From: Aliikangiella marina
GTDB taxonomy: Bacteria; Pseudomonadota; Gammaproteobacteria; Enterobacterales; Kangiellaceae
Length of the DNA stretch: 64,000 nucleotides
Assembly (NCBI RefSeq): GCF_007004765.1
Contig: NZ_VIKR01000003.1
Location: 186,001-250,000, forward strand
Direction of reading: 5' to 3'
Positions 1 to 64,000 of the stretch are shown here, piece by piece. Position 1 is the stretch's first letter, and each line of letters starts with the position of its first letter. The position numbers were made by a program, and so were the translations under genes. The notes under the pieces were generated by a model that saw only the letters and a list, made by a program, of their open reading frames with translations, was not told where the DNA came from and searched no databases.

Positions 1-1
1 T

Positions 2-763
2 GAACAAATAATCGACCACATGGTGGCGGATGGCATTTCTGAAACACAAGCGATCAGCCAGATATTCTTGACGAGTAGTAAAGGCTTGTTGACCGACGAT
101 CTACCACTCAGGGATTTTCAGCAAAAATTTGCTAAAAAGAAGTCTGATGTTGCTGAATGGAGCAGTAGTGGTGACAAAATTAGTTTGCTTGATTTAGTTA
201 AAGCTAGCAAGCCGACTATTTTGATCGGGGTATCCGGCGTGGCTGGTTTAATCAGCGAAGAAGTTGTCAAATCGATGTATGAAAGTTGCGAAAAGCCAAT
301 TGTGTTGCCACTTTCTAATCCAACTTCAAAAGTCGAAGCCTTGCCAAAAGATGTCATCGCTTGGACTGAAGGCAATGCAATTGTTGCCACAGGTAGTCCG
401 TTTGAACCTGTCGATTACCAAGGCAAGTCATATCCTATCGCACAATGCAATAATAGCTATATTTTCCCAGGCGTGGGATTGGGTGTTATCGCCAGTGGAG
501 CGACCCGAGTGACAGATGAGATGTTTATGACTTCGAGCGAAGCGTTAGCCGCTTGTTCACCCTTGGTCAAAGGCGAAAATGCTAATTTGCTCCCTGATTT
601 GGGCGATATCCGTGAGGTAAGCAAATATATCGCGGTACAAGTTGGTCTCAAGGCTATGGAGCAGGGGGTTGCCACTAAGGTCGAGGCGTCCGTACTTGAA
701 GCCGCTGTCGAGAAAAACTATTGGATGCCGGAATATCGCAGCTATCGCCGCACTTCTTTTTAG
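2..763 (+). CDS. maeA: NAD-dependent malic enzyme, C-terminal part (5' end outside window)
   Basis: Oxidative decarboxylation of malate to pyruvate with reduction of NAD, a cytosolic anaplerotic/gluconeogenic step. The reading frame is already open at base 2, so the gene enters from the left and only about 253 C-terminal residues are visible. The visible part is the NAD-binding domain: a segment with SKGLLTDD, then ILIGVSGVAG, then the family signature PLSNPTSKVEA, WTEGNAIVATGSPFEPV and the stretch around NNSYIFPGVGLG. These match the SfcA/MaeA type rather than the larger MaeB type, which would carry a phosphotransacetylase domain after this point. Ends at TAG 761-763 and is followed by a bidirectional terminator. 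Family assignment is firm; cofactor preference is inferred. Confidence 0.93.
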   Translation, partial: EQIIDHMVADGISETQAISQIFLTSSKGLLTDDLPLRDFQQKFAKKKSDVAEWSSSGDKISLLDLVKASKPTILIGVSGVAGLISEEVVKSMYESCEKPIVLPLSNPTSKVEALPKDVIAWTEGNAIVATGSPFEPVDYQGKSYPIAQCNNSYIFPGVGLGVIASGATRVTDEMFMTSSEALAACSPLVKGENANLLPDLGDIREVSKYIAVQVGLKAMEQGVATKVEASVLEAAVEKNYWMPEYRSYRRTSF

Positions 764-800
764 TGCGCGTTAAGCTCTCCAGCCTGAATTGCGAGAAATA

Positions 801-829
801 AAAAAAGACGCCCTAAGGCGTCTTTTTTT
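801..829. terminator. bidirectional intrinsic terminator
   Basis: GACGCC-CTAA-GGCGTC hairpin flanked by an A-run on the left and a seven-T run on the right. It sits between the convergent malic enzyme and rpmE genes, so it can serve both. Confidence 0.9.
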
Positions 830-850
830 GTATTCGCTTTGAAGTCACAA

Positions 851-1066
851 TTACTTCTTAAGTGAACGTGCACCGAAACGCTTACGGAATCTATCAACAC
901 GACCACCAGTATCAACCATTTTTTGCTTACCAGTATAAAATGGATGGCAAGCTGAACATACGTCCAGGCTGATGTCTTTACATAAAGTTGAACCAACTTC
1001 AACTTTATTACCACAGCTGCAAGTCGCAGTTATGGTCTCATATTTTGGATGGATATCTGCTTTCAT
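851..1066 (-). CDS. rpmE: 50S ribosomal protein L31 (zinc-binding type)
   Basis: A 71-residue protein of the large ribosomal subunit. It has the four cysteines of the zinc-binding C+ form of L31 (C16, C18, C37, C40) within CSCGNKV and VCSACHPF, then the conserved FYTGKQK and a basic tail with [10 protein letters not shown]. The length is normal for the family. Presence of the cysteine form means this copy is the zinc-replete paralogue; under zinc limitation many bacteria swap in a cysteine-free L31, which is not in this window. Transcribed toward the shared terminator at 801-829. Confidence 0.97.
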
Positions 1067-1299
1067 GATATTTACTCTTACTTACTGTGCATCGCCATTT
1101 GAGCCCTCTATACCCTCTAAGGGTTTTGATTTTGGTCAAACACCATACACCATTTAATGGGACGGGCGATCATACCGATCAAGTAATGCCTTTGCAAGCC
1201 CTATTAATTAAGGGATTTCGCTAAATGATAATAACTGGTTGGAGGAGTCATTGAATTCCAATAGAATGGTCGGTATGCAACTAGAAATAGATTTGAAAA

Positions 1300-2148
1300 T
1301 TGTTAAAAAATCATAGAGTTACGGCCAAAGATGGGGTTTCAGCGGAAATACTTCTCAGCGAGGTAGAATCATCGCAGCAGCCAATTGTCATTTGTTTGCC
1401 CGCAATGGGAGTGTCTGCGCGCAACTACAGAAAACTTGCTGAAGCACTAGTTAGCGAAGGATTAGCATGTGGGCTGTTTGAGATACGAGGCTTGGGTTCA
1501 TCAAGTGTGCGGGCGTCACGCGCTATCGACTATGGTTATCACGAAATTCTTAACCTCGACCTGCCTGCAACGATTGAGTTTGTCAAACAGCTTCACCCGA
1601 GTAATCCCATTTACTTAGTGGGTCATTCGATCGGTGGTCAATTTGGGCTGTTATACATGGCTGAAAATCAACATCAAATTAGTGGTTTAGTAGGGGTTGC
1701 AACGGGGTTACCGCATTATAAACGATGGCCTTTCCCCAAAAGTGTTGGTCTTTGGGTTGGTGCTAAGCTAGTAAGAATAATTGCCAATATCGTTGGCTAC
1801 TATCCAGGAAAAAAACTCGGCTTTGCAGGACGCGAATCAAAGCAAGTGATGAGTGATTGGTCTTATTCGGTGGTTAAAGGAGACTATCGAATTGCTGGTC
1901 AACCGCATCAAATCAATTTAATAAAGAATAATCATCAATCCGCAGCGCTTATTTTAACGATTGAAAAAGATTGGATGGCGCCGCCTCATAGTGCGAAACA
2001 TTTAGGTGATAAACTTTCACCGGCGAAGGTTGATTATCACCATCTCAATGAGCGCGATTTTAATGATGATTCGCTCGGACATTTTAACTGGATGCAAGAA
2101 CCTCAACCTATCGCCAAAAAAGTCGCCGAATGGATTAAAGACCGCTAA
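1300..2148 (+). CDS. alpha/beta-fold hydrolase (serine hydrolase)
   Basis: A cytoplasmic alpha/beta hydrolase of 282 residues, substrate unknown. Visible features are the nucleophile elbow GHSIGG with Ser110, the oxyanion-region motif PAMGV near residue 34, a possible acid in EKDW near residue 226, and the catalytic His in GHFNW near the C-terminus. The start is a TTG directly downstream of an in-frame TGA at 1294, with no ATG or strong ribosome-binding site nearby, so the exact N-terminus is uncertain by a few residues. It resembles the serine-aminopeptidase/lysophospholipase-like group of hydrolases. The gene stands alone between rpmE and the heat-shock gene. Confidence 0.75.
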   Translation: MLKNHRVTAKDGVSAEILLSEVESSQQPIVICLPAMGVSARNYRKLAEALVSEGLACGLFEIRGLGSSSVRASRAIDYGYHEILNLDLPATIEFVKQLHPSNPIYLVGHSIGGQFGLLYMAENQHQISGLVGVATGLPHYKRWPFPKSVGLWVGAKLVRIIANIVGYYPGKKLGFAGRESKQVMSDWSYSVVKGDYRIAGQPHQINLIKNNHQSAALILTIEKDWMAPPHSAKHLGDKLSPAKVDYHHLNERDFNDDSLGHFNWMQEPQPIAKKVAEWIKDR

Positions 2149-2172
2149 AAGTAAAAAAAATTTTTATCTTCC

Positions 2173-2200
2173 CTTGAATCTAAAATATGCGTTCCCATAT
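2173..2200 (+). promoter_or_regulatory. sigma-32 (heat-shock) type promoter for hsp20
   Basis: CTTGAA (-35, 2173-2178) and TCCCATAT (-10, 2193-2200) match the sigma-32 consensus CTTGAAA / CCCCATNT, with a 13-nt gap between TTGAAT and the -10. It lies 90 bp upstream of the small heat-shock gene and predicts a 5' leader of about 80 nt. Seen by eye; the match to the heat-shock consensus is strong and the downstream gene fits. Confidence 0.75.
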
Positions 2201-2290
2201 TACTATTAACAGCAACGAAACACTGTAACCGGTTAAAGTTTTTGTTCAGAATAATTGTTAATTTTATTTTAAATTTCTGAGGAGATTCTT

Positions 2291-2707
2291 ATGAATATGT
2301 TACGTATCAATCCATTTAAAGAGTTGGATTCTTTTTTTGATGTGCAGCGTCGAGCGTTAGCCGATAGAGATGCATCGTTTTCGAAAGATTGGTCACCGAG
2401 AGTCGATATCGTTGAAAGCGATGAGAGCTTTGTTATAAAAGCGGAATTGGCGGGTATTCCTAAAGAAGATATTAAGGTCGAAGTGGATAACAAAATTTTG
2501 ACCTTAAGTGGTGAGAGAAAGTCTGAAGTGACTGATGAAAAACACCATCGAGTAGAAAGATTTTATGGGAGTTTTTCGCGCAGTTTCTCGTTACCTGAAA
2601 CCATCGACGAAGCGAATATTAAAGCTGAGAGTAAAGATGGAATTTTAACCTTAACTTTACCCAAACAGGCACCACAAGAAACACTGAAGAAAATTGAGAT
2701 TCATTAA
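2291..2707 (+). CDS. small heat-shock protein, Hsp20/alpha-crystallin family
   Basis: ATP-independent holdase chaperone of 138 residues that binds unfolding proteins and hands them to DnaK/ClpB. The alpha-crystallin domain covers roughly residues 34-130, with the typical core VDIVESDESFVIKAELAGI, the LSGERK strand, GSFSRSFSLPE and a closing KDGILTLTLPK. The C-terminus has the I-x-I anchoring motif (IEI, residues 135-137) used for oligomer assembly. The start is fixed by a GAGGAG ribosome-binding site eight bases upstream. A sigma-32-like promoter at 2173-2200 and a terminator at 2721-2749 make it a monocistronic heat-shock unit. Confidence 0.95.
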   Translation: MNMLRINPFKELDSFFDVQRRALADRDASFSKDWSPRVDIVESDESFVIKAELAGIPKEDIKVEVDNKILTLSGERKSEVTDEKHHRVERFYGSFSRSFSLPETIDEANIKAESKDGILTLTLPKQAPQETLKKIEIH

Positions 2708-2720
2708 TCAAAAGTAACTC

Positions 2721-2749
2721 AAAAAGCCGGTCCTACGATCGGCTTTTTA
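2721..2749 (+). terminator. intrinsic terminator after hsp20
   Basis: Seven-pair stem GCCGGTC-CTAC-GATCGGC (one G-T pair) preceded by A's and followed by TTTTT. Confidence 0.85.
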
Positions 2750-2830
2750 TTTAGTAACTAAATATAAATTGAACTAGGCAAAATAGTTTGGTGGACTATA
2801 ATGAATCACCTTTTTTACACGCATATTTAA

Positions 2831-4936
2831 GTGAAAAATTTGTCTAATAAAATTCTAGGGTTGAGTGCCTTTCTGCTTTTTTTTCCAGCAACTCCGTTGA
2901 GTGCTTCAGAAAATAACGATGAGGCTAACACTAATGAGCCAGTGCTTGTGATAACTGCACAACGGGTCCAATCTGATTTAGCGGAATTACCGAATAACTC
3001 GAGTATCCTAACTGACTCTGAAATTGCCGATATTTCACATATTCATATTAATGAGGCACTGGCCCGAATACCGGGTACTTGGATTAGTCGAGGCAACGGT
3101 CAAGAGCACCTTACAGCAATCCGCTCTCCTGTTTTTACGGGGCCCGGTTCCTGCGGTGAGTTCTTAACTTTAGAAGATGGTATTCCTGTTAGGGGGAAAG
3201 GGTTTTGTAACGTCAATCAACTCTTCGATTTGAATACTGAGCAAGCAGGACGTATAGAAGTTGTAAGAGGAACAAATTCTGCTCTCTATGGCTCGGATGC
3301 TATTCACGGGTTAATTAATGTTTTAACACCATCACCGAAAGACGGTTTCTTAGATGGCAGTCTAGAAATCGGCCCCAATGATTACTGGCGCCTCAAACGT
3401 TCGTTAAAAAGTCATGGCGATCACTATGATTTTTTATTTAATGTCAATCTTGCTCAGGATGGCGGGTATAAAGAAAGCTCTGGATATGATCAACAAAAGG
3501 TTTCATTACGTCACCAAGTAGAGCTCGGTCGTTTATTGGTTGATACCGTATTAAATGCAAGTAACCTTGATCAAGAAACCGCTGGATTCTTGCAGCAAGG
3601 TGAAGATGCCTATAAAAATCCACTTTTTCAACGAACCAATCAGTTTCCAGAAGCTTATCGAGATGCACGGTCTGTCCGACTCCATTCCAAAATTACGAGT
3701 GCACCCATCGATAACTACTCTTGGCAGCTGACGCCATACTGGCGAACAAATAAGATGGAATTCCTGATGCACTTTCTTCCGGGTCAACCAATTGAAGAAA
3801 ATGGTCATGATAGTTTTGGTATCCGTTGGCAAGGAGCAATCGAACAAGACGACACGACTTGGGTTTTCGGTGCTGAAAGCGAATTAACAGACGCTTACTT
3901 GAGACAATATCAACCGAACCCAACTGACTCAGGTTCCGCCTTTCTTGATGGTGTATTACCTCAAGGACAGCACTATGATTATCAAGTCGATGCTCAGTCT
4001 ATCGCTATCTATGCCAATTGGAATAAACAACTTAATCAAGACTGGTCGTTGCTTGTTGGTGGACGATTCGATTACTTAGAGTATGACTACGACAACTTGA
4101 TGCTAGATGGAAACTCTCGTGATGATGGCACGGCTTGTGGCTTTGGCGGATGTCGATACACACGCCCCGGGGACCGTCGAGATAGTTTCGACGACTTTTC
4201 AATGACGGTTTCTTTGGGGTATCAAACAAGCAACAATCTATTTAGTTACCTAAAACTTGATCAAGGTTTTCGAGTGCCTCAAGCAACCGAACTCTATCGA
4301 TTGCAGAATGGCCAGCTTGTTTCCGAGGTTGACTCGCAATCCGCTCGATCGATTGAGGTGGGCTTAAGAAATATGCCCTCTGAAAATTTTTGGGAAGTTA
4401 ATCTGTTCTCGATGACAAAAAGCGATGTCATATTTCAAAATAGCGATAGAGAAATCGTTACAGGCGCTAAAACGAGCCATAAGGGCATAGAATTTTCAAT
4501 AAGACGTAAACTTTCTGAACACTGGAAGCTACAAAGTAATATTGCCTATGCGCAACATCGTTATGAGAATAACGTTGATTTGCGTGGCATAGGTGATGTG
4601 CAGATCAAAGGTAACGACATTGATACCGCTCCTGAATTACTTGCCAGTGCACAATTGATTTGGCAATTGCCTAATCAAATGCGCGCTGAGCTAGAGTGGG
4701 TACATATAGATGAGTATTATACCAATCCTGAAAACACTCGTGATTATGAAGGTCATGACTTGCTGAACCTCAGGTTCCGTTATCAGTGGAACCAAGACTG
4801 GTCAAGTGTCGTTAGGCTGACGAATCTAACGGATGAGCTTTATGCAGAGCGGGCCGATTTCGCTTTTGGCAATGACCGTTATTTTGTCGGAGAACCACGC
4901 TCGATATTTTTTGCCATTGAAGGACATATTGATTAA
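2831..4936 (+). CDS. TonB-dependent outer-membrane receptor
   Basis: A 701-residue outer-membrane beta-barrel transporter energised by TonB-ExbBD; substrate unknown (siderophore, heme or cobalamin are typical). The protein starts with a GTG and a signal peptide ending near SASA, followed by a TonB-box-like EPVLVITAQR, a plug domain (about residues 50-165, with IRSPVFTGPGSCG, a possible disulfide pair in the plug, and RIEVVRGTNSALYGSDA) and a C-terminal barrel ending in a typical LTDELYAERADF ... aromatic strand. A TATAAT at 2797-2802 could be its -10 but lacks a properly spaced -35. No Fur box was recognised. A secreted hydrolase follows immediately, possibly co-transcribed. Confidence 0.9.
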   Translation: MKNLSNKILGLSAFLLFFPATPLSASENNDEANTNEPVLVITAQRVQSDLAELPNNSSILTDSEIADISHIHINEALARIPGTWISRGNGQEHLTAIRSPVFTGPGSCGEFLTLEDGIPVRGKGFCNVNQLFDLNTEQAGRIEVVRGTNSALYGSDAIHGLINVLTPSPKDGFLDGSLEIGPNDYWRLKRSLKSHGDHYDFLFNVNLAQDGGYKESSGYDQQKVSLRHQVELGRLLVDTVLNASNLDQETAGFLQQGEDAYKNPLFQRTNQFPEAYRDARSVRLHSKITSAPIDNYSWQLTPYWRTNKMEFLMHFLPGQPIEENGHDSFGIRWQGAIEQDDTTWVFGAESELTDAYLRQYQPNPTDSGSAFLDGVLPQGQHYDYQVDAQSIAIYANWNKQLNQDWSLLVGGRFDYLEYDYDNLMLDGNSRDDGTACGFGGCRYTRPGDRRDSFDDFSMTVSLGYQTSNNLFSYLKLDQGFRVPQATELYRLQNGQLVSEVDSQSARSIEVGLRNMPSENFWEVNLFSMTKSDVIFQNSDREIVTGAKTSHKGIEFSIRRKLSEHWKLQSNIAYAQHRYENNVDLRGIGDVQIKGNDIDTAPELLASAQLIWQLPNQMRAELEWVHIDEYYTNPENTRDYEGHDLLNLRFRYQWNQDWSSVVRLTNLTDELYAERADFAFGNDRYFVGEPRSIFFAIEGHID

Positions 4937-5023
4937 TCCTGAAACACAGGCAAAAGTGGTTTAAGAGAATATCAATTGAAATGCACTTTGATCAATTAGA
5001 TGATTTTCAGAGGAGCATTATCG

Positions 5024-5872
5024 ATGACCATCAGGCTTTTGTTTTTTGCTTTAGTATTGATAAACGGCAATATTGATGCCGCCGAGTTTTCTATTGAAAC
5101 AATCGAGTTTCAAAGCCGCCAAGTAAGATTAACCGGTTCAATCGTAGCACCCACTAAGCGCTCACCGATTGCCGCAGTCGTTTTTGTCCATGGCTCGGGC
5201 CCTCAGAAAAGAAATCTGTATTGGGCTAAGCGATTTGCGGATAACGGTATTATTACTTTAGTCTACGACAAACGAGGGGTTGGCGAGTCGGGTGGCGTTT
5301 ACGAAAGTCAACAAAGCGTGAGTGAAAAAAATATTAATTTATTAGCGGATGATGCGCTTGCCGCTTTTGAAGCGCTTAGAAAGCACCCTACAACGCAAGG
5401 CCTTGCCCTAGGCTATACTGGAATTAGTCAAGCGGGTTGGATTGTGCCTATTGCGGCAGAAAAGAGTGGTCAACTCGACTTTATCGCGCTTTGGAGTGCG
5501 CCAGTGTGCAAAGTAAGCGAGGAAGATATTTTTAGCCGATATACAGCTGACAGAGATGGTGTTGATGCTGGTGGCCGGGTTCCGAGCTTTCAAGAAGCCT
5601 TAAATGCGCGTACTGAAAAATATCGCTGGCCCAAGTTTTTGGGTAAAGACTCGAATCCCAGTGATCATTTACAGCATTTGGATGTGCCTGGCCTGTGGAT
5701 TTTTGGTGGCAGAGATGGAAGTATCCCCGTAGATTTGTCTATCCAAAGACTCGATCGGTTATCTGAGGCTGGACATGAATACGAATATATACTTTATTCG
5801 CACTTAGGGCATAATAATATGCCCAAGACTTTTGAATCCGTTGTAAGCTGGATCAAACGAATCGTTCATTGA
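5024..5872 (+). CDS. secreted alpha/beta hydrolase
   Basis: An alpha/beta hydrolase with an N-terminal signal peptide (MTIRLLFFALVLINGNIDA), so probably periplasmic. The start at 5024 is preferred over the upstream ATG at 5000 because AGGAG lies at 5011-5015 with an eight-base spacer. The FVHGSGP motif gives the oxyanion loop, GISQAG is the nucleophile elbow (Ser in GxSxAG rather than the usual GxSxGG), an acid occurs around GGRDGSIP and a His in HLGHNN near the C-terminus. It follows the TonB-dependent receptor by 87 bp and could act on the imported ligand, for example as an esterase; this is context only. Confidence 0.8.
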   Translation: MTIRLLFFALVLINGNIDAAEFSIETIEFQSRQVRLTGSIVAPTKRSPIAAVVFVHGSGPQKRNLYWAKRFADNGIITLVYDKRGVGESGGVYESQQSVSEKNINLLADDALAAFEALRKHPTTQGLALGYTGISQAGWIVPIAAEKSGQLDFIALWSAPVCKVSEEDIFSRYTADRDGVDAGGRVPSFQEALNARTEKYRWPKFLGKDSNPSDHLQHLDVPGLWIFGGRDGSIPVDLSIQRLDRLSEAGHEYEYILYSHLGHNNMPKTFESVVSWIKRIVH

Positions 5873-5904
5873 ATTTAAAATCGGTAACACTTTGGAATCT
5901 GTCG

Positions 5905-6285
5905 ATGTGGGCTAAATATAAATTTCATCGAGCGCAAAACTTCATTGACATCAAAGTCAGTGGCCCGTTTTCGAAACGCGAAATTCTCGAGCTGATCGAA
6001 GAAATCTATGCTTCCAATGATTATACGCCGGAGGTAAACGAAATATGGGACGTCTCCGAGTGTAAGGAAGCGCTTGTCTTTTGCAATGATTTGTTAGAGA
6101 TCGCCAAGCGAGAGCAGAGTGTTCGTTATGTTGAGCGAGGCGTTAAAAGTGCTCATGTTGTTTCCGACCCGTGCACTCGACAATCTATGCGAGACTATTT
6201 GTTACTTGCAAAAGAGGTTGGCTATGAGTCGCGGATATTTGACAACTATCAAGAGGCTTTAGCGTGGATCATCAGCAAGCCTTGA
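5905..6285 (+). CDS. SpoIIAA/STAS-like small protein of unknown function
   Basis: About 126 residues if started at the ATG 5905; an alternative TTG at 5869 would overlap the stop of the previous gene. The sequence opens with WAKYKFHRAQNFIDIKVSGPFSKREILEL and alternates strands and helices with a WDVSECKEAL segment in the middle and a short C-terminal FDNYQEALAWI, which fits the SpoIIAA-like (STAS-superfamily) fold of stand-alone proteins. No catalytic motif is visible. It is probably co-transcribed with the secreted hydrolase upstream and ends one base before the convergent AAA ATPase gene. Confidence 0.6.
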   Translation: MWAKYKFHRAQNFIDIKVSGPFSKREILELIEEIYASNDYTPEVNEIWDVSECKEALVFCNDLLEIAKREQSVRYVERGVKSAHVVSDPCTRQSMRDYLLLAKEVGYESRIFDNYQEALAWIISKP

Positions 6286-6286
6286 T

Positions 6287-7774
6287 TTAGTTTGCCATAA
6301 CCGTTCTTTCTTTTGCCCAATCTCGCAAGGCTTGGATTTTTTCCGCCATAACCACAGACAAAGGTCTGGTTTGCTTGATAGCACTAATAATTGAGTCAGT
6401 CGATAGAGGTTTTCCTTCTCCGTAGGCTTGGTACAAAGCAGAAACGACAGCTTGCTCAATTTCGGAACCAGTAAATCCCTCACTTGCTTCTGCTAAGCTG
6501 GCTAATCCAATTTTGTTTGTATCTTGGTCACGTCTTGTAATGTGAATCCGAAAAATTTCTGTTCGTGCCTCAAAGTCAGGCAAATCGACAAAAAAGATTT
6601 CATCTAAACGCCCCTTACGCATCAATTCTGGAGGAAGTTTGGAAATATTGTTCGCGGTAGCGACGATAAAGACTTGCTGTTGTTTTTCCGCCATCCAAGT
6701 CAGCAAAGTTGCTAAAACTCGCTGCGAAGTGCCACCGTCGTTTTCTCCAGCGGAAACTCCTTTTTCGATTTCATCCATCCAGAGTACACATGGCGCCATT
6801 AACTCAGCCATTTTTAGTGATTCTCGAAGATTTTTTTCGGTTTCACCATGATATTTATTATAAAGTGCGCCGAAATCTAAGCGCAGTAGTGGAAGCCCCC
6901 ACATTCCAGCAACGGACTTCGCTGCGAGGCTTTTTCCACCGCCTTGAACACCAACCAGCATCAGCCCTTTAGGTGGATCAAGCGGTATATCACGATTGAG
7001 GAATACTGCCTCGCGTTGTTTCAGCCACGTTTTAAGGTTATTGAGGCCACCGACCTCCGCAAATTTGGATGTTTCATATTCGTAGCTCAATACGCCGTCC
7101 ATATCGAGTAATTCGAATTTTGCTTTATTAATGGCTGGTAACTCGTCTTCAGTGATCGCGCCATCGCTGATAACGTTGCGAATTAAAGTTTTTGCATCAG
7201 CAAATGTCATACCTGATAAATTTCTGACTAATTTTTTTAGCGTAGCACTATCAGTTTTAACTTTTTGTCCGTCGTTTGCTTTGGACCATCGCTTTGCTTC
7301 CTCGCGAATAATGGATTCGAGTTGCGACTCATTGGGTAAAGACAGTTGAAAACTAGCTGAAAAACGTTTTACCTCTGGTGGCAAATCGAGGGCATGTGAG
7401 ACAAAAACGATGGTATGTTTGACTTCGATATGATTTTGAGCGATTTCTTTAAGCAACCTAACAACTCTGGGTGCATCATCAAAGTGAGGATGAAAATCAC
7501 ATAGCGCAAAAATACAGGGCCGCACTGAGCGTTTTATCTCAGATAAGGCTTCGAGGGGATCATGAGTATTTTCGATTTCGGCTAAATCATGCGCTAGATC
7601 GATACGCCTGATACCATCAACATGGTCCCAGCAAAAAAGAGGCTTGTTGATAAAAGAAGCGATATCGCCCAACAGGTTGAGCACCCGCTTTTCTTCATGG
7701 GTTTCAATAGTGATTATCGGATTACCTGATTTAACCAAGAGGTGCAGGTCATTAAAATCAGTTTTTCCACTCAT
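6287..7774 (-). CDS. AAA+ ATPase of the Ycf46 type
   Basis: A 495-residue ATPase. The N-terminal half (1-235) is a degenerate AAA-like region typical of Ycf46 proteins (starts with [20 protein letters not shown]); the C-terminal half is a classical AAA domain with Walker A GVQGGGKS at 275-282, Walker B LWMDE (D334, E335), a sensor-1 ATANN segment and the second region of homology with an arginine finger in [11 protein letters not shown]. Proteins of this family occur in cyanobacteria, plastids and many proteobacteria and have been linked to regulation of photosynthesis/inorganic carbon in cyanobacteria; the role in a non-phototroph is unknown. Divergent from coq7. Confidence 0.85.
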
Positions 7775-7827
7775 ACTGCTACAATTCCTTGACGAAATAA
7801 ATTCTATTATCAGGCAAACTGCAAGAA

Positions 7828-7856
7828 GTGATAGAATATTGGCCTTTTATTATGAT
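7828..7856 (+). promoter_or_regulatory. coq7: candidate sigma-70 promoter for coq7
   Basis: GTGATA (7828-7833) and TATGAT (7851-7856) separated by exactly 17 bp, 65 bp upstream of the coq7 start. Confidence 0.5.
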
Positions 7857-7857
7857 C

Positions 7858-7884
7858 GTGATCACCGCTTAAGCGGGAGATCAC
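7858..7884 (+). promoter_or_regulatory. nested inverted repeat in the coq7 leader
   Basis: Outer arms GTGATC (7858-7863) and GATCAC (7879-7884) enclose a perfect 12-bp palindrome CCGCTTAAGCGG (7865-7876). It begins two bases after the -10 of the candidate coq7 promoter, so it is placed where an operator or a 5'-UTR hairpin would act. Confidence 0.45.
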
Positions 7885-7920
7885 AGCTATTTTAGTCTCT
7901 TTTCTCAGAGTGTCTAGCAG

Positions 7921-8559
7921 ATGCGTAACATTAGTTTTAGTGATCGGTTAGTGATGCTAGCCGACAACGCCTTAAAAACCATCGCCGGCGGTTATCAAGT
8001 AACCTCTCGCCCCAGTCCGGCAAAAAATGCTGACACCAGTGAACTAACGTCTGAGGAAGCAAAACATTCTGCTGGTTTGATGCGAATCAATCATTGCGGT
8101 GAGGTTTGCGCTCAGGCACTTTATCAGGGACAAGCCTTGACTGCTCGTCTACCTGAAGTTCGAGAGAAAATGGAGCAGGCAGCCGCTGAAGAGAATGACC
8201 ACCTAGAGTGGTGCGCCAACCGTCTCTCGCAACTGGATAGTCGGGTTAGTTTGTTTAACCCATTATGGTATGCGGGTTCATTCACGATCGGCGCGGTTGC
8301 GGGCGCTATTGGTGACAAATGGAGCCTTGGGTTTGTGGCTGAGACGGAACATCAGGTTGTCCGACATTTACAAAGTCATCTCGCAAAATTGCCGCAAAGC
8401 GATCATGAAAGTCGTGCGATATTAGAGCAAATGAAAGAGGATGAGATGCATCATGCGACTGTGGCAGTTGCGGCTGGTGGAGCCGATCTTCCTGCACCGG
8501 TAAAATCAATGATGCATCTAATGGGCAAAGTGATGACTTCGACTGTTTATTATGTCTAA
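7921..8559 (+). CDS. coq7: 2-octaprenyl-3-methyl-6-methoxy-1,4-benzoquinol hydroxylase, Coq7 type
   Basis: Performs the O2-dependent C6 hydroxylation of demethoxyubiquinol in ubiquinone biosynthesis, taking the place of UbiF in many gammaproteobacteria. A 212-residue ferritin-like di-iron protein. All six expected metal ligands are visible: E61 in HCGEVCAQ, E91 and H94 in EENDHLEW, E143 in AETEH, and E175 and H178 in EDEMHH. Length and motif spacing are as in bacterial Coq7. It is expressed alone, behind the candidate promoter at 7828-7856 and opposite the cpxAR genes. Its need for oxygen fits the aerobic cox cluster further along. Confidence 0.96.
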   Translation: MRNISFSDRLVMLADNALKTIAGGYQVTSRPSPAKNADTSELTSEEAKHSAGLMRINHCGEVCAQALYQGQALTARLPEVREKMEQAAAEENDHLEWCANRLSQLDSRVSLFNPLWYAGSFTIGAVAGAIGDKWSLGFVAETEHQVVRHLQSHLAKLPQSDHESRAILEQMKEDEMHHATVAVAAGGADLPAPVKSMMHLMGKVMTSTVYYV

Positions 8560-8602
8560 GTTTTAGGTCAACTGCGCGAGGCGTTAACTTATCCGATTCG
8601 AG

Positions 8603-9994
8603 CTAAGTGGTTTTAAAGTAGACTAAAATGGCCAGTCCATGAGGCTCAATATTTTTGGCGGTAATCGTGCCACCGTTAAGTGCGAAAGCGCGCTTGGCAA
8701 TTGATAGGCCCAGACCAACACCACCCGTTTCGCGAGTTCTAGCGAATTCTGCTCGGTAAAAGGGTTCGAAAAGGCTATCAAGTTCGTCTTCAGGTACACC
8801 TGGGCCAGAGTCTGCAACCGTCAAAAGATAGTGGTCATCGGTATTTTCAAGCGTTATGGTTATTGTACCGCCTTGCCCGGTATACCTGACCGCATTTCGG
8901 ATAATGTTTTCGATGCCACTATACAGCGCTTCCTGGACTCCGCGTAAATCGCAATTTGGCAGAATTTGTGACTTAATATTGATTGAAGCTTCACTTGCCT
9001 CGAATTGCGCATCGTTGATTACTGATTGAACAATCTTGGACAAATCACAAGGCTCTTTTTGAGTATCGATCTCGTCTGCATCCAAGCGCGAAAGCGTAAG
9101 AATGTTTTCCAGCATGTCTTCCATGCGTCGCGCTTCCAACTTGATTCTTTCGATATTTTTGTCTTGCGAGTTTTTCTCCATTAACCCCAACGCAATTTTG
9201 AGTCGTGAAAGTGGCGAGCGGAGTTCATGGGACACGTCACTGACTAATTGTTTTTGCGACGAGAGTAAGCGGCTTAAGTGATTCGCCATATCTTCGAAAT
9301 CTTGTGCTAATTCCCCAAATTCATCGGAGCGATTATTGAGTTTTACCAAGTTGCTACGGTTTGCTAAATTGGCTTTGATTTCCTGAGTTGCTAGTTGAAA
9401 TTGTCTAATCGGTTTAGTAATAACCCAAGATAATAAAAAGCTGACTGGAAAGCTTATTACAAACACCGCAAAAAGTAGGGTTTTGGTTATGTCTCTAAAG
9501 AAACTTCTTACTAAGTGAACGCTAAACATACGGCTTCTTTGCTGCATGTATAACCGATAGGGTTCGCCTTGAATTTGTAATGGCAGACCGCCGACGAAAG
9601 CCTCTTGTTTTCTAAACGCCGTTAACGGTCGATCGGCTCTTTGAACGCGCGAGTGAAGTTCACTCAGTATTGCTGGTACAGGCCTACCTAAATATTCTTC
9701 TCCTTGAGAATTCAGAATAAATACTTCGCGCATACGGCGTTTTGACCGACCTTGTCTGGTTTCCGTCCGATTAAAATAGTTCTGCGCTTTTACGGTTGCA
9801 TTTTCGAGTTCCATCATTATTGGTGGAGGTAGTACCCTAAAATGAACTTTACCGCTATTAATATAAGCGATAAAAGAAAATAGCGTGATCAAAACGACAA
9901 TCGTTAACCAAAACCAGCCTAAGATTTTCCAAAACAATTTGAGCTTGAAGCGTTTGCGAATGGTTGGATTATTCGAGTTTGTCGCGGTGGTCAT
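8603..9994 (-). CDS. cpxA: envelope-stress sensor histidine kinase, CpxA-like
   Basis: Inner-membrane sensor kinase of 463 residues. TM1 is about residues 22-44, followed by a periplasmic sensor of roughly 120 residues, TM2 about 172-192, a HAMP domain, the HisKA box SHELRSPLSR with phospho-accepting His256, and an HATPase_c domain with N-box ENIIRNAVRYT, DSGPGVP and GVGLGLSIAK. Immediately downstream of, and adjacent to, the cpxR-like regulator gene with no gap, so the two are one operon. The diverging CpxP-like gene and the H-box sequence argue for CpxA over other class members; the periplasmic domain is divergent enough to leave some doubt. Confidence 0.85.
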   Translation of the reverse strand: MTTATNSNNPTIRKRFKLKLFWKILGWFWLTIVVLITLFSFIAYINSGKVHFRVLPPPIMMELENATVKAQNYFNRTETRQGRSKRRMREVFILNSQGEEYLGRPVPAILSELHSRVQRADRPLTAFRKQEAFVGGLPLQIQGEPYRLYMQQRSRMFSVHLVRSFFRDITKTLLFAVFVISFPVSFLLSWVITKPIRQFQLATQEIKANLANRSNLVKLNNRSDEFGELAQDFEDMANHLSRLLSSQKQLVSDVSHELRSPLSRLKIALGLMEKNSQDKNIERIKLEARRMEDMLENILTLSRLDADEIDTQKEPCDLSKIVQSVINDAQFEASEASINIKSQILPNCDLRGVQEALYSGIENIIRNAVRYTGQGGTITITLENTDDHYLLTVADSGPGVPEDELDSLFEPFYRAEFARTRETGGVGLGLSIAKRAFALNGGTITAKNIEPHGLAILVYFKTT

Positions 9995-10687
9995 TTACTC
10001 TCCCCACACGAGATATTGATAACCACTTCCTCTAACGGTTTTGATACGTGGTTTTTGTGCTGACAAATCGCCGAGTTTTTTTCTTAGATTACTTAAGTGC
10101 ATATCAATACTACGATCAAAGGCTTGCAACTTTTTACCAAGACACACTTCGCTAATGGTTTCTTTAGTGACTAAAGTCCCAGCTTTCCTTACCAGCAAAC
10201 CAAGAATTTCAAATTCTGTTGTTGTGCATTCAATCGCTTCGCCATTGAGGAGCACCTGTCGATTACCTAAATCGAGATGGAGACCGTCAATGTCAAATTT
10301 AGTGGTCTCTTGTTTAGGGGATTGCAGTTGCTGAGTTCTTCTTGTCACCGCGCGAATTCGCGCGACGAGTTCTCTTGGATCACAAGGTTTGGCGACGTAA
10401 TCATCTGCACCCATTTCAAGACCGACGATGCGATCGATTTTTTCGCCTCGAGCCGTTAACATGATAACCGGTAAATCCGATCGTTGACGAATTTCACCAA
10501 GCGCTTCGAAGCCGTTTTTTTGGGGCATCATGACATCCAGAATCATTAGATCATAATCTCTTTTTGAAGTCGCACGAATAGCGGATTCACCATCGTAAAC
10601 CATTTCAACTTGAAAACCTTCTTGAGAGAGGTAGTCATTCAACAAATGACAAAGCTCTTTGTCGTCGTCGGCTATTAGGATCTTCAT
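9995..10687 (-). CDS. cpxR: OmpR-family response regulator, CpxR-like
   Basis: Response regulator of 230 residues: receiver domain (1-118) with acidic pocket D7-D9, phospho-acceptor D51 in LMILDVMMP, K100 in YVAKPCD, and a C-terminal winged helix (about 130-228) ending VRGSGYQYLVWGE. Expected to receive phosphate from the CpxA-like kinase and bind GTAAA repeats to control envelope protein folding factors. The intergenic region with cpxP has such a repeat (10764-10779), which predicts both autoregulation and cpxP activation, as in Escherichia coli. Confidence 0.9.
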   Translation of the reverse strand: MKILIADDDKELCHLLNDYLSQEGFQVEMVYDGESAIRATSKRDYDLMILDVMMPQKNGFEALGEIRQRSDLPVIMLTARGEKIDRIVGLEMGADDYVAKPCDPRELVARIRAVTRRTQQLQSPKQETTKFDIDGLHLDLGNRQVLLNGEAIECTTTEFEILGLLVRKAGTLVTKETISEVCLGKKLQAFDRSIDMHLSNLRKKLGDLSAQKPRIKTVRGSGYQYLVWGE

Positions 10688-10763
10688 ATTAACCTAGGAT
10701 ATCTTCACTACTTTTATTCAGTTTAACACAGAAAAATACCTGTTTTTCGTGCAGTTACTTATC

Positions 10764-10779
10764 TTTACATAACCTTTAC
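10764..10779 (-). promoter_or_regulatory. CpxR-box-like direct repeat
   Basis: TTTAC (10764-10768) and TTTAC (10775-10779) on the + strand, i.e. GTAAA-N6-GTAAA on the - strand, with 11-bp periodicity. It lies between the divergent cpxR-like and cpxP-like genes and just upstream of the predicted cpxP promoter. The E. coli consensus is GTAAA with a spacer of about five bases. Confidence 0.7.
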
Positions 10780-10785
10780 ATAGGC

Positions 10786-10815
10786 TTGACGTTACTTTGC
10801 GTTGAGCACGATAAA
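10786..10815 (+). promoter_or_regulatory. candidate sigma-70 promoter for the cpxP-like gene
   Basis: TTGACG (10786-10791) and GATAAA (10810-10815) with an 18-bp spacer. The CpxR-like box ends six bases upstream of the -35, a typical class II-like activator position. Confidence 0.5.
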
Positions 10816-10915
10816 CTGGTAGCCAGTTAAATGACGCAATCACAGATTTTGATGAGTCGAGTAACAACCACAGTCTGTAACAACCAATGTCTGTATCTAC
10901 TATGAGGAAAAGAGC

Positions 10916-11413
10916 ATGAGAAAAACACTTTTAACTACAGTGATGTTAGCAACACTTTTAGCCGGTGCAACGGGATCTCCTATAGCAGTAGCACAGGGTT
11001 CGACCGACGCTGAACTCGAGCTGTTTGAACATAAAATGCAACGCCACCATGAGCGTAAGAAATTTCAAATTATGCGTGCCTTATCTGCGCTTGATCTGAG
11101 TGACGATCAAAAAGCTACGATTAAGTCAATTAGAGACAGCAATCAAGCAACTGCCGAAGCGAATCGTGAGACAGGCAAAGCATTACGTCAGCAAATCCGC
11201 CAAGCGTTGCAGGAAGAGGTTGTCGATGAAGCGGGTGTTAAGGTGTTAGTTGCACAAGCTGCCGAGTTAAGAGCAGAGCAAATGATTCGTATGGCTCATG
11301 TTAAAAAACAAATCTTAGCCACCTTAACTGATGCGCAAAAAGTAAAGCTCGAGAAAATGAAACAAAGACGAATCGCGAAAATGAAACGTTGGCAAGAAGA
11401 GAATGAGTTTTAA
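10916..11413 (+). CDS. cpxP: periplasmic Spy/CpxP-family chaperone-like protein
   Basis: A 165-residue exported protein of the LTxxQ family. A signal peptide ends near AVAQG (about residue 27); the mature part is nearly all alpha-helical and very charged. The two LTxxQ-type repeats are seen as LDLSDDQKATI (about 58-68) and LTDAQKVKLEKM (about 141-152). Family members are periplasmic cradle-shaped dimers; CpxP inhibits CpxA and delivers misfolded proteins to DegP, while Spy is an ATP-independent chaperone. Location opposite cpxRA with a CpxR-type box between supports the CpxP role. RBS GAGGAAAAG precedes the ATG. Confidence 0.88.
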   Translation: MRKTLLTTVMLATLLAGATGSPIAVAQGSTDAELELFEHKMQRHHERKKFQIMRALSALDLSDDQKATIKSIRDSNQATAEANRETGKALRQQIRQALQEEVVDEAGVKVLVAQAAELRAEQMIRMAHVKKQILATLTDAQKVKLEKMKQRRIAKMKRWQEENEF

Positions 11414-11429
11414 ACCCTATTGTTAGGTC

Positions 11430-11467
11430 GCTTCGTCAGTTCATTCCCTGACTGGCGAAGCTTTTTT
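11430..11467 (+). terminator. intrinsic terminator after the cpxP-like gene
   Basis: An 11-pair stem GCTTCGTCAGT / ACTGGCGAAGC (one G-T pair) with a 10-nt loop, followed by TTTTTT. Also lies just beyond the stop of the convergent patatin gene. Confidence 0.9.
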
Positions 11468-11468
11468 A

Positions 11469-12545
11469 TTAGAGAATCGTAGCGATATCGATTAAATCTG
11501 ACTCACTGACGCCTTTTTCGCTCAATCTTTTAAAATCCTCCGCCATGAGGTGGCTCTTATCGAGTACTTCAGTCCAGTAATTGATTCGAGTTTTCTCATC
11601 AAGCTTTTCGAAGTCGGTACGGTCTGAAATCTTGCCGAAGGGTAAACGTTTTACATGAGATTTTGAAGGCGTTACTAGCACCACTTTGTCGAAGTTATTG
11701 ATAGAAGCATTGCGTGACCTCAATCCCTTATCAAACCAACCAGGTTTTACTTTAGGAAAAAAGTGAGGATAGAGCACAAGTCCACTGGAATTGAAATCGA
11801 GATCCAGGTGGTAATCGACTATTCCTCCATCACGGTAGACGCCTTCAGGTGAATCATGAATATCCTGGATACCGCGAAGTACCAGTGGTATCGACCCAGA
11901 TGCCATCAATGTGTGATGAACTTTAGCTCGTGTGAGCGTTTGATAATGAGTTGGTAGATCGGAGAATTGGAAGTAACTTTTGGAGAAGTGTTCGTTTTGA
12001 GTATGAAAAATATAACGATCAAAAAAATGCTGGATGGTATTTCTTGAAAATATATTGGCGGTTGCGGCAGTGATCAACCCAAGCAGCTGAACATATTTAT
12101 TTTCGCTCGCATTTAATCCTTTGGCTTTAGCAACAATAAAGTGACTTTGAATAATTGGGTTGGTTGCAATTTCTTCGGCGCCTGTTTCGCCGAGGACTTT
12201 TTCGAGTAATAAATGGGCCTTGTCGCTGATTTCATGAACATCAGGTTTTTCGGAATAAGTTTCGGTAGAATAATAATGCGCAAGCCGCTCAATCGCAGCA
12301 ACAGGGTCTTTTTGAGCAAAACATGCCATACGCCATGAGCCTGCTGAAGAGCCGATGGTATAAATAGGTTTGTCCCGATTCGCAAAAAACTCACCAAATA
12401 AATACTTATCTAAACCGAACAGGGTAAACCATTTAGGTCCACCAGAAGCGCCCGCCACAACATCGAAGTGGTCCGGCTTTAGGCCTTCGGCTAGGAGCTT
12501 TTGCTTTGCTGTTTTGCCGACATAAATTTCGATAGCACTAGTCAT
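11469..12545 (-). CDS. patatin-like phospholipase
   Basis: A 358-residue lipolytic acyl hydrolase with the Ser-Asp dyad of patatins. The glycine-rich oxyanion motif is ASGGPKW (33-39), the nucleophile elbow is GSSAG with Ser67, and the catalytic Asp is D239 in the DGG motif of YRDGGIVDY. The order and spacing of these elements are as in the family. No signal peptide is visible, so cytosolic or effector-like roles are possible; likely substrates are phospholipids or lysophospholipids. It is followed (28 bp, same strand, upstream) by apaH, so the two may be co-transcribed. Confidence 0.85.
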   Translation of the reverse strand: MTSAIEIYVGKTAKQKLLAEGLKPDHFDVVAGASGGPKWFTLFGLDKYLFGEFFANRDKPIYTIGSSAGSWRMACFAQKDPVAAIERLAHYYSTETYSEKPDVHEISDKAHLLLEKVLGETGAEEIATNPIIQSHFIVAKAKGLNASENKYVQLLGLITAATANIFSRNTIQHFFDRYIFHTQNEHFSKSYFQFSDLPTHYQTLTRAKVHHTLMASGSIPLVLRGIQDIHDSPEGVYRDGGIVDYHLDLDFNSSGLVLYPHFFPKVKPGWFDKGLRSRNASINNFDKVVLVTPSKSHVKRLPFGKISDRTDFEKLDEKTRINYWTEVLDKSHLMAEDFKRLSEKGVSESDLIDIATIL

Positions 12546-12573
12546 TTAAAACTCAATTTTTTCCTGTTTTCGG

Positions 12574-13410
12574 TTATTTACCGAAAGTAAATTGCTCGTA
12601 AAACTCTTTAGATTTAACTTGAAAATACTCTTTATCTTCAAGTCGCAAAGCGGTCAATAAGCCTCCCCACGCACAACCAGTATCGAGTGCATAGACACCA
12701 TTGGTATAACAGTGGCCTTGCAATGACGCCCAATGCCCAAAGACTAATTCACAGCCCAATGGTTTGCGTGCAACTTCGAACCATGGAATTAATTCTGGAG
12801 GCTGTTGGCCGACAGGGACCTTTTCAGTCAATTCTAAAGAGCCATCTGCTCGACAGTAACGCATGCGAGTAAGGTAATTGGTGATTACTCTTAGCCGTTT
12901 CATACCGGTTAATTTCTTGGACCAAATGTTCGGTGTATTGCCATACATGGCTGCATAGAATTCCTTGGCTCGATTGGATTGAATACACAGGCTGACTTCG
13001 TAAGCATATTCGATGACTTTTTGTAATTTCCATTGGGGAGGAACACCTGCATGCACCATGGCAGTGTTTAATCTCGCGTCATAATAAAACAAAGGTTGTT
13101 TGCGGAGCCAATTGACTAGTTTGGGGCGATCTTCTGCCGCCAGGATGTCATTAAACGTGTCTTTTCTAGTTGCTTGCTTGGCGCCAGATTCGACCGCTAA
13201 AAAATGTAAATCATGATTGCCAAGCACGCATCGAATGGATTGCTTATGCTCAAAAACAAATCTGAGAGTTTCCAGTGAACTCGGACCACGATTGATTAAA
13301 TCGCCGACTAACCAAATTTCATCTTTTGCTGGGTCAAAGGCGATTTTTTGTAATAGTTTCTGGAGACTTTGATAACATCCTTGGATATCACCGATGGCAT
13401 AGGTGGCCAT
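12574..13410 (-). CDS. apaH: bis(5'-nucleosyl)-tetraphosphatase, symmetrical
   Basis: Hydrolyses diadenosine tetraphosphate (Ap4A) to two ADP and can remove Np4-type RNA caps. A metallophosphoesterase of 278 residues with metal motifs GDIQGC (D8), GDLINRG (D37), GNHD (N65, H66, D67) and later histidines in MVHAG and GHWASLQG. The sequence closely follows the ApaH pattern, including the C-terminal ALDTGCAWGG. Usual partners such as rsmA and apaG are not adjacent here; instead the gene precedes a patatin on the same strand. Confidence 0.96.
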   Translation of the reverse strand: MATYAIGDIQGCYQSLQKLLQKIAFDPAKDEIWLVGDLINRGPSSLETLRFVFEHKQSIRCVLGNHDLHFLAVESGAKQATRKDTFNDILAAEDRPKLVNWLRKQPLFYYDARLNTAMVHAGVPPQWKLQKVIEYAYEVSLCIQSNRAKEFYAAMYGNTPNIWSKKLTGMKRLRVITNYLTRMRYCRADGSLELTEKVPVGQQPPELIPWFEVARKPLGCELVFGHWASLQGHCYTNGVYALDTGCAWGGLLTALRLEDKEYFQVKSKEFYEQFTFGK

Positions 13411-13578
13411 AGCGTTCTAATTTTGATTGTTGTTTAATTAAGCGAAGTCTACCGAAATTTTAATCGTTTCCAAAGGCTAAACAAAAAATAAAGTACGCAA
13501 GCGCTAGTCTAATGAATGACTTTGTCGTATAAATCACACCAATACAATCTTTCTAATTCGACCTAAACAGGTAAACCT

Positions 13579-14349
13579 ATGACTCAATCTTCGAGAAAAT
13601 TAGCGGTAATAACAGGAGCAAGTTCAGGCTTTGGTCGGGCAACAGCGATAAAGCTTGCCCAAAATGGTTGGCAAATCGTGGCACTTGCCCGTCGAGTCGA
13701 CAGAATCGAGTCTCTTCAAAAAGAACTTGGTGAAGCCAACTGCCAGATCAAAGGATTTGATGTTCGACAAGACGCAGATATTCGAGCGTTGGTTGATTCC
13801 TTAAAGTCACAAGACTTGAGCGTTGATTTGTTAGTGAATAATGCTGGGTTAGCACTGGGTTTAGACTCTGCTGATAAGGCTGATCTCAACGACTGGCAGA
13901 CAATGATTGATACCAATATCACTGGACTGGTCAAGATGACTCGGGCGTTATTACCCGATATGGTGGCTGCAAAAAAAGGACATATAGTCAACATAGGCTC
14001 GATTGCGGGAACATACCCCTATCCAGGTGGCAACGCCTATGGGGCAACCAAAGCATTTGTTGCTCAGTTTAGCTTAAACTTGAGAGCGGATCTGGCTGGC
14101 ACCGGTATAAGAGTTACTAACATTGAGCCCGGCTTAGCTGAGAGTGAGTTCTCGCTCGTGAGGTTCCATGGTGACAAAAACAAGGCGGACAGTATATATG
14201 CCGGTGTCGAACCGTTAACGCCGACGGATATCGCAGAAAGTGTATTTTGGTGTGCGAATCAACCTGCGCATGTGAATATCAATCGAATTGAGCTCATGCC
14301 AACATGTCAATCATTTGCACCACTGACAATCTCAAAAGAGGATGCATAA
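13579..14349 (+). CDS. ydfG: NADP-dependent 3-hydroxy acid dehydrogenase / malonic semialdehyde reductase (SDR)
   Basis: Classical short-chain dehydrogenase of 256 residues: cofactor motif TGASSGFG (12-19), NNAG (87-90), and the catalytic Ser141, Tyr154 and Lys158 in YGATK. The C-terminal pattern IEPGLAESEFS, VRFHGDKNKA, PAHVNINRIELMP and QSFAPL is the one found in E. coli YdfG, which oxidises L-allo-threonine and serine and reduces malonic semialdehyde from pyrimidine breakdown. Transcribed alone, converging on rph. Confidence 0.88.
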   Translation: MTQSSRKLAVITGASSGFGRATAIKLAQNGWQIVALARRVDRIESLQKELGEANCQIKGFDVRQDADIRALVDSLKSQDLSVDLLVNNAGLALGLDSADKADLNDWQTMIDTNITGLVKMTRALLPDMVAAKKGHIVNIGSIAGTYPYPGGNAYGATKAFVAQFSLNLRADLAGTGIRVTNIEPGLAESEFSLVRFHGDKNKADSIYAGVEPLTPTDIAESVFWCANQPAHVNINRIELMPTCQSFAPLTISKEDA

Positions 14350-14484
14350 AAAGCCTCAATTAAAGAGGCGTGCTTAACGAGGCAATCGAGTCTCGTCACA
14401 AGGAAACAAGTTGAAGAGAGTCAAGCGATATAGAGCCATGTCAGTTAGAGGGCAATTTAAACTGACGTGGCAAGTGGATCTTTA

Positions 14485-15198
14485 TTAACTCAATGCTGAT
14501 TTTTGGATCTCGATTATCTCACTAATGCCATGATGGGCAAGCTGCATCATTTCGTTAAGTTCGTCCGCATTAAAAGCGCCGTCTTCAGCGGTACCTTGAA
14601 GTTCGATAATGCCTTTGTCTTCATTCATCACGATATTCATATCTGTTTCTGCTGATGAATCTTCAGCATAATCCAAGTCTAACACCGGCGTACCTTGATA
14701 AATTCCAACTGAGATAGCTGCAATCATGTGCTTAAGCGGATTAGTTTTGACTGTACCTTTGCGTACCATTGCATTGAGCGCATCAACCAAAGCAATACAC
14801 GCACCGGTGATTGACGCTGTTCGGGTTCCACCGTCAGCTTGCAGGACATCGCAGTCGATAGTGATGGTATTTTCACCGAGTAAACTTAAATCAACCGCGG
14901 CTCTTAACGAGCGGCCGATTAATCGTTGGATCTCTTGAGTTCGTCCACTTTGTTTTCCGCGAGCAGCTTCGCGACTATTTCTGGTATGCGTCGCTCTGGG
15001 CAACATGCCATACTCGGCGGTTAACCAACCTTGATTTTTACCTTTTAAAAACCGAGGGACGCCGGCTTCTACACTTGCGGTACACAAAACTCTCGTCTCG
15101 CCGACTTCTATCAATACTGAGCCCTCAGCATGATTGGTGAATTGTCGAGTCACTTGAATGGGTCGAAGTTGGTTACTGGTTCTGCCGCTTGGACGCAT
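14485..15198 (-). CDS. rph: ribonuclease PH
   Basis: Phosphorolytic 3'-to-5' exoribonuclease that trims tRNA precursors. A 237-residue RNase-PH-fold protein beginning [15 protein letters not shown], with the conserved [17 protein letters not shown], the phosphate-binding [16 protein letters not shown] arginines and [19 protein letters not shown] near the middle. Length is standard. Divergent from yicC, as is common in gammaproteobacteria (the rph-yicC neighbourhood). Confidence 0.98.
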
Positions 15199-15436
15199 GT
15201 ATCTCTGCCTCTTAGAGTAAACGAAGAGCAGGGATTGTAACTAAATCTAGTCTCGATTGACACGTTTTCCGGAAATAACTTGAACACAGCAACGACGAAT
15301 TCTACAGCCAAGAGTTCAGGTTTATTGTTGTTTAGGTTTCACATAGGTACAATCGACATATTACACCCTGTACTTAGGCATAAATATCAAATTTTTTGAT
15401 ATGCCGCTTACTTTAAGACCATCCAAAGGTGTCAGT

Positions 15437-16303
15437 ATGATAAGAAGTATGACCGCTTTTGCGCGCCAACCCATTGAAAAAACATGGGGAACTGGTGCTT
15501 GGGAAATTCGCTCTGTTAACAGTCGATTTTTGGAAACTAATTTTCGGTTACCGGAAGCCTATCGTTATTTAGAATTTAAACTTAGGGAAAAGCTTCGTAA
15601 AAAATTGCAACGTGGCAAAGTTGACTGCAGTTTAAGAATTGATACCGCTAATTCTGAAACGGGTGATTTGACTATCGATAAGGCGCTGGTTAAATCATTG
15701 TTTAAATCCTATGAAGAGTTGGAGTTAATTACTGGGGTTACTCAACAACCTAACTTGACGCGTTTTTTATCGTGGCCTGGCGTTATTCAGTCTGCAGAAG
15801 TCGATAGTGAGCAAATGGAAGCTGAACTATTAGCCGAGCTAGATGCTGGTATTGATCAATTGATCCAAATGCGTGAGAGAGAAGGAAATAGTTTAGCCGA
15901 CATTATCAACCAGCGCTTACAAGGAATGACAGAGCAGGTTGCCTTGGTACGAAAGGAGATGCCGGAGATTATTCAATGGCAAAAGAATAAGATTTTGTCT
16001 CGTTTCGAAGAAGCTCAAGTTGAATTAGAGGAACAAAGACTCGAGCAAGAAATGGTTTTAATTGCGCAAAAAATCGATGTTGATGAAGAGCTTGATCGCT
16101 TAGATACGCATATTCACGAGGTGGGCAGGTTAATCAAAAAGGGTGGTTCAGTAGGTCGACGCTTGGACTTTTTGATGCAAGAGCTTAATCGCGAGGCAAA
16201 CACGCTCGGTTCAAAATCAATCAATGCTAAGACGACAGCCGCCTCAGTTGAGTTAAAAGTGTTGATTGAGCAGATGCGAGAGCAAATCCAAAATATCGAA
16301 TAA
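15437..16303 (+). CDS. yicC: YicC family endoribonuclease
   Basis: A 288-residue protein of the YicC family, which has been shown in E. coli to be an endoribonuclease involved in decay of the small RNA RyhB. The start is placed at MIRSMTAFAR (15437), the invariant YicC N-terminus, with AAGGTG upstream; an ATG at 15401 would add 12 unconserved residues. C-terminal DUF1732 region carries DVDEELDRLDTHIHEV and RRLDFLMQELNREANTLGSK, the family hallmark. Sits upstream of gmk on the same strand. Confidence 0.93.
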   Translation: MIRSMTAFARQPIEKTWGTGAWEIRSVNSRFLETNFRLPEAYRYLEFKLREKLRKKLQRGKVDCSLRIDTANSETGDLTIDKALVKSLFKSYEELELITGVTQQPNLTRFLSWPGVIQSAEVDSEQMEAELLAELDAGIDQLIQMREREGNSLADIINQRLQGMTEQVALVRKEMPEIIQWQKNKILSRFEEAQVELEEQRLEQEMVLIAQKIDVDEELDRLDTHIHEVGRLIKKGGSVGRRLDFLMQELNREANTLGSKSINAKTTAASVELKVLIEQMREQIQNIE

Positions 16304-16407
16304 AATGCAAATAAACTTAAACTGATGCTTTGACAGGCAACTGTCAGGCAGCGTACGCAACAAAGCTCACAGAAACAGCAAGACTGAAACGATTAGTAGA
16401 GTAACCA

Positions 16408-17037
16408 ATGAGTGAAGTAAATCAAGCCACCGGAAATTTATATGTTGTGTCGGCACCGTCTGGTGCGGGCAAAACCAGTTTGCTTAAACGACTAATCGCT
16501 GAACTTTCCTCGGTTGAGATGTCAATTTCACACACGACCCGCGATAGACGCGAGGGCGAAACTGATGGAGTCGATTATCACTTTGTGTCGTTAGAGGCTT
16601 TCGGCAAGTTGATCGAAGACAAGGCTTTTTTTGAACACGCTGAAGTCTTTGGTAACTACTATGGAACCAGCAAGGCATCTATCCAAGAGCAATTAAGTCA
16701 GGGAATTGACGTGATTCTGGAAATCGACTGGCAAGGTGCTCGACAGATTAGAGAGCAATTACCCGAAAGCTTGTCAATCTTCATTTTGCCCCCATCCAAA
16801 GAAGCGCTGCAAAATCGCTTGGATTCGAGAGGCCAAGATCACGCCGCGGTGATAGACAAGCGAATGCAAGCAGCTAAAAGCGAAATGTCACATTATAGCG
16901 AGTATGATTATTTAGTGATTAACGACGATTTTGAGGTTGCGCTGGAGGAGCTAAAGTCGATTCTTGTGGCTGAACGTCAGAAATTGTCCCGCCAAAAGCA
17001 AAAATTCGCTCATTTGTTAGTCAATCTTTTGGACTAA
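16408..17037 (+). CDS. gmk: guanylate kinase
   Basis: Phosphorylates GMP to GDP with ATP. A 209-residue P-loop kinase with Walker A APSGAGKTS (16-24), the GMP-binding SISHTTRDRREGE and the EVFGNYYGTS segment, plus LEIDWQGARQI. All are canonical for Gmk. It begins the conserved gmk-rpoZ-spoT order, so nucleotide supply, RNA polymerase assembly and (p)ppGpp metabolism are genetically linked. A 6-bp inverted repeat (TGACAG-GCAA-CTGTCA, 16331-16346) lies in its upstream region. Confidence 0.98.
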   Translation: MSEVNQATGNLYVVSAPSGAGKTSLLKRLIAELSSVEMSISHTTRDRREGETDGVDYHFVSLEAFGKLIEDKAFFEHAEVFGNYYGTSKASIQEQLSQGIDVILEIDWQGARQIREQLPESLSIFILPPSKEALQNRLDSRGQDHAAVIDKRMQAAKSEMSHYSEYDYLVINDDFEVALEELKSILVAERQKLSRQKQKFAHLLVNLLD

Positions 17038-17160
17038 CTGAAAAATTAGGGTAAACTATGCGGCCTTTTGCGCCCTGTGGCTGTTTTTTTCAGCTAAAAT
17101 TAAGTTAAGCTAGGCGCATAGATTTAAGTTAGATGATGAATAACCGGTTGGGAGTTACCA

Positions 17161-17406
17161 ATGGCACGAGTTACTGTAGAAGACGCAGTTGATACAATAG
17201 GCAATCGTTTTGATTTAATTATGGTTGCTTCAAAGCGCGCACGCCAATTAGCAACTGGCGGCAAAGATCCTATGGTTGATTGGGATAATGATAAGCCAAC
17301 TGTTGTGGCTTTGCGTGAAATCGAAGAAAACTTGGTGAGCGCAGATAATGTTGACCGCCTTGGTGCTTCAGCAGTTGAAGAGACTAGCGAGATTATTGAA
17401 GAATAA
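17161..17406 (+). CDS. rpoZ: DNA-directed RNA polymerase omega subunit
   Basis: Small RNA polymerase subunit of 81 residues that assists beta' folding and contributes to the ppGpp site 1. The N-terminus [20 protein letters not shown] and the following [12 protein letters not shown] are the family signature; [18 protein letters not shown] completes the core. Lies 25 bp upstream of spoT, the classical arrangement. Confidence 0.98.
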
Positions 17407-17431
17407 TCCGGGAGTTCTTTAGGAGGATCTA

Positions 17432-19546
17432 GTGTATCTGTTTAGCGGATTAAAAGAGCAGTTACAAAGCTACTTAGATGCCTCACAAGTTCAAGAAGTC
17501 GAGCAGGCCTACGTGCTTGCTCGCGACGCCCATGACGGGCAATTGCGTTCAAGCGGCGACCCTTACATTACTCACCCTGTCGCTGTTGCAAAAATCCTTG
17601 CTTCCTTGCACCTTGATCATCAAACGATCATGGCTGCCATACTCCATGACGTCATTGAAGATTGCGAAGTCACCGCTGAAGAGCTCACTGATAAGTTTGG
17701 AGAGCGAGTTTCTGACCTAGTTGAAGGCGTCAGTAAGCTCACGCAAATTAAATTCCGTTCCAGAGAAGAAGCGCAAGCTGAAAACTTTCGGAAAATGATG
17801 ATGGCCATGGTTGAAGACCTGCGAGTAGTTCTTATTAAGCTCGCTGATCGGCTTCACAATATGCGCACGCTTGGCTCTTTGCGTCCCGATAAACAGCGAA
17901 GAATCGCGAAAGAAACCATAGAAATTTATGCCCCTATCGCTAACCGTCTTGGTATGTATGCCATTCGGCAAGAGTTGGAAGAGCTCGGTTTTGCAGCCAA
18001 ACACCCAATGCGTTATCGAGTGATCAGAGACTCGGTCAAGAAAGCTCGCGGGAATCGAAAGGAAATTGTTTCGAGTATTTGCAATAACATTCAGAGCCGA
18101 CTCGATACAGAACACATTGTTGCCGATGTCACAGGGCGGGAAAAGTCTCCATTTAGTATCTACCAAAAAATGCTCGAGAAAGTTGGTGAAAAAACCAAAG
18201 TTTTTGATGACATTATGGATGTTTACGGGTTCAGGGTGACGACGGACTCAGAAGATAATTGTTATCGCGTTTTAGGGCAGCTTCATAATTTGTATCGTCC
18301 GGTGCCGGGTCGATTTAAGGATTACATTGCCATTCCTAAAGCAAACGGTTACCAGTCGCTGCATACCACACTAAAAGGTCCACATGGGCTTCATATTGAG
18401 GTTCAAATACGAACAACCACGATGGATCAAATGGCTGAAAATGGTGTTGCCGCACATTGGCTGTATAAGAGTGGGAATGATATCAATCGTGCCGAAATTA
18501 GAGCGCGAGAGTGGATGCGTAATTTACTTGAACTACAAAAAAATACGGGTGATTCACTAGAATTTATAGAAAGTGTCAAAATCGATTTGTTTCCAGACGA
18601 AGTTTACATTTTTACTCCCAATGGAAATATTATCGAGTTACCCAAAAAGGCGACACCAGTTGATTTTGCTTATGCGATACATACTGACGTTGGCAATAGC
18701 TGCATTGCTTGTAAAGTTGATGGCAAGATCAGTGCGTTATCGAGTGAGTTGAGCAACGGCCAAACCGTCGAAATAATTACTGCGCCAGGCGCTAAGCCTA
18801 ACCCCGGTTGGCTTAGTTTTGTGACAACGAGTAAGGCTCGAACTAACATTCGGCATTTCATCAAGAACTTGCGACGTGATGATGCGATTAATTTGGGTAA
18901 ACGTCTACTGGAAAAAGCGCTTGGTGGCGTGTCCATAGAGTCGGTCGATCCAGACATAGTAAAAAAGGTGTTAAAAGAAACTCGCCACGCAGAGTTCGAT
19001 GACATTCTTGCTGAAATTGGCTTGGGCCAAACTGCTAGTATCATCATTGCTCATCGACTTGACCCCAAAGTTGAAACCGCGAGCCATGAGAAAAAAGAAG
19101 AGAACGTACCATTGGCGATAAAAGGCACCGAAGGTATGATGATCGAATATGCTCGTTGCTGTCATCCGATTCCAGGTGACCCAATCGTCGGTACCGTCTC
19201 TACCAGTGGTGGGTTTATCTTGCATCGCCAAGACTGTAATAATGTTGCCAATCATCGAGCTCATTTAGATAAGTACGTCCCTGTTCAGTGGGAAAAAAAT
19301 ATCGAAGGGGATTTCCGAGTAGAGTTGCGGGTTGATGTGGTTAATCAGCACGGCGTATTGGCAAAAGTAACCAGTTTAATCGCTGATGAAGGCGTCAATA
19401 TTGTGAATATTGAGATTGACGCCAAAGACGGCACAACCAATTTACTTTCCTTTCTTGTCGACGTGAAGAATAGGCTTCATCTCGCTAATATTATTAAAAA
19501 GATACGTCTTTACGATTTTGTTATTAAAGTGTCTCGGCATCGGTAG
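17432..19546 (+). CDS. spoT: bifunctional (p)ppGpp synthetase/hydrolase
   Basis: RelA/SpoT homologue of 704 residues, the usual SpoT length. Domains in order: HD hydrolase (about 1-200) with H48 and the H72-D73 pair in LHDVIED, which are needed for ppGpp hydrolysis; synthetase (about 235-350) with YGFRVTTD and KDYIAIPKANGYQS; TGS (about 390-450, PDEVYIFTPNGNIIELPK); a helical/ZFD-like middle with ARCCHPIPGDPIVG; and a C-terminal ACT domain. The retained HD motif distinguishes it from RelA. The start is GTG with a perfect AGGAGG seven bases upstream. In the gmk-rpoZ-spoT operon. Confidence 0.98.
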   Translation: MYLFSGLKEQLQSYLDASQVQEVEQAYVLARDAHDGQLRSSGDPYITHPVAVAKILASLHLDHQTIMAAILHDVIEDCEVTAEELTDKFGERVSDLVEGVSKLTQIKFRSREEAQAENFRKMMMAMVEDLRVVLIKLADRLHNMRTLGSLRPDKQRRIAKETIEIYAPIANRLGMYAIRQELEELGFAAKHPMRYRVIRDSVKKARGNRKEIVSSICNNIQSRLDTEHIVADVTGREKSPFSIYQKMLEKVGEKTKVFDDIMDVYGFRVTTDSEDNCYRVLGQLHNLYRPVPGRFKDYIAIPKANGYQSLHTTLKGPHGLHIEVQIRTTTMDQMAENGVAAHWLYKSGNDINRAEIRAREWMRNLLELQKNTGDSLEFIESVKIDLFPDEVYIFTPNGNIIELPKKATPVDFAYAIHTDVGNSCIACKVDGKISALSSELSNGQTVEIITAPGAKPNPGWLSFVTTSKARTNIRHFIKNLRRDDAINLGKRLLEKALGGVSIESVDPDIVKKVLKETRHAEFDDILAEIGLGQTASIIIAHRLDPKVETASHEKKEENVPLAIKGTEGMMIEYARCCHPIPGDPIVGTVSTSGGFILHRQDCNNVANHRAHLDKYVPVQWEKNIEGDFRVELRVDVVNQHGVLAKVTSLIADEGVNIVNIEIDAKDGTTNLLSFLVDVKNRLHLANIIKKIRLYDFVIKVSRHR

Positions 19547-19598
19547 CCGATTACTTTGCTGTGCCTGTTGAATTCAATTTATAAAAAGGATATCGATC

Positions 19599-19982
19599 AT
19601 GTCTCGCGAAATTATCAATACTGACAAAGCGCCAGCCGCAATTGGTACATACTCTCAAGCAGTGAAGTCTGGCAGCACCGTTTATTTTTCCGGTCAAATT
19701 CCGCTAGTTCCCGAAACAATGGAATTTAATAGCGATGATGTACGAGAGCAGATTCACCAAGTTTTTAAAAATTTAAGTGCTGTGGCAGAAGCGGCTGGTG
19801 GAAGTTTAAATCAATTTGTAAAGTTAAATATATTTCTCACCGACCTAAGCTGTTTTCCAATTGTTAACGAAGTTATGGCGGAATACTTCGAAGCGCCTTA
19901 CCCGGCGAGAGCAGCGATCGGTGTCAAGGAATTACCTAAAGGTGCTCAGGTTGAGATGGACGCGGTAATGGATTTAGCTTAA
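19599..19982 (+). CDS. ridA: enamine/imine deaminase RidA
   Basis: Hydrolyses reactive 2-aminoacrylate and related enamines made by PLP enzymes. 127 residues, trimeric YjgF/YER057c/UK114 fold. Signature features: [11 protein letters not shown] near residue 17, the YFSGQIPL strand, the [19 protein letters not shown] segment and the active-site Arg in [22 protein letters not shown]. Position after spoT is conserved in many gammaproteobacteria. Confidence 0.97.
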
Positions 19983-19998
19983 TCGGTTTCAAGAAAAG

Positions 19999-20685
19999 AT
20001 GTCTGATAATTCGCGTAATCAAAAAATCATCGATTTACTCAATCGTCGCCAAACCAACATGACGGTTTTTATGGATGAGGTTCATAAACCCCATAATTTA
20101 GCGGCGATAGTTCGGACCTGTGATGCTGTTGGTATCGGAGAGGTTCACGCGGTTTATCCGGAAGGGATGATTAGTTCTTGCGGGCATACTGCGAGTGGTA
20201 GTAATCGGTGGGTTGAAACTCACACGCATAATTCTCTCGATGAAGGAATCATACCGCTCAAAGAACAGGGTATGCAGGTTTTAGCAGCGCATTTCTCTGA
20301 TAGAGCAGTTGATTTCAGAGCTATTGACTACACCAAGCCCACCGTTGTCCTAGTTGGGTCCGAACTCTATGGTGTAACCGAGCGTGCCGCAGAAGTTGCC
20401 GATGAACATGTCTTAATTCCGATGTTAGGTATGGTTCAGTCGCTCAATGTGTCAGTCGCGACGGCCATCATACTCTATGAAATGCAACGTCAACGTGAAA
20501 CTGCCGGAATGTATGATTCGCGCCAGATTGATGAGCAAACATTTAATCGTTTGCGATTTGAATGGCTGCACCCACAAATTAGTGAGTTTTGCCAGAAGCA
20601 TCAAATCCGGGCGCCTTATATTGATGAACAGGGTGATATACAGGATGACGAATGGCATCAACTTCGCAAATCAGTCAACAGTTAG
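19999..20685 (+). CDS. trmH: tRNA (guanosine(18)-2'-O)-methyltransferase
   Basis: SPOUT-class methyltransferase forming Gm18 in the tRNA D-loop. 228 residues, with the N-terminal MTVFMDEVHKPHNLAAIVRTCDA (N and R of motif 1), motif 2 VGSELYGVTERA and motif 3 IPMLGMVQSLNVSVATAI forming the trefoil knot SAM site; a C-terminal extension matches E. coli TrmH (SpoU). Lies directly after ridA, and its last 34 bases overlap the next gene. Confidence 0.95.
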   Translation: MSDNSRNQKIIDLLNRRQTNMTVFMDEVHKPHNLAAIVRTCDAVGIGEVHAVYPEGMISSCGHTASGSNRWVETHTHNSLDEGIIPLKEQGMQVLAAHFSDRAVDFRAIDYTKPTVVLVGSELYGVTERAAEVADEHVLIPMLGMVQSLNVSVATAIILYEMQRQRETAGMYDSRQIDEQTFNRLRFEWLHPQISEFCQKHQIRAPYIDEQGDIQDDEWHQLRKSVNS

Positions 20686-21527
20686 TCGATTTCATATCAA
20701 TCAGTATCGCACCTATCATCGATTTGCGACCTGAAAGCGAGTTTCGGTTGGGCCATATTGCTGGCTCAGCTAACTTTCCTGGAAGCAATCTGTTCGATAA
20801 CCTTCACCGTCTTCCTCGTAAAACGCAGCCCTTGCGTCTCGTCGGTTATTTACCTCTACTTAATCAAGTTGTGCAGACTTTAGAGGACAAAGGTTATTCT
20901 ATTGATGCCAATCTAGCTTGGAATGAGGTCTTCGCGACACAACTTGAGGCTATGGGAAAGTTTGAAACGGGTAACACTAGCGCGATACTGTGGAAGCCGG
21001 CTTCAATTGTTGAATATTTTGTGGATCGGTTTTCGCAAAAACAACATCAACAACAAAAGGTGGCGCTCGATCTCGGTTGTGGTGCCGGCAGAGACGCCGT
21101 CTATCTTGCTTTGAATGGTTGGCAAGTGACTGCTGTCGACTATTTACCTGCAGCACTCGAAAAAATGCAACAGCTTGCATTGGCTCATAGAGTGAATGTT
21201 ACAAGCGCACAAATCGATTTAGAAAACTCGACTTTCCCCCTCTCGGATTTTAATAGGCTTTTCGATTTAATTGTCGTTATTCGCTACCTCCATCGGCCTT
21301 TATTAACGCAAATTCGCGATAAAATTTCACCAGGTGGATATATTGTCTACCAGACTTTTATGGAGGGATGCGAAGTTTTCGGTAAACCAAAAAATCCGCG
21401 GTTCTTGCTAAAGAAGGGAGAACTCGCTAAGGTATTCGCCGGGTTTGAGCTGTTAGTGGATAAAATAGAATATTTAGATGACGGGCGGCCAACCAATATT
21501 TTCATTGCTAGAAGAACAGAAGATTAA
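20652..21527 (+). CDS. rhodanese-like domain fused to a SAM-dependent methyltransferase
   Basis: A 291-residue fusion. Residues about 1-95 look like a rhodanese domain (PIIDLRPESEFRLGHIAGSANFPG), but the position where the active-site Cys loop would follow contains RLVGYLPLL without cysteine, so this half is probably a non-catalytic binding module. Residues about 112-285 form a class I methyltransferase: LDLGCGAGRDA (139-149) is the SAM motif I, VDYLPAAL motif II and a TehB/UbiE-like IVVIRYLHRP strand motif IV. Target unknown. The start codon lies inside trmH, so translation is coupled; a tRNA-related or detoxification role is possible but not shown. Confidence 0.75.
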   Translation: MASTSQISQQLVDFISISIAPIIDLRPESEFRLGHIAGSANFPGSNLFDNLHRLPRKTQPLRLVGYLPLLNQVVQTLEDKGYSIDANLAWNEVFATQLEAMGKFETGNTSAILWKPASIVEYFVDRFSQKQHQQQKVALDLGCGAGRDAVYLALNGWQVTAVDYLPAALEKMQQLALAHRVNVTSAQIDLENSTFPLSDFNRLFDLIVVIRYLHRPLLTQIRDKISPGGYIVYQTFMEGCEVFGKPKNPRFLLKKGELAKVFAGFELLVDKIEYLDDGRPTNIFIARRTED

Positions 21528-21669
21528 AAGCGTCAGTCAATGAAATTCTAATCGGATAAGTGTTTGTTGAGTATCATCGCTGCTAGTGCTAACACCGGCC
21601 GATAATCAGAAACATGAGATTCATTTTTTAAGGACTAGTGAGTTCCGCAGATGAGAAGAATAATGGATT

Positions 21670-22584
21670 ATGGCGAGCTTCGATAAAATCATAAAGCGTA
21701 ATAAGCGAAAAGCGATTCTGTTTGCCGATATAAGCGGTAGTTCAGCTTTATACAAAGAGCGCGGTAATCTTGAAGCAAAAACGATTGTTGATAGTCATCT
21801 AGAGTCACTCGCTGAGCTCATCGAGCAGGCAAAAGGTAAAGTCATCAAAACCATTGGCGATGAGGTAATGGCTTGTTTCGATGATTGTGATCGCTGTCTC
21901 TACACGGCTATTCAAATTCAAAAAAGAGTCATTGATAGTTTTCGCCAGGATCAAATTGAGTTAAGTATCGGAATTGGTTTTGGTGAAGTTCTCAGCGATA
22001 AGGGCGATTTGTTTGGTGAGGCCGTTAATGATGCTGCACACCTAACTCATCTGGCGAAAGGTGGGCAAATCCTTATTTCCGAGAGCTGTTGTGATCGTTT
22101 AGAGCCTGTTTTGAAAATGGCGGCAAGAGAGTTCGACCGAATTAAGTTAAAAGGCGCGCAACAGGTCTCGACTATTTACCGGGTTTACTGGCAAGCAGAT
22201 GAGTCTCAAGACAGTGAAACTCAATTAATGTCAGGCAAGATGGTCAATCAAAGCCTTAATATCGCGAGTCTGACAGTCGAGTACCAAGGGGTAAAAAACG
22301 TGATATCTGAAAACCATACCCCGTTTGTTATCGGTCGTGACTCGAGAAAATGTCAGTTATTAGTCGAAGGCTCACAAGTATCAAGAGAACATTGTACAAT
22401 CGATTTTCAACGGGGAAAATTTGTATTGATAGACCATTCGACTAATGGCTGCTATCTTGCTCCGGCAGATAAAAGTGAATTTTATATCCGGCGAGAAGAG
22501 TATCCGGTGATCGATTCGAGTAAACTTTCACTGGGAATATCAACAAAAGAAAACGCTGCAGACGTAATTTTGCTCTATTATTAA
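21670..22584 (+). CDS. class III adenylate/guanylate cyclase-like domain with FHA domain
   Basis: A 304-residue two-domain protein. Residues about 10-170 are a class III nucleotidyl cyclase homology domain: metal-binding D20 in FADISGS and D64 in KTIGDEVM, the purine-contact Lys60, and GDLFGEAVN with the transition-state Asn120. The expected transition-state Arg four residues later is His124 (VNDAAHL instead of VNxAAR), so activity is uncertain. Residues about 210-300 form a forkhead-associated phosphothreonine-binding domain with VIGRDSRKCQ, SREHCTI and STNGCYL. No membrane segment. Followed 24 bp later by a ParA-like ATPase gene, probably co-transcribed. Confidence 0.82.
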   Translation: MASFDKIIKRNKRKAILFADISGSSALYKERGNLEAKTIVDSHLESLAELIEQAKGKVIKTIGDEVMACFDDCDRCLYTAIQIQKRVIDSFRQDQIELSIGIGFGEVLSDKGDLFGEAVNDAAHLTHLAKGGQILISESCCDRLEPVLKMAAREFDRIKLKGAQQVSTIYRVYWQADESQDSETQLMSGKMVNQSLNIASLTVEYQGVKNVISENHTPFVIGRDSRKCQLLVEGSQVSREHCTIDFQRGKFVLIDHSTNGCYLAPADKSEFYIRREEYPVIDSSKLSLGISTKENAADVILLYY

Positions 22585-22608
22585 AATAACATTCGTAAGG
22601 AAGTAAAC

Positions 22609-23169
22609 ATGAGGCGGATTGCATTTTGGTCTCCTAAAGGGGGGGTCGGTAAAACAACACTTGCGCTAAACTTTGCCGCTGCTGCATATTATGCTGGCCA
22701 CAAAGTTTTAGTTTGTGATGTCGATCCGCAACAGTCTGCCGTTGACGTTTTTAATGAAAAAAAGCTACCTTTCTCTGTTGTCCCTCAAGAGCCACAGGTT
22801 ATGCCTAATGTTGATTTCTTAATCTATGATCATGCTCCCGATATCAACAATATCCCCAAAATAGAAACGATTATCATGCCGATGCGTGCGAGTATTCTTG
22901 ATTTGAAGGCCGTTAACCGCTCGATTCGGCATATTCGGGATAAAAGGGTGATTCGTTGTATTAATGCTGTGGATACACGACGTCATGATGAGAGAATGAT
23001 GGCAATGAAATTGTATTCCGAAGGCGCACACCTTATTAAAGATCGTTCTATTTATGTGAGAAGCCTGGCTCAGGGAGAAACCGTTTTTCAACAACAGAAA
23101 TATGGCTCGAAGGATGCCCAAAACGAATTGAACCGACTTTTAGACAGAATTTTAGCGGGTCGCGATTAG
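22609..23169 (+). CDS. ParA/MinD-family ATPase
   Basis: A short (186-residue) deviant-Walker-A ATPase. KGGVGKTT (10-17) carries the signature Lys of the ParA/MinD/Soj group, followed by VCDVDPQQSAVDVF (Walker A') and LIYDHAPD (Walker B region). No ParB-like partner is adjacent, and the length fits orphan ParA-like proteins that position cell components such as chemotaxis arrays, carboxysomes or secretion complexes. Co-oriented with and close to the cyclase-FHA gene, so a signalling-linked positioning role is conceivable. Followed by a strong terminator. Confidence 0.82.
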   Translation: MRRIAFWSPKGGVGKTTLALNFAAAAYYAGHKVLVCDVDPQQSAVDVFNEKKLPFSVVPQEPQVMPNVDFLIYDHAPDINNIPKIETIIMPMRASILDLKAVNRSIRHIRDKRVIRCINAVDTRRHDERMMAMKLYSEGAHLIKDRSIYVRSLAQGETVFQQQKYGSKDAQNELNRLLDRILAGRD

Positions 23170-23211
23170 AATATACTTAGATATCGTTTAGGTTGAGTAA
23201 AATTTAGACAA

Positions 23212-23239
23212 AAAAAAGGAGCCAAAAGGCTCCTTTTTT
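23212..23239. terminator. bidirectional intrinsic terminator
   Basis: Perfect 12-pair stem AAAAAAGGAGCC / GGCTCCTTTTTT with an AAAA loop, between the convergent ParA-like gene and the H1-like gene. Confidence 0.92.
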
Positions 23240-23252
23240 AATGAAGAACTAA

Positions 23253-23888
23253 TTACTTCTTCTTAGCTGGCTTCTTTTTGCGCTTAGCCGCTTTCTTTGG
23301 CTTTTGAGCAGCAGCAACAAGCTTAGCTTCTAACTTAGCCATTGTTTTAGCTTGCTTAGCTTGAAGACGAGCAACAGCAGCAGCGTCTTTCTTAGCTTGA
23401 GCAGCTAATTTGCTCTCAACGCCAGAAACAGCTTTTGCAAGCGCAGCAGCAGCTTTAGCAGCAGCGTTTGCTTCTTTTACTTTAGCTTTTTGCGCTTTAA
23501 CTTTTGCAGCAGCAGCAGCTTTAGCAGCCATTGCTTTTTTAACAGCGTTTTTAGCAGCGGCAGTTTTCTTCTTCGCAGCAACGCCTTTCTTAGCTGCAAC
23601 ATTTTTAGTTGCAGCAGCAACCTTAGCAGTAAGAGTTTTAAGACCAGCATCAGCTTTTTTCGCAGCAGCAGCTGCTTTATCTGAAGCTTTAGAAGTCGCA
23701 GCAGCAGCTTTCGCTAATACTACACCAGTTTTAGGAGCTGCAACTTTTTTAGGAGCTGCTTTTTTTGCTACCTTTTTCTTAGCAACTTTTTTAGGAGCTG
23801 CTTTCTTAGCTACTTTTTTCTTAGTAGCGACTTTTTTTGCAGCTGGCTTCTTAGCTGCAACTTTCTTTTTTGTGCCACCTTTGGCCAT
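23253..23888 (-). CDS. histone H1-like Lys/Ala-rich DNA-binding protein
   Basis: About 211 residues, mostly Lys, Ala, Val and Pro, with no hydrophobic core. The start MAKGGTKKK is chosen because GGAG lies upstream (as GTGGAGATCTATT) and the longer upstream frame has no conserved character. N-terminal half contains KKVAKKAAPKKVA-type repeats like eukaryotic H1 tails and bacterial AlgP/HctB-like proteins; the C-terminal half is an Ala-rich coiled-coil-like helix ending in a strongly basic RKKKPAKKK. Expected to bind and compact DNA or modulate transcription. Low-complexity composition makes homology calls weak; function is inferred from composition. Upstream DNA carries phased A-tracts. Confidence 0.78.
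   Translation of the reverse strand: MAKGGTKKKVAAKKPAAKKVATKKKVAKKAAPKKVAKKKVAKKAAPKKVAAPKTGVVLAKAAAATSKASDKAAAAAKKADAGLKTLTAKVAAATKNVAAKKGVAAKKKTAAAKNAVKKAMAAKAAAAAKVKAQKAKVKEANAAAKAAAALAKAVSGVESKLAAQAKKDAAAVARLQAKQAKTMAKLEAKLVAAAQKPKKAAKRKKKPAKKK
23740..23805 (-). repeat. 42-bp direct repeat inside the H1-like gene
   Basis: The segment read on the + strand as GCAACTTTTTTAGGAGCTGC occurs at 23740 and again at 23782, a period of 42 bp (14 codons), encoding the repeated VAKKAAPKKVA unit. Such repeats can slip, so copy number may vary among strains. Confidence 0.75.
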
Positions 23889-23934
23889 AATAGATCTCCA
23901 CTTGTTTTTGAATGTAAGAATCTCCACCCCGAAG

Positions 23935-23963
23935 TTTATAGTCAAGTCTCAATAAATTCAAAA
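23935..23963 (-). promoter_or_regulatory. candidate promoter of the H1-like gene
   Basis: On the - strand TATAAA (23935-23940) with TTTTGA (23958-23963) 17 bp upstream, or the overlapping TTTGAA at 16 bp. The -35 abuts the phased A-tract block. Confidence 0.45.
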
Positions 23964-24008
23964 AAAAAAGTAAAAAAAACGCAAAAAAATGCAAAAAAAT
24001 CAAAAAAA
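23960..24008. other. phased A-tracts, predicted intrinsically curved DNA
   Basis: Five runs of 7-10 A's on the + strand at 23960-23969, 23972-23979, 23983-23989, 23993-23999 and 24002-24008. Their centres are about 9-11 bp apart, the helical repeat, which is the classical arrangement for intrinsic bending. They lie immediately upstream of the predicted -35 of the H1-like gene and may act as an UP-element-like or nucleoid-protein site. Confidence 0.75.
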
Positions 24009-24129
24009 TAAGCGATTCTGATCGAGTTTCTGCTCGCAGAAGGAATATTTTTAAAAAAATAGAAAATTAAATTTAAAAATTCTCAATTAAAAAAGGCTTA
24101 ATGTTTGATAAAAAATAACGAAAGTAGAA

Positions 24130-25116
24130 TTAATTTTCCTTTTGAATTCGAGTAACCCAACCGATAATTAATTTCGCAATTTGGGGATTTTCTTCTTCAA
24201 TTCCTCTATCTGAAAATGTACCTCGATTAATTCTTTGAAAACGAGAACGCCATAATTGTCGGTCAAATGCATTAATAAATTCAGATTCTGTTTCAACATC
24301 CTTAAAAAACGCAAATACAGGGAGTGTTTGACCTGAAAAATATTCATCTAAATTTTTATCAAAGTTATGCGGTATTTGAGGATGGATGAGTGCTAGTTGA
24401 TTAAAGCTTGAATTTGTTTTTGCCGATTCAAGGATCCAAAAAGCACTATTTTGATTGGCGACAACGAGCAAATTGTCCGATTTTGGCTGAATATTTGCAG
24501 TCAGGTTATTAAGAAGTTGCGAAATGAAGGTTTGATAACTTTGTTCAGTATCAAAATAATGATTTTTAGGGGGGAGCACTGATTGATTTGCATTGTCTGA
24601 GTTATCTTGGGTATTTGAGTTGTCGACGGCTGGTTGTTGGTTCGAATCAGTTTGGTTTGGATCAGTTTGGCTGGCTTGATCATTGCTAGTCACACTCGTT
24701 GAAACTTCGAGGGCCACTTCTTGAATTTTTGGATAGTCTTCGATTGGCAAGTTTGGAACGTAAACATGCCAACCTCGCTGACTAAAATGTTGGGCGAGGG
24801 GGTTAACTAAGCGTCCATGATCGGCATTTTCGCTTTGAGCATGTAGAAGAATCAGATCGCCTCGTAGTACTTTCCCTCTTGCCCAATGCTTTAAAACTAA
24901 TGTTTTATGCTCATTAATGTCCAACCAAAAGCTTTCGTTAGCACTATTACGTTTTTCCATTAGCGCAAGATTGGCTGAGAACTTTGGTTCAAGAGATAGG
25001 TTTGCTTGCTGACTGATCGTCGCGGTCGGCTCTGTTTGGTCGCTTGTTTGGGCGGCATCTATTTGCTGACCAATGCATAAAAAAAATAAAACTGGATTTA
25101 ATAAAAGTCTTTTCAT
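24130..25116 (-). CDS. DUF3530-type exported protein (alpha/beta-hydrolase-like)
   Basis: A 328-residue protein with a signal peptide (MKRLLLNPVLFFLCIGQQIDAA). The body has LRGDLILLHAQSENADHGRLVNPLAQHFSQRGWHVYVPNLP, which matches the DUF3530 family, distantly related to alpha/beta hydrolases. A Gln/Asn/Asp/Ser-rich low-complexity insert (about residues 140-190) separates the two halves and looks strain-variable. The canonical nucleophile Ser elbow is replaced by VVANQNSAF, so catalysis is doubtful. Probably periplasmic. In the same direction as the thioesterase gene 41 bp upstream. Confidence 0.65.
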   Translation of the reverse strand: MKRLLLNPVLFFLCIGQQIDAAQTSDQTEPTATISQQANLSLEPKFSANLALMEKRNSANESFWLDINEHKTLVLKHWARGKVLRGDLILLHAQSENADHGRLVNPLAQHFSQRGWHVYVPNLPIEDYPKIQEVALEVSTSVTSNDQASQTDPNQTDSNQQPAVDNSNTQDNSDNANQSVLPPKNHYFDTEQSYQTFISQLLNNLTANIQPKSDNLLVVANQNSAFWILESAKTNSSFNQLALIHPQIPHNFDKNLDEYFSGQTLPVFAFFKDVETESEFINAFDRQLWRSRFQRINRGTFSDRGIEEENPQIAKLIIGWVTRIQKEN

Positions 25117-25157
25117 AAGTTAGCTATTCGAATTGCTCAATGGATTACACGGAACTA

Positions 25158-25610
25158 TCAAGACTTGAATACGAAGTTAATGGTTAGTATGGCACATAAT
25201 AGGTCATTGCAAATAACTTCGACTTTTAATCGGTAGCCGCAGGATTTTGGGATTTCGAGTCGAGCGACTAATTTGTCATAGGATTTATCTTTAATATCGA
25301 TTGTTGCCGCACATAGAAAATCACTTTCAACAGGAGCGAGGTATTGAATGTTTGCTTCCGCAGCCACTAATTCTGCCTTAAAACCATTTTCTTGTTGCCA
25401 GCATTGACAGAGTGTCCAACCTGTAGCCATGGCGGAAGCATAAATGCTTCCCGCAAATACGGTTCCATGAATATTGATATTGGGTTTTAGTGCTACTTGG
25501 GCGAGGATATTAAAAGGATCGAGGTTTTCAATTTGCCACTCAATCGCCTTAGAGATTGGTATTGTATCGTTAACAAGCATTTGAAATTGCTTTTTAAGTT
25601 GTTCACTCAT
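25158..25610 (-). CDS. hotdog-fold thioesterase, YiiD_C family
   Basis: A 150-residue thioesterase-like protein. NIHGTVFAGSIYASAMATGW (from residue 46) is the hotdog central helix and its preceding His-Gly motif, typical of the C-terminal domain of YiiD and stand-alone homologues that likely hydrolyse acyl-CoAs. Later strands AEANIQYLAPVESDF and DKLVARLEI complete the fold. Substrate not predictable. Divergent from the VWA lipoprotein gene. Confidence 0.8.
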   Translation of the reverse strand: MSEQLKKQFQMLVNDTIPISKAIEWQIENLDPFNILAQVALKPNINIHGTVFAGSIYASAMATGWTLCQCWQQENGFKAELVAAEANIQYLAPVESDFLCAATIDIKDKSYDKLVARLEIPKSCGYRLKVEVICNDLLCAILTINFVFKS

Positions 25611-25676
25611 CGCTAACCCTTTTACGTTTTGCGTGCCGTTTGCTATGTGAAAATGGACAAACAGACGGGTGATAAT

Positions 25677-27449
25677 ATGTTTAATGGTACTGCTTTATTG
25701 AAAGGCTGTGGTGCAGCCTTAATGTTGATCATTATAGTATCTTGTGCGCACCAGATGGCAGAGCAAGATAACGCGACGAGTAGCTCGAGTAAAGAATCGC
25801 TCGATGAATTGTTGGCACAGGTTAAGAAAAATCAAAACGTTCAGGAGGCGCCTAATAAAACTCGAGAAGCGCAGTTACGTGAAAGAAATAGTCAGCGAGC
25901 AATCAAACGACCATCGATTCAAGCGCAAGAGTCGCTGGCCTCTCCCATAGTTATTGCCGGTAGTCGTCATTATCATACGAGCTATCCTGTAGTGCCGAAT
26001 CACCCGGCGACGAGAGAAAGTTATCAAGCAATCGAACCGAGCAAAGTTACTCGAGTAACCGACCAACCGGTTTCTACGTTTAGTATTGACGTTGATACAG
26101 GTTCATATGCCAATGTTCGGCGATTTCTAAATAGTGGCAGCTTACCAAACTCGAATGCGGTGCGACTGGAAGAAATGGTCAATTATTTTGATTATAACTA
26201 CCAAATGCCTGCTGATTTAGCCCGTCCATTTTCAATTAATACGGGGTTAATTCGAACGCCGTGGAATAATCAAACTCATTTGATGCGAGTTGCGATTAAA
26301 GGCTGGCAGCAACAAGTCCAAAACATTCCCCCTATGAATCTGGTTTTTCTTGTCGATGTATCGGGTTCGATGCAGTCAGAAGACAAGCTCCCTTTGGTGG
26401 TTCGAAGTTTGAAAATGTTAACTAAACACTTGGACGAAAATGATCGAGTGGCGATCGTCGTCTACTCCGGTCAGTCAGGACTCGTTTTAGATAGCACGCC
26501 AGGCAATCAAAAGGCGAAGATCGTTGCTGCATTAAGAAATCTTCGTGCCGGTGGGTCAACGAATGGTGAAGCTGGTATAGAGCTCGCTTATCAAATTGCT
26601 AAAGATAACTATATAAAGGATGGTGTGAATAGAGTCATGCTCGCAACCGATGGCGATTTTAATGTCGGGATCAGTAATAGAGACGAATTAGTCAAGCTGA
26701 TCGAGTCAAAGCGAGATCAAGGTATTTATTTGAACACGCTAGGATTTGGTACTGGCAACTATAATGACTATTTAATGGAACAGTTGGCTGATAACGGTAA
26801 TGGCCAATATGCGTATATAGACACAATTTTTGAGGCTAAAAAAGTATTGGTTGATGAAATTGCGTCGACTATGCAAACCATTGCGAAAGACGTCAAGATT
26901 CAAGTCGAATTTAATCCTCAAGTGGTCCACGAATACCGCTTGTTAGGTTACGAAAATCGACTCTTAAATGAAGAGGATTTTAACAATGATAAGGTAGATG
27001 CTGGGGAAATTGGAGCAGGACATACGGTAACAGCGTTATATGAAGTTTCCCTAGCAACTGATCAATTTAAACGCTTGGGCGAGCGCAGATATCAGCACCA
27101 AAAAGTCCCCCAATCAACTTCTTCTCTAACCAACCCAACCGATGAAATTGCCTGGATAAAGTTTCGTTATAAAGCGCCAAGTGAAAACACAAGTCAGGAA
27201 ATAAGTCAGGTTTTAAAGATTGATTCGCTAAAAACGGAACCGCCGCAAGTTCAAGACTTATATTTCGCAGCTGCTGTTGCCGGTTTTGCTCAGAAACTGA
27301 AAAGTGACAAGTATTTGGGTGATTTTGATTTTGATGACATTCAAAAAATTGCTAGCCTCAACAAAAATTTTGACCCCTATGGTCGAAAAGCGGAGTTTAT
27401 ACAGTTAGTCGACAAGGCTAAAACCTTATATTTGGAGCAGACTGACTGA
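25677..27449 (+). CDS. von Willebrand factor type A domain lipoprotein, YfbK type
   Basis: About 590 residues. The start at 25677 is preferred over TTG 25629 and ATG 25653: it has GGTGA six bases upstream and begins a lipoprotein signal ending in IVSC (Cys23). An N-terminal VWF_A-associated domain (STFSIDVDTGSYANVRRFL ... EEMVNYFDY) precedes the VWA domain with a MIDAS motif D227-V-S-G-S-M, GGSTNGEAGI and ATDGDFNVG; a DUF3520 domain ends the protein. Same order as E. coli YfbK. Directly followed with no gap by an ECF sigma gene and its membrane partner, suggesting a surface-sensing or envelope-stress function. Confidence 0.9.
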   Translation: MFNGTALLKGCGAALMLIIIVSCAHQMAEQDNATSSSSKESLDELLAQVKKNQNVQEAPNKTREAQLRERNSQRAIKRPSIQAQESLASPIVIAGSRHYHTSYPVVPNHPATRESYQAIEPSKVTRVTDQPVSTFSIDVDTGSYANVRRFLNSGSLPNSNAVRLEEMVNYFDYNYQMPADLARPFSINTGLIRTPWNNQTHLMRVAIKGWQQQVQNIPPMNLVFLVDVSGSMQSEDKLPLVVRSLKMLTKHLDENDRVAIVVYSGQSGLVLDSTPGNQKAKIVAALRNLRAGGSTNGEAGIELAYQIAKDNYIKDGVNRVMLATDGDFNVGISNRDELVKLIESKRDQGIYLNTLGFGTGNYNDYLMEQLADNGNGQYAYIDTIFEAKKVLVDEIASTMQTIAKDVKIQVEFNPQVVHEYRLLGYENRLLNEEDFNNDKVDAGEIGAGHTVTALYEVSLATDQFKRLGERRYQHQKVPQSTSSLTNPTDEIAWIKFRYKAPSENTSQEISQVLKIDSLKTEPPQVQDLYFAAAVAGFAQKLKSDKYLGDFDFDDIQKIASLNKNFDPYGRKAEFIQLVDKAKTLYLEQTD

Positions 27450-28091
27450 ATGTTGTTATCACTTAATTCTTCGCTGAATGCAAACATAGCAGTTGCAAAG
27501 CGCAAAAAATTAACGTTCACTAGCACCATGAAAGATGAAGTTAGTGACGAACAATTAATGCTTCAGTATGCCAAAGGTGATGCTGTTGCATTTGAAATCC
27601 TTTACGAAAGGCACCGAGGCGGTCTCTATCGTTATTGTTTGCGCCAGCTCGGTAATGCTGCGCGGGCTGAAGAGTGTTTTCAAGAAGTTTGGATGAAACT
27701 GATTAATAGTCGAGTTAATTATCAGCCGAAAGCACTCTTCACGACATACTTATATCGAATTGCACACAATCATGTTATTGATATCGTGCGTAAAGATAAA
27801 AAGATTAAACAAGAAACGGAGCTAGACGAAGCGATAGATTATGCTTCGTCGGACCAAGGCTCGGCGGATTTAGTTAACGAATTATCTAAGCAGGCACTTG
27901 AAGATAATCTTCGTCAACAGATTCATGCCTTGCCGCTAGAACAAAAAACGGCGCTTTTATTAAAACTCGATGGTGGGTTATCGCTGGAGGAAATAGCGAA
28001 CGTATTAAACTGTGGTCGCGAGACTATAAAAAGCAGGCTACGATATGCAATGGCTAAGCTTAGAGCTTGCTTGGAGAATGAGCATGAATAA
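27450..28091 (+). CDS. ECF-type sigma factor
   Basis: A 213-residue sigma-70-family regulator of the extracytoplasmic-function class: region 2 (about 35-100) with LMLQYAKGDAVAFEILYERHR, AEECFQEVWMKLI and the -10 helix TYLYRIAHNHVIDIVRK; region 4 (about 150-210) with LPLEQKTALLLKLDGGLSLEEIA and a helix-turn-helix ending GRETIKSRLRYAMAKLRACL. The ATG at 27450 directly follows the preceding stop; a second ATG at 27528 begins just before region 2 and could be the real start. The next gene overlaps its stop and is a likely anti-sigma. Confidence 0.88.
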   Translation: MLLSLNSSLNANIAVAKRKKLTFTSTMKDEVSDEQLMLQYAKGDAVAFEILYERHRGGLYRYCLRQLGNAARAEECFQEVWMKLINSRVNYQPKALFTTYLYRIAHNHVIDIVRKDKKIKQETELDEAIDYASSDQGSADLVNELSKQALEDNLRQQIHALPLEQKTALLLKLDGGLSLEEIANVLNCGRETIKSRLRYAMAKLRACLENEHE

Positions 28092-28830
28092 ACAATCTCT
28101 GCCTAACGATACTGCTGATATTGAGGGCTTTGATTCTTTGCATAAGCAATATCAAGAGGCTTCTGTCGAGTTGCCGAGTCGCGACATCGATAAACAAATT
28201 ATCGCCGCAGCCCACCGGGAGATTGCCAATCCAAACCCACGTAAAAGTTTGCAAATAAGCTGGTGGAGGCGGTTGTTGTTACCTGTTTATGTCGCTGCAA
28301 CTTTCACGTTTACGGCAATCGCCGCGCATTGGTTTTGGCCACAGGAAGGTACCCCGGCGAAAACTTTGCCAGGGACTGCGCCAGCGACAGTTAGTTTTGA
28401 AGTTGTTGCGCCTCAACAGATGGCATTAGAACGCAAAGAAAGCCGCCAAAAACGTGAGTCTCAAAGGCGAGAATTGCCGGAACCCACCATGTTAATGGCC
28501 CCCCCTGAGACGCAATCTGCAGCAGTCACTAATCATGATCGGCAAGTTGATGCGCTGGAAAGCGGTGTTGCTGAAAGTGAGCATCTATTGCTTGATTCAG
28601 GCGTTGACGGGTCTGTCGGTGATAAATCCTTAACAACAAGCTCAAGCGCTGCTCGCTCAGAAGTACATTCCGGTCAGTTGGTACATCCTGAAAAAGAAGT
28701 CTGGGCAAGACAAATTATCGGGATGTTCAGAGAAGGTGAGCGAGAAAAAGCACGTAAAGAATTAGTTCGCTTTAAACAAGTTTACCCAGATTACCCGATT
28801 GATCAGCAGCTCGAGCCATTTCGACACTAG
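28084..28830 (+). CDS. single-pass membrane protein, probable anti-sigma partner
   Basis: A 248-residue protein with a cytoplasmic N-terminus (about 1-62), one TM segment at about 64-85 (LLLPVYVAATFTFTAIAAHW) and a Pro/Ser-rich periplasmic stretch followed by a conserved C-terminal VWARQIIGMFREGEREKARKE helix. The start at 28084 is set by GGAG at 28074-28077 and overlaps the sigma-factor stop (ATGA-type coupling). Topology and coupling to an ECF sigma gene suggest an anti-sigma or sigma-linked sensor, though no ZAS zinc motif is visible. Confidence 0.65.
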   Translation: MNKQSLPNDTADIEGFDSLHKQYQEASVELPSRDIDKQIIAAAHREIANPNPRKSLQISWWRRLLLPVYVAATFTFTAIAAHWFWPQEGTPAKTLPGTAPATVSFEVVAPQQMALERKESRQKRESQRRELPEPTMLMAPPETQSAAVTNHDRQVDALESGVAESEHLLLDSGVDGSVGDKSLTTSSSAARSEVHSGQLVHPEKEVWARQIIGMFREGEREKARKELVRFKQVYPDYPIDQQLEPFRH

Positions 28831-28862
28831 TCAGGATCGTTAGCCGGTTTTGTCGTGATGAT

Positions 28863-28921
28863 AGCGACCATCATTTGAGATTGAGTTGAATTAAACTCAG
28901 ACAGGTCTTAAATCGGTCGCT
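28863..28921 (+). repeat. nested inverted repeats in the sigma-operon/cox intergenic region
   Basis: Outer arms AGCGACC (28863-28869) and GGTCGCT (28915-28921), inner arms TGAGTT (28882-28887) and AACTCA (28894-28899). Could fold in the 3' end of the sigma operon transcript; no T-run follows, so not a standard terminator. Confidence 0.4.
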
Positions 28922-28992
28922 AAACTGTTTCGTGTATTTACCTCGCTTAAATGTCATTAATTGCCTAATTTATGTTCACTTTGAGGAGCGTT

Positions 28993-29021
28993 TTGATATA
29001 AGAAGCCACCTTTCTTATAAT
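28993..29021 (+). promoter_or_regulatory. near-consensus sigma-70 promoter upstream of the cox operon
   Basis: TTGATA (28993-28998), 17-bp spacer, TATAAT (29016-29021). This is the strongest sigma-70 match in the window. It implies a leader of about 260 nt before coxB; the 457-bp gene-free stretch 28831-29287 contains this, a second weaker promoter and no ORF I would call. Confidence 0.7.
28997..29019. promoter_or_regulatory. palindromic operator candidate inside the cox promoter
   Basis: Perfect 8-bp inverted repeat TATAAGAA (28997-29004), 7-nt gap, TTCTTATA (29012-29019). It spans the spacer between -35 and -10, where a dimeric repressor would block RNA polymerase. Confidence 0.55.
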
Positions 29022-29192
29022 CGGTAAAGCCCCGATTTTGCAGTTTTTTGGCAAATATTGACTTAGATTAAGGCTGCGACGTTTTGTCTCTATACAAATA
29101 TCTAGAATTCTGCTTGCTTATCCACTGTGCATCCTTATAATTCCCTCAAAGTAGGGAGGGGTACGTATTACATGTCACTGATTTGTAAATAG

Positions 29193-29222
29193 TTGTGTTT
29201 ACTCACGAACAATTCCTATACT
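29193..29222 (+). promoter_or_regulatory. second, weaker promoter candidate before coxB
   Basis: TTGTGT (29193-29198), 18-bp spacer, TATACT (29217-29222), 66 bp before the coxB ATG. Closer to the gene but with a poor -35. Confidence 0.35.
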
Positions 29223-29287
29223 TTAATTTCATCCAATAAATCCAGAAACGAGCGGCTTGACCGTTCATATAATAATGGAGACTTTAA

Positions 29288-30445
29288 ATGGCCATTCGAC
29301 GCAAATTTTTTGCGGGTTTGACTGCACTAGTGAGCTTTGTGCTCAGTGGCGCGGCTCAAGCGACAGCTGAATTAAACATGCGTCCCGGTGTAACAGAGAC
29401 AAGTCTTGAGGCCTTTGAACTGCACATGGCAGTTATTTGGGTTATGACGGGCATTGCTGTTGTTGTATTTGGACTTATGATCTATTCGATGATTTTTCAT
29501 CGTAAATCGAAAAACCCAACGCCAGCGACTTGGTCGCACAGCACCACAGTTGAGTTTATTTGGACAATCATTCCGTTTATCATTTTGATTGCTTTGACCA
29601 TTCCTGCGGTTAAGTTATTAATCAAAATGGAGGATGCTTCTGACCCGGATATGTCTGTTGTGGTCACTGGTTCTCAGTGGAAGTGGCACTACAAATACAT
29701 GGAACACGACATTGAGTTCTTTAGTAATTTGGCTACACCTCAACAAAGAGAAAACTTCAGTTTAGAAGAAGCACAAAACAATCCTAATTACCTGCTTGAT
29801 GTAGATAATGAGTTAGTCTTACCTGCTAACAAAAAGGTCCGTTTCTTGATGACAGCCGATGATGTTATCCACTCTTGGTGGGTGCCTGAGTTAGCGGTTA
29901 AGAAAGATGCAATTCCTGGATTCATCAATGAAACTTGGACCCAAGTTCCAACCCCTGGTACTTATCGCGGTCAGTGTACTGAGCTTTGTGGTAAGTGGCA
30001 CGGTTTCATGCCTGTTGTGGTTAAAGTGGTTACTGAAACTGAGTTCGATGATTGGGTAGCGCAGAAGAAAGAAGAAAAAATTGCTGCTGAAAAAGCAGCA
30101 GCTGAAGCGGCGGCTCAATCTTGGGAGATGGACAAGCTCATGGAGCTTGGTAAAACTGTTTATGATGCAAAATGTGCGGCTTGTCATATGCAAAACGGTG
30201 CGGGCGTACCACCAACATTCCCAGCGCTTAAAGGCAGTGCAATGGCTATCGAAGCGGACCAAATCAATGCCCATATTGACATAGTGGTTAACGGTAAGGC
30301 TGGTACTGCAATGGCGGCATTTGGCAATCAGTTGACCGACGCAGAGATCGCTGCGGTTGTTACTTACGAGCGTAACGCTTGGGGTAATGATACTGGCGAG
30401 AAAGTTCAACCCGCTGATATTCAGGCTTTTAAAGCCGGTAACTAA
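29288..30445 (+). CDS. coxB: cytochrome c oxidase subunit II with fused cytochrome c domain
   Basis: Accepts electrons at the CuA centre of an aa3/caa3-type oxidase and passes them to subunit I. 385 residues: signal peptide (MAIRRKFFAGLTALVSFVLS ... ), two TM helices (about 45-68 and 90-112), CuA domain with C230, C234, H238 and M241 in GQCTELCGKWHGFMP, and a C-terminal class I cytochrome c with C296-A-A-C299-H300. The heme-binding fusion means the complex carries its own electron entry. First gene of the cox operon; RBS GGAG upstream. Confidence 0.96.
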   Translation: MAIRRKFFAGLTALVSFVLSGAAQATAELNMRPGVTETSLEAFELHMAVIWVMTGIAVVVFGLMIYSMIFHRKSKNPTPATWSHSTTVEFIWTIIPFIILIALTIPAVKLLIKMEDASDPDMSVVVTGSQWKWHYKYMEHDIEFFSNLATPQQRENFSLEEAQNNPNYLLDVDNELVLPANKKVRFLMTADDVIHSWWVPELAVKKDAIPGFINETWTQVPTPGTYRGQCTELCGKWHGFMPVVVKVVTETEFDDWVAQKKEEKIAAEKAAAEAAAQSWEMDKLMELGKTVYDAKCAACHMQNGAGVPPTFPALKGSAMAIEADQINAHIDIVVNGKAGTAMAAFGNQLTDAEIAAVVTYERNAWGNDTGEKVQPADIQAFKAGN

Positions 30446-30460
30446 TAGGAGAAGATCAAG

Positions 30461-32017
30461 ATGGCAGATCATCATCCAACCGGCCTTAAACGCTGGTTAT
30501 TTACAACCAACCACAAGGACATCGGCTCGATGTACCTTTGGTTCTCTTTTGTAATGTTCATCATTGGTGGTGCGATGGCTATGGTTATCCGAGCCGAGCT
30601 TTACCAACCTGGACTGCAATTTGTTGACCCCAATTTCTTCAATTCCATGACGACAATGCATGGTTTGATCATGGTATTCGGTGCCGTTATGCCGAGTATG
30701 GTTGGATTAGCAAACTGGTTAATTCCAATGCAAATTGGCGCACCAGATATGGCACTTCCGCGAATGAATAACTGGAGTTTCTGGATTCTTCCATTCGCTT
30801 TCACATTGTTATTATCATCGTTATTTATGGACGGTGGTGCACCGAACTTTGGGTGGACATTCTACGCACCGCTTTCAACAACCTATGGACCACCAAGTAC
30901 TGACTTCTTCATTCTTGGCGTTCACATGATGGGGATTTCATCTATCATGGGTGCGATTAACGTTATCGTAACGGTGTTTAACATGCGTGCTCCTGGTATG
31001 ACGTTGATGAAGATGCCTTTGTTTGTTTGGACTTGGGTAATTACAGCGTTCTTATTGATTATGGTAATGCCAGTACTTGCCGGTGCGGTTACAATGATGC
31101 TGACAGATCGACATTTCGGTACGTCATTCTTTGACGCTGCCGGTGGCGGTGACCCTGTATTATTCCAGCACATTTTCTGGTTCTTCGGTCATCCAGAAGT
31201 TTACATCATGATTTTACCGGCCTTTGGTGTTGCGTCAGAAATCATTCCTGCGTTTGCTCGCAAGAAACTTTTTGGATACTCCTCGATGGTTTACGCGACA
31301 GCGTCAATCGCTTTGTTGTCATTCGTTGTCTGGGCACACCACATGTTTACCGTTGGTATGCCTGTCGCTGGTGAGTTGTTCTTTATGATAGCCACCATGT
31401 TAATCGCCGTACCAACAGGGGTAAAAGTCTTCAACTGGGTTGCAACCATGTGGCAAGGTTCGATGACTTTTGAAACGCCAATGCTGTTCGCTATCGCTTT
31501 TGTTATCCTATTCACTATTGGTGGTTTCTCTGGGGTAATGTTGGCAATGGCTCCGGTTGATTTCCAATACCATGATACCTATTTTGTCGTGGCTCACTTC
31601 CACTATGTACTTTTCCCGGGTGCGATTTTCGGTACTACCGCCGCAGTCTACTATTGGTTGCCAAAGTGGACTGGAAAAATGTACAACGAGAAATTGGGTA
31701 AGCTACATTTCTGGTTATCAATGATTTTCGTTAACTTAACTTTCTTCCCAATGCACTTCAGTGGTTTAGCTGGTATGCCTCGTCGTATTCCTGACTACAA
31801 CATGATGTTTGCGGACTTTAACCAACTCGCCAGTATTGGTGCATTTGGTTTAGGACTAACTCAGATCTTGTTCTTGGCTATCTTGATCAAGACTATCTGG
31901 GGTAAAGCCGAGAAGTCATCTGACAAGCCTTGGGATGGTGCGACTGGACTTGAGTGGGAACAACTACCTTGCCCAGCGCCGTATCATACTTTCGATACGC
32001 CTCCTAAAGTAAGTTAA
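30461..32017 (+). CDS. coxA: cytochrome c oxidase subunit I
   Basis: Catalytic subunit holding heme a and the heme a3-CuB centre; reduces O2 and pumps protons. 518 residues, 12 TM helices. Visible ligand motifs include the helix II TMHGLIMVFG, WFFGHPEVYIMILPAFG (CuB His and the cross-linked Tyr), VWAHHMF (the CuB histidine pair) and HDTYFVVAHFHYV (heme histidines). Starts MADHHPTGLKRWLFTTNHKDIGSMY. Follows coxB by 15 bp. Confidence 0.98.
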   Translation: MADHHPTGLKRWLFTTNHKDIGSMYLWFSFVMFIIGGAMAMVIRAELYQPGLQFVDPNFFNSMTTMHGLIMVFGAVMPSMVGLANWLIPMQIGAPDMALPRMNNWSFWILPFAFTLLLSSLFMDGGAPNFGWTFYAPLSTTYGPPSTDFFILGVHMMGISSIMGAINVIVTVFNMRAPGMTLMKMPLFVWTWVITAFLLIMVMPVLAGAVTMMLTDRHFGTSFFDAAGGGDPVLFQHIFWFFGHPEVYIMILPAFGVASEIIPAFARKKLFGYSSMVYATASIALLSFVVWAHHMFTVGMPVAGELFFMIATMLIAVPTGVKVFNWVATMWQGSMTFETPMLFAIAFVILFTIGGFSGVMLAMAPVDFQYHDTYFVVAHFHYVLFPGAIFGTTAAVYYWLPKWTGKMYNEKLGKLHFWLSMIFVNLTFFPMHFSGLAGMPRRIPDYNMMFADFNQLASIGAFGLGLTQILFLAILIKTIWGKAEKSSDKPWDGATGLEWEQLPCPAPYHTFDTPPKVS

Positions 32018-32054
32018 GGTTGAATTAATAACTAAACAGGAATGAGTAAGTTAA

Positions 32055-32615
32055 ATGAGTGAACAAGAGCAAAAATTAAGTAATAAATCTCTGGTAATGC
32101 GACTTCTAGGTGTCGTAGGTGGGATGTTCTTATTTGGTTTTGCACTTGTTCCTTTGTACGATGTTTTCTGCGAAATTACCGGTATAAACGGTAAAACACG
32201 TGGCCAAGCAATTTACCAAAAGAAAGAAATTGATCACGATCGCCTTGTTACCATCTCTTTTATCGCTGATGTTAAACGAGGCATGCCTTGGGAGTTTAAA
32301 CCCATGGAAAACGTGGTTAAAGTTAAACCTGGTGAATTAAACGAGGTTCGCTTTTACGCGAGAAATCGTGCAAATGAAGATATCGTTGGCCAGTCTGTGC
32401 CGAGCATCTCACCGAGTGAGGGCGCTTTATATCTTAACAAAACAGAATGTTTTTGTTTTGATCAACAGCGACTTGCCGCGGGGGAGGAAATTGAGATGCC
32501 AATGAAGTTTTACATTGACGCAGACCTTCCAGAAGATATCAGTCATTTAACCTTATCTTATCAGTTGTATAATGTAACCGAAGCGTTTGCTGGCGACTCG
32601 GTTGCAGCCAAATAA
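32055..32615 (+). CDS. ctaG: cytochrome c oxidase assembly protein CtaG/Cox11 (CuB insertion)
   Basis: Delivers copper to the CuB site of subunit I. 186 residues, a single N-terminal TM (about 13-34) and a periplasmic immunoglobulin-like domain. The copper-binding ECFCF motif has C132 and C134, and C39 lies just after the TM, as in Cox11. Located between coxA and coxC, the standard proteobacterial position. Confidence 0.96.
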   Translation: MSEQEQKLSNKSLVMRLLGVVGGMFLFGFALVPLYDVFCEITGINGKTRGQAIYQKKEIDHDRLVTISFIADVKRGMPWEFKPMENVVKVKPGELNEVRFYARNRANEDIVGQSVPSISPSEGALYLNKTECFCFDQQRLAAGEEIEMPMKFYIDADLPEDISHLTLSYQLYNVTEAFAGDSVAAK

Positions 32616-32652
32616 AGTGAGTTGAAAGCACTTTACAACGGAGAAAAATAAA

Positions 32653-33594
32653 ATGAGTACTGAAAACGAAGAAAAGTACGAAAAGTATTATGTGCCAGAG
32701 CAAAGTCCGTGGCCCATCGTTGGGGCGATTGGTCTTTTCTTATTGGCATTTGGTGGCGCTAACTTTATTCAAAACTCGACGGGTAAATACGCACCAGCTG
32801 CAACTGACGGGTTCAGTTTTCAAGTGATGTTTAGCGAGTGGGGTTGGTTTGTTTTTGCCCTGGGATTAGCCATCATGATCTATATGATGTGGAGCTGGTG
32901 GAAAGATACTATCCAAGAATCTATGGGTGGCTTGTATAGCGCTCAAATGGATCGCTCATTCCGACAAGGGATGCTCTGGTTCATTTCTTCAGAAGTTATG
33001 TTCTTTGTTGCATTCTTTGGTGCATTATTCTACACCCGAGTTCTAGTCATGCCATGGCTTGCCGGTGAAGGTAACAATGCGATGACACATGCATTGCTGT
33101 ATCCGGATTTTATGTCCCATTGGCCAATGACAATGCTACCTACCGACAAGTTTGAAGGTGCGAGAGAAGCAATGGGTGCAGCTGGACTACCAGCCATCAA
33201 TACAGCGATTCTTTTGACTAGCTCTTGGACTTTGACGATTGCTCACCATGCGTTGAAAGACGGGAACCGAAGTGCGTTGTTAAACTATACCGCGATCACT
33301 GCACTGCTCGGTATTATTTTCCTTGGCTTGCAAGTTTGGGAATACATTCATGCGTATAACGCGCTTGGTTTAACATTGGGCAGCGGCATCTATGGTTCAA
33401 CATTCTTTATGTTAACTGGATTCCATGGATTGCACGTCACAATAGGAACGATTTACTTGATTGTTCTTACGGTAAGAATTGCCAGCGGTCATTTTACTGC
33501 TGAAAATCACTTCGCTTATGAAGCGGGTGCCTGGTATTGGCACTTTGTTGATGTAGTGTGGTTATTCCTTTTTATCTTTGTTTACGTCCTGTAA
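32653..33594 (+). CDS. coxC: cytochrome c oxidase subunit III
   Basis: Seven-TM core subunit that stabilises the oxidase and its proton uptake path. 313 residues. Shows WFISSEVMFFVAFFGALFYTR, the SSWTLTIAHHALK segment, TGFHGLHVTIGTIYL and WYWHFVDVVWLFLFIFVYVL at the C-terminus. Slightly longer than the usual 260-295 residues because of an internal loop (about 135-175). Ends 15 bp before a strong terminator. Confidence 0.97.
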   Translation: MSTENEEKYEKYYVPEQSPWPIVGAIGLFLLAFGGANFIQNSTGKYAPAATDGFSFQVMFSEWGWFVFALGLAIMIYMMWSWWKDTIQESMGGLYSAQMDRSFRQGMLWFISSEVMFFVAFFGALFYTRVLVMPWLAGEGNNAMTHALLYPDFMSHWPMTMLPTDKFEGAREAMGAAGLPAINTAILLTSSWTLTIAHHALKDGNRSALLNYTAITALLGIIFLGLQVWEYIHAYNALGLTLGSGIYGSTFFMLTGFHGLHVTIGTIYLIVLTVRIASGHFTAENHFAYEAGAWYWHFVDVVWLFLFIFVYVL

Positions 33595-33609
33595 TCGTTG
33601 CTAAATCGC

Positions 33610-33638
33610 AAAAAAGCCGAAGTTCACTTCGGCTTTTT
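33610..33638. terminator. bidirectional intrinsic terminator after coxC
   Basis: AAAAAAGCCGAAG-TTCA-CTTCGGCTTTTTT, a perfect stem with A- and T-rich flanks, between coxC (+) and the DUF2909 gene (-). Confidence 0.92.
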
Positions 33639-33660
33639 TTATGTTTCGAATAACTGAGGC

Positions 33661-33882
33661 TTACTCCGGTTTGTTAACTGTTGGTAGTCCGTGTGGCTCA
33701 ATAACCCCCGTAAACATCCCGACGATGAGCAATATAAACAATAAAATCGACAATCCAATTCGCCAAGAGAGGTTGTTAACCGTCTTTTTAGAATCCTTCT
33801 CTGTGGCTAAAAAATATAAGCTGCGGAACAAACTGAACAGGACGATCAGCATCACAGCAACAATCAGTAATTTGATTAGCAT
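33661..33882 (-). CDS. DUF2909 twin-TM protein
   Basis: A 73-residue membrane protein with two TM helices (about 1-24 and 44-64) flanking a short basic linker (LATEKDSKKTVNNLSWRIG). The start MLIKLLIVAVML (33882) is preferred to a longer frame beginning at 33936, because the DUF2909 family begins at this hydrophobic segment. Members sit almost always inside cox clusters next to coxC and surf1 but on the opposite strand, as here; the function is unknown, presumably oxidase assembly or stability. Confidence 0.8.
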   Translation of the reverse strand: MLIKLLIVAVMLIVLFSLFRSLYFLATEKDSKKTVNNLSWRIGLSILLFILLIVGMFTGVIEPHGLPTVNKPE

Positions 33883-33989
33883 TATTTCAACTTTTCCTAA
33901 ATATTTCGCTTCAATTTCACTCAAGATAATGAGCAATTAGTGATAGAATACGCTGCCTGAGATGGTTTTGCCAGCGGAGCTTGTACCTG

Positions 33990-34739
33990 TTGAAATATAC
34001 AATTAGATATTCATTCGGACGATTTGAGATCCGAGTCAATCTCTGGTACTTGATGATCTTTCTGGTATTGCAGACGATTTTAAACGAGCTCGGTTTTTGG
34101 CAGTTAAATCGCGCGAAAGAGAAGCAATACCGAATTGCACAACTTGAACGAGGAAGCCAGACTGTCGTTACCGATTTATCGTCGTTAACTCAGCAACAGA
34201 TAGACCAATTTCAGTCAGTTGATTTAATCACTGAGTTAGTTGGTTATCATATTTTGCTTCTGGACAATAAAATCGATAACAAACGTTCTGGATATCATGT
34301 GTTGCATGTGGCTAAAGATAATATCTCAGGCAAACAGTTTTTAGTAAACCGAGGCTGGATTTATGCTGGCCAAGATAGGGATAAGCTGCCAGAAATAGAA
34401 TTACCCGACCAATCTTGGCAGGTGAGTGCGAGAATCTATCCGATCGCCGAAGAAGTGATTTCCACGGCTAGCGCCCAGATAGAGGAGTCTCGCGACTATA
34501 TCCGACTACCGGTGCTAGATAAGAAAAGTTTAACAGAAATTGAGTCCCGCCTTAGTGTTGAGCTTGAGCCTTATGTTTTGAGGCTCAACGAAAGTAGTGA
34601 AGCGGCACTTAAAACGAACTGGATGTGGACGAATATGCCACCAGAGAAACACCTGGCCTATGCGGTTCAGTGGTTTGCATTGGCGTTAGCGCTATTGATC
34701 GTGAGTTTAATCGTTAGTTTTAAAAGAAAAGGTGATTAA
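33990..34739 (+). CDS. SURF1 family cytochrome oxidase assembly protein
   Basis: About 250 residues, two TM helices (about 17-35 and 218-242) with a periplasmic domain between. SURF1 hallmarks are LGFWQLNRAKEKQ after TM1, YHILLLDNKIDNKRSGYHVL, FLVNRGWI, and the C-terminal MPPEKHLAYAVQWFALALALL. Binds heme a and assists its insertion into subunit I. No ATG is available; the TTG at 33990 has GGAG ten bases upstream, while the TTG at 33981 is too close to it. Starts a second operon running through ctaA, ctaB and the Sco gene. Confidence 0.88.
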   Translation: MKYTIRYSFGRFEIRVNLWYLMIFLVLQTILNELGFWQLNRAKEKQYRIAQLERGSQTVVTDLSSLTQQQIDQFQSVDLITELVGYHILLLDNKIDNKRSGYHVLHVAKDNISGKQFLVNRGWIYAGQDRDKLPEIELPDQSWQVSARIYPIAEEVISTASAQIEESRDYIRLPVLDKKSLTEIESRLSVELEPYVLRLNESSEAALKTNWMWTNMPPEKHLAYAVQWFALALALLIVSLIVSFKRKGD

Positions 34740-35384
34740 GTGGATTTTGAAGAAGTAAAAGGTGAATCCCCTGAAATAAATAAAAGAAAAAACCGCCTAA
34801 CCTTAATTGCGCTGTTTGTTTTGTTTATTTTTCCGGTAGCTTTAGCCTATTTGGCTTATTTCAACGGCTGGTTTGCCGCTGCCTCGAAGAATCATGGAGA
34901 ACTATTAGTCGAACAAGATGTACTTGATATCGAGGATTTTACCTTCGTTCGAGAAGACGGAACGACAATTACTGGAAAAGAATTTGAAACGATATATTGG
35001 TGGGTAATGCCTATAGATCCTGCAAGATGCGATGTTGAATGTCTGGATTTGAATCTTTACATGCTTAATCAAACCTATGTTGGTTTAGGCAAGGAGTCGT
35101 CGCGCTTAAATCCTTTGTTGGTCGTACCCAATGGCGCAGACGTCGACAACAAACAGTTTCCAATGGCATTCAGTGAGTTTTCAAACTCAGGTGTCAAAGC
35201 ATTGCCAGAAACGAGAAGCGGCCTTGGTAAGGATTTAGAGGCAAACTATATCTATCTAGTTGATCCTCTCGGTAATATATTCATGCGATATAAACTGGTT
35301 GATGATCGCGAGAAAGCACCTAAAACCAGTAAGGACATGAGAGAAGATTTGAAACGTTTACTCAAGTTTTCGCGCTTAGGATAA
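34740..35384 (+). CDS. conserved membrane-anchored protein of the cox cluster, unknown function
   Basis: 214 residues from a GTG that directly follows the surf1 stop. One N-terminal TM (about 20-45), then a periplasmic domain with a thioredoxin/Sco-like layout: DEDFTFV-like strand, WWVMPIDPARCDVECLDLNLYML where a Cys-x3-Cys pair (CDVEC) stands about where Sco and thioredoxin proteins have their redox pair, and LEANYIYLVDPLGNIFMRY. A gene in this position between surf1 and ctaA is common in Pseudomonas-type cox clusters and is annotated as hypothetical. A copper or thiol role is suggested by the Cys pair, not shown. Confidence 0.7.
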   Translation: MDFEEVKGESPEINKRKNRLTLIALFVLFIFPVALAYLAYFNGWFAAASKNHGELLVEQDVLDIEDFTFVREDGTTITGKEFETIYWWVMPIDPARCDVECLDLNLYMLNQTYVGLGKESSRLNPLLVVPNGADVDNKQFPMAFSEFSNSGVKALPETRSGLGKDLEANYIYLVDPLGNIFMRYKLVDDREKAPKTSKDMREDLKRLLKFSRLG

Positions 35385-35457
35385 GTGCTAAACAATTAAC
35401 AATAATTTGCGATATAAATCTAAAAATTCCATTAGAGAATTTAAGTGAAGTAAGAAA

Positions 35458-36486
35458 ATGAAATCTAAATTTGCGAGAAACCTTGCTATATTTGCGACTG
35501 CTTTTGCGATGGTAGTTGTAATTCTTGGGGCTTTTACCCGACTTACTGATGCCGGCCTGGGGTGTCCTGATTGGCCTGGCTGTTACGGCTTTATGCATAT
35601 TCCAACTGCGGAAGAACATATTGAGGCCGCGAACGAAGCATTCCCCGAGACACCATATGAATTTGCCAAAGCTTGGCCAGAAATGGTTCATCGATATGTC
35701 GCTGGCACGCTTGGTTTATTGGTTTTATGGTTAGCCATCATTAGCTGGCGCAATAAAGATAGATTAGCGGTTAAGCACTCAACTTTTCTGCTTATTTTAA
35801 TTACTTTTCAAGCGGCGCTCGGTGCTTGGACGGTAACAATGAAACTCCACCCTGTGATTGTCATGCTTCATTTGATGGGCGGGATTACCACGTTTTCACT
35901 ATTGGCTGCATTAGCGGCGCGTTATTATTATCAATCGGGCTCCCCTGTTTCAAATACTTGGGCTATCGATAATAAGAAAGTCGTTATTTTTACCCTGGTC
36001 GTGATTGCTCTGCAAGTAGCACTTGGCGGTTGGGTGAGCGCAAACTATGCCGCGATGGTCTGTCATGAACTACCTATTTGTCAGGGTAATTGGTTGAGTG
36101 ACGGTGACTTTTCGACTGGATTCCAGCTGAAAATCCCTTATGCAGAAACCTATGAATTCGGGACCCTTGATCAAAATGCAAGAATAGCCATTCATGCGAC
36201 ACACCGCATCGGTGCGATAGTCGCAAGCGTGGTGATGCTCTATTTAGTTTATTTGTTAATAAGCCAACGCGCTGATAGTGTTTTAAAAAATATCGGCTAC
36301 ATTTTACTCGGATTGTTGATTGTGCAAGTACTTCTTGGTGTAAACAATATCGTGATGAAATTACCGCTTTGGAATGCGGTTGCTCACAATGCTGGAGGTG
36401 CCTTATTGGTTGTCGTGATGGCGGTGCTATTGACGCTAATTTTGATGCCAAAGCAACAGCAACTAGAGGAAAAGTCGAATGCCTAG
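35458..36486 (+). CDS. ctaA: heme A synthase (COX15/CtaA)
   Basis: Oxidises the C8 methyl of heme O to give heme A. 342 residues, eight TM helices in two related four-helix halves. Conserved features are the [18 protein letters not shown] loop, [18 protein letters not shown] (His ligand), MLHLMGGI, the Cys-containing [11 protein letters not shown] loop and ATHRIGAI plus [10 protein letters not shown] in the second half. Overlaps ctaB by eight bases. Confidence 0.96.
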
Positions 36487-37378
36487 TGTTACTGCAACTT
36501 GGCGAGACTATTTGGAGCTGACCAAGCCGAAAGTCGTGTTATTAATCCTTCTGACTGCGGTTGTTGGAATGTATATGGCACCGACAGATACCGTACCGCT
36601 CAAAGTACTGATAATCGCCACGATAGGTATCGGTTTCGCTGCTGGTGGTGCAGCGGTGGTCAATCATGTTGTTGATCAAAAAATAGACGCTAAAATGGCG
36701 CGTACATTTAAACGTCCAGTCGCAACTGGAAAAATCAACAACACCAGAGCGATTTTATTTGCGACATTTTTGTCTGTGACTTCAATGGTCCTGTTGTTTA
36801 CTTTCATTAATCCGCTTACTGCAATACTTACTTTTTTTGGCTTGGTCGGATATGCGTTTGTTTATACGATGTACCTTAAAAGAGCAACCCCTCAAAATAT
36901 TGTTATCGGTGGCTTAAGTGGTGCAATTCCACCGCTTCTTGGCTGGGCTGCAGTGGATGGTTACGGTGGTGAAATCCATCCGCATGCACTCTTGTTAGTG
37001 CTTATCGTATTCGTTTGGACTCCGCCTCATTTTTGGGCATTAGCGATATTTAGAAGAGATGAATACGCGAAGGCGGATATTCCCATGTTGCCAGTAACCC
37101 ACGGAATCGAATTCACTAAACTGAACATTGTCCTATACACGATTTTATTATTGTTTGCCGGTTTGCTTCCCTATTTGGTTGGTATGTCTTACCTAATTTA
37201 TTTGGTCTCGTCGTCAATATTAGGACTCATATTTTTATACTATGCGATCAAATTAAAATACAGTGAAGACCGCAAGATTGCCATGGATACATTCAAATAT
37301 TCGATTTATTACTTGATGCTTCTTTTTGTGGCATTGCTTGTTGATCACTACTTCCCAATTACTTTAGCCTCACTATGA
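36479..37378 (+). CDS. ctaB: protoheme IX farnesyltransferase (heme O synthase)
   Basis: Adds a farnesyl group to heme B to form heme O, substrate of CtaA. 299 residues, UbiA-family prenyltransferase with nine predicted TMs. Prenyl-diphosphate motif [20 protein letters not shown] (N/DxxxD) and the second motif [48 protein letters not shown] is a family signature. The 8-bp overlap with ctaA and ATGA overlap with the Sco gene show one operon. Confidence 0.96.
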
Positions 37379-37998
37379 ATAAAGTTCTTTTTATCGTCCT
37401 AAGTTTATTAATGTTAAATGCCTGTAGTGATTCTGGTAAGTCACCTGCAACGGTAAATGAACAGCCATTTACGCAAATGTTGGTTTATCCGAAAAAAAAT
37501 CCATTGGCGCCATTCGAGTTATCGGCAGACGATAAAACTGAGTTTAATCAAGCGAGCTTTAAGGGAAAGTGGAATTTGCTATTTATGGGATTCACAAACT
37601 GCCCCGATATCTGTCCTACTACGATGACTGATATGGCGCACATCTATAATGGAATTAATTCCGAAGTCCAAAAAAACTTTCGAGTTGTCTTTTTATCGGT
37701 TGACCCAAAACGGGACACGCTCGAACACATGGACGAATATTTAAATTTTTTCCACAAAGATTTTATCGGTATTACTGGCAAAACCGAGGAGATAGACAAG
37801 TTAGTATACTCGCTTGGTGGAATATACGTCATAGGCAATGAAGATGAGAATTATTACAGCGTTGATCACACCGCTAGAATATTTATCGTGAGTCCTCAAG
37901 GTGAGCGCTATGGCATGATTCGCAGTGATGTGATGCGCACTAAAGATTGGACCTTGCTAATCGAAGAGCTCAATGAATTGGGAAAGACGACGGGTTAA
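37375..37998 (+). CDS. SCO1/SenC family copper chaperone
   Basis: Delivers copper to, or reduces cysteines of, the CuA site in coxB. 207-residue lipoprotein-like protein (lipobox LNAC, Cys17) with a thioredoxin fold. Copper ligands are C76 and C80 of NCPDIC and H165 in [26 protein letters not shown] is the usual Sco helix. Starts by ATGA overlap with the ctaB stop. Last gene of the assembly operon. Confidence 0.95.
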
Positions 37999-38092
37999 TT
38001 CGTGTTTGTGCGTAGGCGTTGAAGTTTCGTAGATTAACGCCTCGGTCAATTCAATAATAATTGGTAACCTTTCAATACCTTCCTCCCTGTAT

Positions 38093-39439
38093 TTGTCAGC
38101 TCATTCGTTATATGATTGGGCCAATTCAATTTCTTCAAGAGTTCATTCGAAGTTGAAAATCTTTCCACATAGCTTTTTTGGCCGAAACACCCTGATGATT
38201 GCTACTTTACTGGTAATCAGTCATGTGATTTCTTATTTCACCATCCAGCATTTTGTTGTTGATCGGCATAATCGTACTGTTATGTACTTGGCATCCAACC
38301 AAGTTAAGCTGTTCTATATGGGCGGTAAGGCAGATATACCGAAGAGTTTGGCGCTAGGATTCAGTCAAGCGACTCAACTAGAATATTACTGGATCACGGG
38401 AGCCAAAGAGCCGCTAGGATTACAACAAGCTAAATTCCACCAAGGCTACAGTGAGCAAGGCCGTCGCTACCTCGGTGAAAATACCGTTGTTAAAGTTGAA
38501 ACGAGTGATGGTATATATCTATGGATCAATGAACCACAAAATCCAAACTTTTGGATTCGAATGCCCATTGGCGATTACGAGGGGAATAACCCTATCGAAC
38601 TGGTCATATTTACTGGTGGTATATTGTTCCTGAGTTTAACTGGCGCGTGGATACTTGTTTTCCAAATGCATCGGCCATTAAAGCGACTCGCATTTGCGGC
38701 GCGAGAAATTGGTCGTGGTGATTATCCTGGACGACTCAAAGAGACTGGCCCGATGGAGATGATCGCAGTGACTGCAGCATTTAATCAAATGGCTGCAGAT
38801 ATGCATCAACTCGAGGAAGATAGAACGCTGTTATTAGCTGGAATTTCACATGACTTAAGAACGCCAATTACTCGGGTTCGCCTCGCGTCTGAGTTTTTAT
38901 CAGACGATGATGCTGAGATAAAAGCAGGGATTATCGCCGACACTCAAGATATGGACGATATCATCGACCAGTTTATTGGTTATGTGCGCTATGGGAGTGA
39001 AGAGCGTAAAGAGAAAGGTGACCTGGCAGAACTTGTTGAGAATGTTGCAGAGGCGGCATCAAAGCAGCATGTTGGAATAGAAACTGAAATTTCTAAATTA
39101 CCGCAAGTGTCTTTTAAGCCGATGGCAATGAAGCGGGTTGTCAGCAACTTGATCGAAAATGCCTTTCGTTATGGAAAAGCACCGGTATTGGTTAAAGCTT
39201 ATAAAGACAATGGTTGCGTAATCATCAGTATTAGAGATCACGGTGACGGAATTAAAGATTTAGATAAGAAACGTTTGTTTCAACCATTTGCCCGAGGTGA
39301 TAAAGCTCGCGGTGGAAAAGGTTCCGGATTGGGGCTTGCCATTGTTGCTAGAATTATTGAAATGCACAAAGGTGAAATCACTATCAATAATCATCCCGAA
39401 GGTGGCTTGGAGGCCATAATCAGTTTACCGTTAGACTGA
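38093..39439 (+). CDS. EnvZ-like sensor histidine kinase without adjacent OmpR
   Basis: 448 residues from a TTG start (the frame is open from 38033; no ATG or RBS is clear, so the N-terminus is uncertain). TM1 about 33-52, a periplasmic domain to about 168, TM2 about 169-190, HAMP, HisKA box LLLAGISHDLRTPITRVRLA with His253 (near identical to EnvZ), and an HATPase with N-box NLIENAFRYG, DHGDGI and GSGLGLAIV. EnvZ normally follows ompR; here the upstream gene is the Sco gene and no OmpR-type regulator is next to it. Orphan kinase, probably pairing with a regulator encoded elsewhere. Confidence 0.82.
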   Translation: MSAHSLYDWANSISSRVHSKLKIFPHSFFGRNTLMIATLLVISHVISYFTIQHFVVDRHNRTVMYLASNQVKLFYMGGKADIPKSLALGFSQATQLEYYWITGAKEPLGLQQAKFHQGYSEQGRRYLGENTVVKVETSDGIYLWINEPQNPNFWIRMPIGDYEGNNPIELVIFTGGILFLSLTGAWILVFQMHRPLKRLAFAAREIGRGDYPGRLKETGPMEMIAVTAAFNQMAADMHQLEEDRTLLLAGISHDLRTPITRVRLASEFLSDDDAEIKAGIIADTQDMDDIIDQFIGYVRYGSEERKEKGDLAELVENVAEAASKQHVGIETEISKLPQVSFKPMAMKRVVSNLIENAFRYGKAPVLVKAYKDNGCVIISIRDHGDGIKDLDKKRLFQPFARGDKARGGKGSGLGLAIVARIIEMHKGEITINNHPEGGLEAIISLPLD

Positions 39440-39469
39440 TTGAACATTAGTGAGCGTGACGATTATCGT

Positions 39470-39877
39470 TTAGTGATCGGTGAGCTTTTTAGTGATATCG
39501 GTAACGAGCTGTTCAAGCTCTGTAAAGCGATAAACTTGCTCATTCAAATCGCTCGCCCATTGAGTATCCAATTGCTTCAGTAGCGCTACAACGGTTGCTT
39601 GAACAACCAAGTTTTCGTTCCATACGGTATTGTTGAGACAGCGAAGATAATCGTTATCTCGTTGCTTCGGTTTGAGTAACTGGACTTCGCACGCTTCACA
39701 GATAAATATGCAGTTATCAATGGAGGGCTCTGGATTAAGTGTTACTTCGACCGCTTTAAGACTGACTCCTGCTGCTGCACAAAGTTCGCACTTTCTACCT
39801 GAGCGCCGTGCAAGATCTTTTCCCAGTAAAGATAATTTATCCTGGTGCGCTTGATGTTTTTGTAACCCTTTGGCCAT
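39470..39877 (-). CDS. PhnA-like zinc-ribbon protein
   Basis: 135 residues. Two Cys-x2-Cys knuckles, C30/C33 in RKCELC and C60/C63 in FICEAC, form a zinc ribbon; the rest, with CLNNTVWNENLVVQATVVALLKQL, matches the PhnA-domain-like proteins found in proteobacteria (related in name to E. coli PhnA, which is not itself needed for phosphonate use). Function unknown. Between the convergent EnvZ-like gene and the upstream plsB on the same strand. Confidence 0.7.
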   Translation of the reverse strand: MAKGLQKHQAHQDKLSLLGKDLARRSGRKCELCAAAGVSLKAVEVTLNPEPSIDNCIFICEACEVQLLKPKQRDNDYLRCLNNTVWNENLVVQATVVALLKQLDTQWASDLNEQVYRFTELEQLVTDITKKLTDH

Positions 39878-39927
39878 CGATAATTCTCGGTTAATCGTGA
39901 GCTGTTAGCTAACAGGTTTGGATAGTA

Positions 39928-42402
39928 TCATTCTTCTTGCCAGTATTCGTCTGCCCAATCAGCGGTCTTTTGTAAGATTAGTTTAGAGTTGGTATTAACT
40001 TTATCAAGAATAATACTTTGGAGCGTATTTAAACTCGGTTCAACCATAAAATTATTATCTTCGGTGATAGTAATTAATTTATGATCTCTAAGAACACTCA
40101 TGGTATTTCTAAAGAGCTTTTTATCAAACGATTCCGGCGCATTTAAACTGTAAAGTACGGCGATCCTTTGGGCGAGTTGTTGGCTGCGATTCTCAATTTC
40201 TTGTCTCGAAATGTTTCCCTTACCGGCTTTCGAAGATAGTAGTGAAATGATTATGCCGTATCTAAATAAGGTTGGTCGAGCAAACTGCGCTAACATATTT
40301 AGTTGCTCACTGGCTTCGACACTTTCACTTGCGCGAGATAAAGTATTTTCTTTTTCGATTAACAGACCACTTTCCAGCATCACTGCAATGTTTTCATTGA
40401 GTTGATCTTTAAAATCCTCAACAGACCAACGCAGGAATAGCTCTTTTTTAACTAAAGGATATAATTGAGTCAATTCTTTTATTATTGTCGATCTTGCCAT
40501 TGATGGCTTATTCAGAAAGCAACTCGCGATTAACGCCGGTGTAATATATAAGTGAAGTATATTATTGCGGTAGTAAGTGAGTAGAATTGCTGACTGTTCA
40601 TCTGTCGACACAATTTCACCCATTGGATTTTCAATCCGATAGATCGTTCTGAGCTTTTCTGCTTGCGATATTAGCTCTATCGGTGAGGTTTCTGGCAAGT
40701 AAGTTTGTTCGCTATACGGGGCTTTCTTGGCCAGTGCTAATAATAACGTAAGCATCTTTTCGAGCTCTTTTGCATCGATTGACAAGCGCTCTGTTCCTAG
40801 TAATACCAAGCCGACCAAGCTAACCGAGTTGAGAGTTACCGAGGTATTAATTCGCTGCATTAAAATATCCGCAAGATCGGTAACCTGGGAAGTTAGCCAA
40901 GTCGGTTTTGCATTGGCTTGGCCGCGAAACGACTTCCACTCTGGTTGCGTTTGGTCTAGATAGTCGTTCAGCATTAAAGGAGAAGCAAAATTTAAATACA
41001 CCTTACCAAAAGCTTGCTTCAGCGTTTTTCTTAGTCCTAAGAGTTGACCAAAAGACTCTTTCTTTTTCTCTGCTCCTCTTAGCTCTGCTAGGTAACTTTT
41101 GCCTTCGAACATCCTTTCATATCCGATATAAACTGGGATGATCGCTATTGGTTTTCTTGTTCCACGCAAGCAACTTTGGACGGTCATCGCGAGTAGACCG
41201 GTTTTAGGCGGTAACAGTCGTCCGGTACGACTTCTTCCACCTTCGGGAAAAAACTCTAGAGGAATTCCTCGGTCCATTAGTTGAAAAATATACTCATTAA
41301 AGACCGCGGTATACAACTTATTGCCACCAAAACTTCGTCTCAAAAAGAAAGCGCCACCCCGTCTTAATATTGGTCCGGCCGGCCAGAAATTTAAATTTAT
41401 TCCTGCAGCGATATGCGGCGGAACTAATCCTTCGTGATACAGGGTATACGACAAAAGTAAGTAATCGATATGGCTTCGATGGCAGGGTAAATAAATAATT
41501 TCATGGGTCGTCGCTAATCCTCTGACCATTTCTGCATTACGCACTTCAACACCATCATAAATTCGATTCCACAAATGGGTGAGCGTAGACTCCATGATTC
41601 GGATCGTTTTATAGGAGTATGCAGATGCAATTTCAGTAGCGTATTTTTCTGCTTGTGATTTAGCTTTATCGAGCGAGATTTGTTTACTGCTGGCCTCTCT
41701 CTCAATTGCTTTTTTGACGTTACGACTAACGACAACGTTGGTAATCACTTGACGGCGGTTGGAGATCAAAGGCCCCATCGCAACTTGACGATGTCGATGA
41801 AAATGAACTCTCAGGATGCGTGTTAACTTAGTGACTATCGTTTGCTCTTTAACTTCCGGTTTAATAATAGTGTTTAAGTTAACCGGCGTTGCAAAGCGAA
41901 CGAAAGAGTTTCTTCCTTGAAACAAGAAAAGAAAAAACTTTCTAAAAATCGTCGCACTTTCTGTATCAGTAAATAATAATCGTAGTAACGATTGTTCTTT
42001 TCCGGGGTTACGTCCCCAGTAAATAGAAACGGGAATGAGTTGGTGTTGTGTTTGAGGATCGAGCTTTTGTTGACTAACAAGTCGTTCCAATAATTTTTGG
42101 TATTTATCAACTAACTTTCCACCGAAACCAAACATTGCTTTGTTTTGTAGAAAAAACACTGAACCATTTTCAATTTTTTCGCTGCTTCCTGAAATAAGTT
42201 TTGGTTCGGGTAAATTTAATAGCTTCGCTTTCTCTTGCAGCATTACGAAACTACTGGTCGATCGTCGCTGAAGTACATAATAGATGGGTGCGTGAGGGTC
42301 AAGCTTGAGATCTTTAACGGGATCATCAGGAACTAACTTGCTACTGACGAGCAGTTTTAGTGGGATTGAAACAAGTTTTTGGTATATCTCATTAATAATC
42401 AT
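39928..42402 (-). CDS. plsB: glycerol-3-phosphate 1-O-acyltransferase
   Basis: Membrane-associated enzyme that puts the first acyl chain on glycerol-3-phosphate, starting phospholipid synthesis. 824 residues, the normal PlsB length. Block I HRSHID (H308 to D313) is the catalytic HX4D; block II GGAFFLRRSF, block III FFPEGGRSRTGRLLPPKTGLL and block IV IIPVYIGYE follow. The long C-terminal region, with mixed helices, also fits PlsB. Divergent promoter region toward the lysA-like gene. Confidence 0.97.
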   Translation of the reverse strand: MIINEIYQKLVSIPLKLLVSSKLVPDDPVKDLKLDPHAPIYYVLQRRSTSSFVMLQEKAKLLNLPEPKLISGSSEKIENGSVFFLQNKAMFGFGGKLVDKYQKLLERLVSQQKLDPQTQHQLIPVSIYWGRNPGKEQSLLRLLFTDTESATIFRKFFLFLFQGRNSFVRFATPVNLNTIIKPEVKEQTIVTKLTRILRVHFHRHRQVAMGPLISNRRQVITNVVVSRNVKKAIEREASSKQISLDKAKSQAEKYATEIASAYSYKTIRIMESTLTHLWNRIYDGVEVRNAEMVRGLATTHEIIYLPCHRSHIDYLLLSYTLYHEGLVPPHIAAGINLNFWPAGPILRRGGAFFLRRSFGGNKLYTAVFNEYIFQLMDRGIPLEFFPEGGRSRTGRLLPPKTGLLAMTVQSCLRGTRKPIAIIPVYIGYERMFEGKSYLAELRGAEKKKESFGQLLGLRKTLKQAFGKVYLNFASPLMLNDYLDQTQPEWKSFRGQANAKPTWLTSQVTDLADILMQRINTSVTLNSVSLVGLVLLGTERLSIDAKELEKMLTLLLALAKKAPYSEQTYLPETSPIELISQAEKLRTIYRIENPMGEIVSTDEQSAILLTYYRNNILHLYITPALIASCFLNKPSMARSTIIKELTQLYPLVKKELFLRWSVEDFKDQLNENIAVMLESGLLIEKENTLSRASESVEASEQLNMLAQFARPTLFRYGIIISLLSSKAGKGNISRQEIENRSQQLAQRIAVLYSLNAPESFDKKLFRNTMSVLRDHKLITITEDNNFMVEPSLNTLQSIILDKVNTNSKLILQKTADWADEYWQEE

Positions 42403-42602
42403 AGAGAGTTGGATCCGTTGCTTAACGCACTGTTTTTATTATAGGTGATTTAAGAAGTTTCAAGGTCGATATTTTAAGCAATCTCTAATGTAGATGCCAG
42501 TTTCTGATGGTTTAACCACCTATAGTTTTCCATGCCTGTTCTCGGTGTCAATTACCGATCTCAATCTCCGGTATGGTTTTTCAGTATAAATCATATCGCC
42601 CA

Positions 42603-43841
42603 TTAAACAAGAATCTCAACCGGTTGTGGGTGACTAAGAAAGTCTCTTGGGCTGGCGGTAAATCCGTAGGCGCCGGATTGGTAGATTACTATTAAATCGC
42701 CAATATCAATTTTGGGTAATTCATATTTATTAGCGAGCAGATCGAGTGGGGTGCATAACGGGCCGACAACTTGAACGGCTTTATCCTTTGATTGTGACAT
42801 TTTGTTGCCAACCGCAACAGGATAATTTTTGCGCACCACTTGGCCAAAATTTCCTGATGCGGCTAAGTGGTGATGTAAACCACCATTGATGACGACAAAC
42901 TCAGTTCCTCGACTGTGTTTTATATCAATTACCTCGCTAACATAGATACCACAATCACCGACCAGAAAACGGCCAAGTTCCATGGCTATCTTGCAATTTC
43001 CCCAGCGACTATAAAACTGTTGCATCAAAGGTTCTAAAGACTCACCAATCGGTTCTAATGGGAGCGGCTTTTCGCCAGGAAAGTAAGGAATACCAAGACC
43101 GCCACCAATATTTAGCGTTTCTATATCTGATTTGGCAGAATCCTGAAGCCTGTTGGCGAGCTCGAAAATTCCTTTGTGGGCGGTAATAATTGATTCAGGG
43201 TTCAGGTTTTGCGAACCGGTAAATATGTGCAAACCGCGATAGTGAAGTCCGTACTCAGTAATCTTTTCAAGCATCGATGGGGCTAACTCAGCGTCGACAC
43301 CAAATTGTTGAGCACCTCCGCCCATTTTCATGCCTGATGATTTTAGCTCAAAGTCTGGGTTAACTCTCACGGCGACGCGAGCCCTCACTCCCAATTCATC
43401 GCTAATTTCTTTGAGAAGTTTAAGCTCGTTAAACGACTCAACATTGATAGTTGTTTGTGTGCCCACAGCCATAGTCAGCTCAGCTTTCTGTTTACCTGGT
43501 CCGGCGAAGCTAATATGGCTACCATTCATTTCTGTATTGAGCGCTTCGCGTAGCTCGTTACCGCTGGCCACATCCAGCCCGTCAACGAGCCCCGCTAGAA
43601 AGTGAATTACCGCAGGCATCGGGTTCGCTTTAACTGCATAGTGGAATTTAAGTTGCGCCGGTAATTTCTGTCTGAGGAGGCGAACCTTTTGATGAATGAC
43701 GCTGCGATCATAGGCGTAAAAAGGCGTTTGCCCGGCATGTTGTCTTACTAAGCTCAGTGGCTGGCCATTGAGTTGTAATTGGTCGCCATTCGCTTGGAAT
43801 TGACTCATGGGCGCATGTTGCGGTTTTCTCTTCTCTGTCAC
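42603..43841 (-). CDS. PLP-dependent decarboxylase, exosortase-A-system-associated type
   Basis: A 412-residue alanine-racemase-fold decarboxylase (LysA/SpeA relatives). The PLP lysine is K71 in HYAVKANP; SSGMKMGGGAQQFGVDAE, HIFTGSQN, NIGGGLGIPYFPGE and the C-terminal YQSGAYGFTASPRDFLSHPQPVE are conserved. The sequence type and the acyl-CoA ligase next door mark it as the decarboxylase that accompanies exosortase A / PEP-CTERM polysaccharide loci, rather than the housekeeping diaminopimelate decarboxylase. Substrate unknown. The exosortase and PEP-CTERM proteins themselves are not in this window. Confidence 0.8.
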   Translation of the reverse strand: MTEKRKPQHAPMSQFQANGDQLQLNGQPLSLVRQHAGQTPFYAYDRSVIHQKVRLLRQKLPAQLKFHYAVKANPMPAVIHFLAGLVDGLDVASGNELREALNTEMNGSHISFAGPGKQKAELTMAVGTQTTINVESFNELKLLKEISDELGVRARVAVRVNPDFELKSSGMKMGGGAQQFGVDAELAPSMLEKITEYGLHYRGLHIFTGSQNLNPESIITAHKGIFELANRLQDSAKSDIETLNIGGGLGIPYFPGEKPLPLEPIGESLEPLMQQFYSRWGNCKIAMELGRFLVGDCGIYVSEVIDIKHSRGTEFVVINGGLHHHLAASGNFGQVVRKNYPVAVGNKMSQSKDKAVQVVGPLCTPLDLLANKYELPKIDIGDLIVIYQSGAYGFTASPRDFLSHPQPVEILV

Positions 43842-44012
43842 TAGAGTCGTCTCGATGGATACTTCCGATAGTTCATATTCTACTGCATAAAAGCAAAACT
43901 TCCTAAGCTAGTTTATTGTCTCCTGAAGCCGAAAGCACTGTGGCTCACTACCAATTGCTGAGTAAATATTCCTGAGAAAGTAATGCGAAAAAGTACCGCT
44001 TAAAAAGCAATT

Positions 44013-45629
44013 CTAAATGAATAATGCTTGTAGCTCTTCTGCGAGTATTTTTCGATTAATTTTTCCGTTCGGGTTTCGCGGTAATGACTCGCGTACGATG
44101 ATCGATTTTGGCTGCATGAAATTGGGAAGGTTTTTTTGACAAAATTTTAACAAGTCAGCTTCATCATAATTATCGATATCGATGACTTTAATCACTAGCA
44201 CCACCGCCTGTCCTAAACTTGGGTGAGGAATACCCAGTGCGGCAACCTCGCCTAAATTGGGGTAGTTGTATAGGCAATCCTCAAGCTCTGAGGGACTAAT
44301 TCGGTAACCAGATGACTTGATCATATCGTCCTGTCGACCGATAAAATAAAGAAAATCCTCTTCGTCCTTAACCACGGTATCTCCAGACCACACGGCAATT
44401 TCATCAATTAGTCCTTCAGCTATCTCTCTGGGAAGAGGCTTAAATCGAACTGCCGTTTTTTCGGGAGCGTTCCAATAGCCTAATGCGACATGGGGACCCC
44501 TGTGAACTAATTCGCCTTCTTCACCGGGCTGGCAGACTTTTCCTTGTGAGTTAATAACCAGTATCTCGGCATCAGGAATTGCCTTACCCATGGATGTTGG
44601 CCGGTTAGTAACTTCTTCGGGAGGTAGAAAAGTGCTTCGAAAAGCTTCGGTCAGCCCGTACATCAAAAAGGGAGAAGTTGTCGGTAATTGTTGTTGGAGT
44701 TTCTCTAAAGTTGCTTGCGGCATAGCACCACCGCTATTAGTGATGTAGCGCAAGCTCGCCTTAGCTTCCGCTGGCCATTCAATCTCTGCAAGTTGGACCC
44801 AGAGGGGAGGGACGGCTGCAAGGCCTGTAATCTGATGGGTGGTCACCGCTCGGATGACATCTTTGGGCAATAGGTACTCCATCAAAACGACGCTGGCACC
44901 GCTTAAAAAAGCGGTTGTAAGCTGTGATAGCCCATAATCAAAGCTAAATGGCAATACTGCAAGTAACCGGTCGTCTGGCGTGTTCTCAAGATATTCCGTG
45001 ACACTTTTGGCGCCGGCGACCAAATTTTGATGAGACAAAACCACGCCTTTCGGGTTGCCGGTACTGCCAGAGGTGTACAAGATTGCAGCAACATCTTGGC
45101 TGATGATTGGTGGCTGTGGTTTCTGCGCATCAAGGTGTGAGCCGATAGTTTGCCCGTTAAATAAGTCTGCGTAGTGAGTGTGGGGGTGACGACTGTGTTT
45201 ATCATCGTGGGATAACTCACCGTCAGTCAAAATAATCGCTTTTAAGCTTGTAATTGACTCTAAATGCGCGCTGATTTGTTTAAAACGGCTTTTGGAAGTC
45301 ACCAGGTAACTGACTTGGCAGTCGTCTAAAATGTAGTTAACTTGTGGGCCTTTAAGTAGTGGATTAATTGGTACGAAAACGCCACCTGCGATGGAGGTCC
45401 CATAAAATGCGATTACTGATTCCAATTGTTTGGGCAGATAAATCGCGACTCTTTCACTTTTATTAATGCCAAGTCGATTTAATCCATCGGCAAAGTCTTC
45501 GATCTCATTTTGTAAGTCTTGATAACTCTTTGAATTTGATTTATGAGTTATCGCAAGAGCTTGCGAACCTGCATTCGGGCTTCGAGTAAGCGTGTGATGA
45601 AATAAAGATTGATGCTGTGGCTGAGGCAT
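44013..45629 (-). CDS. acyl-CoA ligase (AMP-forming), exosortase-A-system-associated type
   Basis: A 538-residue adenylate-forming enzyme. AMP signature YTSGSTGNPKG (185-195), the A5-type MYGLTEAFRST, A8-type YRISPSELED, and the C-terminal catalytic lysine in PRNPNGKINRK. Activates a carboxylic acid substrate as its adenylate and passes it to CoA or a carrier. Together with the downstream decarboxylase it matches the two-gene pair that TIGRFAM classes as exosortase-A associated; a companion acyl carrier protein is expected but the 171-bp gap between them contains none. Divergent from galM. Confidence 0.8.
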   Translation of the reverse strand: MPQPQHQSLFHHTLTRSPNAGSQALAITHKSNSKSYQDLQNEIEDFADGLNRLGINKSERVAIYLPKQLESVIAFYGTSIAGGVFVPINPLLKGPQVNYILDDCQVSYLVTSKSRFKQISAHLESITSLKAIILTDGELSHDDKHSRHPHTHYADLFNGQTIGSHLDAQKPQPPIISQDVAAILYTSGSTGNPKGVVLSHQNLVAGAKSVTEYLENTPDDRLLAVLPFSFDYGLSQLTTAFLSGASVVLMEYLLPKDVIRAVTTHQITGLAAVPPLWVQLAEIEWPAEAKASLRYITNSGGAMPQATLEKLQQQLPTTSPFLMYGLTEAFRSTFLPPEEVTNRPTSMGKAIPDAEILVINSQGKVCQPGEEGELVHRGPHVALGYWNAPEKTAVRFKPLPREIAEGLIDEIAVWSGDTVVKDEEDFLYFIGRQDDMIKSSGYRISPSELEDCLYNYPNLGEVAALGIPHPSLGQAVVLVIKVIDIDNYDEADLLKFCQKNLPNFMQPKSIIVRESLPRNPNGKINRKILAEELQALFI

Positions 45630-45820
45630 AACTTAACTTGATTATTTTTGCCAATAATGGCTAATTTAACAGAAACACTAAGCAAGAGTGAATGCAGCTA
45701 TTTTACCTGAGATGCGGCGCCTCGTCAGTTATAACTTTGAGCAACTTCAGACTACGAGTTTTTTGGGATCTATGCTAGATTGTTAAGACAATATGAATCA
45801 TTGATTTGGCATCATCAAAA

Positions 45821-46816
45821 ATGAGTGAGCAAGATAAACTGCAGCAATATTTCTTAACCATGGAAAATGGCCTCAGCGTAACGATTTTAAATGTCGGTGC
45901 CACGGTCCAATCAATTAAAGTTCCCTACAAAGGTCGTCAAGCAGAAATGGTATTGGGGTATCTTAGACCTCAAGAGTATGTGACCGACAACTTTCATATG
46001 GGCGCAATTGCAGGACGATTTGCTAATCGAATTGCTAACGGTCAGTTTTCCCTTGGTGCTAATGACTATCAATTGCCGACGAATTGTGGCGATCACCATT
46101 TGCACGGTGGACCTAACGGATTCAATCGTAAAATTTGGCATTTAGTCGAAAGGTTTAATGACAATGAGCCTGGGGTAAAGCTCGAATGTACTTCTATTGA
46201 CGGCGAGGAAGGATATCCTGGAAATGTTACTGCGAGTGCAACTTACCGAATCGTTGATGGGCGTAAATTGGTCTTAGACATTGAAGCGTCAAGCGACCAA
46301 CCTACTCCAATTAATTTAACTGGTCACGCTTACTTCAATTTAAATGAAGGTAGTGGTTTAATTGATAACCACCTATTGCAAGTCAACGCTAATCGATATT
46401 TAACAACTGATGTTAATTGTATTCCCACTGGAGAATATAAAACAGTGGTATCTTCTGACTTAGATTTTTCAGAAGCAACGGAGTTGAAAGGACGTATCGA
46501 CTCGAGTTATGCGCCGATAAGAGCGCAGAAAGGCATTGATCACAATTTTATTATTAATGATTACAATCAACAAACTAAATTAGCGGCGACCGTTTTGTCA
46601 CCGCAGAGTGGTGTACAAATGCGTATTTATACCAATATGCCTGGCCTACAAGTTTACACCGGCAATCACTTAACGACACCATTCCAACCTTACCAAGGAC
46701 TTTGTCTAGAGCCACAATTTTTTCCTGACTCACCGAATCACCCTGAGTTTCCCAACTGTATATTAAGTCCGGGCGAGACCTATCATCATCAGATTGTTTA
46801 CGAATTTATTTGGTAA
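45821..46816 (+). CDS. galM: aldose 1-epimerase (galactose mutarotase)
   Basis: Interconverts alpha and beta anomers of glucose/galactose. About 331 residues from ATG 45821 (an in-frame TTG at 45806 would add five). Key features: AGRFANRIANGQF (substrate loop), GDHHLHGGPNGFNRKIW with the catalytic-region histidines, NLTGHAYFNL (the second catalytic His) and CLEPQFFPDSPN carrying the catalytic Glu. Length and order are standard for GalM. It stands alone, not in a gal operon, but is close to the sugar-nucleotide and polysaccharide genes later in the window. Confidence 0.93.
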   Translation: MSEQDKLQQYFLTMENGLSVTILNVGATVQSIKVPYKGRQAEMVLGYLRPQEYVTDNFHMGAIAGRFANRIANGQFSLGANDYQLPTNCGDHHLHGGPNGFNRKIWHLVERFNDNEPGVKLECTSIDGEEGYPGNVTASATYRIVDGRKLVLDIEASSDQPTPINLTGHAYFNLNEGSGLIDNHLLQVNANRYLTTDVNCIPTGEYKTVVSSDLDFSEATELKGRIDSSYAPIRAQKGIDHNFIINDYNQQTKLAATVLSPQSGVQMRIYTNMPGLQVYTGNHLTTPFQPYQGLCLEPQFFPDSPNHPEFPNCILSPGETYHHQIVYEFIW

Positions 46817-46865
46817 CTACTCATTTTTCACTCGTCGTGAAGGAACTATTGTAAACAGGAGAACG

Positions 46866-47426
46866 ATGTCTAAGTTTGAATATATAGCTGTTTTAGTTTC
46901 GTTAGTATTAGGGCTTGGAATTGCCAATATTCTAACAGGCCTTGGCAGAATGATTAATCGGCGTAATGAGTTCCCAATAGATGTCGTTCATTTTTTATGG
47001 AGCATCGCGTTATTTGTTGTTTTGGTATTAAATTGGTGGGTATTTTTTAAAAATAGCGAAGTCACCGAATGGACCTTCGAATATTTTCTATCCATTATTG
47101 TTTGGGCGGTTATCTTTTACTTAATGACGGTGGTTTTGTTTCCGACGGATAAAAATCTTGATCAGGATTATGGCAAAATTTTTCTTCAGAATCGTTCTTG
47201 GTTTTTAGGGTTATTTATTGCGTCAAATTTGATGGATATTATAGTAACCGCCTTGCGGGGACAGTTATTTAGTCCACCTTTTTATCTTCCATTTGTACTC
47301 CATTTTGTGGCTTTAGGCATAATAGGACTGAAAACTGAATCTCGAGCCTATCATGTCGGTTTCGCGAGCTATATTTTGTTTATTAGCTTGACTTGGTCGT
47401 TTTTCGTGAGGCTATTGCTAGTTTAG
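46866..47426 (+). CDS. multi-pass membrane protein of unknown function
   Basis: About 186 residues from ATG 46866, which has AGGAG seven bases upstream. Five or six hydrophobic segments are visible, starting with FEYIAVLVSLVLGLGIANILTGL, then LWSIALFVVLVLNWWVFF, and TM pairs around 75-95, 112-128 and 135-180. No catalytic motif recognised. Co-directional with galM and 49 bp after it. Confidence 0.65.
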   Translation: MSKFEYIAVLVSLVLGLGIANILTGLGRMINRRNEFPIDVVHFLWSIALFVVLVLNWWVFFKNSEVTEWTFEYFLSIIVWAVIFYLMTVVLFPTDKNLDQDYGKIFLQNRSWFLGLFIASNLMDIIVTALRGQLFSPPFYLPFVLHFVALGIIGLKTESRAYHVGFASYILFISLTWSFFVRLLLV

Positions 47427-47596
47427 CGTTAATTGAGTAGCAGCAGTTACATTAGTAGAGCTTTAGCTAGATTCTGTTCAACTATCGTTTTTAGCGGTAT
47501 TTGATATCGTCTTTTTCATGAAGCACAGACCTGAGTTACACGCACGTTAGCTAAGCTACCCAAGTCTTAGAAATTTGCACAGAGATTGTAATTGCG

Positions 47597-48121
47597 TTAA
47601 CTGTGCATTTTAGCGTAATCATCAGGCCTAAATTTCTTTAAAATTTGTTCGGGTAATTCGGGAGATTCTGAAGCCAGTGAGTCCATCTGTTGCTTTATAC
47701 GATGCAATTCTTCTTTACCTTCTTCAGTTGATTCGGCACATAAAATATTAATTTCTTCTAGGGAGCGTCTTGGATCACCATATCTTGCACCTGCCGATTT
47801 ATGACGTTCGGAGCGTTGGCTGAGTTTTAAAAAAGTTTGTAAGCCCGCGAGAATAGCTACCACTAAACTGATTAACCCGGATAAAGATTTCATCACGGGA
47901 ACAAATTCAGGTGCAATCCATTCAATTGGTACGATAACTTCCAAGCTACCAACAACCGCTGAAAGGGTGATGACAGTCATGCCGAGCATTAAATACTTCT
48001 TTTCATAATAGTTTCCTGCGGCATAATGCGCATCTTGAACGCTTGAAGCTCGTTTGTGCCAAAGGTTGATGACTTCATGAAGTTGAGCGTCGACATTGTT
48101 TTGATTGTTGTTCTCTGACAT
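47597..48121 (-). CDS. SLATT-domain-like two-TM protein
   Basis: A 174-residue protein with the layout of SLATT (SMODS and SLOG-associating 2TM effector) proteins: a helix with LWHKRASSVQDAHYAAGNYYEKK (20-42), TM1 about 44-63 (LMLGMTVITLSAVVGSL), TM2 about 76-98 (ending ILAGLQTFLKL), and a C-terminal SQRSERHKSAGARYGDPRRSLEEI helix. SLATT domains are predicted pore-forming effectors in nucleotide-second-messenger conflict systems. Here it is solitary: no nucleotidyltransferase or SLOG gene is adjacent (nearest is LtrA). Domain assignment is by pattern only. Confidence 0.6.
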   Translation of the reverse strand: MSENNNQNNVDAQLHEVINLWHKRASSVQDAHYAAGNYYEKKYLMLGMTVITLSAVVGSLEVIVPIEWIAPEFVPVMKSLSGLISLVVAILAGLQTFLKLSQRSERHKSAGARYGDPRRSLEEINILCAESTEEGKEELHRIKQQMDSLASESPELPEQILKKFRPDDYAKMHS

Positions 48122-48413
48122 GGATAGCTGGCCTCGGTGATTATAAACTGGTTTACAAACGTTAAGCTCAGACTATTTCAATACGACTTGATTCGAAATA
48201 CAACAGTATGAATAAACGAAGTTTAGCGTAAGAATTCAAAAACTTAAATCATTTTAACGAACTAAGAATGATTGACGAGTGACGGTTGTCGATGAGACCA
48301 ATAGGTTTTATCGTGTTTATGGTGGGCAAAATACTATCCAAACGGGAAGGTAAATAGATAAATCCTCACATACACGGCTAGTAAAGTTACGGTAATAAAC
48401 AAGTAGAGAATCC

Positions 48414-49604
48414 CTAGTTATTTTTAAACGTTTTCCAAGCGCGAGTTAATGGAAACGCGATTTGAGAAAAAAGTGCCGTCCCCCAAATTAAATTGCCTAC
48501 TATGGTGGGAACATAAGGGACCAGAAAAAAACAACCTATAGCGACAACAATCCCAAATAACCGTATTTGCCAGAGACCAAAGTCAGAGGCGACGCGATGT
48601 TCAATGACATGTTTTAATACCCATAGCATCGCGATATATCCAGCAAGACCAAAGCAGCCGATAGCGGCATACTTAGTCGGATAAGGTTCCCAAAATCCAA
48701 CTTTGACCTCTGCAGCTAATGCAACACCAACCATAACGCCACAAATCATTAATGTTAAATGTGCGAGCCACCAAGTTACTAGAGTTGATAACTTTCCATT
48801 TTTTGCTTTACCGTTTCCGACAAAGTCAAAGTAAATCCAGCACATCACAAACATTGCTATTCCACCGATAACAAAATTAACTAGTACATCAGGAGAAACT
48901 TTGTCGATACCTTTTTCCGATAGAGTAACAACGAGTTTAAAGAAACCTTCTCCCAAAACAATTAAAGTTAACAGTGCAAACCGTTCAGCCATATGCCTCA
49001 GTCGAGGCACGAATCGTTCAAACCGAAGCACTGAAATTCTCGGTATCATATACACCAATTGAGTAGCAATCATAGCCATTGCGAATACCCAGTAAGCATA
49101 GGGAGTTGGCAAAAAAGCGGTTATGGCAAAAATTATGGCAAAAATACTAAAGTTTCTAATTTGTTCAAAACACATGGAGCGAGTCGCTTCATTACTTCGT
49201 TTAGCACGGAAGTATAAACCTGCTAATAAAATTCGATTGATAGCGAAGCCGATAGCAAAATAACTCCAACCTTCTCCATCAATGTCAGGTATTGCTGCGG
49301 CCATAAACATTAGGGTACAAATCATTATTGACATAATAATTCGATGCCAAAAATCGGTACTCACATAAATCGAGTTAAAAATGCTCAGCTCGCCCCATGC
49401 ATACCACAACACGATAAAAACGCCAGCGAAGGTTAAGAAGCCATCAAAATCTAAATGTGCCGACAGATAATTTCCAAGTAAAAAAATTGTCACCACATGG
49501 ATTAAGTCATAAAACAATTCGGTCCAGTGAACATGGTCATGTGCACGCTCTAAATCCTGATGATGTTGCGGCTTACGCCACATAGGATGCTCTTCCAATG
49601 CCAT
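48414..49604 (-). CDS. low temperature requirement protein A (LtrA) family membrane protein
   Basis: A 396-residue integral membrane protein with about ten TM helices. The N-terminal HWTELFYDLIHVVTIFLLG matches the LtrA pattern (ELFfDLvfv) and HMAERFALLTLIVLGEGFFKLV matches the conserved second-half ERFxLxTLIVLGE. LtrA was described in Listeria for growth at low temperature; the biochemical function is unknown. Upstream of the SLATT-like gene on the same strand, with 292 bp between that hold nothing I recognise. Confidence 0.8.
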   Translation of the reverse strand: MALEEHPMWRKPQHHQDLERAHDHVHWTELFYDLIHVVTIFLLGNYLSAHLDFDGFLTFAGVFIVLWYAWGELSIFNSIYVSTDFWHRIIMSIMICTLMFMAAAIPDIDGEGWSYFAIGFAINRILLAGLYFRAKRSNEATRSMCFEQIRNFSIFAIIFAITAFLPTPYAYWVFAMAMIATQLVYMIPRISVLRFERFVPRLRHMAERFALLTLIVLGEGFFKLVVTLSEKGIDKVSPDVLVNFVIGGIAMFVMCWIYFDFVGNGKAKNGKLSTLVTWWLAHLTLMICGVMVGVALAAEVKVGFWEPYPTKYAAIGCFGLAGYIAMLWVLKHVIEHRVASDFGLWQIRLFGIVVAIGCFFLVPYVPTIVGNLIWGTALFSQIAFPLTRAWKTFKNN

Positions 49605-50028
49605 AATTTGCGCTTGATTTTATGTTTATTGATTATTCGTTTATTTAAGGAAGTTTTCGGAACAAAATATAGAATTACTCTGACAATGGTAATTTAATCG
49701 TAGGATAAAGTATAGCAAGCGCTACAATTGAACAATTGACACCGTTTAAAAAGCAACGCTAAGGCCTTGCGTTAAGCCTCTGCCATTTTAGAACCATCGC
49801 CGAACGCAATAACTTTCACCATAGTCTAGCGACTGGCGACATGATCATACGTCTTACCAATTGGTTTGATTTGGTCCTCATTTTGATAACTTTTGATGTT
49901 GAATGACAGACTTTCACCCAGCTTTGCTCAAGTTTAACTAACTCCTACTCCCTTGAGTAAGTTTTTTATTATCATGATGCTCGAAAATATGAGATATTGT
50001 TTTTATCCAAGTCGAATATTGCTGAATC
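49605..50028. other. 424-bp gene-free region between ltrA and the NPYQSP-type membrane protein
   Basis: AT-rich spacer with divergent promoters presumably at both ends. The only structures I see are a near-perfect palindrome AACGCTAAGGCCTTGCGTT (49755-49773) and a small hairpin TACTC-CCTT-GAGTA followed by T6 (49946-49968). No ORF is convincing. Confidence 0.4.
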
Positions 50029-50496
50029 ATGAAAAAACAGCACAACCCTTATCAATCACCCGATGCAGAGATATATTTAAAATTACCCCCTAAAAAGGGA
50101 AAAAATCTCTGGAAGGCGTTTTTTGTCATATCCTTTTTATTATATTTAATCGCTTTATTTTTTATTTTAGATTTCATTCGTAATGATCCGCTGATTACTA
50201 CCTTTGATTTAATCATTGATACACTGTTGCTCACTGGACTTTACGGGTTCGCTTTTGATCGAAAACTATTATTTAAAGGGTTTTGGATAGTTCTTTTAAT
50301 TTCCGCGATGGGTATTGATGCCTATGATTATTTTGCTAATGGTTTTGTGTCTTCTGATGCTGGTGAACTGTTTGTTTTCTATCTTGCGATTTCACTCTTT
50401 TTATTAACCGTTTCTTTTATCCAATATTTGGCTCTCTTTATGTATTCGTTCAGTTCTGATGATATTTGGAGACAGGAAAAAAATATGAGTGAATGA
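50029..50496 (+). CDS. small membrane protein of unknown function
   Basis: 155 residues. The N-terminal MKKQHNPYQSPDAE is an NPYQxP motif found at the start of many unrelated bacterial membrane proteins with short cytoplasmic heads. Four TM helices follow (about 30-50, 58-75, 82-97, 111-140), with a short charged tail. No functional motif. Monocistronic, 130 bp before the ECF sigma gene. Confidence 0.6.
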   Translation: MKKQHNPYQSPDAEIYLKLPPKKGKNLWKAFFVISFLLYLIALFFILDFIRNDPLITTFDLIIDTLLLTGLYGFAFDRKLLFKGFWIVLLISAMGIDAYDYFANGFVSSDAGELFVFYLAISLFLLTVSFIQYLALFMYSFSSDDIWRQEKNMSE

Positions 50497-50625
50497 CTAT
50501 TTGAAACCTATTGGTCTTGATAATTGAAGTCCTCAATCGTGTGGGCTGTTCGCTAAAAAAATATTGCATGATGAGTAAACCGTTTTCTAGTCAACCGCAC
50601 TAACTTTAAAAAGTGGAGTATTTAC

Positions 50626-51207
50626 GTGTCAGTAATCGAATTGAGCGACCGCCAGCTGGTCAAACAATTCCAAAGTGGAGACAGAAAAGCGTTTGAAGCG
50701 TTTATTCGTCGCTATCAAGACCGGTTACTGCGTATTGCACTTGTTTCACTGTATGCCAGTAAGGATGCAGAAGATGCGGTTCAGGAGACCTTTTTGCGGG
50801 CATATACCGGGTTGTCGAGCTTTCGTTTTGGCGCTGAACCCTTTACCTGGCTTTATCGAACCTTAAAAAATGTCTCTAGTGAGTTGAATAAGCGTCATCT
50901 GCGGCATCAGGGAGGTGAAGGTGGCAGTTTAAATGACGACAATACGCTAGGGCATGCAAATGCTCTGGAGTCCCAGTGGAGCGGCCAAGATGAGCTTGGA
51001 GATGCGCTAGCTTCGTATAAAATGGCTAAGCAAGTTAAAAATCTGGTCGACCAACTGCCGCCACAGCAAAAGGAAATCGTCATTTTGCGAGTGTTTGAGG
51101 AACTTTCTGTGCAACAAACCGCCAAGATTCTTGGTTGTAGAGAAGGCACAGTGAAAGCAAATTTACATAAAGCGATGAATAATCTTCGCCAACTCAGCCA
51201 AAAATAG
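50626..51207 (+). CDS. ECF-type sigma factor (RpoE-like)
   Basis: 193 residues from a GTG preceded by AGTGGAG. Region 2: LVKQFQSGDRKAFEAFIRRY, AEDAVQETFLRAYTGL and the WLYRTLKNVSSELNKR helix; region 4: LPPQQKEIVILRVFEELSVQQTAKILGC, REGTVKANLHKAMNNL. A likely anti-sigma (one TM) starts 11 bp downstream and an exported protein follows, forming a three-gene stress unit. Confidence 0.92.
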   Translation: MSVIELSDRQLVKQFQSGDRKAFEAFIRRYQDRLLRIALVSLYASKDAEDAVQETFLRAYTGLSSFRFGAEPFTWLYRTLKNVSSELNKRHLRHQGGEGGSLNDDNTLGHANALESQWSGQDELGDALASYKMAKQVKNLVDQLPPQQKEIVILRVFEELSVQQTAKILGCREGTVKANLHKAMNNLRQLSQK

Positions 51208-51217
51208 GTATTAATTG

Positions 51218-51670
51218 ATGAAGAAAACGTCAGACAACGAATTAGCCGAGCTTGTTGAGCAATATAAAAAGGTTGAGGCCCCCACCTATCTAGCCAGTAA
51301 AATCATGGCGAATATTGAAAGTGAGCCAAGTCGCAGGTCGTATGGTATGCCAGTGTTTTCAGCTATGTTTTCTTTGGCAATACTTGCCTTATTTGTGCTC
51401 ATCACACCGAATGATCAAGTTGATAGTCAAGATAGTAAATATTCTGCAATTCCTTCCATGTCAGAAGCAAGCAAGGTGATTGCGAATAAGCCAAAGATGG
51501 TCATGCCTAGCCTAACTAGTCTCGGAGGCGTGGCCACTCATGTATCGATGCCAAGCCGAAAAGTCTTAGATTCTCAGATGACAAGGTCTCCGACAAATAA
51601 GTCGCCTGAAGCAAAGGACATTCGTAAAAGCGAGCGCCCAAATGATGAAACAATCAAACGACTGATTTAA
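51218..51670 (+). CDS. single-TM protein, probable anti-sigma
   Basis: 150 residues; ATG 51218 (an in-frame TTG at 51215 gives the same protein plus one). Acidic/charged N-terminus (1-43) that would bind sigma, TM at about 45-63 (FSAMFSLAILALFVLIT), and a Ser/Lys-rich periplasmic tail without motifs. No zinc-binding HxxxCxxC is present, so the family is unclear; assigned by position behind the ECF gene. Confidence 0.6.
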   Translation: MKKTSDNELAELVEQYKKVEAPTYLASKIMANIESEPSRRSYGMPVFSAMFSLAILALFVLITPNDQVDSQDSKYSAIPSMSEASKVIANKPKMVMPSLTSLGGVATHVSMPSRKVLDSQMTRSPTNKSPEAKDIRKSERPNDETIKRLI

Positions 51671-51737
51671 TCAGTTTAGTGAGCTAAATTAATTTATTTG
51701 ATTTTAATTTAAATGGTAATGCGGGAGATAAGTAACC

Positions 51738-52145
51738 ATGAAAATAGTAAAGTTGGTGATACTAGTATTAATTTTAAATGTATCTTTGATCGACTCAAGT
51801 AAAGCGAACGACAATGTTCCACCAGAAGTGCAAAAGATGAGCGCTTTCTTGGGATTGATGGATCAATTCTATGGGATTGTCGGCTCGATGAATGATGTGA
51901 GTAATGATCCCACCAAAGCGGCGATCATGCAGATGTTTAAGATCCAGGAAATCTACGAGCAGCGTGGGGAAAAAGCGAAAGCGGCAGAAGTTTTTAGAGC
52001 GGTCATTAAGGAAGCAAAAGATCCCGCATTAAGAAATGCAGCAACCATTATGCTAGGTGATTTATTGAAAGAAACAGGACAAGCTGACGAAGCCATTCGT
52101 ACCCTACGCAGCGGTTTATTAGAAAACGTAAAGCGAGCTAAATAA
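51738..52145 (+). CDS. exported TPR-like protein of the ECF operon
   Basis: 135 residues with a signal peptide (about 1-23, ILVLILNVSLIDSSKA). The mature part is helical: KIQEIYEQRGEKAKAAEVFRAVIKEAK and TIMLGDLLKETGQADEAIRTLRSG resemble two tetratricopeptide-like helix pairs. Likely periplasmic and controlled by the ECF sigma factor two genes upstream; target unknown. Its 3' end overlaps the terminator. Confidence 0.6.
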   Translation: MKIVKLVILVLILNVSLIDSSKANDNVPPEVQKMSAFLGLMDQFYGIVGSMNDVSNDPTKAAIMQMFKIQEIYEQRGEKAKAAEVFRAVIKEAKDPALRNAATIMLGDLLKETGQADEAIRTLRSGLLENVKRAK

Positions 52146-52163
52146 TGTGGCGCTCGCTTTTTT
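52130..52163. terminator. intrinsic terminator overlapping the TPR-like gene's stop
   Basis: AAAGCGAGC (52130-52138) pairs with GCTCGCTTT (52152-52160), followed by T's; the stem begins inside the last codons and includes the TAA. Confidence 0.8.
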
Positions 52164-52186
52164 GACCTTACCTAAAACGCTCAGCT

Positions 52187-53089
52187 TTAGAAGAGCGCCA
52201 ATGCAGCCATAAATGAGGCTAGGGTAGCCAAAGCGAGTAAAAACAAATACAAAACGATTATTACAAAGGTTTTAGGAATGACTAGCCAATAGGTTTGTTG
52301 ATAAACACGTTTTTGTGCTTGTGCGAGGTAGAAAGGCAATACTATGCTCAACGCTGACCACCATGGATTATATTGTGCTAGACCATAAATGATTAATATG
52401 CTGATCATTAGCCAACTTTGAAAGTGTAATGAAAATATCAAGTGGTCGAAATAGAGAACGCGTTTAAACAAGTAAAGTAATTTTAATAAAAGTGCAAAAA
52501 TAGGCATGAACAGTATCAGTACATTAGGGACGATATCTTCCAATTTGTTAAAGATCCGATCCATTACCACCTGTGCATCTGTTGTTTTAAGGATCGCCAT
52601 TTTTTCACTAAAAAATTGGTCAAACCATTCAGTAAAGGCCTTATCGTCTTCTCTATCAAAGCTAATTAACTTAAAAGTTGGTTGGCCCTCAGTCTTCTCC
52701 TCTTTGCCTATCAAAATATCACCGATGTAAACATTAGTGTCCTTTACATCGGGGGAAGGAATATCAAATACAAAGAAAAAAAGTAGGCTAATAACCAGAT
52801 ACATTCTGATTGGAGGTAATATCGAAACTCGTTTCCCTTCAATAAACTGACGACTCAAAAAGCCCGGTTTCGTCATTAAGTGTAGGAGACTTTTGTAGAA
52901 CTTAGAATCGAAGCGAAGGATATCTTCGGAAGCTTCCGAAATCATGTAAGCCACAGTTCCGCGTCGACTTCGTTGCGGCTGCCCACAAGTCGCGCAGTAA
53001 GGTCCCGTTAACTCTGCCTGGCAATTAGCACAACGAGTAGCGGGGGGTTGAGTGACCGGTTTGATTAAATCGGACAAGAGGAATTCCAT
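52187..53089 (-). CDS. DUF3667-type membrane protein with N-terminal zinc ribbon
   Basis: 300 residues. A CxxC zinc ribbon (CANC ... CATC, about 20-36) lies before a cytoplasmic helix, then four or five TM helices (about 95-112, 190-215, 225-242, 248-262, 272-298). RYMLVISLLFFFVF-like membrane segment after SILPPIRMY is the DUF3667 core. Function unknown, perhaps a stress-related membrane protein. Convergent with the ECF operon, 27 bp from its terminator. Confidence 0.65.
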   Translation of the reverse strand: MEFLLSDLIKPVTQPPATRCANCQAELTGPYCATCGQPQRSRRGTVAYMISEASEDILRFDSKFYKSLLHLMTKPGFLSRQFIEGKRVSILPPIRMYLVISLLFFFVFDIPSPDVKDTNVYIGDILIGKEEKTEGQPTFKLISFDREDDKAFTEWFDQFFSEKMAILKTTDAQVVMDRIFNKLEDIVPNVLILFMPIFALLLKLLYLFKRVLYFDHLIFSLHFQSWLMISILIIYGLAQYNPWWSALSIVLPFYLAQAQKRVYQQTYWLVIPKTFVIIVLYLFLLALATLASFMAALALF

Positions 53090-53316
53090 CGTTTTTTGTT
53101 ATTAACCGCTAATCTAATCAATGGTTAACATCATGTAAAGTGCGAGCAGGCTAAAGTTTGTTTAATTTTGGGAGATTACCAAGGTTGAGCATGATTACTC
53201 AAAATCTGTCTAGCGTTACGCCGGCTAATTAAGTCTTTTATCGGCAAAAAGGCAGAACTCACCGGTATTCTCGACTAATATAATGAATAAGCATTCTTAG
53301 TAAAGTAGGAGCCGAT

Positions 53317-53862
53317 ATGCAGGGCTTGATTTACACCATTCTGGCTGACATGGTCATTGATATGAAAGGTATTCCTTTTTGGAACGAAGTCATTCGGGAG
53401 TCTAATGTGGCCTCAAAGGGCGCTTATACGACTGGTGTCCAGTATGATGATGAGGAACTGTTTGCGATTGTTGAGTATTTGGAAAAAGCCCTTGAGTTAC
53501 CGCAGGCAGAAATCATTAAGCTGTATGGTGTACACCTTTTTCCGATTCTTCTGGAAAAAATGCCGGTTGGTTCCCTCGAAATGTCATCAATGAAGCGTTT
53601 CTTGTTGCAGATTGACGAAGTGATTCACAAAGAAGTTAAGCGAGTGAATCCGGATGTGTATTTACCAGAATTTCAGTATATAGACCCAGGTAAAGATGAA
53701 CTTGTGATGTTGTACCGCTCTAAACGCAAGCTATGCCCCTTAAGTGAAGGCTTAATTATTGGCGCGGGGAAACATTTCAATACCGAAGTGACTATTAATC
53801 ATCCAATCTGTATGCATGATGGAGCTGACCATTGTCGGTTAGAAATAATCATGGTCCCGTGA
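53317..53862 (+). CDS. H-NOX heme-based gas sensor (NO sensor)
   Basis: Binds heme and NO (or O2) and transmits the state to its cognate kinase. 181 residues, the stand-alone bacterial H-NOX length. The proximal heme ligand is H104 in FLLQIDEVIHKEV; the heme-propionate motif Y-x-S-x-R is Y133/S135/R137 in LYRSKRK. Three cysteines (C140, C165, C173) with H167/H172 lie where V. cholerae-type H-NOX proteins have a zinc/thiol site, so redox sensing in addition to NO is possible. The gene overlaps into a histidine kinase gene (TGAAATG), the normal partner. First gene of a three-gene signalling operon. Confidence 0.93.
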   Translation: MQGLIYTILADMVIDMKGIPFWNEVIRESNVASKGAYTTGVQYDDEELFAIVEYLEKALELPQAEIIKLYGVHLFPILLEKMPVGSLEMSSMKRFLLQIDEVIHKEVKRVNPDVYLPEFQYIDPGKDELVMLYRSKRKLCPLSEGLIIGAGKHFNTEVTINHPICMHDGADHCRLEIIMVP

Positions 53863-53863
53863 A

Positions 53864-55357
53864 ATGTCTGATAGCGAATATTTAATTGCTTACGAACGTG
53901 AGCGAGCGGCGAGAATATCAGCGGAAAAAATCCTTGATGAGAGAACTCGAGAGCTTTCGTCAAGCATGAACTTAGTGAAATCCCAATTTGAAAACCTAAT
54001 CCTACGCAATAAAAACCTTAACCTCTTAACGTCTGTGATTGGGCTGACTCAACAGCAACTCTCACTCTCTGAATCGTTCGAGCAGTTTATTAACGTACTC
54101 GGTAATACTGCATCAGCCGCGTACGTTATAACTTCGATTAAATTGAGTGGGAAGGAAAAATTTCGTCCCTCAAGACATTATTGGATGAGTCCTGACAAAG
54201 CGGTCAGTATTGTCGGATTAACGCATCAACGGCTCACCCAAGATATTAGTATTGCGCGCCAAGCGTCATTAAAGGGAAAACTGATATGTGTGCGAGAAAA
54301 CGAATATCAATGCGAGACGCGACAATCACTGGTTGAATGCAAATTATTGCAGGGCAGTGTTGCATTTCCAATTCGTCGACAAAATGACATTGTTGCTATC
54401 ATTGAAATTGGCGTCCAATCTTGGAAAGATTTGGAAGACGCTATGTTAAATCAAATTGAGTCGGTCGCGCTTCAGTTTGGCGTCTCACTTGATCGAAGAA
54501 AAGCCGAAAAGCAAAACCAGCTCTACCTCAAAAAGTTAAAAGAAACACTTAAGAATCTGACACAAACCCAGAAACAACTGATTCAATCAGAAAAAATGGC
54601 TTCATTAGGACAGTTATCTGCGGGCGTTGCGCATGAAATCAATAATCCGGTTGCATTTGTATCAAGCAATTTAGCAACGTTAAGTGAATATGCCGAGGTA
54701 TTTAAACAAACCATCAAGCTATACCATCAAGCCGCTGCCAATATGACCGATAACAATGATGCTTTTGAAGCTGTACGACGCTTTGAAGATGAAGAGGGAG
54801 TGGGCGATATCATCGACGATATAGAACCAATGATGACGGATGTTGTTGAAGGTGTTGAGCGTATCAAAAGTATTGCCGATAACTTGAAGTGTTTTGCGAG
54901 AGAGGATGATTCAACTCGAGTTGAAACCGACATTAATCAGTGTATCGAATCAGCGATAAAACTAGTATGGAATAAGATCAAATATAAAGTGCAGCTTGCG
55001 ACGTCGTTTGAACCTTTACCGCTGATCTTTTGCCGTAACACCCAAATAGAACAAGTTGTTATGAATCTATTAATTAACGCCGGCCAAGCTTGCGAGCAGG
55101 ATGGAAAAATATCAGTATCGAGTCGTTTGGTAGACGATAAAATTGAAGTGCGAATTACGGATTCTGGATGTGGTATCGAAAAGAAAAACTTAGAAAGAAT
55201 TTTTGAACCATTTTATACCACAAAGCCTGTAGGAGTCGGTACCGGATTAGGTCTTTCCATCTCTTATGGAATTATTAAAGACCATCATGGAGAAATTTAC
55301 GTCGAGAGTAATCTCGGTGAAGGTTCCACATTTATTATTTTATTACCTACAATATAG
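53864..55357 (+). CDS. GAF-domain histidine kinase partnered with H-NOX
   Basis: 497 residues, soluble. N-terminal coiled coil (1-50), a GAF-like sensor domain (about 55-210), a coiled linker (KKLKETLKNLTQTQKQLIQSEKMASLGQL), HisKA box VAHEINNP with H257, and an HATPase_c domain with N-box MNLLINAGQACE, DSGCGI and GTGLGLSIS. This is the NtrB-like kinase type that often pairs with sigma-54 activators. In Shewanella and Vibrio, NO-bound H-NOX inhibits such kinases (HnoK). Start codon one base after the H-NOX stop; followed by its probable regulator. Confidence 0.93.
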   Translation: MSDSEYLIAYERERAARISAEKILDERTRELSSSMNLVKSQFENLILRNKNLNLLTSVIGLTQQQLSLSESFEQFINVLGNTASAAYVITSIKLSGKEKFRPSRHYWMSPDKAVSIVGLTHQRLTQDISIARQASLKGKLICVRENEYQCETRQSLVECKLLQGSVAFPIRRQNDIVAIIEIGVQSWKDLEDAMLNQIESVALQFGVSLDRRKAEKQNQLYLKKLKETLKNLTQTQKQLIQSEKMASLGQLSAGVAHEINNPVAFVSSNLATLSEYAEVFKQTIKLYHQAAANMTDNNDAFEAVRRFEDEEGVGDIIDDIEPMMTDVVEGVERIKSIADNLKCFAREDDSTRVETDINQCIESAIKLVWNKIKYKVQLATSFEPLPLIFCRNTQIEQVVMNLLINAGQACEQDGKISVSSRLVDDKIEVRITDSGCGIEKKNLERIFEPFYTTKPVGVGTGLGLSISYGIIKDHHGEIYVESNLGEGSTFIILLPTI

Positions 55358-55381
55358 TTAAAGTTATTTTTGGGAAGAGTC

Positions 55382-56794
55382 ATGAAAAGTGTGATTTATG
55401 TTGTTGATGATGAAAGAGCAGTGCTTGATGCGATGAAGCGTTGTTTAAGAAAAATAGACGCTGAATTTCACTTCTTTGAAAGCCCCATTAAAGCTGTGGA
55501 ATCGGCAAATGACCTGCCGCCAAACATCGTCATCACCGACCAAAGAATGCCTTTTATGACGGGCACTGAAATGTTAGCCAATCTGCGTGAAAAAGGCTTT
55601 GATTTTACGGCGATATTAGTGAGCGCATTTAATGATTTTAACGATGTCGCTGGAGCCTTTAACCGTGGATTAATTCAAAAGTACGCAGCTAAACCTTGGG
55701 ATCAGCAAGAAATACGTGATGTCGTTAATCATGCGCTGCAAGAGCCAAAACAAGCAAAAATCCCTGCTAAAGCGTCCAGTTCTGGTTTCCATGGGATCAT
55801 AAGTGAACATCCCAGTATGGCAAAAACATTCGAATACATTCGTAAAGCATCAGGCGCGAACATTCCGGTATTTGTTACGGGTGAAACCGGAACTGGTAAG
55901 GAGCTCGCAGCGAGAGTATTTCACCTTGAAGGCATGCGAAGTAGCAAACCCTTTATTGCAGTTAACTGCGCAAATTTTTCTGAGACATTAATGGAATCGC
56001 AGCTATTCGGTCATGTCAAAGGGGCTTTTACAGGAGCGGTTAGTAATCAGGCTGGGCTGTTGGAAAATGCAGAAGATGGCGTGTTGTTTTTAGATGAGAT
56101 TACTTGTTTGCCACTCACCCTACAAGCTAAATTATTGCGAGTCTTACAAGAAAGAGAATTCAGCCCGATAGGGTCTCATTCAGTAAAAAAGTTTTTAGCG
56201 CAAATAGTGTCGGCATCTTCGACGCCATTACAAGAAGCGGTAGAGCGCGGTGAATTTCGTGAAGATCTTTACTATCGCCTCAACGTAATTTCTGTTGGTC
56301 TCCCGCCACTTAGAGAACGAGGAGAGGACATTCTGTTACTCGCCAAGCATTTTGTAAAAAGGTTTAATGCAGAGTTGGGCAAACATATTGATGGTTTTAC
56401 GCCTGCAGCAGAGGAAAAGCTCATGCAATACCATTGGCCGGGTAACGTTCGGCAATTACAAAACCTGTTGCACGGCGTCGTCGTACTCAATGAGGGGCCA
56501 TTGATTGATGCCAATGCGATCAATGTGGATATCCAATGCGACTTTGAGGAGCTAGAACAGCGTGTTGCAGCCTCAATTGAGCCTCAGGACAACCAACAGA
56601 ATACCACTGAAAGCGCCAGCCAAGTACCGCATAAGTCAGAAATAAAGCCGCTATGGCTATCAGAAAAAGAATCCATCGAAGCCGCGATTAATGCATTTGA
56701 AGGCAATATTCCGAGGGCGGCTGCTGCGCTAGAAGTGAGCCCTTCGACGCTATATCGAAAAATTCAAAGTTGGAAAAAAAATAAAGGTAGTTAG
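55382..56794 (+). CDS. NtrC-family sigma-54-dependent response regulator
   Basis: 470 residues from ATG 55382 (GGGAAG RBS; a TTG at 55370 is unsupported). Receiver (1-115) with D9/D10 and phospho-acceptor D53; AAA+ domain with Walker A GETGTGKE (167-174), the sigma-54-contacting GAFTGA loop at 214-219, and ERGEDILLLAKHF plus PGNVRQLQN; a C-terminal Fis-type helix-turn-helix (NIPRAAAALEVSPSTLYRKIQSW). It is the only bacterial enhancer-binding protein in the window, and the next two downstream promoters are of the sigma-54 type, so it is their likely activator. Confidence 0.95.
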   Translation: MKSVIYVVDDERAVLDAMKRCLRKIDAEFHFFESPIKAVESANDLPPNIVITDQRMPFMTGTEMLANLREKGFDFTAILVSAFNDFNDVAGAFNRGLIQKYAAKPWDQQEIRDVVNHALQEPKQAKIPAKASSSGFHGIISEHPSMAKTFEYIRKASGANIPVFVTGETGTGKELAARVFHLEGMRSSKPFIAVNCANFSETLMESQLFGHVKGAFTGAVSNQAGLLENAEDGVLFLDEITCLPLTLQAKLLRVLQEREFSPIGSHSVKKFLAQIVSASSTPLQEAVERGEFREDLYYRLNVISVGLPPLRERGEDILLLAKHFVKRFNAELGKHIDGFTPAAEEKLMQYHWPGNVRQLQNLLHGVVVLNEGPLIDANAINVDIQCDFEELEQRVAASIEPQDNQQNTTESASQVPHKSEIKPLWLSEKESIEAAINAFEGNIPRAAAALEVSPSTLYRKIQSWKKNKGS

Positions 56795-56813
56795 ACTTTA
56801 TCGATAATTTGGA

Positions 56814-56845
56814 TTGCAAAATGAAAAGCAATTTTCATTTTGCAA
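56814..56845. promoter_or_regulatory. 32-bp palindromic upstream activator site (UAS 1) of galU
   Basis: Perfect 14-bp arms, TTGCAAAATGAAAA and its complement, around a 4-bp centre. It lies 41 bp before the -24 element, within the usual range for NtrC-type enhancers. A second related 32-bp element lies before the next sigma-54 promoter. No T-run follows it, so a simple terminator is less likely. Confidence 0.72.
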
Positions 56846-56886
56846 AAAACATAATGACTATGCTACTAAATCCCTTGCCTTAAAGC

Positions 56887-56902
56887 TGGCATGCTTCCTG
56901 CT
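56887..56902 (+). promoter_or_regulatory. sigma-54 (-24/-12) promoter of galU
   Basis: TGGCATGCTTCCTGCT fits the consensus TGGCAC-N5-TTGCW with GG and GC exactly 10 bp apart; one mismatch in each box. About 78 bp upstream of the galU ATG. Confidence 0.75.
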
Positions 56903-56979
56903 CCCTAGATACCAAACGATGTTTTTATGTTAACAACATCAACTGAATCAACTTATGTATCAAAAACGGAGAGCAAGAA

Positions 56980-57918
56980 ATGATTAAAACCGCAGTGATT
57001 CCAGTAGCAGGAATGGGGACGAGAATGTTGCCAGCAACCAAGTCGATCCCAAAAGAGATGTTGCCGCTTGCTGACAAACCATTGGTTCACTTCATCGTTC
57101 AGGAATGCGTCGATGCAGGTATTGAGCACATAGTTTTTGTCTCTCATCCTTCTAAAACCGCCCTAGAAAACTACTTTCATCGCAATTTTGAGCTAGAAGC
57201 GAAGCTGGAGTCCGGCAAGCGCCAAAAGACGCTACGAGTTGTGAGTGGCGGAGATTGGGAAAATATTCAAATCACTTTTACGTTTCAAAATCAACCACTG
57301 GGGCTGGGGCACGCAGTTTTCTGCGCGCGAGAGGTGCTGGCGGACGAACCATTCGCGGTAATCCTTCCTGATGTTTTGCTACCTTCATCGCAAAAAGAAT
57401 CGTCGAGTAATATTCTCGCAGAGATGATATACCGGAACCAAGCGACAGGCGCGAGTCAAATATTAGTAGAACCTGTTGACCAAGAATCAGTTGAAAAGTA
57501 TGGCGTCATCGCGGGAGAATTCTTGGGTGATGAGAACTCGCAATCAATATTGATGAGCGATATTGTAGAAAAACCGAATAAAAACGAGGCTCCCTCTAAT
57601 TTAGCCGTTGTCGGTCGTTACGTATTTAACCACTCTATCTGGAAGCATTTGGCCCGGACTGAACCGGGAGTTGGGGGTGAAATTCAATTAACGGATGCGA
57701 TTAAAACGCTGATTAAGGCCGAATCCGTTCAAGGGTTTAAAATGCTCGGTTCGTCCAGTGATTGTGGTAACAAATTGGGTTACTACAAAGCATTTTTCCG
57801 ACAAGTGATTGCGCAAGATAATTTCGATACCAGTGAGTTTTATGCCTGGGTCCGTACATTTATTGAAAGCCAAAGTCAATCGAGACCCAATCGAAAGCAG
57901 CTAAAGCTTGCGATCTGA
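56980..57918 (+). CDS. galU: UTP-glucose-1-phosphate uridylyltransferase
   Basis: Makes UDP-glucose from UTP and glucose-1-phosphate, the precursor for many exopolysaccharides and for UDP-glucuronate and UDP-galactose. 312 residues, nucleotidyltransferase fold: VIPVAGMGTRMLPATKSIPKEMLPLADKPL (UTP site), QNQPLGLGHAVFCA, AVILPDVLL and the PGVGGEIQLTDAI catalytic segment. Placed directly after the sigma-54 activator and behind a sigma-54 promoter, so precursor supply is likely coupled to the polysaccharide operon. Confidence 0.96.
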   Translation: MIKTAVIPVAGMGTRMLPATKSIPKEMLPLADKPLVHFIVQECVDAGIEHIVFVSHPSKTALENYFHRNFELEAKLESGKRQKTLRVVSGGDWENIQITFTFQNQPLGLGHAVFCAREVLADEPFAVILPDVLLPSSQKESSSNILAEMIYRNQATGASQILVEPVDQESVEKYGVIAGEFLGDENSQSILMSDIVEKPNKNEAPSNLAVVGRYVFNHSIWKHLARTEPGVGGEIQLTDAIKTLIKAESVQGFKMLGSSSDCGNKLGYYKAFFRQVIAQDNFDTSEFYAWVRTFIESQSQSRPNRKQLKLAI

Positions 57919-57940
57919 CAGCTAAGATAACTCCGCCCTT

Positions 57941-57965
57941 TAGCCGCATTTGCGGCTATTTTTTT
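57941..57965 (+). terminator. intrinsic terminator after galU
   Basis: Stem TAGCCGC/GCGGCTA with ATTT loop and seven T's. Its T-run touches the second upstream activator-like element, so galU and the STAS operon are separate transcription units. Confidence 0.88.
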
Positions 57966-57995
57966 GCAATTTTGAACTCGCGTTGCATTTTGCAA
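57964..57995. promoter_or_regulatory. second 32-bp upstream activator-like site (UAS 2), before the STAS gene
   Basis: Same length and same end sequences as UAS 1: starts TTGCAA and ends CATTTTGCAA, 22 of 32 positions identical by eye. Less perfectly palindromic. Lies 74 bp before the next -24 element, i.e. 33 bp further out than UAS 1, close to three helical turns. Confidence 0.65.
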
Positions 57996-58069
57996 ATTAC
58001 TGCTAAACACAAAAGCTACAGTCTCACCTATCTTGTTGAAATAAAACAAAATTATCTTTTTTAGAAAGT

Positions 58070-58085
58070 TGGCAAACTAGTTGCA
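58070..58085 (+). promoter_or_regulatory. sigma-54 (-24/-12) promoter of the polysaccharide operon
   Basis: TGGCAAACTAGTTGCA is an almost perfect match to TGGCAC-N5-TTGCA, with the required GG-N10-GC spacing. It predicts a start site near 58096, 32 bp before the STAS gene. Confidence 0.85.
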
Positions 58086-58127
58086 ACTAGATAACTGTGA
58101 ACCACAAAAGTTGTAAAGGAGAGCAGT

Positions 58128-58466
58128 ATGTTAATGACTTATTCGAAATCTCAAAATTTTGAGCGAGTTTGTTTGAGTGATCATTTCACTGACGCCGATG
58201 TCGATAATGTGCGCAATGAACTCGATTGGATTGTCATCAAAGGTGAGAGCAACATTTTGTTAGACCTATCAGGATTAACATCGTTCTCATTCCGAGCGGC
58301 TGCAGTGTTTGAAAGGGTGGCGAAAAAAATAGCATTGAGACGAGGCATGCTGAGCTTGATTTACCCCAAAGACAAAGCATTGACCAAGAAAGTTAAAGCG
58401 CTTGGTTTGCTGTCGACAGGAATGTTTAACAGAGACACTTTTCCAGCAATGCGTCCTAACGCTTAA
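58128..58466 (+). CDS. STAS-domain protein heading the exopolysaccharide operon (SypA-like)
   Basis: 112 residues forming a stand-alone STAS (anti-anti-sigma-like) domain. The central LLDLSGLTSFSFRAAAVFERVAKKIALRRG corresponds to the phospho-switch strand-helix of SpoIIAA-like proteins; the usual DSSG is replaced by FSFR, leaving two serines around residue 50 as phospho-site candidates. In Vibrio fischeri the STAS protein SypA is the first gene of the syp polysaccharide locus and its serine phosphorylation controls biofilm; by position and type this gene could serve the same switch. RBS AGGAGAG precedes the ATG. Confidence 0.8.
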   Translation: MLMTYSKSQNFERVCLSDHFTDADVDNVRNELDWIVIKGESNILLDLSGLTSFSFRAAAVFERVAKKIALRRGMLSLIYPKDKALTKKVKALGLLSTGMFNRDTFPAMRPNA

Positions 58467-58476
58467 GGATCAAAAT

Positions 58477-59634
58477 ATGAATTCTCGTGTTCTGCTTTTA
58501 ATTGTTCTTGGTCTGGTGAGTGGTTGCAGCAACTTAGGCACAGTAACTTACCAATCATTACCGGAAAAGGAATATAAAGAAGTCGAGTTAGCGGCCATGA
58601 TAGCCAATATTCAAAAACCGCAGCGTCCTAAGACAATGAATATTGTTACCGGACCAATGACGATTTCTCCTGGTGATCGAATTATTGTCGATATTTCTCA
58701 AGATGAATACTTCAACGGCGTTTACGAAGTTAATTTGGACGGGACGTTAAGCCTGCCATTTGTGAGTCCATTATTGGTAATCGGAAAGACAATTCATCAA
58801 ATAGAGCGTGAACTGACACAACATTTGATCAATGAGAACATTCTAAAACGATCAAATGCGGTTGTTAGCGCGAGAATCCAGCAATGGTCTGCGATTAGAG
58901 TGCTAGTCTCAGGCGCGGTATTTTCACCGGGTGCTGTGTTGATTAATAATCGAAGTATTGAGCATAAGAGCTATCTGCAAAAACACAAAAATGGTGACGC
59001 TCCGTTTAGTCGTTATTTAACTACCGCAATCCTAAGTGCGGGTGGCGTTCGACCCGATGCGGACTTAACTCGGGTGACGGTCATCAGAAATGGTAAACCA
59101 ATTTCATTAGATATTACCGGTGTGGTTGACGGAAGTCAGTTTCAGGATTTGGCCCTGGTCGCGGGCGACCAGGTCGTTATTCCTTCGTTAGGTATGACAC
59201 AAAACTCGTTGATGCGTCCTTCGCCGATTACACCTCCAGGTTTTCAAATCTTCATCTCAAATTTATCGACACCGGCTGACAATAATGCGGGTGCGGCAAT
59301 CGGTGAGTTATCAAGAAGTATTCCATTTGGCACGCGCTTATTACGAGGACTGATTTCGGCAAACTGTGTTGGCGGAACCGTTTCGACCAATGCATCACGA
59401 GTTGCAATCTTAGTAAGTACCGACCCATTCACCGGTCAAACACGCGTTATTCAGCGGTCGATTGAAGAGCTTGTACGAAATCATAATCGTGACGATTTCA
59501 ATCCTTATTTAATGCCCAATGATGGAATCGCTTGTTATGACTCAAATGTGACTAATGTGAGAGATGTTGCCCGTAGTTTAAGTGATATTTTTAATCCATT
59601 GTCGATTCTATCGAACATTGGAAAAGAGGACTGA
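58477..59634 (+). CDS. polysaccharide export lipoprotein (Wza/SypC-like)
   Basis: Outer-membrane channel component for exopolysaccharide secretion. 385 residues from ATG 58477 (AAGGAT RBS; the longer upstream frame overlaps the STAS gene). Lipobox VSGC with Cys17, then a poly_export domain (ISPGDRIIVDISQDEYFNGVYEVNLDGTLSLPF) and SLBB-type repeats (IRVLVSGAVFSPGAVLI, and the downstream GVRPDADLTRVTVIRNGKPI region). Extra C-terminal part (about 270-385) is of unknown function. Follows the STAS gene by 10 bp. Confidence 0.88.
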   Translation: MNSRVLLLIVLGLVSGCSNLGTVTYQSLPEKEYKEVELAAMIANIQKPQRPKTMNIVTGPMTISPGDRIIVDISQDEYFNGVYEVNLDGTLSLPFVSPLLVIGKTIHQIERELTQHLINENILKRSNAVVSARIQQWSAIRVLVSGAVFSPGAVLINNRSIEHKSYLQKHKNGDAPFSRYLTTAILSAGGVRPDADLTRVTVIRNGKPISLDITGVVDGSQFQDLALVAGDQVVIPSLGMTQNSLMRPSPITPPGFQIFISNLSTPADNNAGAAIGELSRSIPFGTRLLRGLISANCVGGTVSTNASRVAILVSTDPFTGQTRVIQRSIEELVRNHNRDDFNPYLMPNDGIACYDSNVTNVRDVARSLSDIFNPLSILSNIGKED

Positions 59635-59636
59635 TC

Positions 59637-61145
59637 ATGGCGAAGAAAAAGACAAAAGTAAAGCACAGTAAAATTCAAGTAGAGGAAGCGAAACCTAGTC
59701 GTGAATCGACAAAAGCTAACTCAAAAGAAGTTAATTCGCAACAAGCTAAATCCGATGAATCGCAGTTACCGATGTTTAAGCGAGTGCTTCTTTGGTCTCC
59801 GGTCAACCCTAATCGTTGGCCAAGATACACATTAGTTGGATTAGGTTTGATCGGTATTGTTTGGTTTTTAGCGATTTCTTACATCGTTGTAGCGCCGCCG
59901 ACCTATCGCAGTGAGTGGACTTTGGTACTACCTGGAAAGGGCGCTGGTGCGAATGTCAATCTAGTTGATATTGGGCAAACATCCACTTCTGCAGCGTCGC
60001 CCTATTCGAACTCTTCGACAAGTCCGAAAGCAAATTATAAAGCGTTTGCAACAAGCAATGCGGTGCTCAAGAATGCGGCAAGCTCACTTGGTATGACGGT
60101 GTCTGAATTCGGCAAGCCAAGGGTAAAGCTCGTTGACCAAACATCACTACTTTATTTCTCGATTGACGGCCGAACACCTGAGGTTTCGTTGCAGAAAGCG
60201 CAAGCACTGCACAAGGCACTACTTGGACTGCTTGATAAGTTGCGACAAGATGAAATTAATCAACACGAAGGAAGCGCATTGAAAGCACTTGATAGCTATC
60301 GAAACAAACTTGATGACGCGAGCGATCAACTGATTCGTTTTCAATCGGAATCTAACCTAGTGTCAATGGCTCAATTTAATGAACTTGTGATGACCATCGA
60401 GCAATTGAGAAGGGAGAAAACGCAGTCGGTCGCTCTACTCAAAGAGATAGAAGCGAAAGCAAAAAAGCTTCAACAAATTATTGATCTCAATTCGGAGCAA
60501 GCAGCTGACTCATTAGTTTTACAAAACGATAGTGTGTTTCAAAAGTCCATGCAGGAGTTTACTCAAGCACAGCAACGCTATCTGACAGTTCAGTCTAAAT
60601 GGGGTAGTAATCACCCTGAAGTAAAAAAGGCAAAGAACGATTTTATGGCCACTGATCGAACCGTGAAACTGCGATTTAAACGTTTGGTTAATGCCAAGTT
60701 ACCGAAGGAAGCAAGCTTGTTGACGTTAAAAAGTGATGCTACTCGAAATAAGTTGATGAAAGATCTGATTGAATATGATGTATTACAAAAAGGTTTAAAA
60801 GAAAAAGTTGTCACCTTAGAAGAAATCATTAAACGATTAGTGAAAGAAAGAAATGAGTTAACCATACCCGCTTCTAAACTGGACGAGTTGATCAGAAACC
60901 ATCAAGTTGCTGAGGCAATCTTTACTTCTGCACTTGCAAGAACTGATACCACCAAGGCTGATGTATTTGTCTCATATCCTTTAGTCCAGTTACTCGATAC
61001 ACCGAGTTTACCCGAACGACCCCACACGCCTAAAAAGCTATTCGCTTTTGTTGGCGCTTTTTTCAGCACTTTATTTGTTATTTTAGGATTGATGTTGTTA
61101 TGGATCAGAAAGCCATATATCCGCAAAATTTTGAAGAGCGAGTAG
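59637..61145 (+). CDS. Wzz/GNVR chain-length determinant-like protein
   Basis: Inner-membrane polysaccharide co-polymerase, 502 residues. A Lys/Ser-rich cytoplasmic tail (1-58), TM1 about 66-87, a long periplasmic coiled-coil region (about 190-400; KAKKLQQIIDLNSEQAAD and similar), the GNVR-like region and TM2 about 468-490. There is no Walker-type tyrosine kinase domain, so it is of the PCP-1/2b type. Starts two bases after the export gene and its 3' end overlaps the next gene by 46 bp. Confidence 0.85.
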   Translation: MAKKKTKVKHSKIQVEEAKPSRESTKANSKEVNSQQAKSDESQLPMFKRVLLWSPVNPNRWPRYTLVGLGLIGIVWFLAISYIVVAPPTYRSEWTLVLPGKGAGANVNLVDIGQTSTSAASPYSNSSTSPKANYKAFATSNAVLKNAASSLGMTVSEFGKPRVKLVDQTSLLYFSIDGRTPEVSLQKAQALHKALLGLLDKLRQDEINQHEGSALKALDSYRNKLDDASDQLIRFQSESNLVSMAQFNELVMTIEQLRREKTQSVALLKEIEAKAKKLQQIIDLNSEQAADSLVLQNDSVFQKSMQEFTQAQQRYLTVQSKWGSNHPEVKKAKNDFMATDRTVKLRFKRLVNAKLPKEASLLTLKSDATRNKLMKDLIEYDVLQKGLKEKVVTLEEIIKRLVKERNELTIPASKLDELIRNHQVAEAIFTSALARTDTTKADVFVSYPLVQLLDTPSLPERPHTPKKLFAFVGAFFSTLFVILGLMLLWIRKPYIRKILKSE

Positions 61146-62413
61146 TCTGGCACTCAATAATCTGGACTTTTCCATTCTATTTGATTGGTGCGCTTTATAT
61201 TGTTGCACCTGCGATGGGCTGGTTGATGATTTTATATCTCGCTAAAAAGCTCTGGTTGCAAAATGAGGCAACACCGGAAGAAGAGCGTATTCGAATTCCA
61301 TTTGGTGTTTGGGTGTGGGTCATAGGCATGTTAATGATGTTAGTGGCACTCTGGATGGGTCATATGGATTGGCAATTAGGAACAGCTAAAACAATCAAGT
61401 CGTCAATAGGTTGGGCCAAAGGCTGGGCTTTAATGGCGGTCTTCCCTTTAATTGGTTGTCTTAAGATCAGACCGGAAATTATTTATCGGGCAACCAGCAA
61501 AGTGTGTTTGCATGCGTTAATGATTTTCCCCTTTTTAGTGGTCGCTTATTTAGTTGGACTACCCCAAGAGCTTTATATTTCTCCGCTAAAAATTGTCGGT
61601 GGTCCGGGGCCTGAATTTTTCCGAGTATCGTTGTTTAGCGTCACGCCTGAAGGGGGCGTACGCTGGTTTTTATTTGCACCCTGGGCGCCTGCGTTAGGGT
61701 TTGTTGCCTGCATTTACCTGTTATTTAGCTTGCAGGAGAGCACCAAGTGGATGTGGATAGGTGTTATTGGGAGTTTACTGATGATTCTAATGTGCAAGTC
61801 ACGATTAGCAATTGTCGTCACCGTTTTATTACCAATATTTCTTTTCGGTGCGAGTAATTTACTTAAACCTTGGATCATGTTTCAAGGAGCAACGGTGTCC
61901 TTGTTTGCTGGATTTTGGGCGGATCGAATTATCGAGTTCTTTCAAGAGTTGCAAGCCGGGTTCAGAGCTGCACGAGCAGATTCGAGCAGAGTGAGGGAAG
62001 CGCTCGGACGGATTGCCGTCGATCGCTGGCAGTCCGAGGCGCCAGTATGGGGACATGGTATTGTCGAAAGAGGACCTCATCTAGTCGAGTATATGCCTAT
62101 CGGTTCGCATCATAGCTGGTATGGCTTGTTATTTGTGAAAGGTGCTATTGGCCTTGGGGCGTTAGCTATTCCACTGGCCTATAGCTTTTTTGAGTTACTG
62201 GTGAAATGTCAAGCCAATAAAACTGCCAGGGTTGGACTTGGTGTTATAACCATCCTATTTTTTTATACCTTTGGTGAGAATTTAGAGATCCTTGCTTATT
62301 TGTTCTGGCCGGGATTAATCATTGTTGGAATTGCCCATTGTCAGCCTCTGCCAAAAATTAAAGCGATCGTCACGCAGCAAAACCCGGCACGAGAATTGAA
62401 TAGTCATACCTAA
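61100..62413 (+). CDS. O-antigen ligase/polymerase-like membrane protein
   Basis: 437 residues with about twelve TM helices. A large periplasmic loop (about 290-350) contains GFRAARADSSRVREALGRIAVDRWQSEAPVWGHG and GSHHSWYGLL, the R...H pattern of Wzy polymerases and WaaL ligases. Probably polymerises or ligates the repeat units made by the locus. Begins inside the Wzz-like gene (46-bp overlap), so translation is coupled. Confidence 0.78.
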   Translation: MDQKAIYPQNFEERVVWHSIIWTFPFYLIGALYIVAPAMGWLMILYLAKKLWLQNEATPEEERIRIPFGVWVWVIGMLMMLVALWMGHMDWQLGTAKTIKSSIGWAKGWALMAVFPLIGCLKIRPEIIYRATSKVCLHALMIFPFLVVAYLVGLPQELYISPLKIVGGPGPEFFRVSLFSVTPEGGVRWFLFAPWAPALGFVACIYLLFSLQESTKWMWIGVIGSLLMILMCKSRLAIVVTVLLPIFLFGASNLLKPWIMFQGATVSLFAGFWADRIIEFFQELQAGFRAARADSSRVREALGRIAVDRWQSEAPVWGHGIVERGPHLVEYMPIGSHHSWYGLLFVKGAIGLGALAIPLAYSFFELLVKCQANKTARVGLGVITILFFYTFGENLEILAYLFWPGLIIVGIAHCQPLPKIKAIVTQQNPARELNSHT

Positions 62414-62453
62414 GGAAAATATCAATTAGTGTCAAAGTCGTAGAGGTGAGCAA

Positions 62454-63740
62454 GTGAAAGTCAATCAGCTGAGAAATAAAATAGGTAACTTAATCCAGAA
62501 TCGTTTCGTTAGAAACGCTAGCTGGATTGGTGCAAGTGAGCTGGTTAATCGAGTTACTCGCCTCATTACGGCAATAATTTTAGCGAGATACTTGTCTCCG
62601 TTAGAGTTTGGAATTGCAGCGGTAGCTTTGACGACGAACGATCTAATAAAAGTGTTAGCTCAAAATGGAATTGGCGCCAAAATCATTCAGGCGAAAGATT
62701 CTGAGCTTGAGTCTGTATGTCGGACAGCTTATCGACTCAACTGGTATTTTTGTGGCGGTTTGTTTATTTTGCAGTGCTTGGTTGCATTTTGCATCGCATA
62801 TTACTACCAAAGCACCGATATCGCATTAATGATAGCAACCTTGGCGTTGGTGTATTTAATGATGCCTTTCGCACTGGTGGAAGCGTTCTTGATTCAGCGC
62901 CAAAACCGTTTGAATGTCACAGCCGTCATCGGTGTCTCACAAACCGCCACAGATAATGTTTTGACCGTGCTTCTAGCACTCTCGGGACTGGGAGTATGGG
63001 CAGTTATTTTGCCAAAGGTGGTTGTTGGGCCAATATGGGTGTTTGGTACCTTGTCTCAACAGACTTGGCGTGCGGATAAAAGCATTTCCCCCGCAAAAGC
63101 CAGTACGATTTTAAATTATGGTAAGGCCATCTTAGGCAGTGAAGTTAACAAAGCACTGCGTCTCAATGTTGATACGATGCTAGTTGCATTTTTCCTCGGC
63201 TTAGAGGCTTCGGGTATTTATTTTTTCGCCAAGAATGCAGGGTTAGGTATTAGTTTGTCGCTGATAAACGCATTTAATACATCACTATTCGCCCACCTTT
63301 GCGACCTACGCAATAGTGACGATGAGGTCAAAGCGGCATTTTCTAGCGCTCTAAAGACAATACTCTTCATTCTAGCACCACTGATTTTCTTGCAAGGCAG
63401 TCTAGCTTACTGGTACGTGCCTTGGGTGTTTGGAGAGCAGTGGACCAGTGCGATCCCTGTTCTGATGTTAATGTGTTTTTCTGCAATCCCTCGTCCTTTT
63501 GCGGAAGCGACTTCTGAACTACTCAAGGCAAAAGGCTTGGTGAACGTCGATTTGAAATGGAACACTTTGTTCACCGGTGCTTTTTTAATGGCAATTTGCA
63601 TTGGACAATTAGCAGGAATAGTTGGCGTGGCATTTGCAGTCTTTGCAGTACATCTGTTATGTCCTTGCTACTGTGTGTGGAGTATGAAGCGATTTTTTAA
63701 TCACCATCCTAAAAGTGCAATGCAGTTAGCAAGTTATTAA
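62454..63740 (+). CDS. Wzx-type flippase (MOP superfamily)
   Basis: 428 residues, 12 TMs. Moves undecaprenyl-linked repeat units across the inner membrane. Starts FVRNASWIGASELVNRVTRLITAIILARYLSPLEFGIAAVA, the typical polysaccharide-flippase N-terminal pattern; LEASGIYFFAKNAGLGISLSLINAFNTSLFA marks the second half. RBS AGAGGTGAG upstream of the GTG/ATG; ATG-equivalent start as given. Together with the Wza, Wzz and Wzy-like proteins it completes a Wzy-dependent pathway. Confidence 0.87.
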   Translation: MKVNQLRNKIGNLIQNRFVRNASWIGASELVNRVTRLITAIILARYLSPLEFGIAAVALTTNDLIKVLAQNGIGAKIIQAKDSELESVCRTAYRLNWYFCGGLFILQCLVAFCIAYYYQSTDIALMIATLALVYLMMPFALVEAFLIQRQNRLNVTAVIGVSQTATDNVLTVLLALSGLGVWAVILPKVVVGPIWVFGTLSQQTWRADKSISPAKASTILNYGKAILGSEVNKALRLNVDTMLVAFFLGLEASGIYFFAKNAGLGISLSLINAFNTSLFAHLCDLRNSDDEVKAAFSSALKTILFILAPLIFLQGSLAYWYVPWVFGEQWTSAIPVLMLMCFSAIPRPFAEATSELLKAKGLVNVDLKWNTLFTGAFLMAICIGQLAGIVGVAFAVFAVHLLCPCYCVWSMKRFFNHHPKSAMQLASY

Positions 63741-63751
63741 GGAGAATCTAA

Positions 63752-64000
63752 ATGAAATTTTCGATTGTTGTACCTTTATATAACAAAGTAAAGTCGGTAG
63801 AAAAAACGATTTTATCAATTTTGAATCAAACGCACACTGACTTCGAATTGATTGTTGTTGATGATGGCTCGACAGACGGAAGCGATAAGGTTGTCGAGCT
63901 CTTCGAAGATCGACGCTTAACCTTAATTCGCCAACCAAACCAAGGTGTATCTGCTGCGCGTAATACTGGTATTCGCAGAGCACAGTATTCGCATATTGCT
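63752..64000 (+). CDS. family 2 glycosyltransferase, N-terminal part (continues beyond window)
   Basis: 83 codons visible from ATG 63752 (AGGAG eight bases upstream). MKFSIVVPLYNKVKSVEKTI is the GT-A beginning, QTHTDFELIVVDDGSTDGS gives the nucleotide-sugar DD motif, and RQPNQGVSAARNTGI is the standard GT2 helix. Adds a sugar to the lipid-linked repeat unit; donor unknown. The gene runs off the right edge, and more polysaccharide genes can be expected there. Confidence 0.93.
   Translation, partial: MKFSIVVPLYNKVKSVEKTILSILNQTHTDFELIVVDDGSTDGSDKVVELFEDRRLTLIRQPNQGVSAARNTGIRRAQYSHIA

Follow-up and report, generated by a model that had tools for sequence, protein, structure and literature searches.

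A candidate H-NOX, histidine kinase and sigma-54 activator switch for matrix polysaccharide within a single locus of Aliikangiella marina

The kinase PrsK and the sigma-54 activator PrsR, of XrtA/PEP-CTERM systems, are tied to exopolysaccharide export genes. In Shewanella, the H-NOX protein HnoX is accompanied by an adjacent kinase, HnoK, and by HnoB, HnoC and HnoD, and we take a repressor to be among the outputs of this system. Turnover of c-di-GMP is another (PMC12329717, in the excerpts available). In Vibrio, the H-NOX-regulated kinase HqsK phosphorylates LuxU (PMC8738867, in part), and LuxO acts on the qrr small RNAs (PMC10162802, in part). Among the closest described systems is that of the squid symbiont V. 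fischeri, in which HahK, a kinase controlled by nitric oxide (NO) and HnoX, acts via SypF and LuxU on the SypG-dependent syp biofilm (available text of PMC12369376). SypA is encoded by the first gene of the syp locus (available text of PMC4517449).

The locus described here lies in a stretch of 64,000 nucleotides of A. marina DNA (the window), and all of its features are on the forward strand. Genes for an H-NOX (haem NO/O2-binding) sensor of 181 aa (53317..53862), a non-hybrid histidine kinase of 497 aa (53864..55357) and a sigma-54 activator with REC, AAA and HTH domains (55382..56794) are colinear, with intergenic gaps of 1 and 24 bases. A galU-like gene for a UTP-glucose-1-phosphate uridylyltransferase (56980..57918), which would supply UDP-glucose, comes next, and then an operon that opens with a single-domain STAS protein (58128..58466). 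Pfam confirms this order, as given in the initial annotation, and predicted -24/-12 promoters are present, again as annotated, before galU (TGGCATGCTTCCTGCT; 56887..56902) and before the STAS gene (TGGCAAACTAGTTGCA; 58070..58085). As in Shewanella, an H-NOX adjoins its kinase, but the Shewanella output is c-di-GMP turnover (PMC12329717, in the excerpts available), whereas here it appears to be a sigma-54 activator.

We judge it likely, with a probability of roughly 0.7, that this locus is a compact NO/redox-responsive switch for matrix polysaccharide. From its predicted parts, their order, the candidate sites and the conservation of those sites, all read from the DNA, we infer phosphotransfer, DNA binding, sign and signal as follows. 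Ferrous or reduced H-NOX would leave the kinase active, and the non-hybrid kinase would pass phosphate directly to D53 of an activator of the LuxO/SypG clade. The phosphorylated activator would bind TTGCA-N3-TGCAA sites and drive sigma-54 RNA polymerase at galU, at the STAS-OPX-Wzz-Wzy-Wzx operon and at the gene for a secreted protein of the LruC type; a gene for an initiating glycosyltransferase, further on, is a probable fourth target. When NO-bound or oxidised, H-NOX would inhibit the kinase and silence these genes, and NO would thus favour dispersal. That H-NOX, kinase, activator and polysaccharide genes form one circuit had been proposed before; the order in a second species, the sites at the promoters and the grouping of the activator with LuxO and SypG support this, and the reading as a whole is partly upheld.

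The likeness to syp that had been pointed out was well judged, and closer than could have been known at the time, since HnoX-HahK already feeds SypG-dependent syp (PMC12369376, in the excerpts available). There H-NOX acts through a kinase on the sigma-54 activator that serves a STAS-led polysaccharide locus (PMC12369376 and PMC4517449, both in part), as we propose that it does here, and the two activators group together. In V. fischeri, however, HahK signals via SypF or LuxU, whereas here sensor, kinase, activator and targets make up one locus, the kinase is non-hybrid and the serine motif is missing from the STAS protein. Because the V. fischeri link runs through relay proteins, direct transfer at our locus is putative. 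The initial annotation was half right, then, in calling the arrangement undescribed: the logic, from HnoX and HahK through SypF and SypG to syp, was known, and what is new is the one-locus form, which was not found in the literature searched, the non-hybrid kinase without a visible relay, and the recurrence of the arrangement. If real, this would be a three-protein NO-to-matrix circuit whose target sites can be read in the DNA. It would be much simpler than the branched relays of Vibrio and would let the effect of H-NOX state on the output of matrix genes be tested cleanly.

The sensor scores 112.3 bits against Pfam HNOB (PF07700; E 2.8e-32; cut-off 25.5), which places it in the H-NOX family. 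We take its haem motif to comprise the ligand H104, P117 and Y133-x-S135-x-R137, all invariant in 10 of 10 aligned sequences, and its putative zinc ligands to be C140, H162, C165 and C173, all present and invariant in five of five near relatives. The zinc residues favour another account of the same wiring, in which H-NOX, like its Caulobacter counterpart, is mainly a thiol/zinc redox sensor and the polysaccharide answers oxidants, not NO. This we regard as unlikely, though not greatly so: the haem residues are kept too, and the best solved-structure matches, 2kii and 4u99, come, we presume, from NO-regulated systems. The available text of PMC12329717 names 4u99 as So H-NOX, and describes inhibition of the partner kinase by NO- or Fe(III)-H-NOX in two studied systems. 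According to the same text, Caulobacter H-NOX is activated only by cysteine oxidation, at the zinc site, and not by NO, so the signal at our locus could be oxidants instead.

The kinase that would receive this signal comprises an N-terminal helix, a central region, a DHp domain (H257) and a catalytic domain, judging from Pfam (HATPase_c, and HisKA below threshold), an alignment of 10 kinases and a structure model. The N-terminal helix is likely the docking site for H-NOX; its motif occurs in 79 of the 117 ORFs that directly follow H-NOX, versus 8 of 2245 other ORFs. Pfam finds neither a receiver nor an HPt domain in this protein, which is the sole kinase of the mapped locus and terminates at its catalytic domain, so the locus has no hybrid kinase with HPt of the SypF kind. 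The GAF domain that had been assigned to it is unconfirmed: Pfam finds none, and the model (10-row) places an alpha/beta region at roughly residues 68-205, where confidence is largely low (means per 10 residues of 28 to 62 over residues 91-190). Neither the model nor the 50 Foldseek matches listed settled the matter.

The activator has the Pfam domains Response_reg, Sigma54_activat and HTH_8, with GAFTGA at residues 214-219, and D53, the putative phospho-acceptor, and K104 are invariant in 11 of 11 aligned sequences. REC, AAA+ with GAFTGA and a Fis-type HTH mark it as an NtrC-type enhancer-binding protein, and RpoN is present in the genome. In a 32-row tree it groups with LuxO and with SypG rows, the latter named by score and position, with support of 100/99 (outside lie 11 rows of paralogues and one that is TyrR-like); a 33-row tree repeated the grouping at 99/97. 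Aligned with LuxO and SypG-like rows, it has a LuxO-like recognition helix, SPSTLYRK, and by tree and helix together it belongs to the LuxO/SypG clade in the wide sense. Stricter models exclude it: it scores 384.9 bits against a cut-off of 800 for LuxO (NF041946) and 293.8 against 502.6 for PrsR (TIGR02915), and the comparison with PrsK-PrsR likewise fails for TIGR02916 (87.1 against 300). None of the 11 paralogous activators compared from the same genome (L204-L214) has the SPSTxYRK helix; two further sigma-54-type matches lay outside this set. An H-NOX kinase that feeds a LuxO-type activator recalls HqsK-LuxU-LuxO (PMC8738867, in part). LuxO itself shares the 13-bp site, TTGCAWWWTGCAA, and its recognition helix is almost identical, but its targets are the qrr small RNAs (PMC10162802, in part), whereas the candidate targets here are matrix genes, and on inspection no LuxU-like gene is apparent in the locus. 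LuxO-type sites and activators of this kind suggest control of polysaccharide outside quorum sensing.

Alone, the -24/-12 sites are no better than chance: with up to two mismatches the bare consensus occurs 28 times in the window versus 34 expected, and for want of enrichment we dropped it as evidence. The credible part is the paired TTGCA-N3-TGCAA dyads upstream. galU is preceded by TTGCAAAATGAAA (56814..56826) and TTTCATTTTGCAA (56833..56845), with one mismatch each, and the STAS gene by TTGCAATTTTGAA (57964..57976), with two, and TTGCATTTTGCAA (57983..57995), a perfect match to the published LuxO site. The dyads are thus of the LuxO type, not the SypG type TTCTCANNNTGMDWN (PMC10162802, in part), and their presence makes the -24/-12 sites at galU and STAS more than chance. 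Strict composites of dyads plus promoter number five in the 5.34 Mb genome, of which three are at the locus (galU, STAS and the LruC-type gene, 1.8 kb beyond the window end) and two inside unrelated ORFs; a reversed-pattern control gave 0 matches. Composite spacings were first taken from this locus and locus L017, so this genome test is partly fitted. Fourteen H-NOX loci, chosen for gene content, have 24 composites, whereas 29 permuted dyads scanned over the same DNA averaged 0.5 and never exceeded 3; 17 composites remain, in 12 loci, when the two where the motif was first noticed are removed, and in the order sample 35 further H-NOX loci have none. The bare counts would suit chance sites, with ordinary promoters running the operon, but the dyads stand at promoter-like spacing, occur in a second species and turn up again at other surface genes linked to H-NOX, which makes this very improbable.

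The galU-like protein matches Pfam NTP_transferase and, at 319.8 bits, falls just below the TIGR01099 cut-off of 326.8. The STAS domain passes narrowly (E 4.6e-5; 23.6 bits, Pfam cut-off 22.6), and alignment with eight other STAS proteins reveals LTSFSFRAA where a SypA-like row has FLDSSG, the DSSG serine motif being absent. With this serine missing, we rejected SypE-type phosphorylation control of the protein; the locus lacks the combination of the SypA serine (S56) with a SypE-like kinase/phosphatase, and the two SpoIIE genes of the genome are on other contigs. It does have a STAS-first polysaccharide locus with an outer-membrane polysaccharide export protein (OPX; 58477..59634; Pfam Poly_export and SLBB_2) and a linked SypG-type activator; gene order differs from that of a syp-like locus compared. 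The chain-length/co-polymerase-like protein (59637..61145) has a weak TIGR03007 score (33.6 bits; cut-off 278.85) and no Pfam match, and a 62% identical counterpart occupies the same place in L017. The Wzy/ligase-like membrane protein (61100..62413), also without a Pfam match, is named from position and inspection of its sequence by eye; its counterpart there is 71% identical. A Wzx-like flippase (62454..63740; Pfam Polysacc_synt_3, E 5.4e-42) follows.

The order is not peculiar to this genome, so an objection foreseen with the initial annotation does not arise. A genome of the same genus, G001, has H-NOX-HK-activator-(two genes)-galU-STAS-OPX-Wzz-Wzy-Wzx-GT, with dyads and -24/-12 sites before the STAS gene and also before a gene immediately upstream of galU whose product resembles a UDP-sugar dehydrogenase. 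In another, G003, H-NOX and kinase have no activator or polysaccharide genes nearby. A third, G002 (98% complete), gives no H-NOX match, yet in it a kinase of the same type lies close to a related activator; inputs other than H-NOX may therefore reach the kinase. More widely, a contig scan with a single H-NOX protein gave no matches, and an alignment-based scan gave 80 loci. In other Gammaproteobacteria, H-NOX/kinase pairs neighbour related activators, polysaccharide loci or both, in most cases with dyad-promoter sites. Many pairs, too, adjoin REC-HD-GYP genes and lack an activator over the stretch mapped (e.g. L039, L043, L047, L053, L054 and L057), and these would suit a passive adjacency in which the H-NOX/kinase pair has its target elsewhere, an unlinked c-di-GMP enzyme for example, and another kinase runs the activator. 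Four of 12 clade activators not near H-NOX adjoin kinases of >1000 aa, so this type of activator takes other kinases too. We nevertheless consider passive adjacency decidedly unlikely, given the close colinearity of the three genes, the order kept in G001, and the HD-GYP and HnoC-like profiles, which marked nothing in 39 kb of the locus itself.

In three Granulosicoccaceae loci H-NOX is paired instead with a PP2C phosphatase. (A first PP2C profile drew in 113 proteins through a shared N-terminal helix; one confined to the phosphatase domain gave 4 matches.) We offer tentatively, as possible but doubtful, a wider proposal: several lineages of Gammaproteobacteria may use H-NOX as a plug-in sensor for STAS/OPX-led matrix loci, and its output may take either of two chemical forms. 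One, as in the window, would be His-Asp transfer to a sigma-54 activator of the LuxO/SypG clade; the other, as in Granulosicoccaceae, would be partner switching by Ser-phosphate, in which a PP2C phosphatase encoded next to H-NOX, a kinase of the anti-sigma type and a STAS protein take part. On this view an older matrix regulator, with direct input from an H-NOX kinase, would have given rise to LuxO and SypG. The Granulosicoccaceae variant would represent an H-NOX effector of a new class, and the present locus might help to trace where LuxO and SypG came from.

Several matches were set aside. Sigma-54-type matches 8-10 kb from H-NOX in the loci of family f21 were not counted, most having what we take to be TyrR-like ends; some are cut, and the end of L169 differs. 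Nor was a 280-aa ATPase near H-NOX in L018. L056 and L059 have a sigma-54 activator by H-NOX that falls outside the LuxO/SypG clade; that of L046 is inside, on a long branch, with a different recognition helix. Pfam finds no HTH in the activator ORFs of L035 and L063. L036 and L143 are apparently one contig of 18,340 bases. The sigma-54 loop itself varies in L038, in L148 (GAFSGA) and in L150 (GAYTGA).

The window (contig 3, bases 186001–250000; genome size 5.34 Mb) carries, in downstream order, an H-NOX gene (53317–53862), a kinase gene (53864–55357), a sigma-54 activator gene (55382–56794), a galU-like gene (56980–57918) and a STAS gene (58128–58466), the last followed by genes for an outer-membrane polysaccharide export protein (OPX), a chain-length-like protein, a Wzy-like protein and a flippase. 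Past the window's end come first a two-domain glycosyltransferase and next a protein that looks secreted and has DUF6923, GEVED and DUF4842 domains, labelled ‘LruC-type’ here; a fused WecG/priming glycosyltransferase lies several genes beyond. One H-NOX and one RpoN were found in the genome. The haem motif residues of H-NOX are kept in 10 of 10 aligned rows, and C140, H162, C165 and C173 in five of five near rows; its closest solved matches are 2kii, 4u9b and 4u99. The kinase contains a catalytic domain plus a DHp match below threshold; neither a receiver nor an HPt domain was found in it. Its N-terminal helix bears a motif that recurs in 79 of the 117 ORFs lying immediately downstream of an H-NOX gene—70/94 kinases (a fitted count, the motif having been written from such kinases), 3/3 PP2C (SpoIIE-type) phosphatases, 4/15 GGDEF types and 2/5 others—and in 8 of the 2245 remaining ORFs at those loci; we infer that this helix serves for H-NOX docking. 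The activator retains D10, D53, K104 and GAFTGA. Elsewhere in the window, at 50626–51670, an ORF that by eye resembles an ECF sigma factor is followed by a possible anti-sigma gene.

Since the kinase is non-hybrid and adjoins the activator, direct transfer of phosphate between the two is suggested. In two studied systems, the partner kinase is inhibited by Fe(II)-NO or Fe(III) H-NOX, and in one of these oxidation of the zinc-site cysteines likewise activates H-NOX; Caulobacter H-NOX is unresponsive to NO (excerpts of PMC12329717). In Vibrio fischeri, HnoX inhibits HahK, which acts through SypF and LuxU on SypG-dependent biofilm, and NO inhibits that biofilm (excerpts of PMC12369376 and PMC8738867). 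By analogy, the matrix genes here would be expressed in the absence of NO and shut off by NO or an oxidant. The initial annotation had called this arrangement, from H-NOX by way of kinase and activator to polysaccharide genes, undescribed. The H-NOX-to-matrix logic is already known from V. fischeri; what stands is narrower, that no description of the single-locus form was found in the portions of the literature searched, which covers few subscription journals. The V. fischeri protein SypA carries a serine, S56 (excerpt of PMC4517449), whereas the STAS protein that leads the syp-like operon here lacks the conserved serine motif in alignment, which argues that control at this locus is probably transcriptional. 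The motif is likewise absent from the STAS protein of L017, the H-NOX locus of genome G001 from the same genus.

Sigma-54 promoters had also been proposed before galU and STAS, and of these the dyad-backed composite sites stand and the loose consensus does not. The loose −24/−12 consensus occurs no more often in the window than chance predicts (28 found versus 34.4 expected); judged from sequence, the informative signal is instead a 13-bp dyad, TTGCA-N3-TGCAA, present in two copies upstream of each of these two promoters, with one mismatch in each copy at galU, and two and none at STAS. The dyad at 57983–57995 perfectly matches the LuxO site, TTGCAWWWTGCAA, which PMC10162802 gives along with the SypG site, TTCTCANNNTGMDWN. 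Whole-genome scans with two composite patterns (dyad plus −24/−12 at set spacing) gave three and two matches, and reversed controls none, a test that is partly fitted because the spacings came from this locus and L017. Three of the matches precede galU, STAS and the LruC-type gene, the last outside the window (in window coordinates, one dyad with at most two mismatches at 65785–65797, −24/−12 at 65858–65873); the remaining two lie inside ORFs. A fourth, weaker site (75869–75881 and 75989–76004) lies upstream of the WecG/priming transferase gene. The bare dyad is common in the genome, with 12 perfect copies and 222 at one mismatch or fewer, against 93 for the backwards pattern.

Among 61 genomes searched, 13 have an H-NOX match, this one included. 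The gene order recurs in G001 (H-NOX 61% identical), except that activator and galU are separated by two inserted genes, one UDP-sugar-dehydrogenase-like and the other divergent, both with dyads and a sigma-54 site; several dyads also lie upstream of STAS. The inserted pair, at L017:11841–12617 (+; N-domain-like) and L017:11093–11629 (−; small, without a Pfam match), has its dyads in common and sigma-54 sites pointing both ways. Another genome of the genus, G003, has H-NOX and the kinase, with neither an activator nor polysaccharide genes in the mapped stretch of 34 kb, and so speaks against strict conservation. In a third, G002, no H-NOX match was found; a contig of just 5.5 kb (L267:444–5277) encodes a docking-helix-like kinase, a REC-HD-GYP protein and an activator of the LuxO/SypG clade.

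Across the order, H-NOX occurs in 71 of 394 genomes (own included), at 73 places, of which 72 were mapped (L200 was left out), most in stretches of 20 kb; some loci end at contig ends and fall short of 10.5 kb on one side or both. At 6/72 loci an OPX gene is found no more than 10.5 kb from H-NOX, where 0.79 are expected from 168 OPX genes in the 71 genomes (P 1.7e-4, assuming an independence that the loci do not have); by genus the count is 3/23, where 0.25 are expected (P 0.002). Receiver-type sigma-54 activators lie within 4 kb at 6/72 loci (own, G001, G042, G065, G163 and G187); a candidate at L018 was dropped, being an ATPase. Most H-NOX-bearing genomes show neither neighbour. A further set, of named loci, comprised the best 80 of at least 566 candidates, 67 of them mapped and 13 not. 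Six of the 67 have an activator within 4 kb: Thalassotalea L035, Colwellia L038, the Pseudomonadales MAG L046, Glaciecola L063, L056 and L059. Those of L056 and L059 fall outside the LuxO/SypG clade, those of L035 and L063 have no HTH in Pfam, that of L046 has a different recognition helix, and GAFTGA is varied in L038, L148 and L150. L038 additionally carries sugar transferase, LruC-type and STAS genes, with sigma-54 sites at the latter two and dyads at STAS. OPX lies within 10.5 kb at 4/67 of the named loci (L036, L044, L048 and L085); L036 and L143 are apparently one contig.

A set of 14 loci that carry polysaccharide genes, a clade activator or both, chosen once 19 stretches had initially been scanned for promoters, holds 24 composite sites, 22 of them intergenic. 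These fall in 11 of the 14 loci; none was found in L143, L035 or L063. On the same DNA, 29 permuted dyads gave a mean of 0.5 sites and a maximum of three. With this locus and L017 removed, 17 sites remain in 12 loci. There were none in 35 other order-sample loci (L157–L191, of which 23 belong to the LuxO-bearing family f21 and 12 to other families), and eight, two of them intergenic (L046 and L090), in the remaining 104 stretches; L046 and the PP2C-type L044 and L048, which have no such site, were placed among these other loci. Targets include STAS, OPX and LruC-type genes, a divergent pair in G042, G163 and G187, one member being a DUF1194 protein (Pfam on G042 and G187), and an RTX-repeat protein in L046, so the sites track surface or secreted products, polysaccharide not always. 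In L022:9076–11101, L150:12693–14593 and L155:12002–13864, loci with H-NOX-linked activators, perfect dyads and sigma-54-like sites lie between divergent genes for a DUF1194 protein (Pfam on L022 and L150) and a protein without a Pfam match. In L046:5005–8400, two dyads and a sigma-54 site precede the gene for a 1086-aa RTX-repeat/DUF4114 protein, which adjoins the H-NOX-linked activator gene. Near H-NOX, dyads and a sigma-54 site also precede a glycosyltransferase-34-like gene (sub-threshold; L085:16199–17023) and a gene resembling it (L090:5314–6045).

In a 32-row tree, 10 of 12 H-NOX-linked activators group with LuxO and SypG (support 100/99); 11 paralogue rows (10 from this genome, one from G001) and a TyrR-like row fall outside this group. 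The LuxO rows exceeded the NF041946 cut-off, and the SypG rows took their name from their score (545–604 bits) and, in the one genome inspected closely, from a STAS/OPX locus alongside. Because this sample had been picked by H-NOX linkage, 45 genomes were searched with the clade alignment; 20 of them yielded a member scoring over 580 bits (next score 459). Six of these members lie beside H-NOX and two (G075 and G254) share a contig with it at a distance of about 17 kb, while the other 12 have no H-NOX nearby; of the 12, eight are beside STAS and/or OPX genes, four beside kinases of more than 1000 aa and four beside PP2C genes, neighbours that liken them to syp. The H-NOX-adjacent label requires four changes in a wider 33-row tree, so a single origin of the linkage is not established; that LuxO and SypG descend from an ancestor linked to H-NOX is no more than possible.

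A putative partner-switch variant occurs in Granulosicoccaceae. In L044 and L048, the genes after H-NOX encode a SpoIIE-type phosphatase and a HATPase_c_2 protein; STAS, OPX and sugar-transferase genes lie no more than 10 kb away, and the STAS protein retains the motif serine (DSCG and DSSG); three other loci of the family (L043, L051 and L052) have a kinase in place of the phosphatase. L055 also pairs H-NOX with a SpoIIE-type PP2C phosphatase (L044:10001–12178, L048:9986–12025 and L055:5668–7205). No description of this pairing was found in the literature searched, where the paper naming both H-NOX and SpoIIE concerns Dinoroseobacter quorum sensing and mentions each term once. In two Planctomycetes MAGs (L062:7305–10519 and L064:8735–10537), STAS and HATPase_c_2-type genes (Pfam on L062) lie just upstream of H-NOX.
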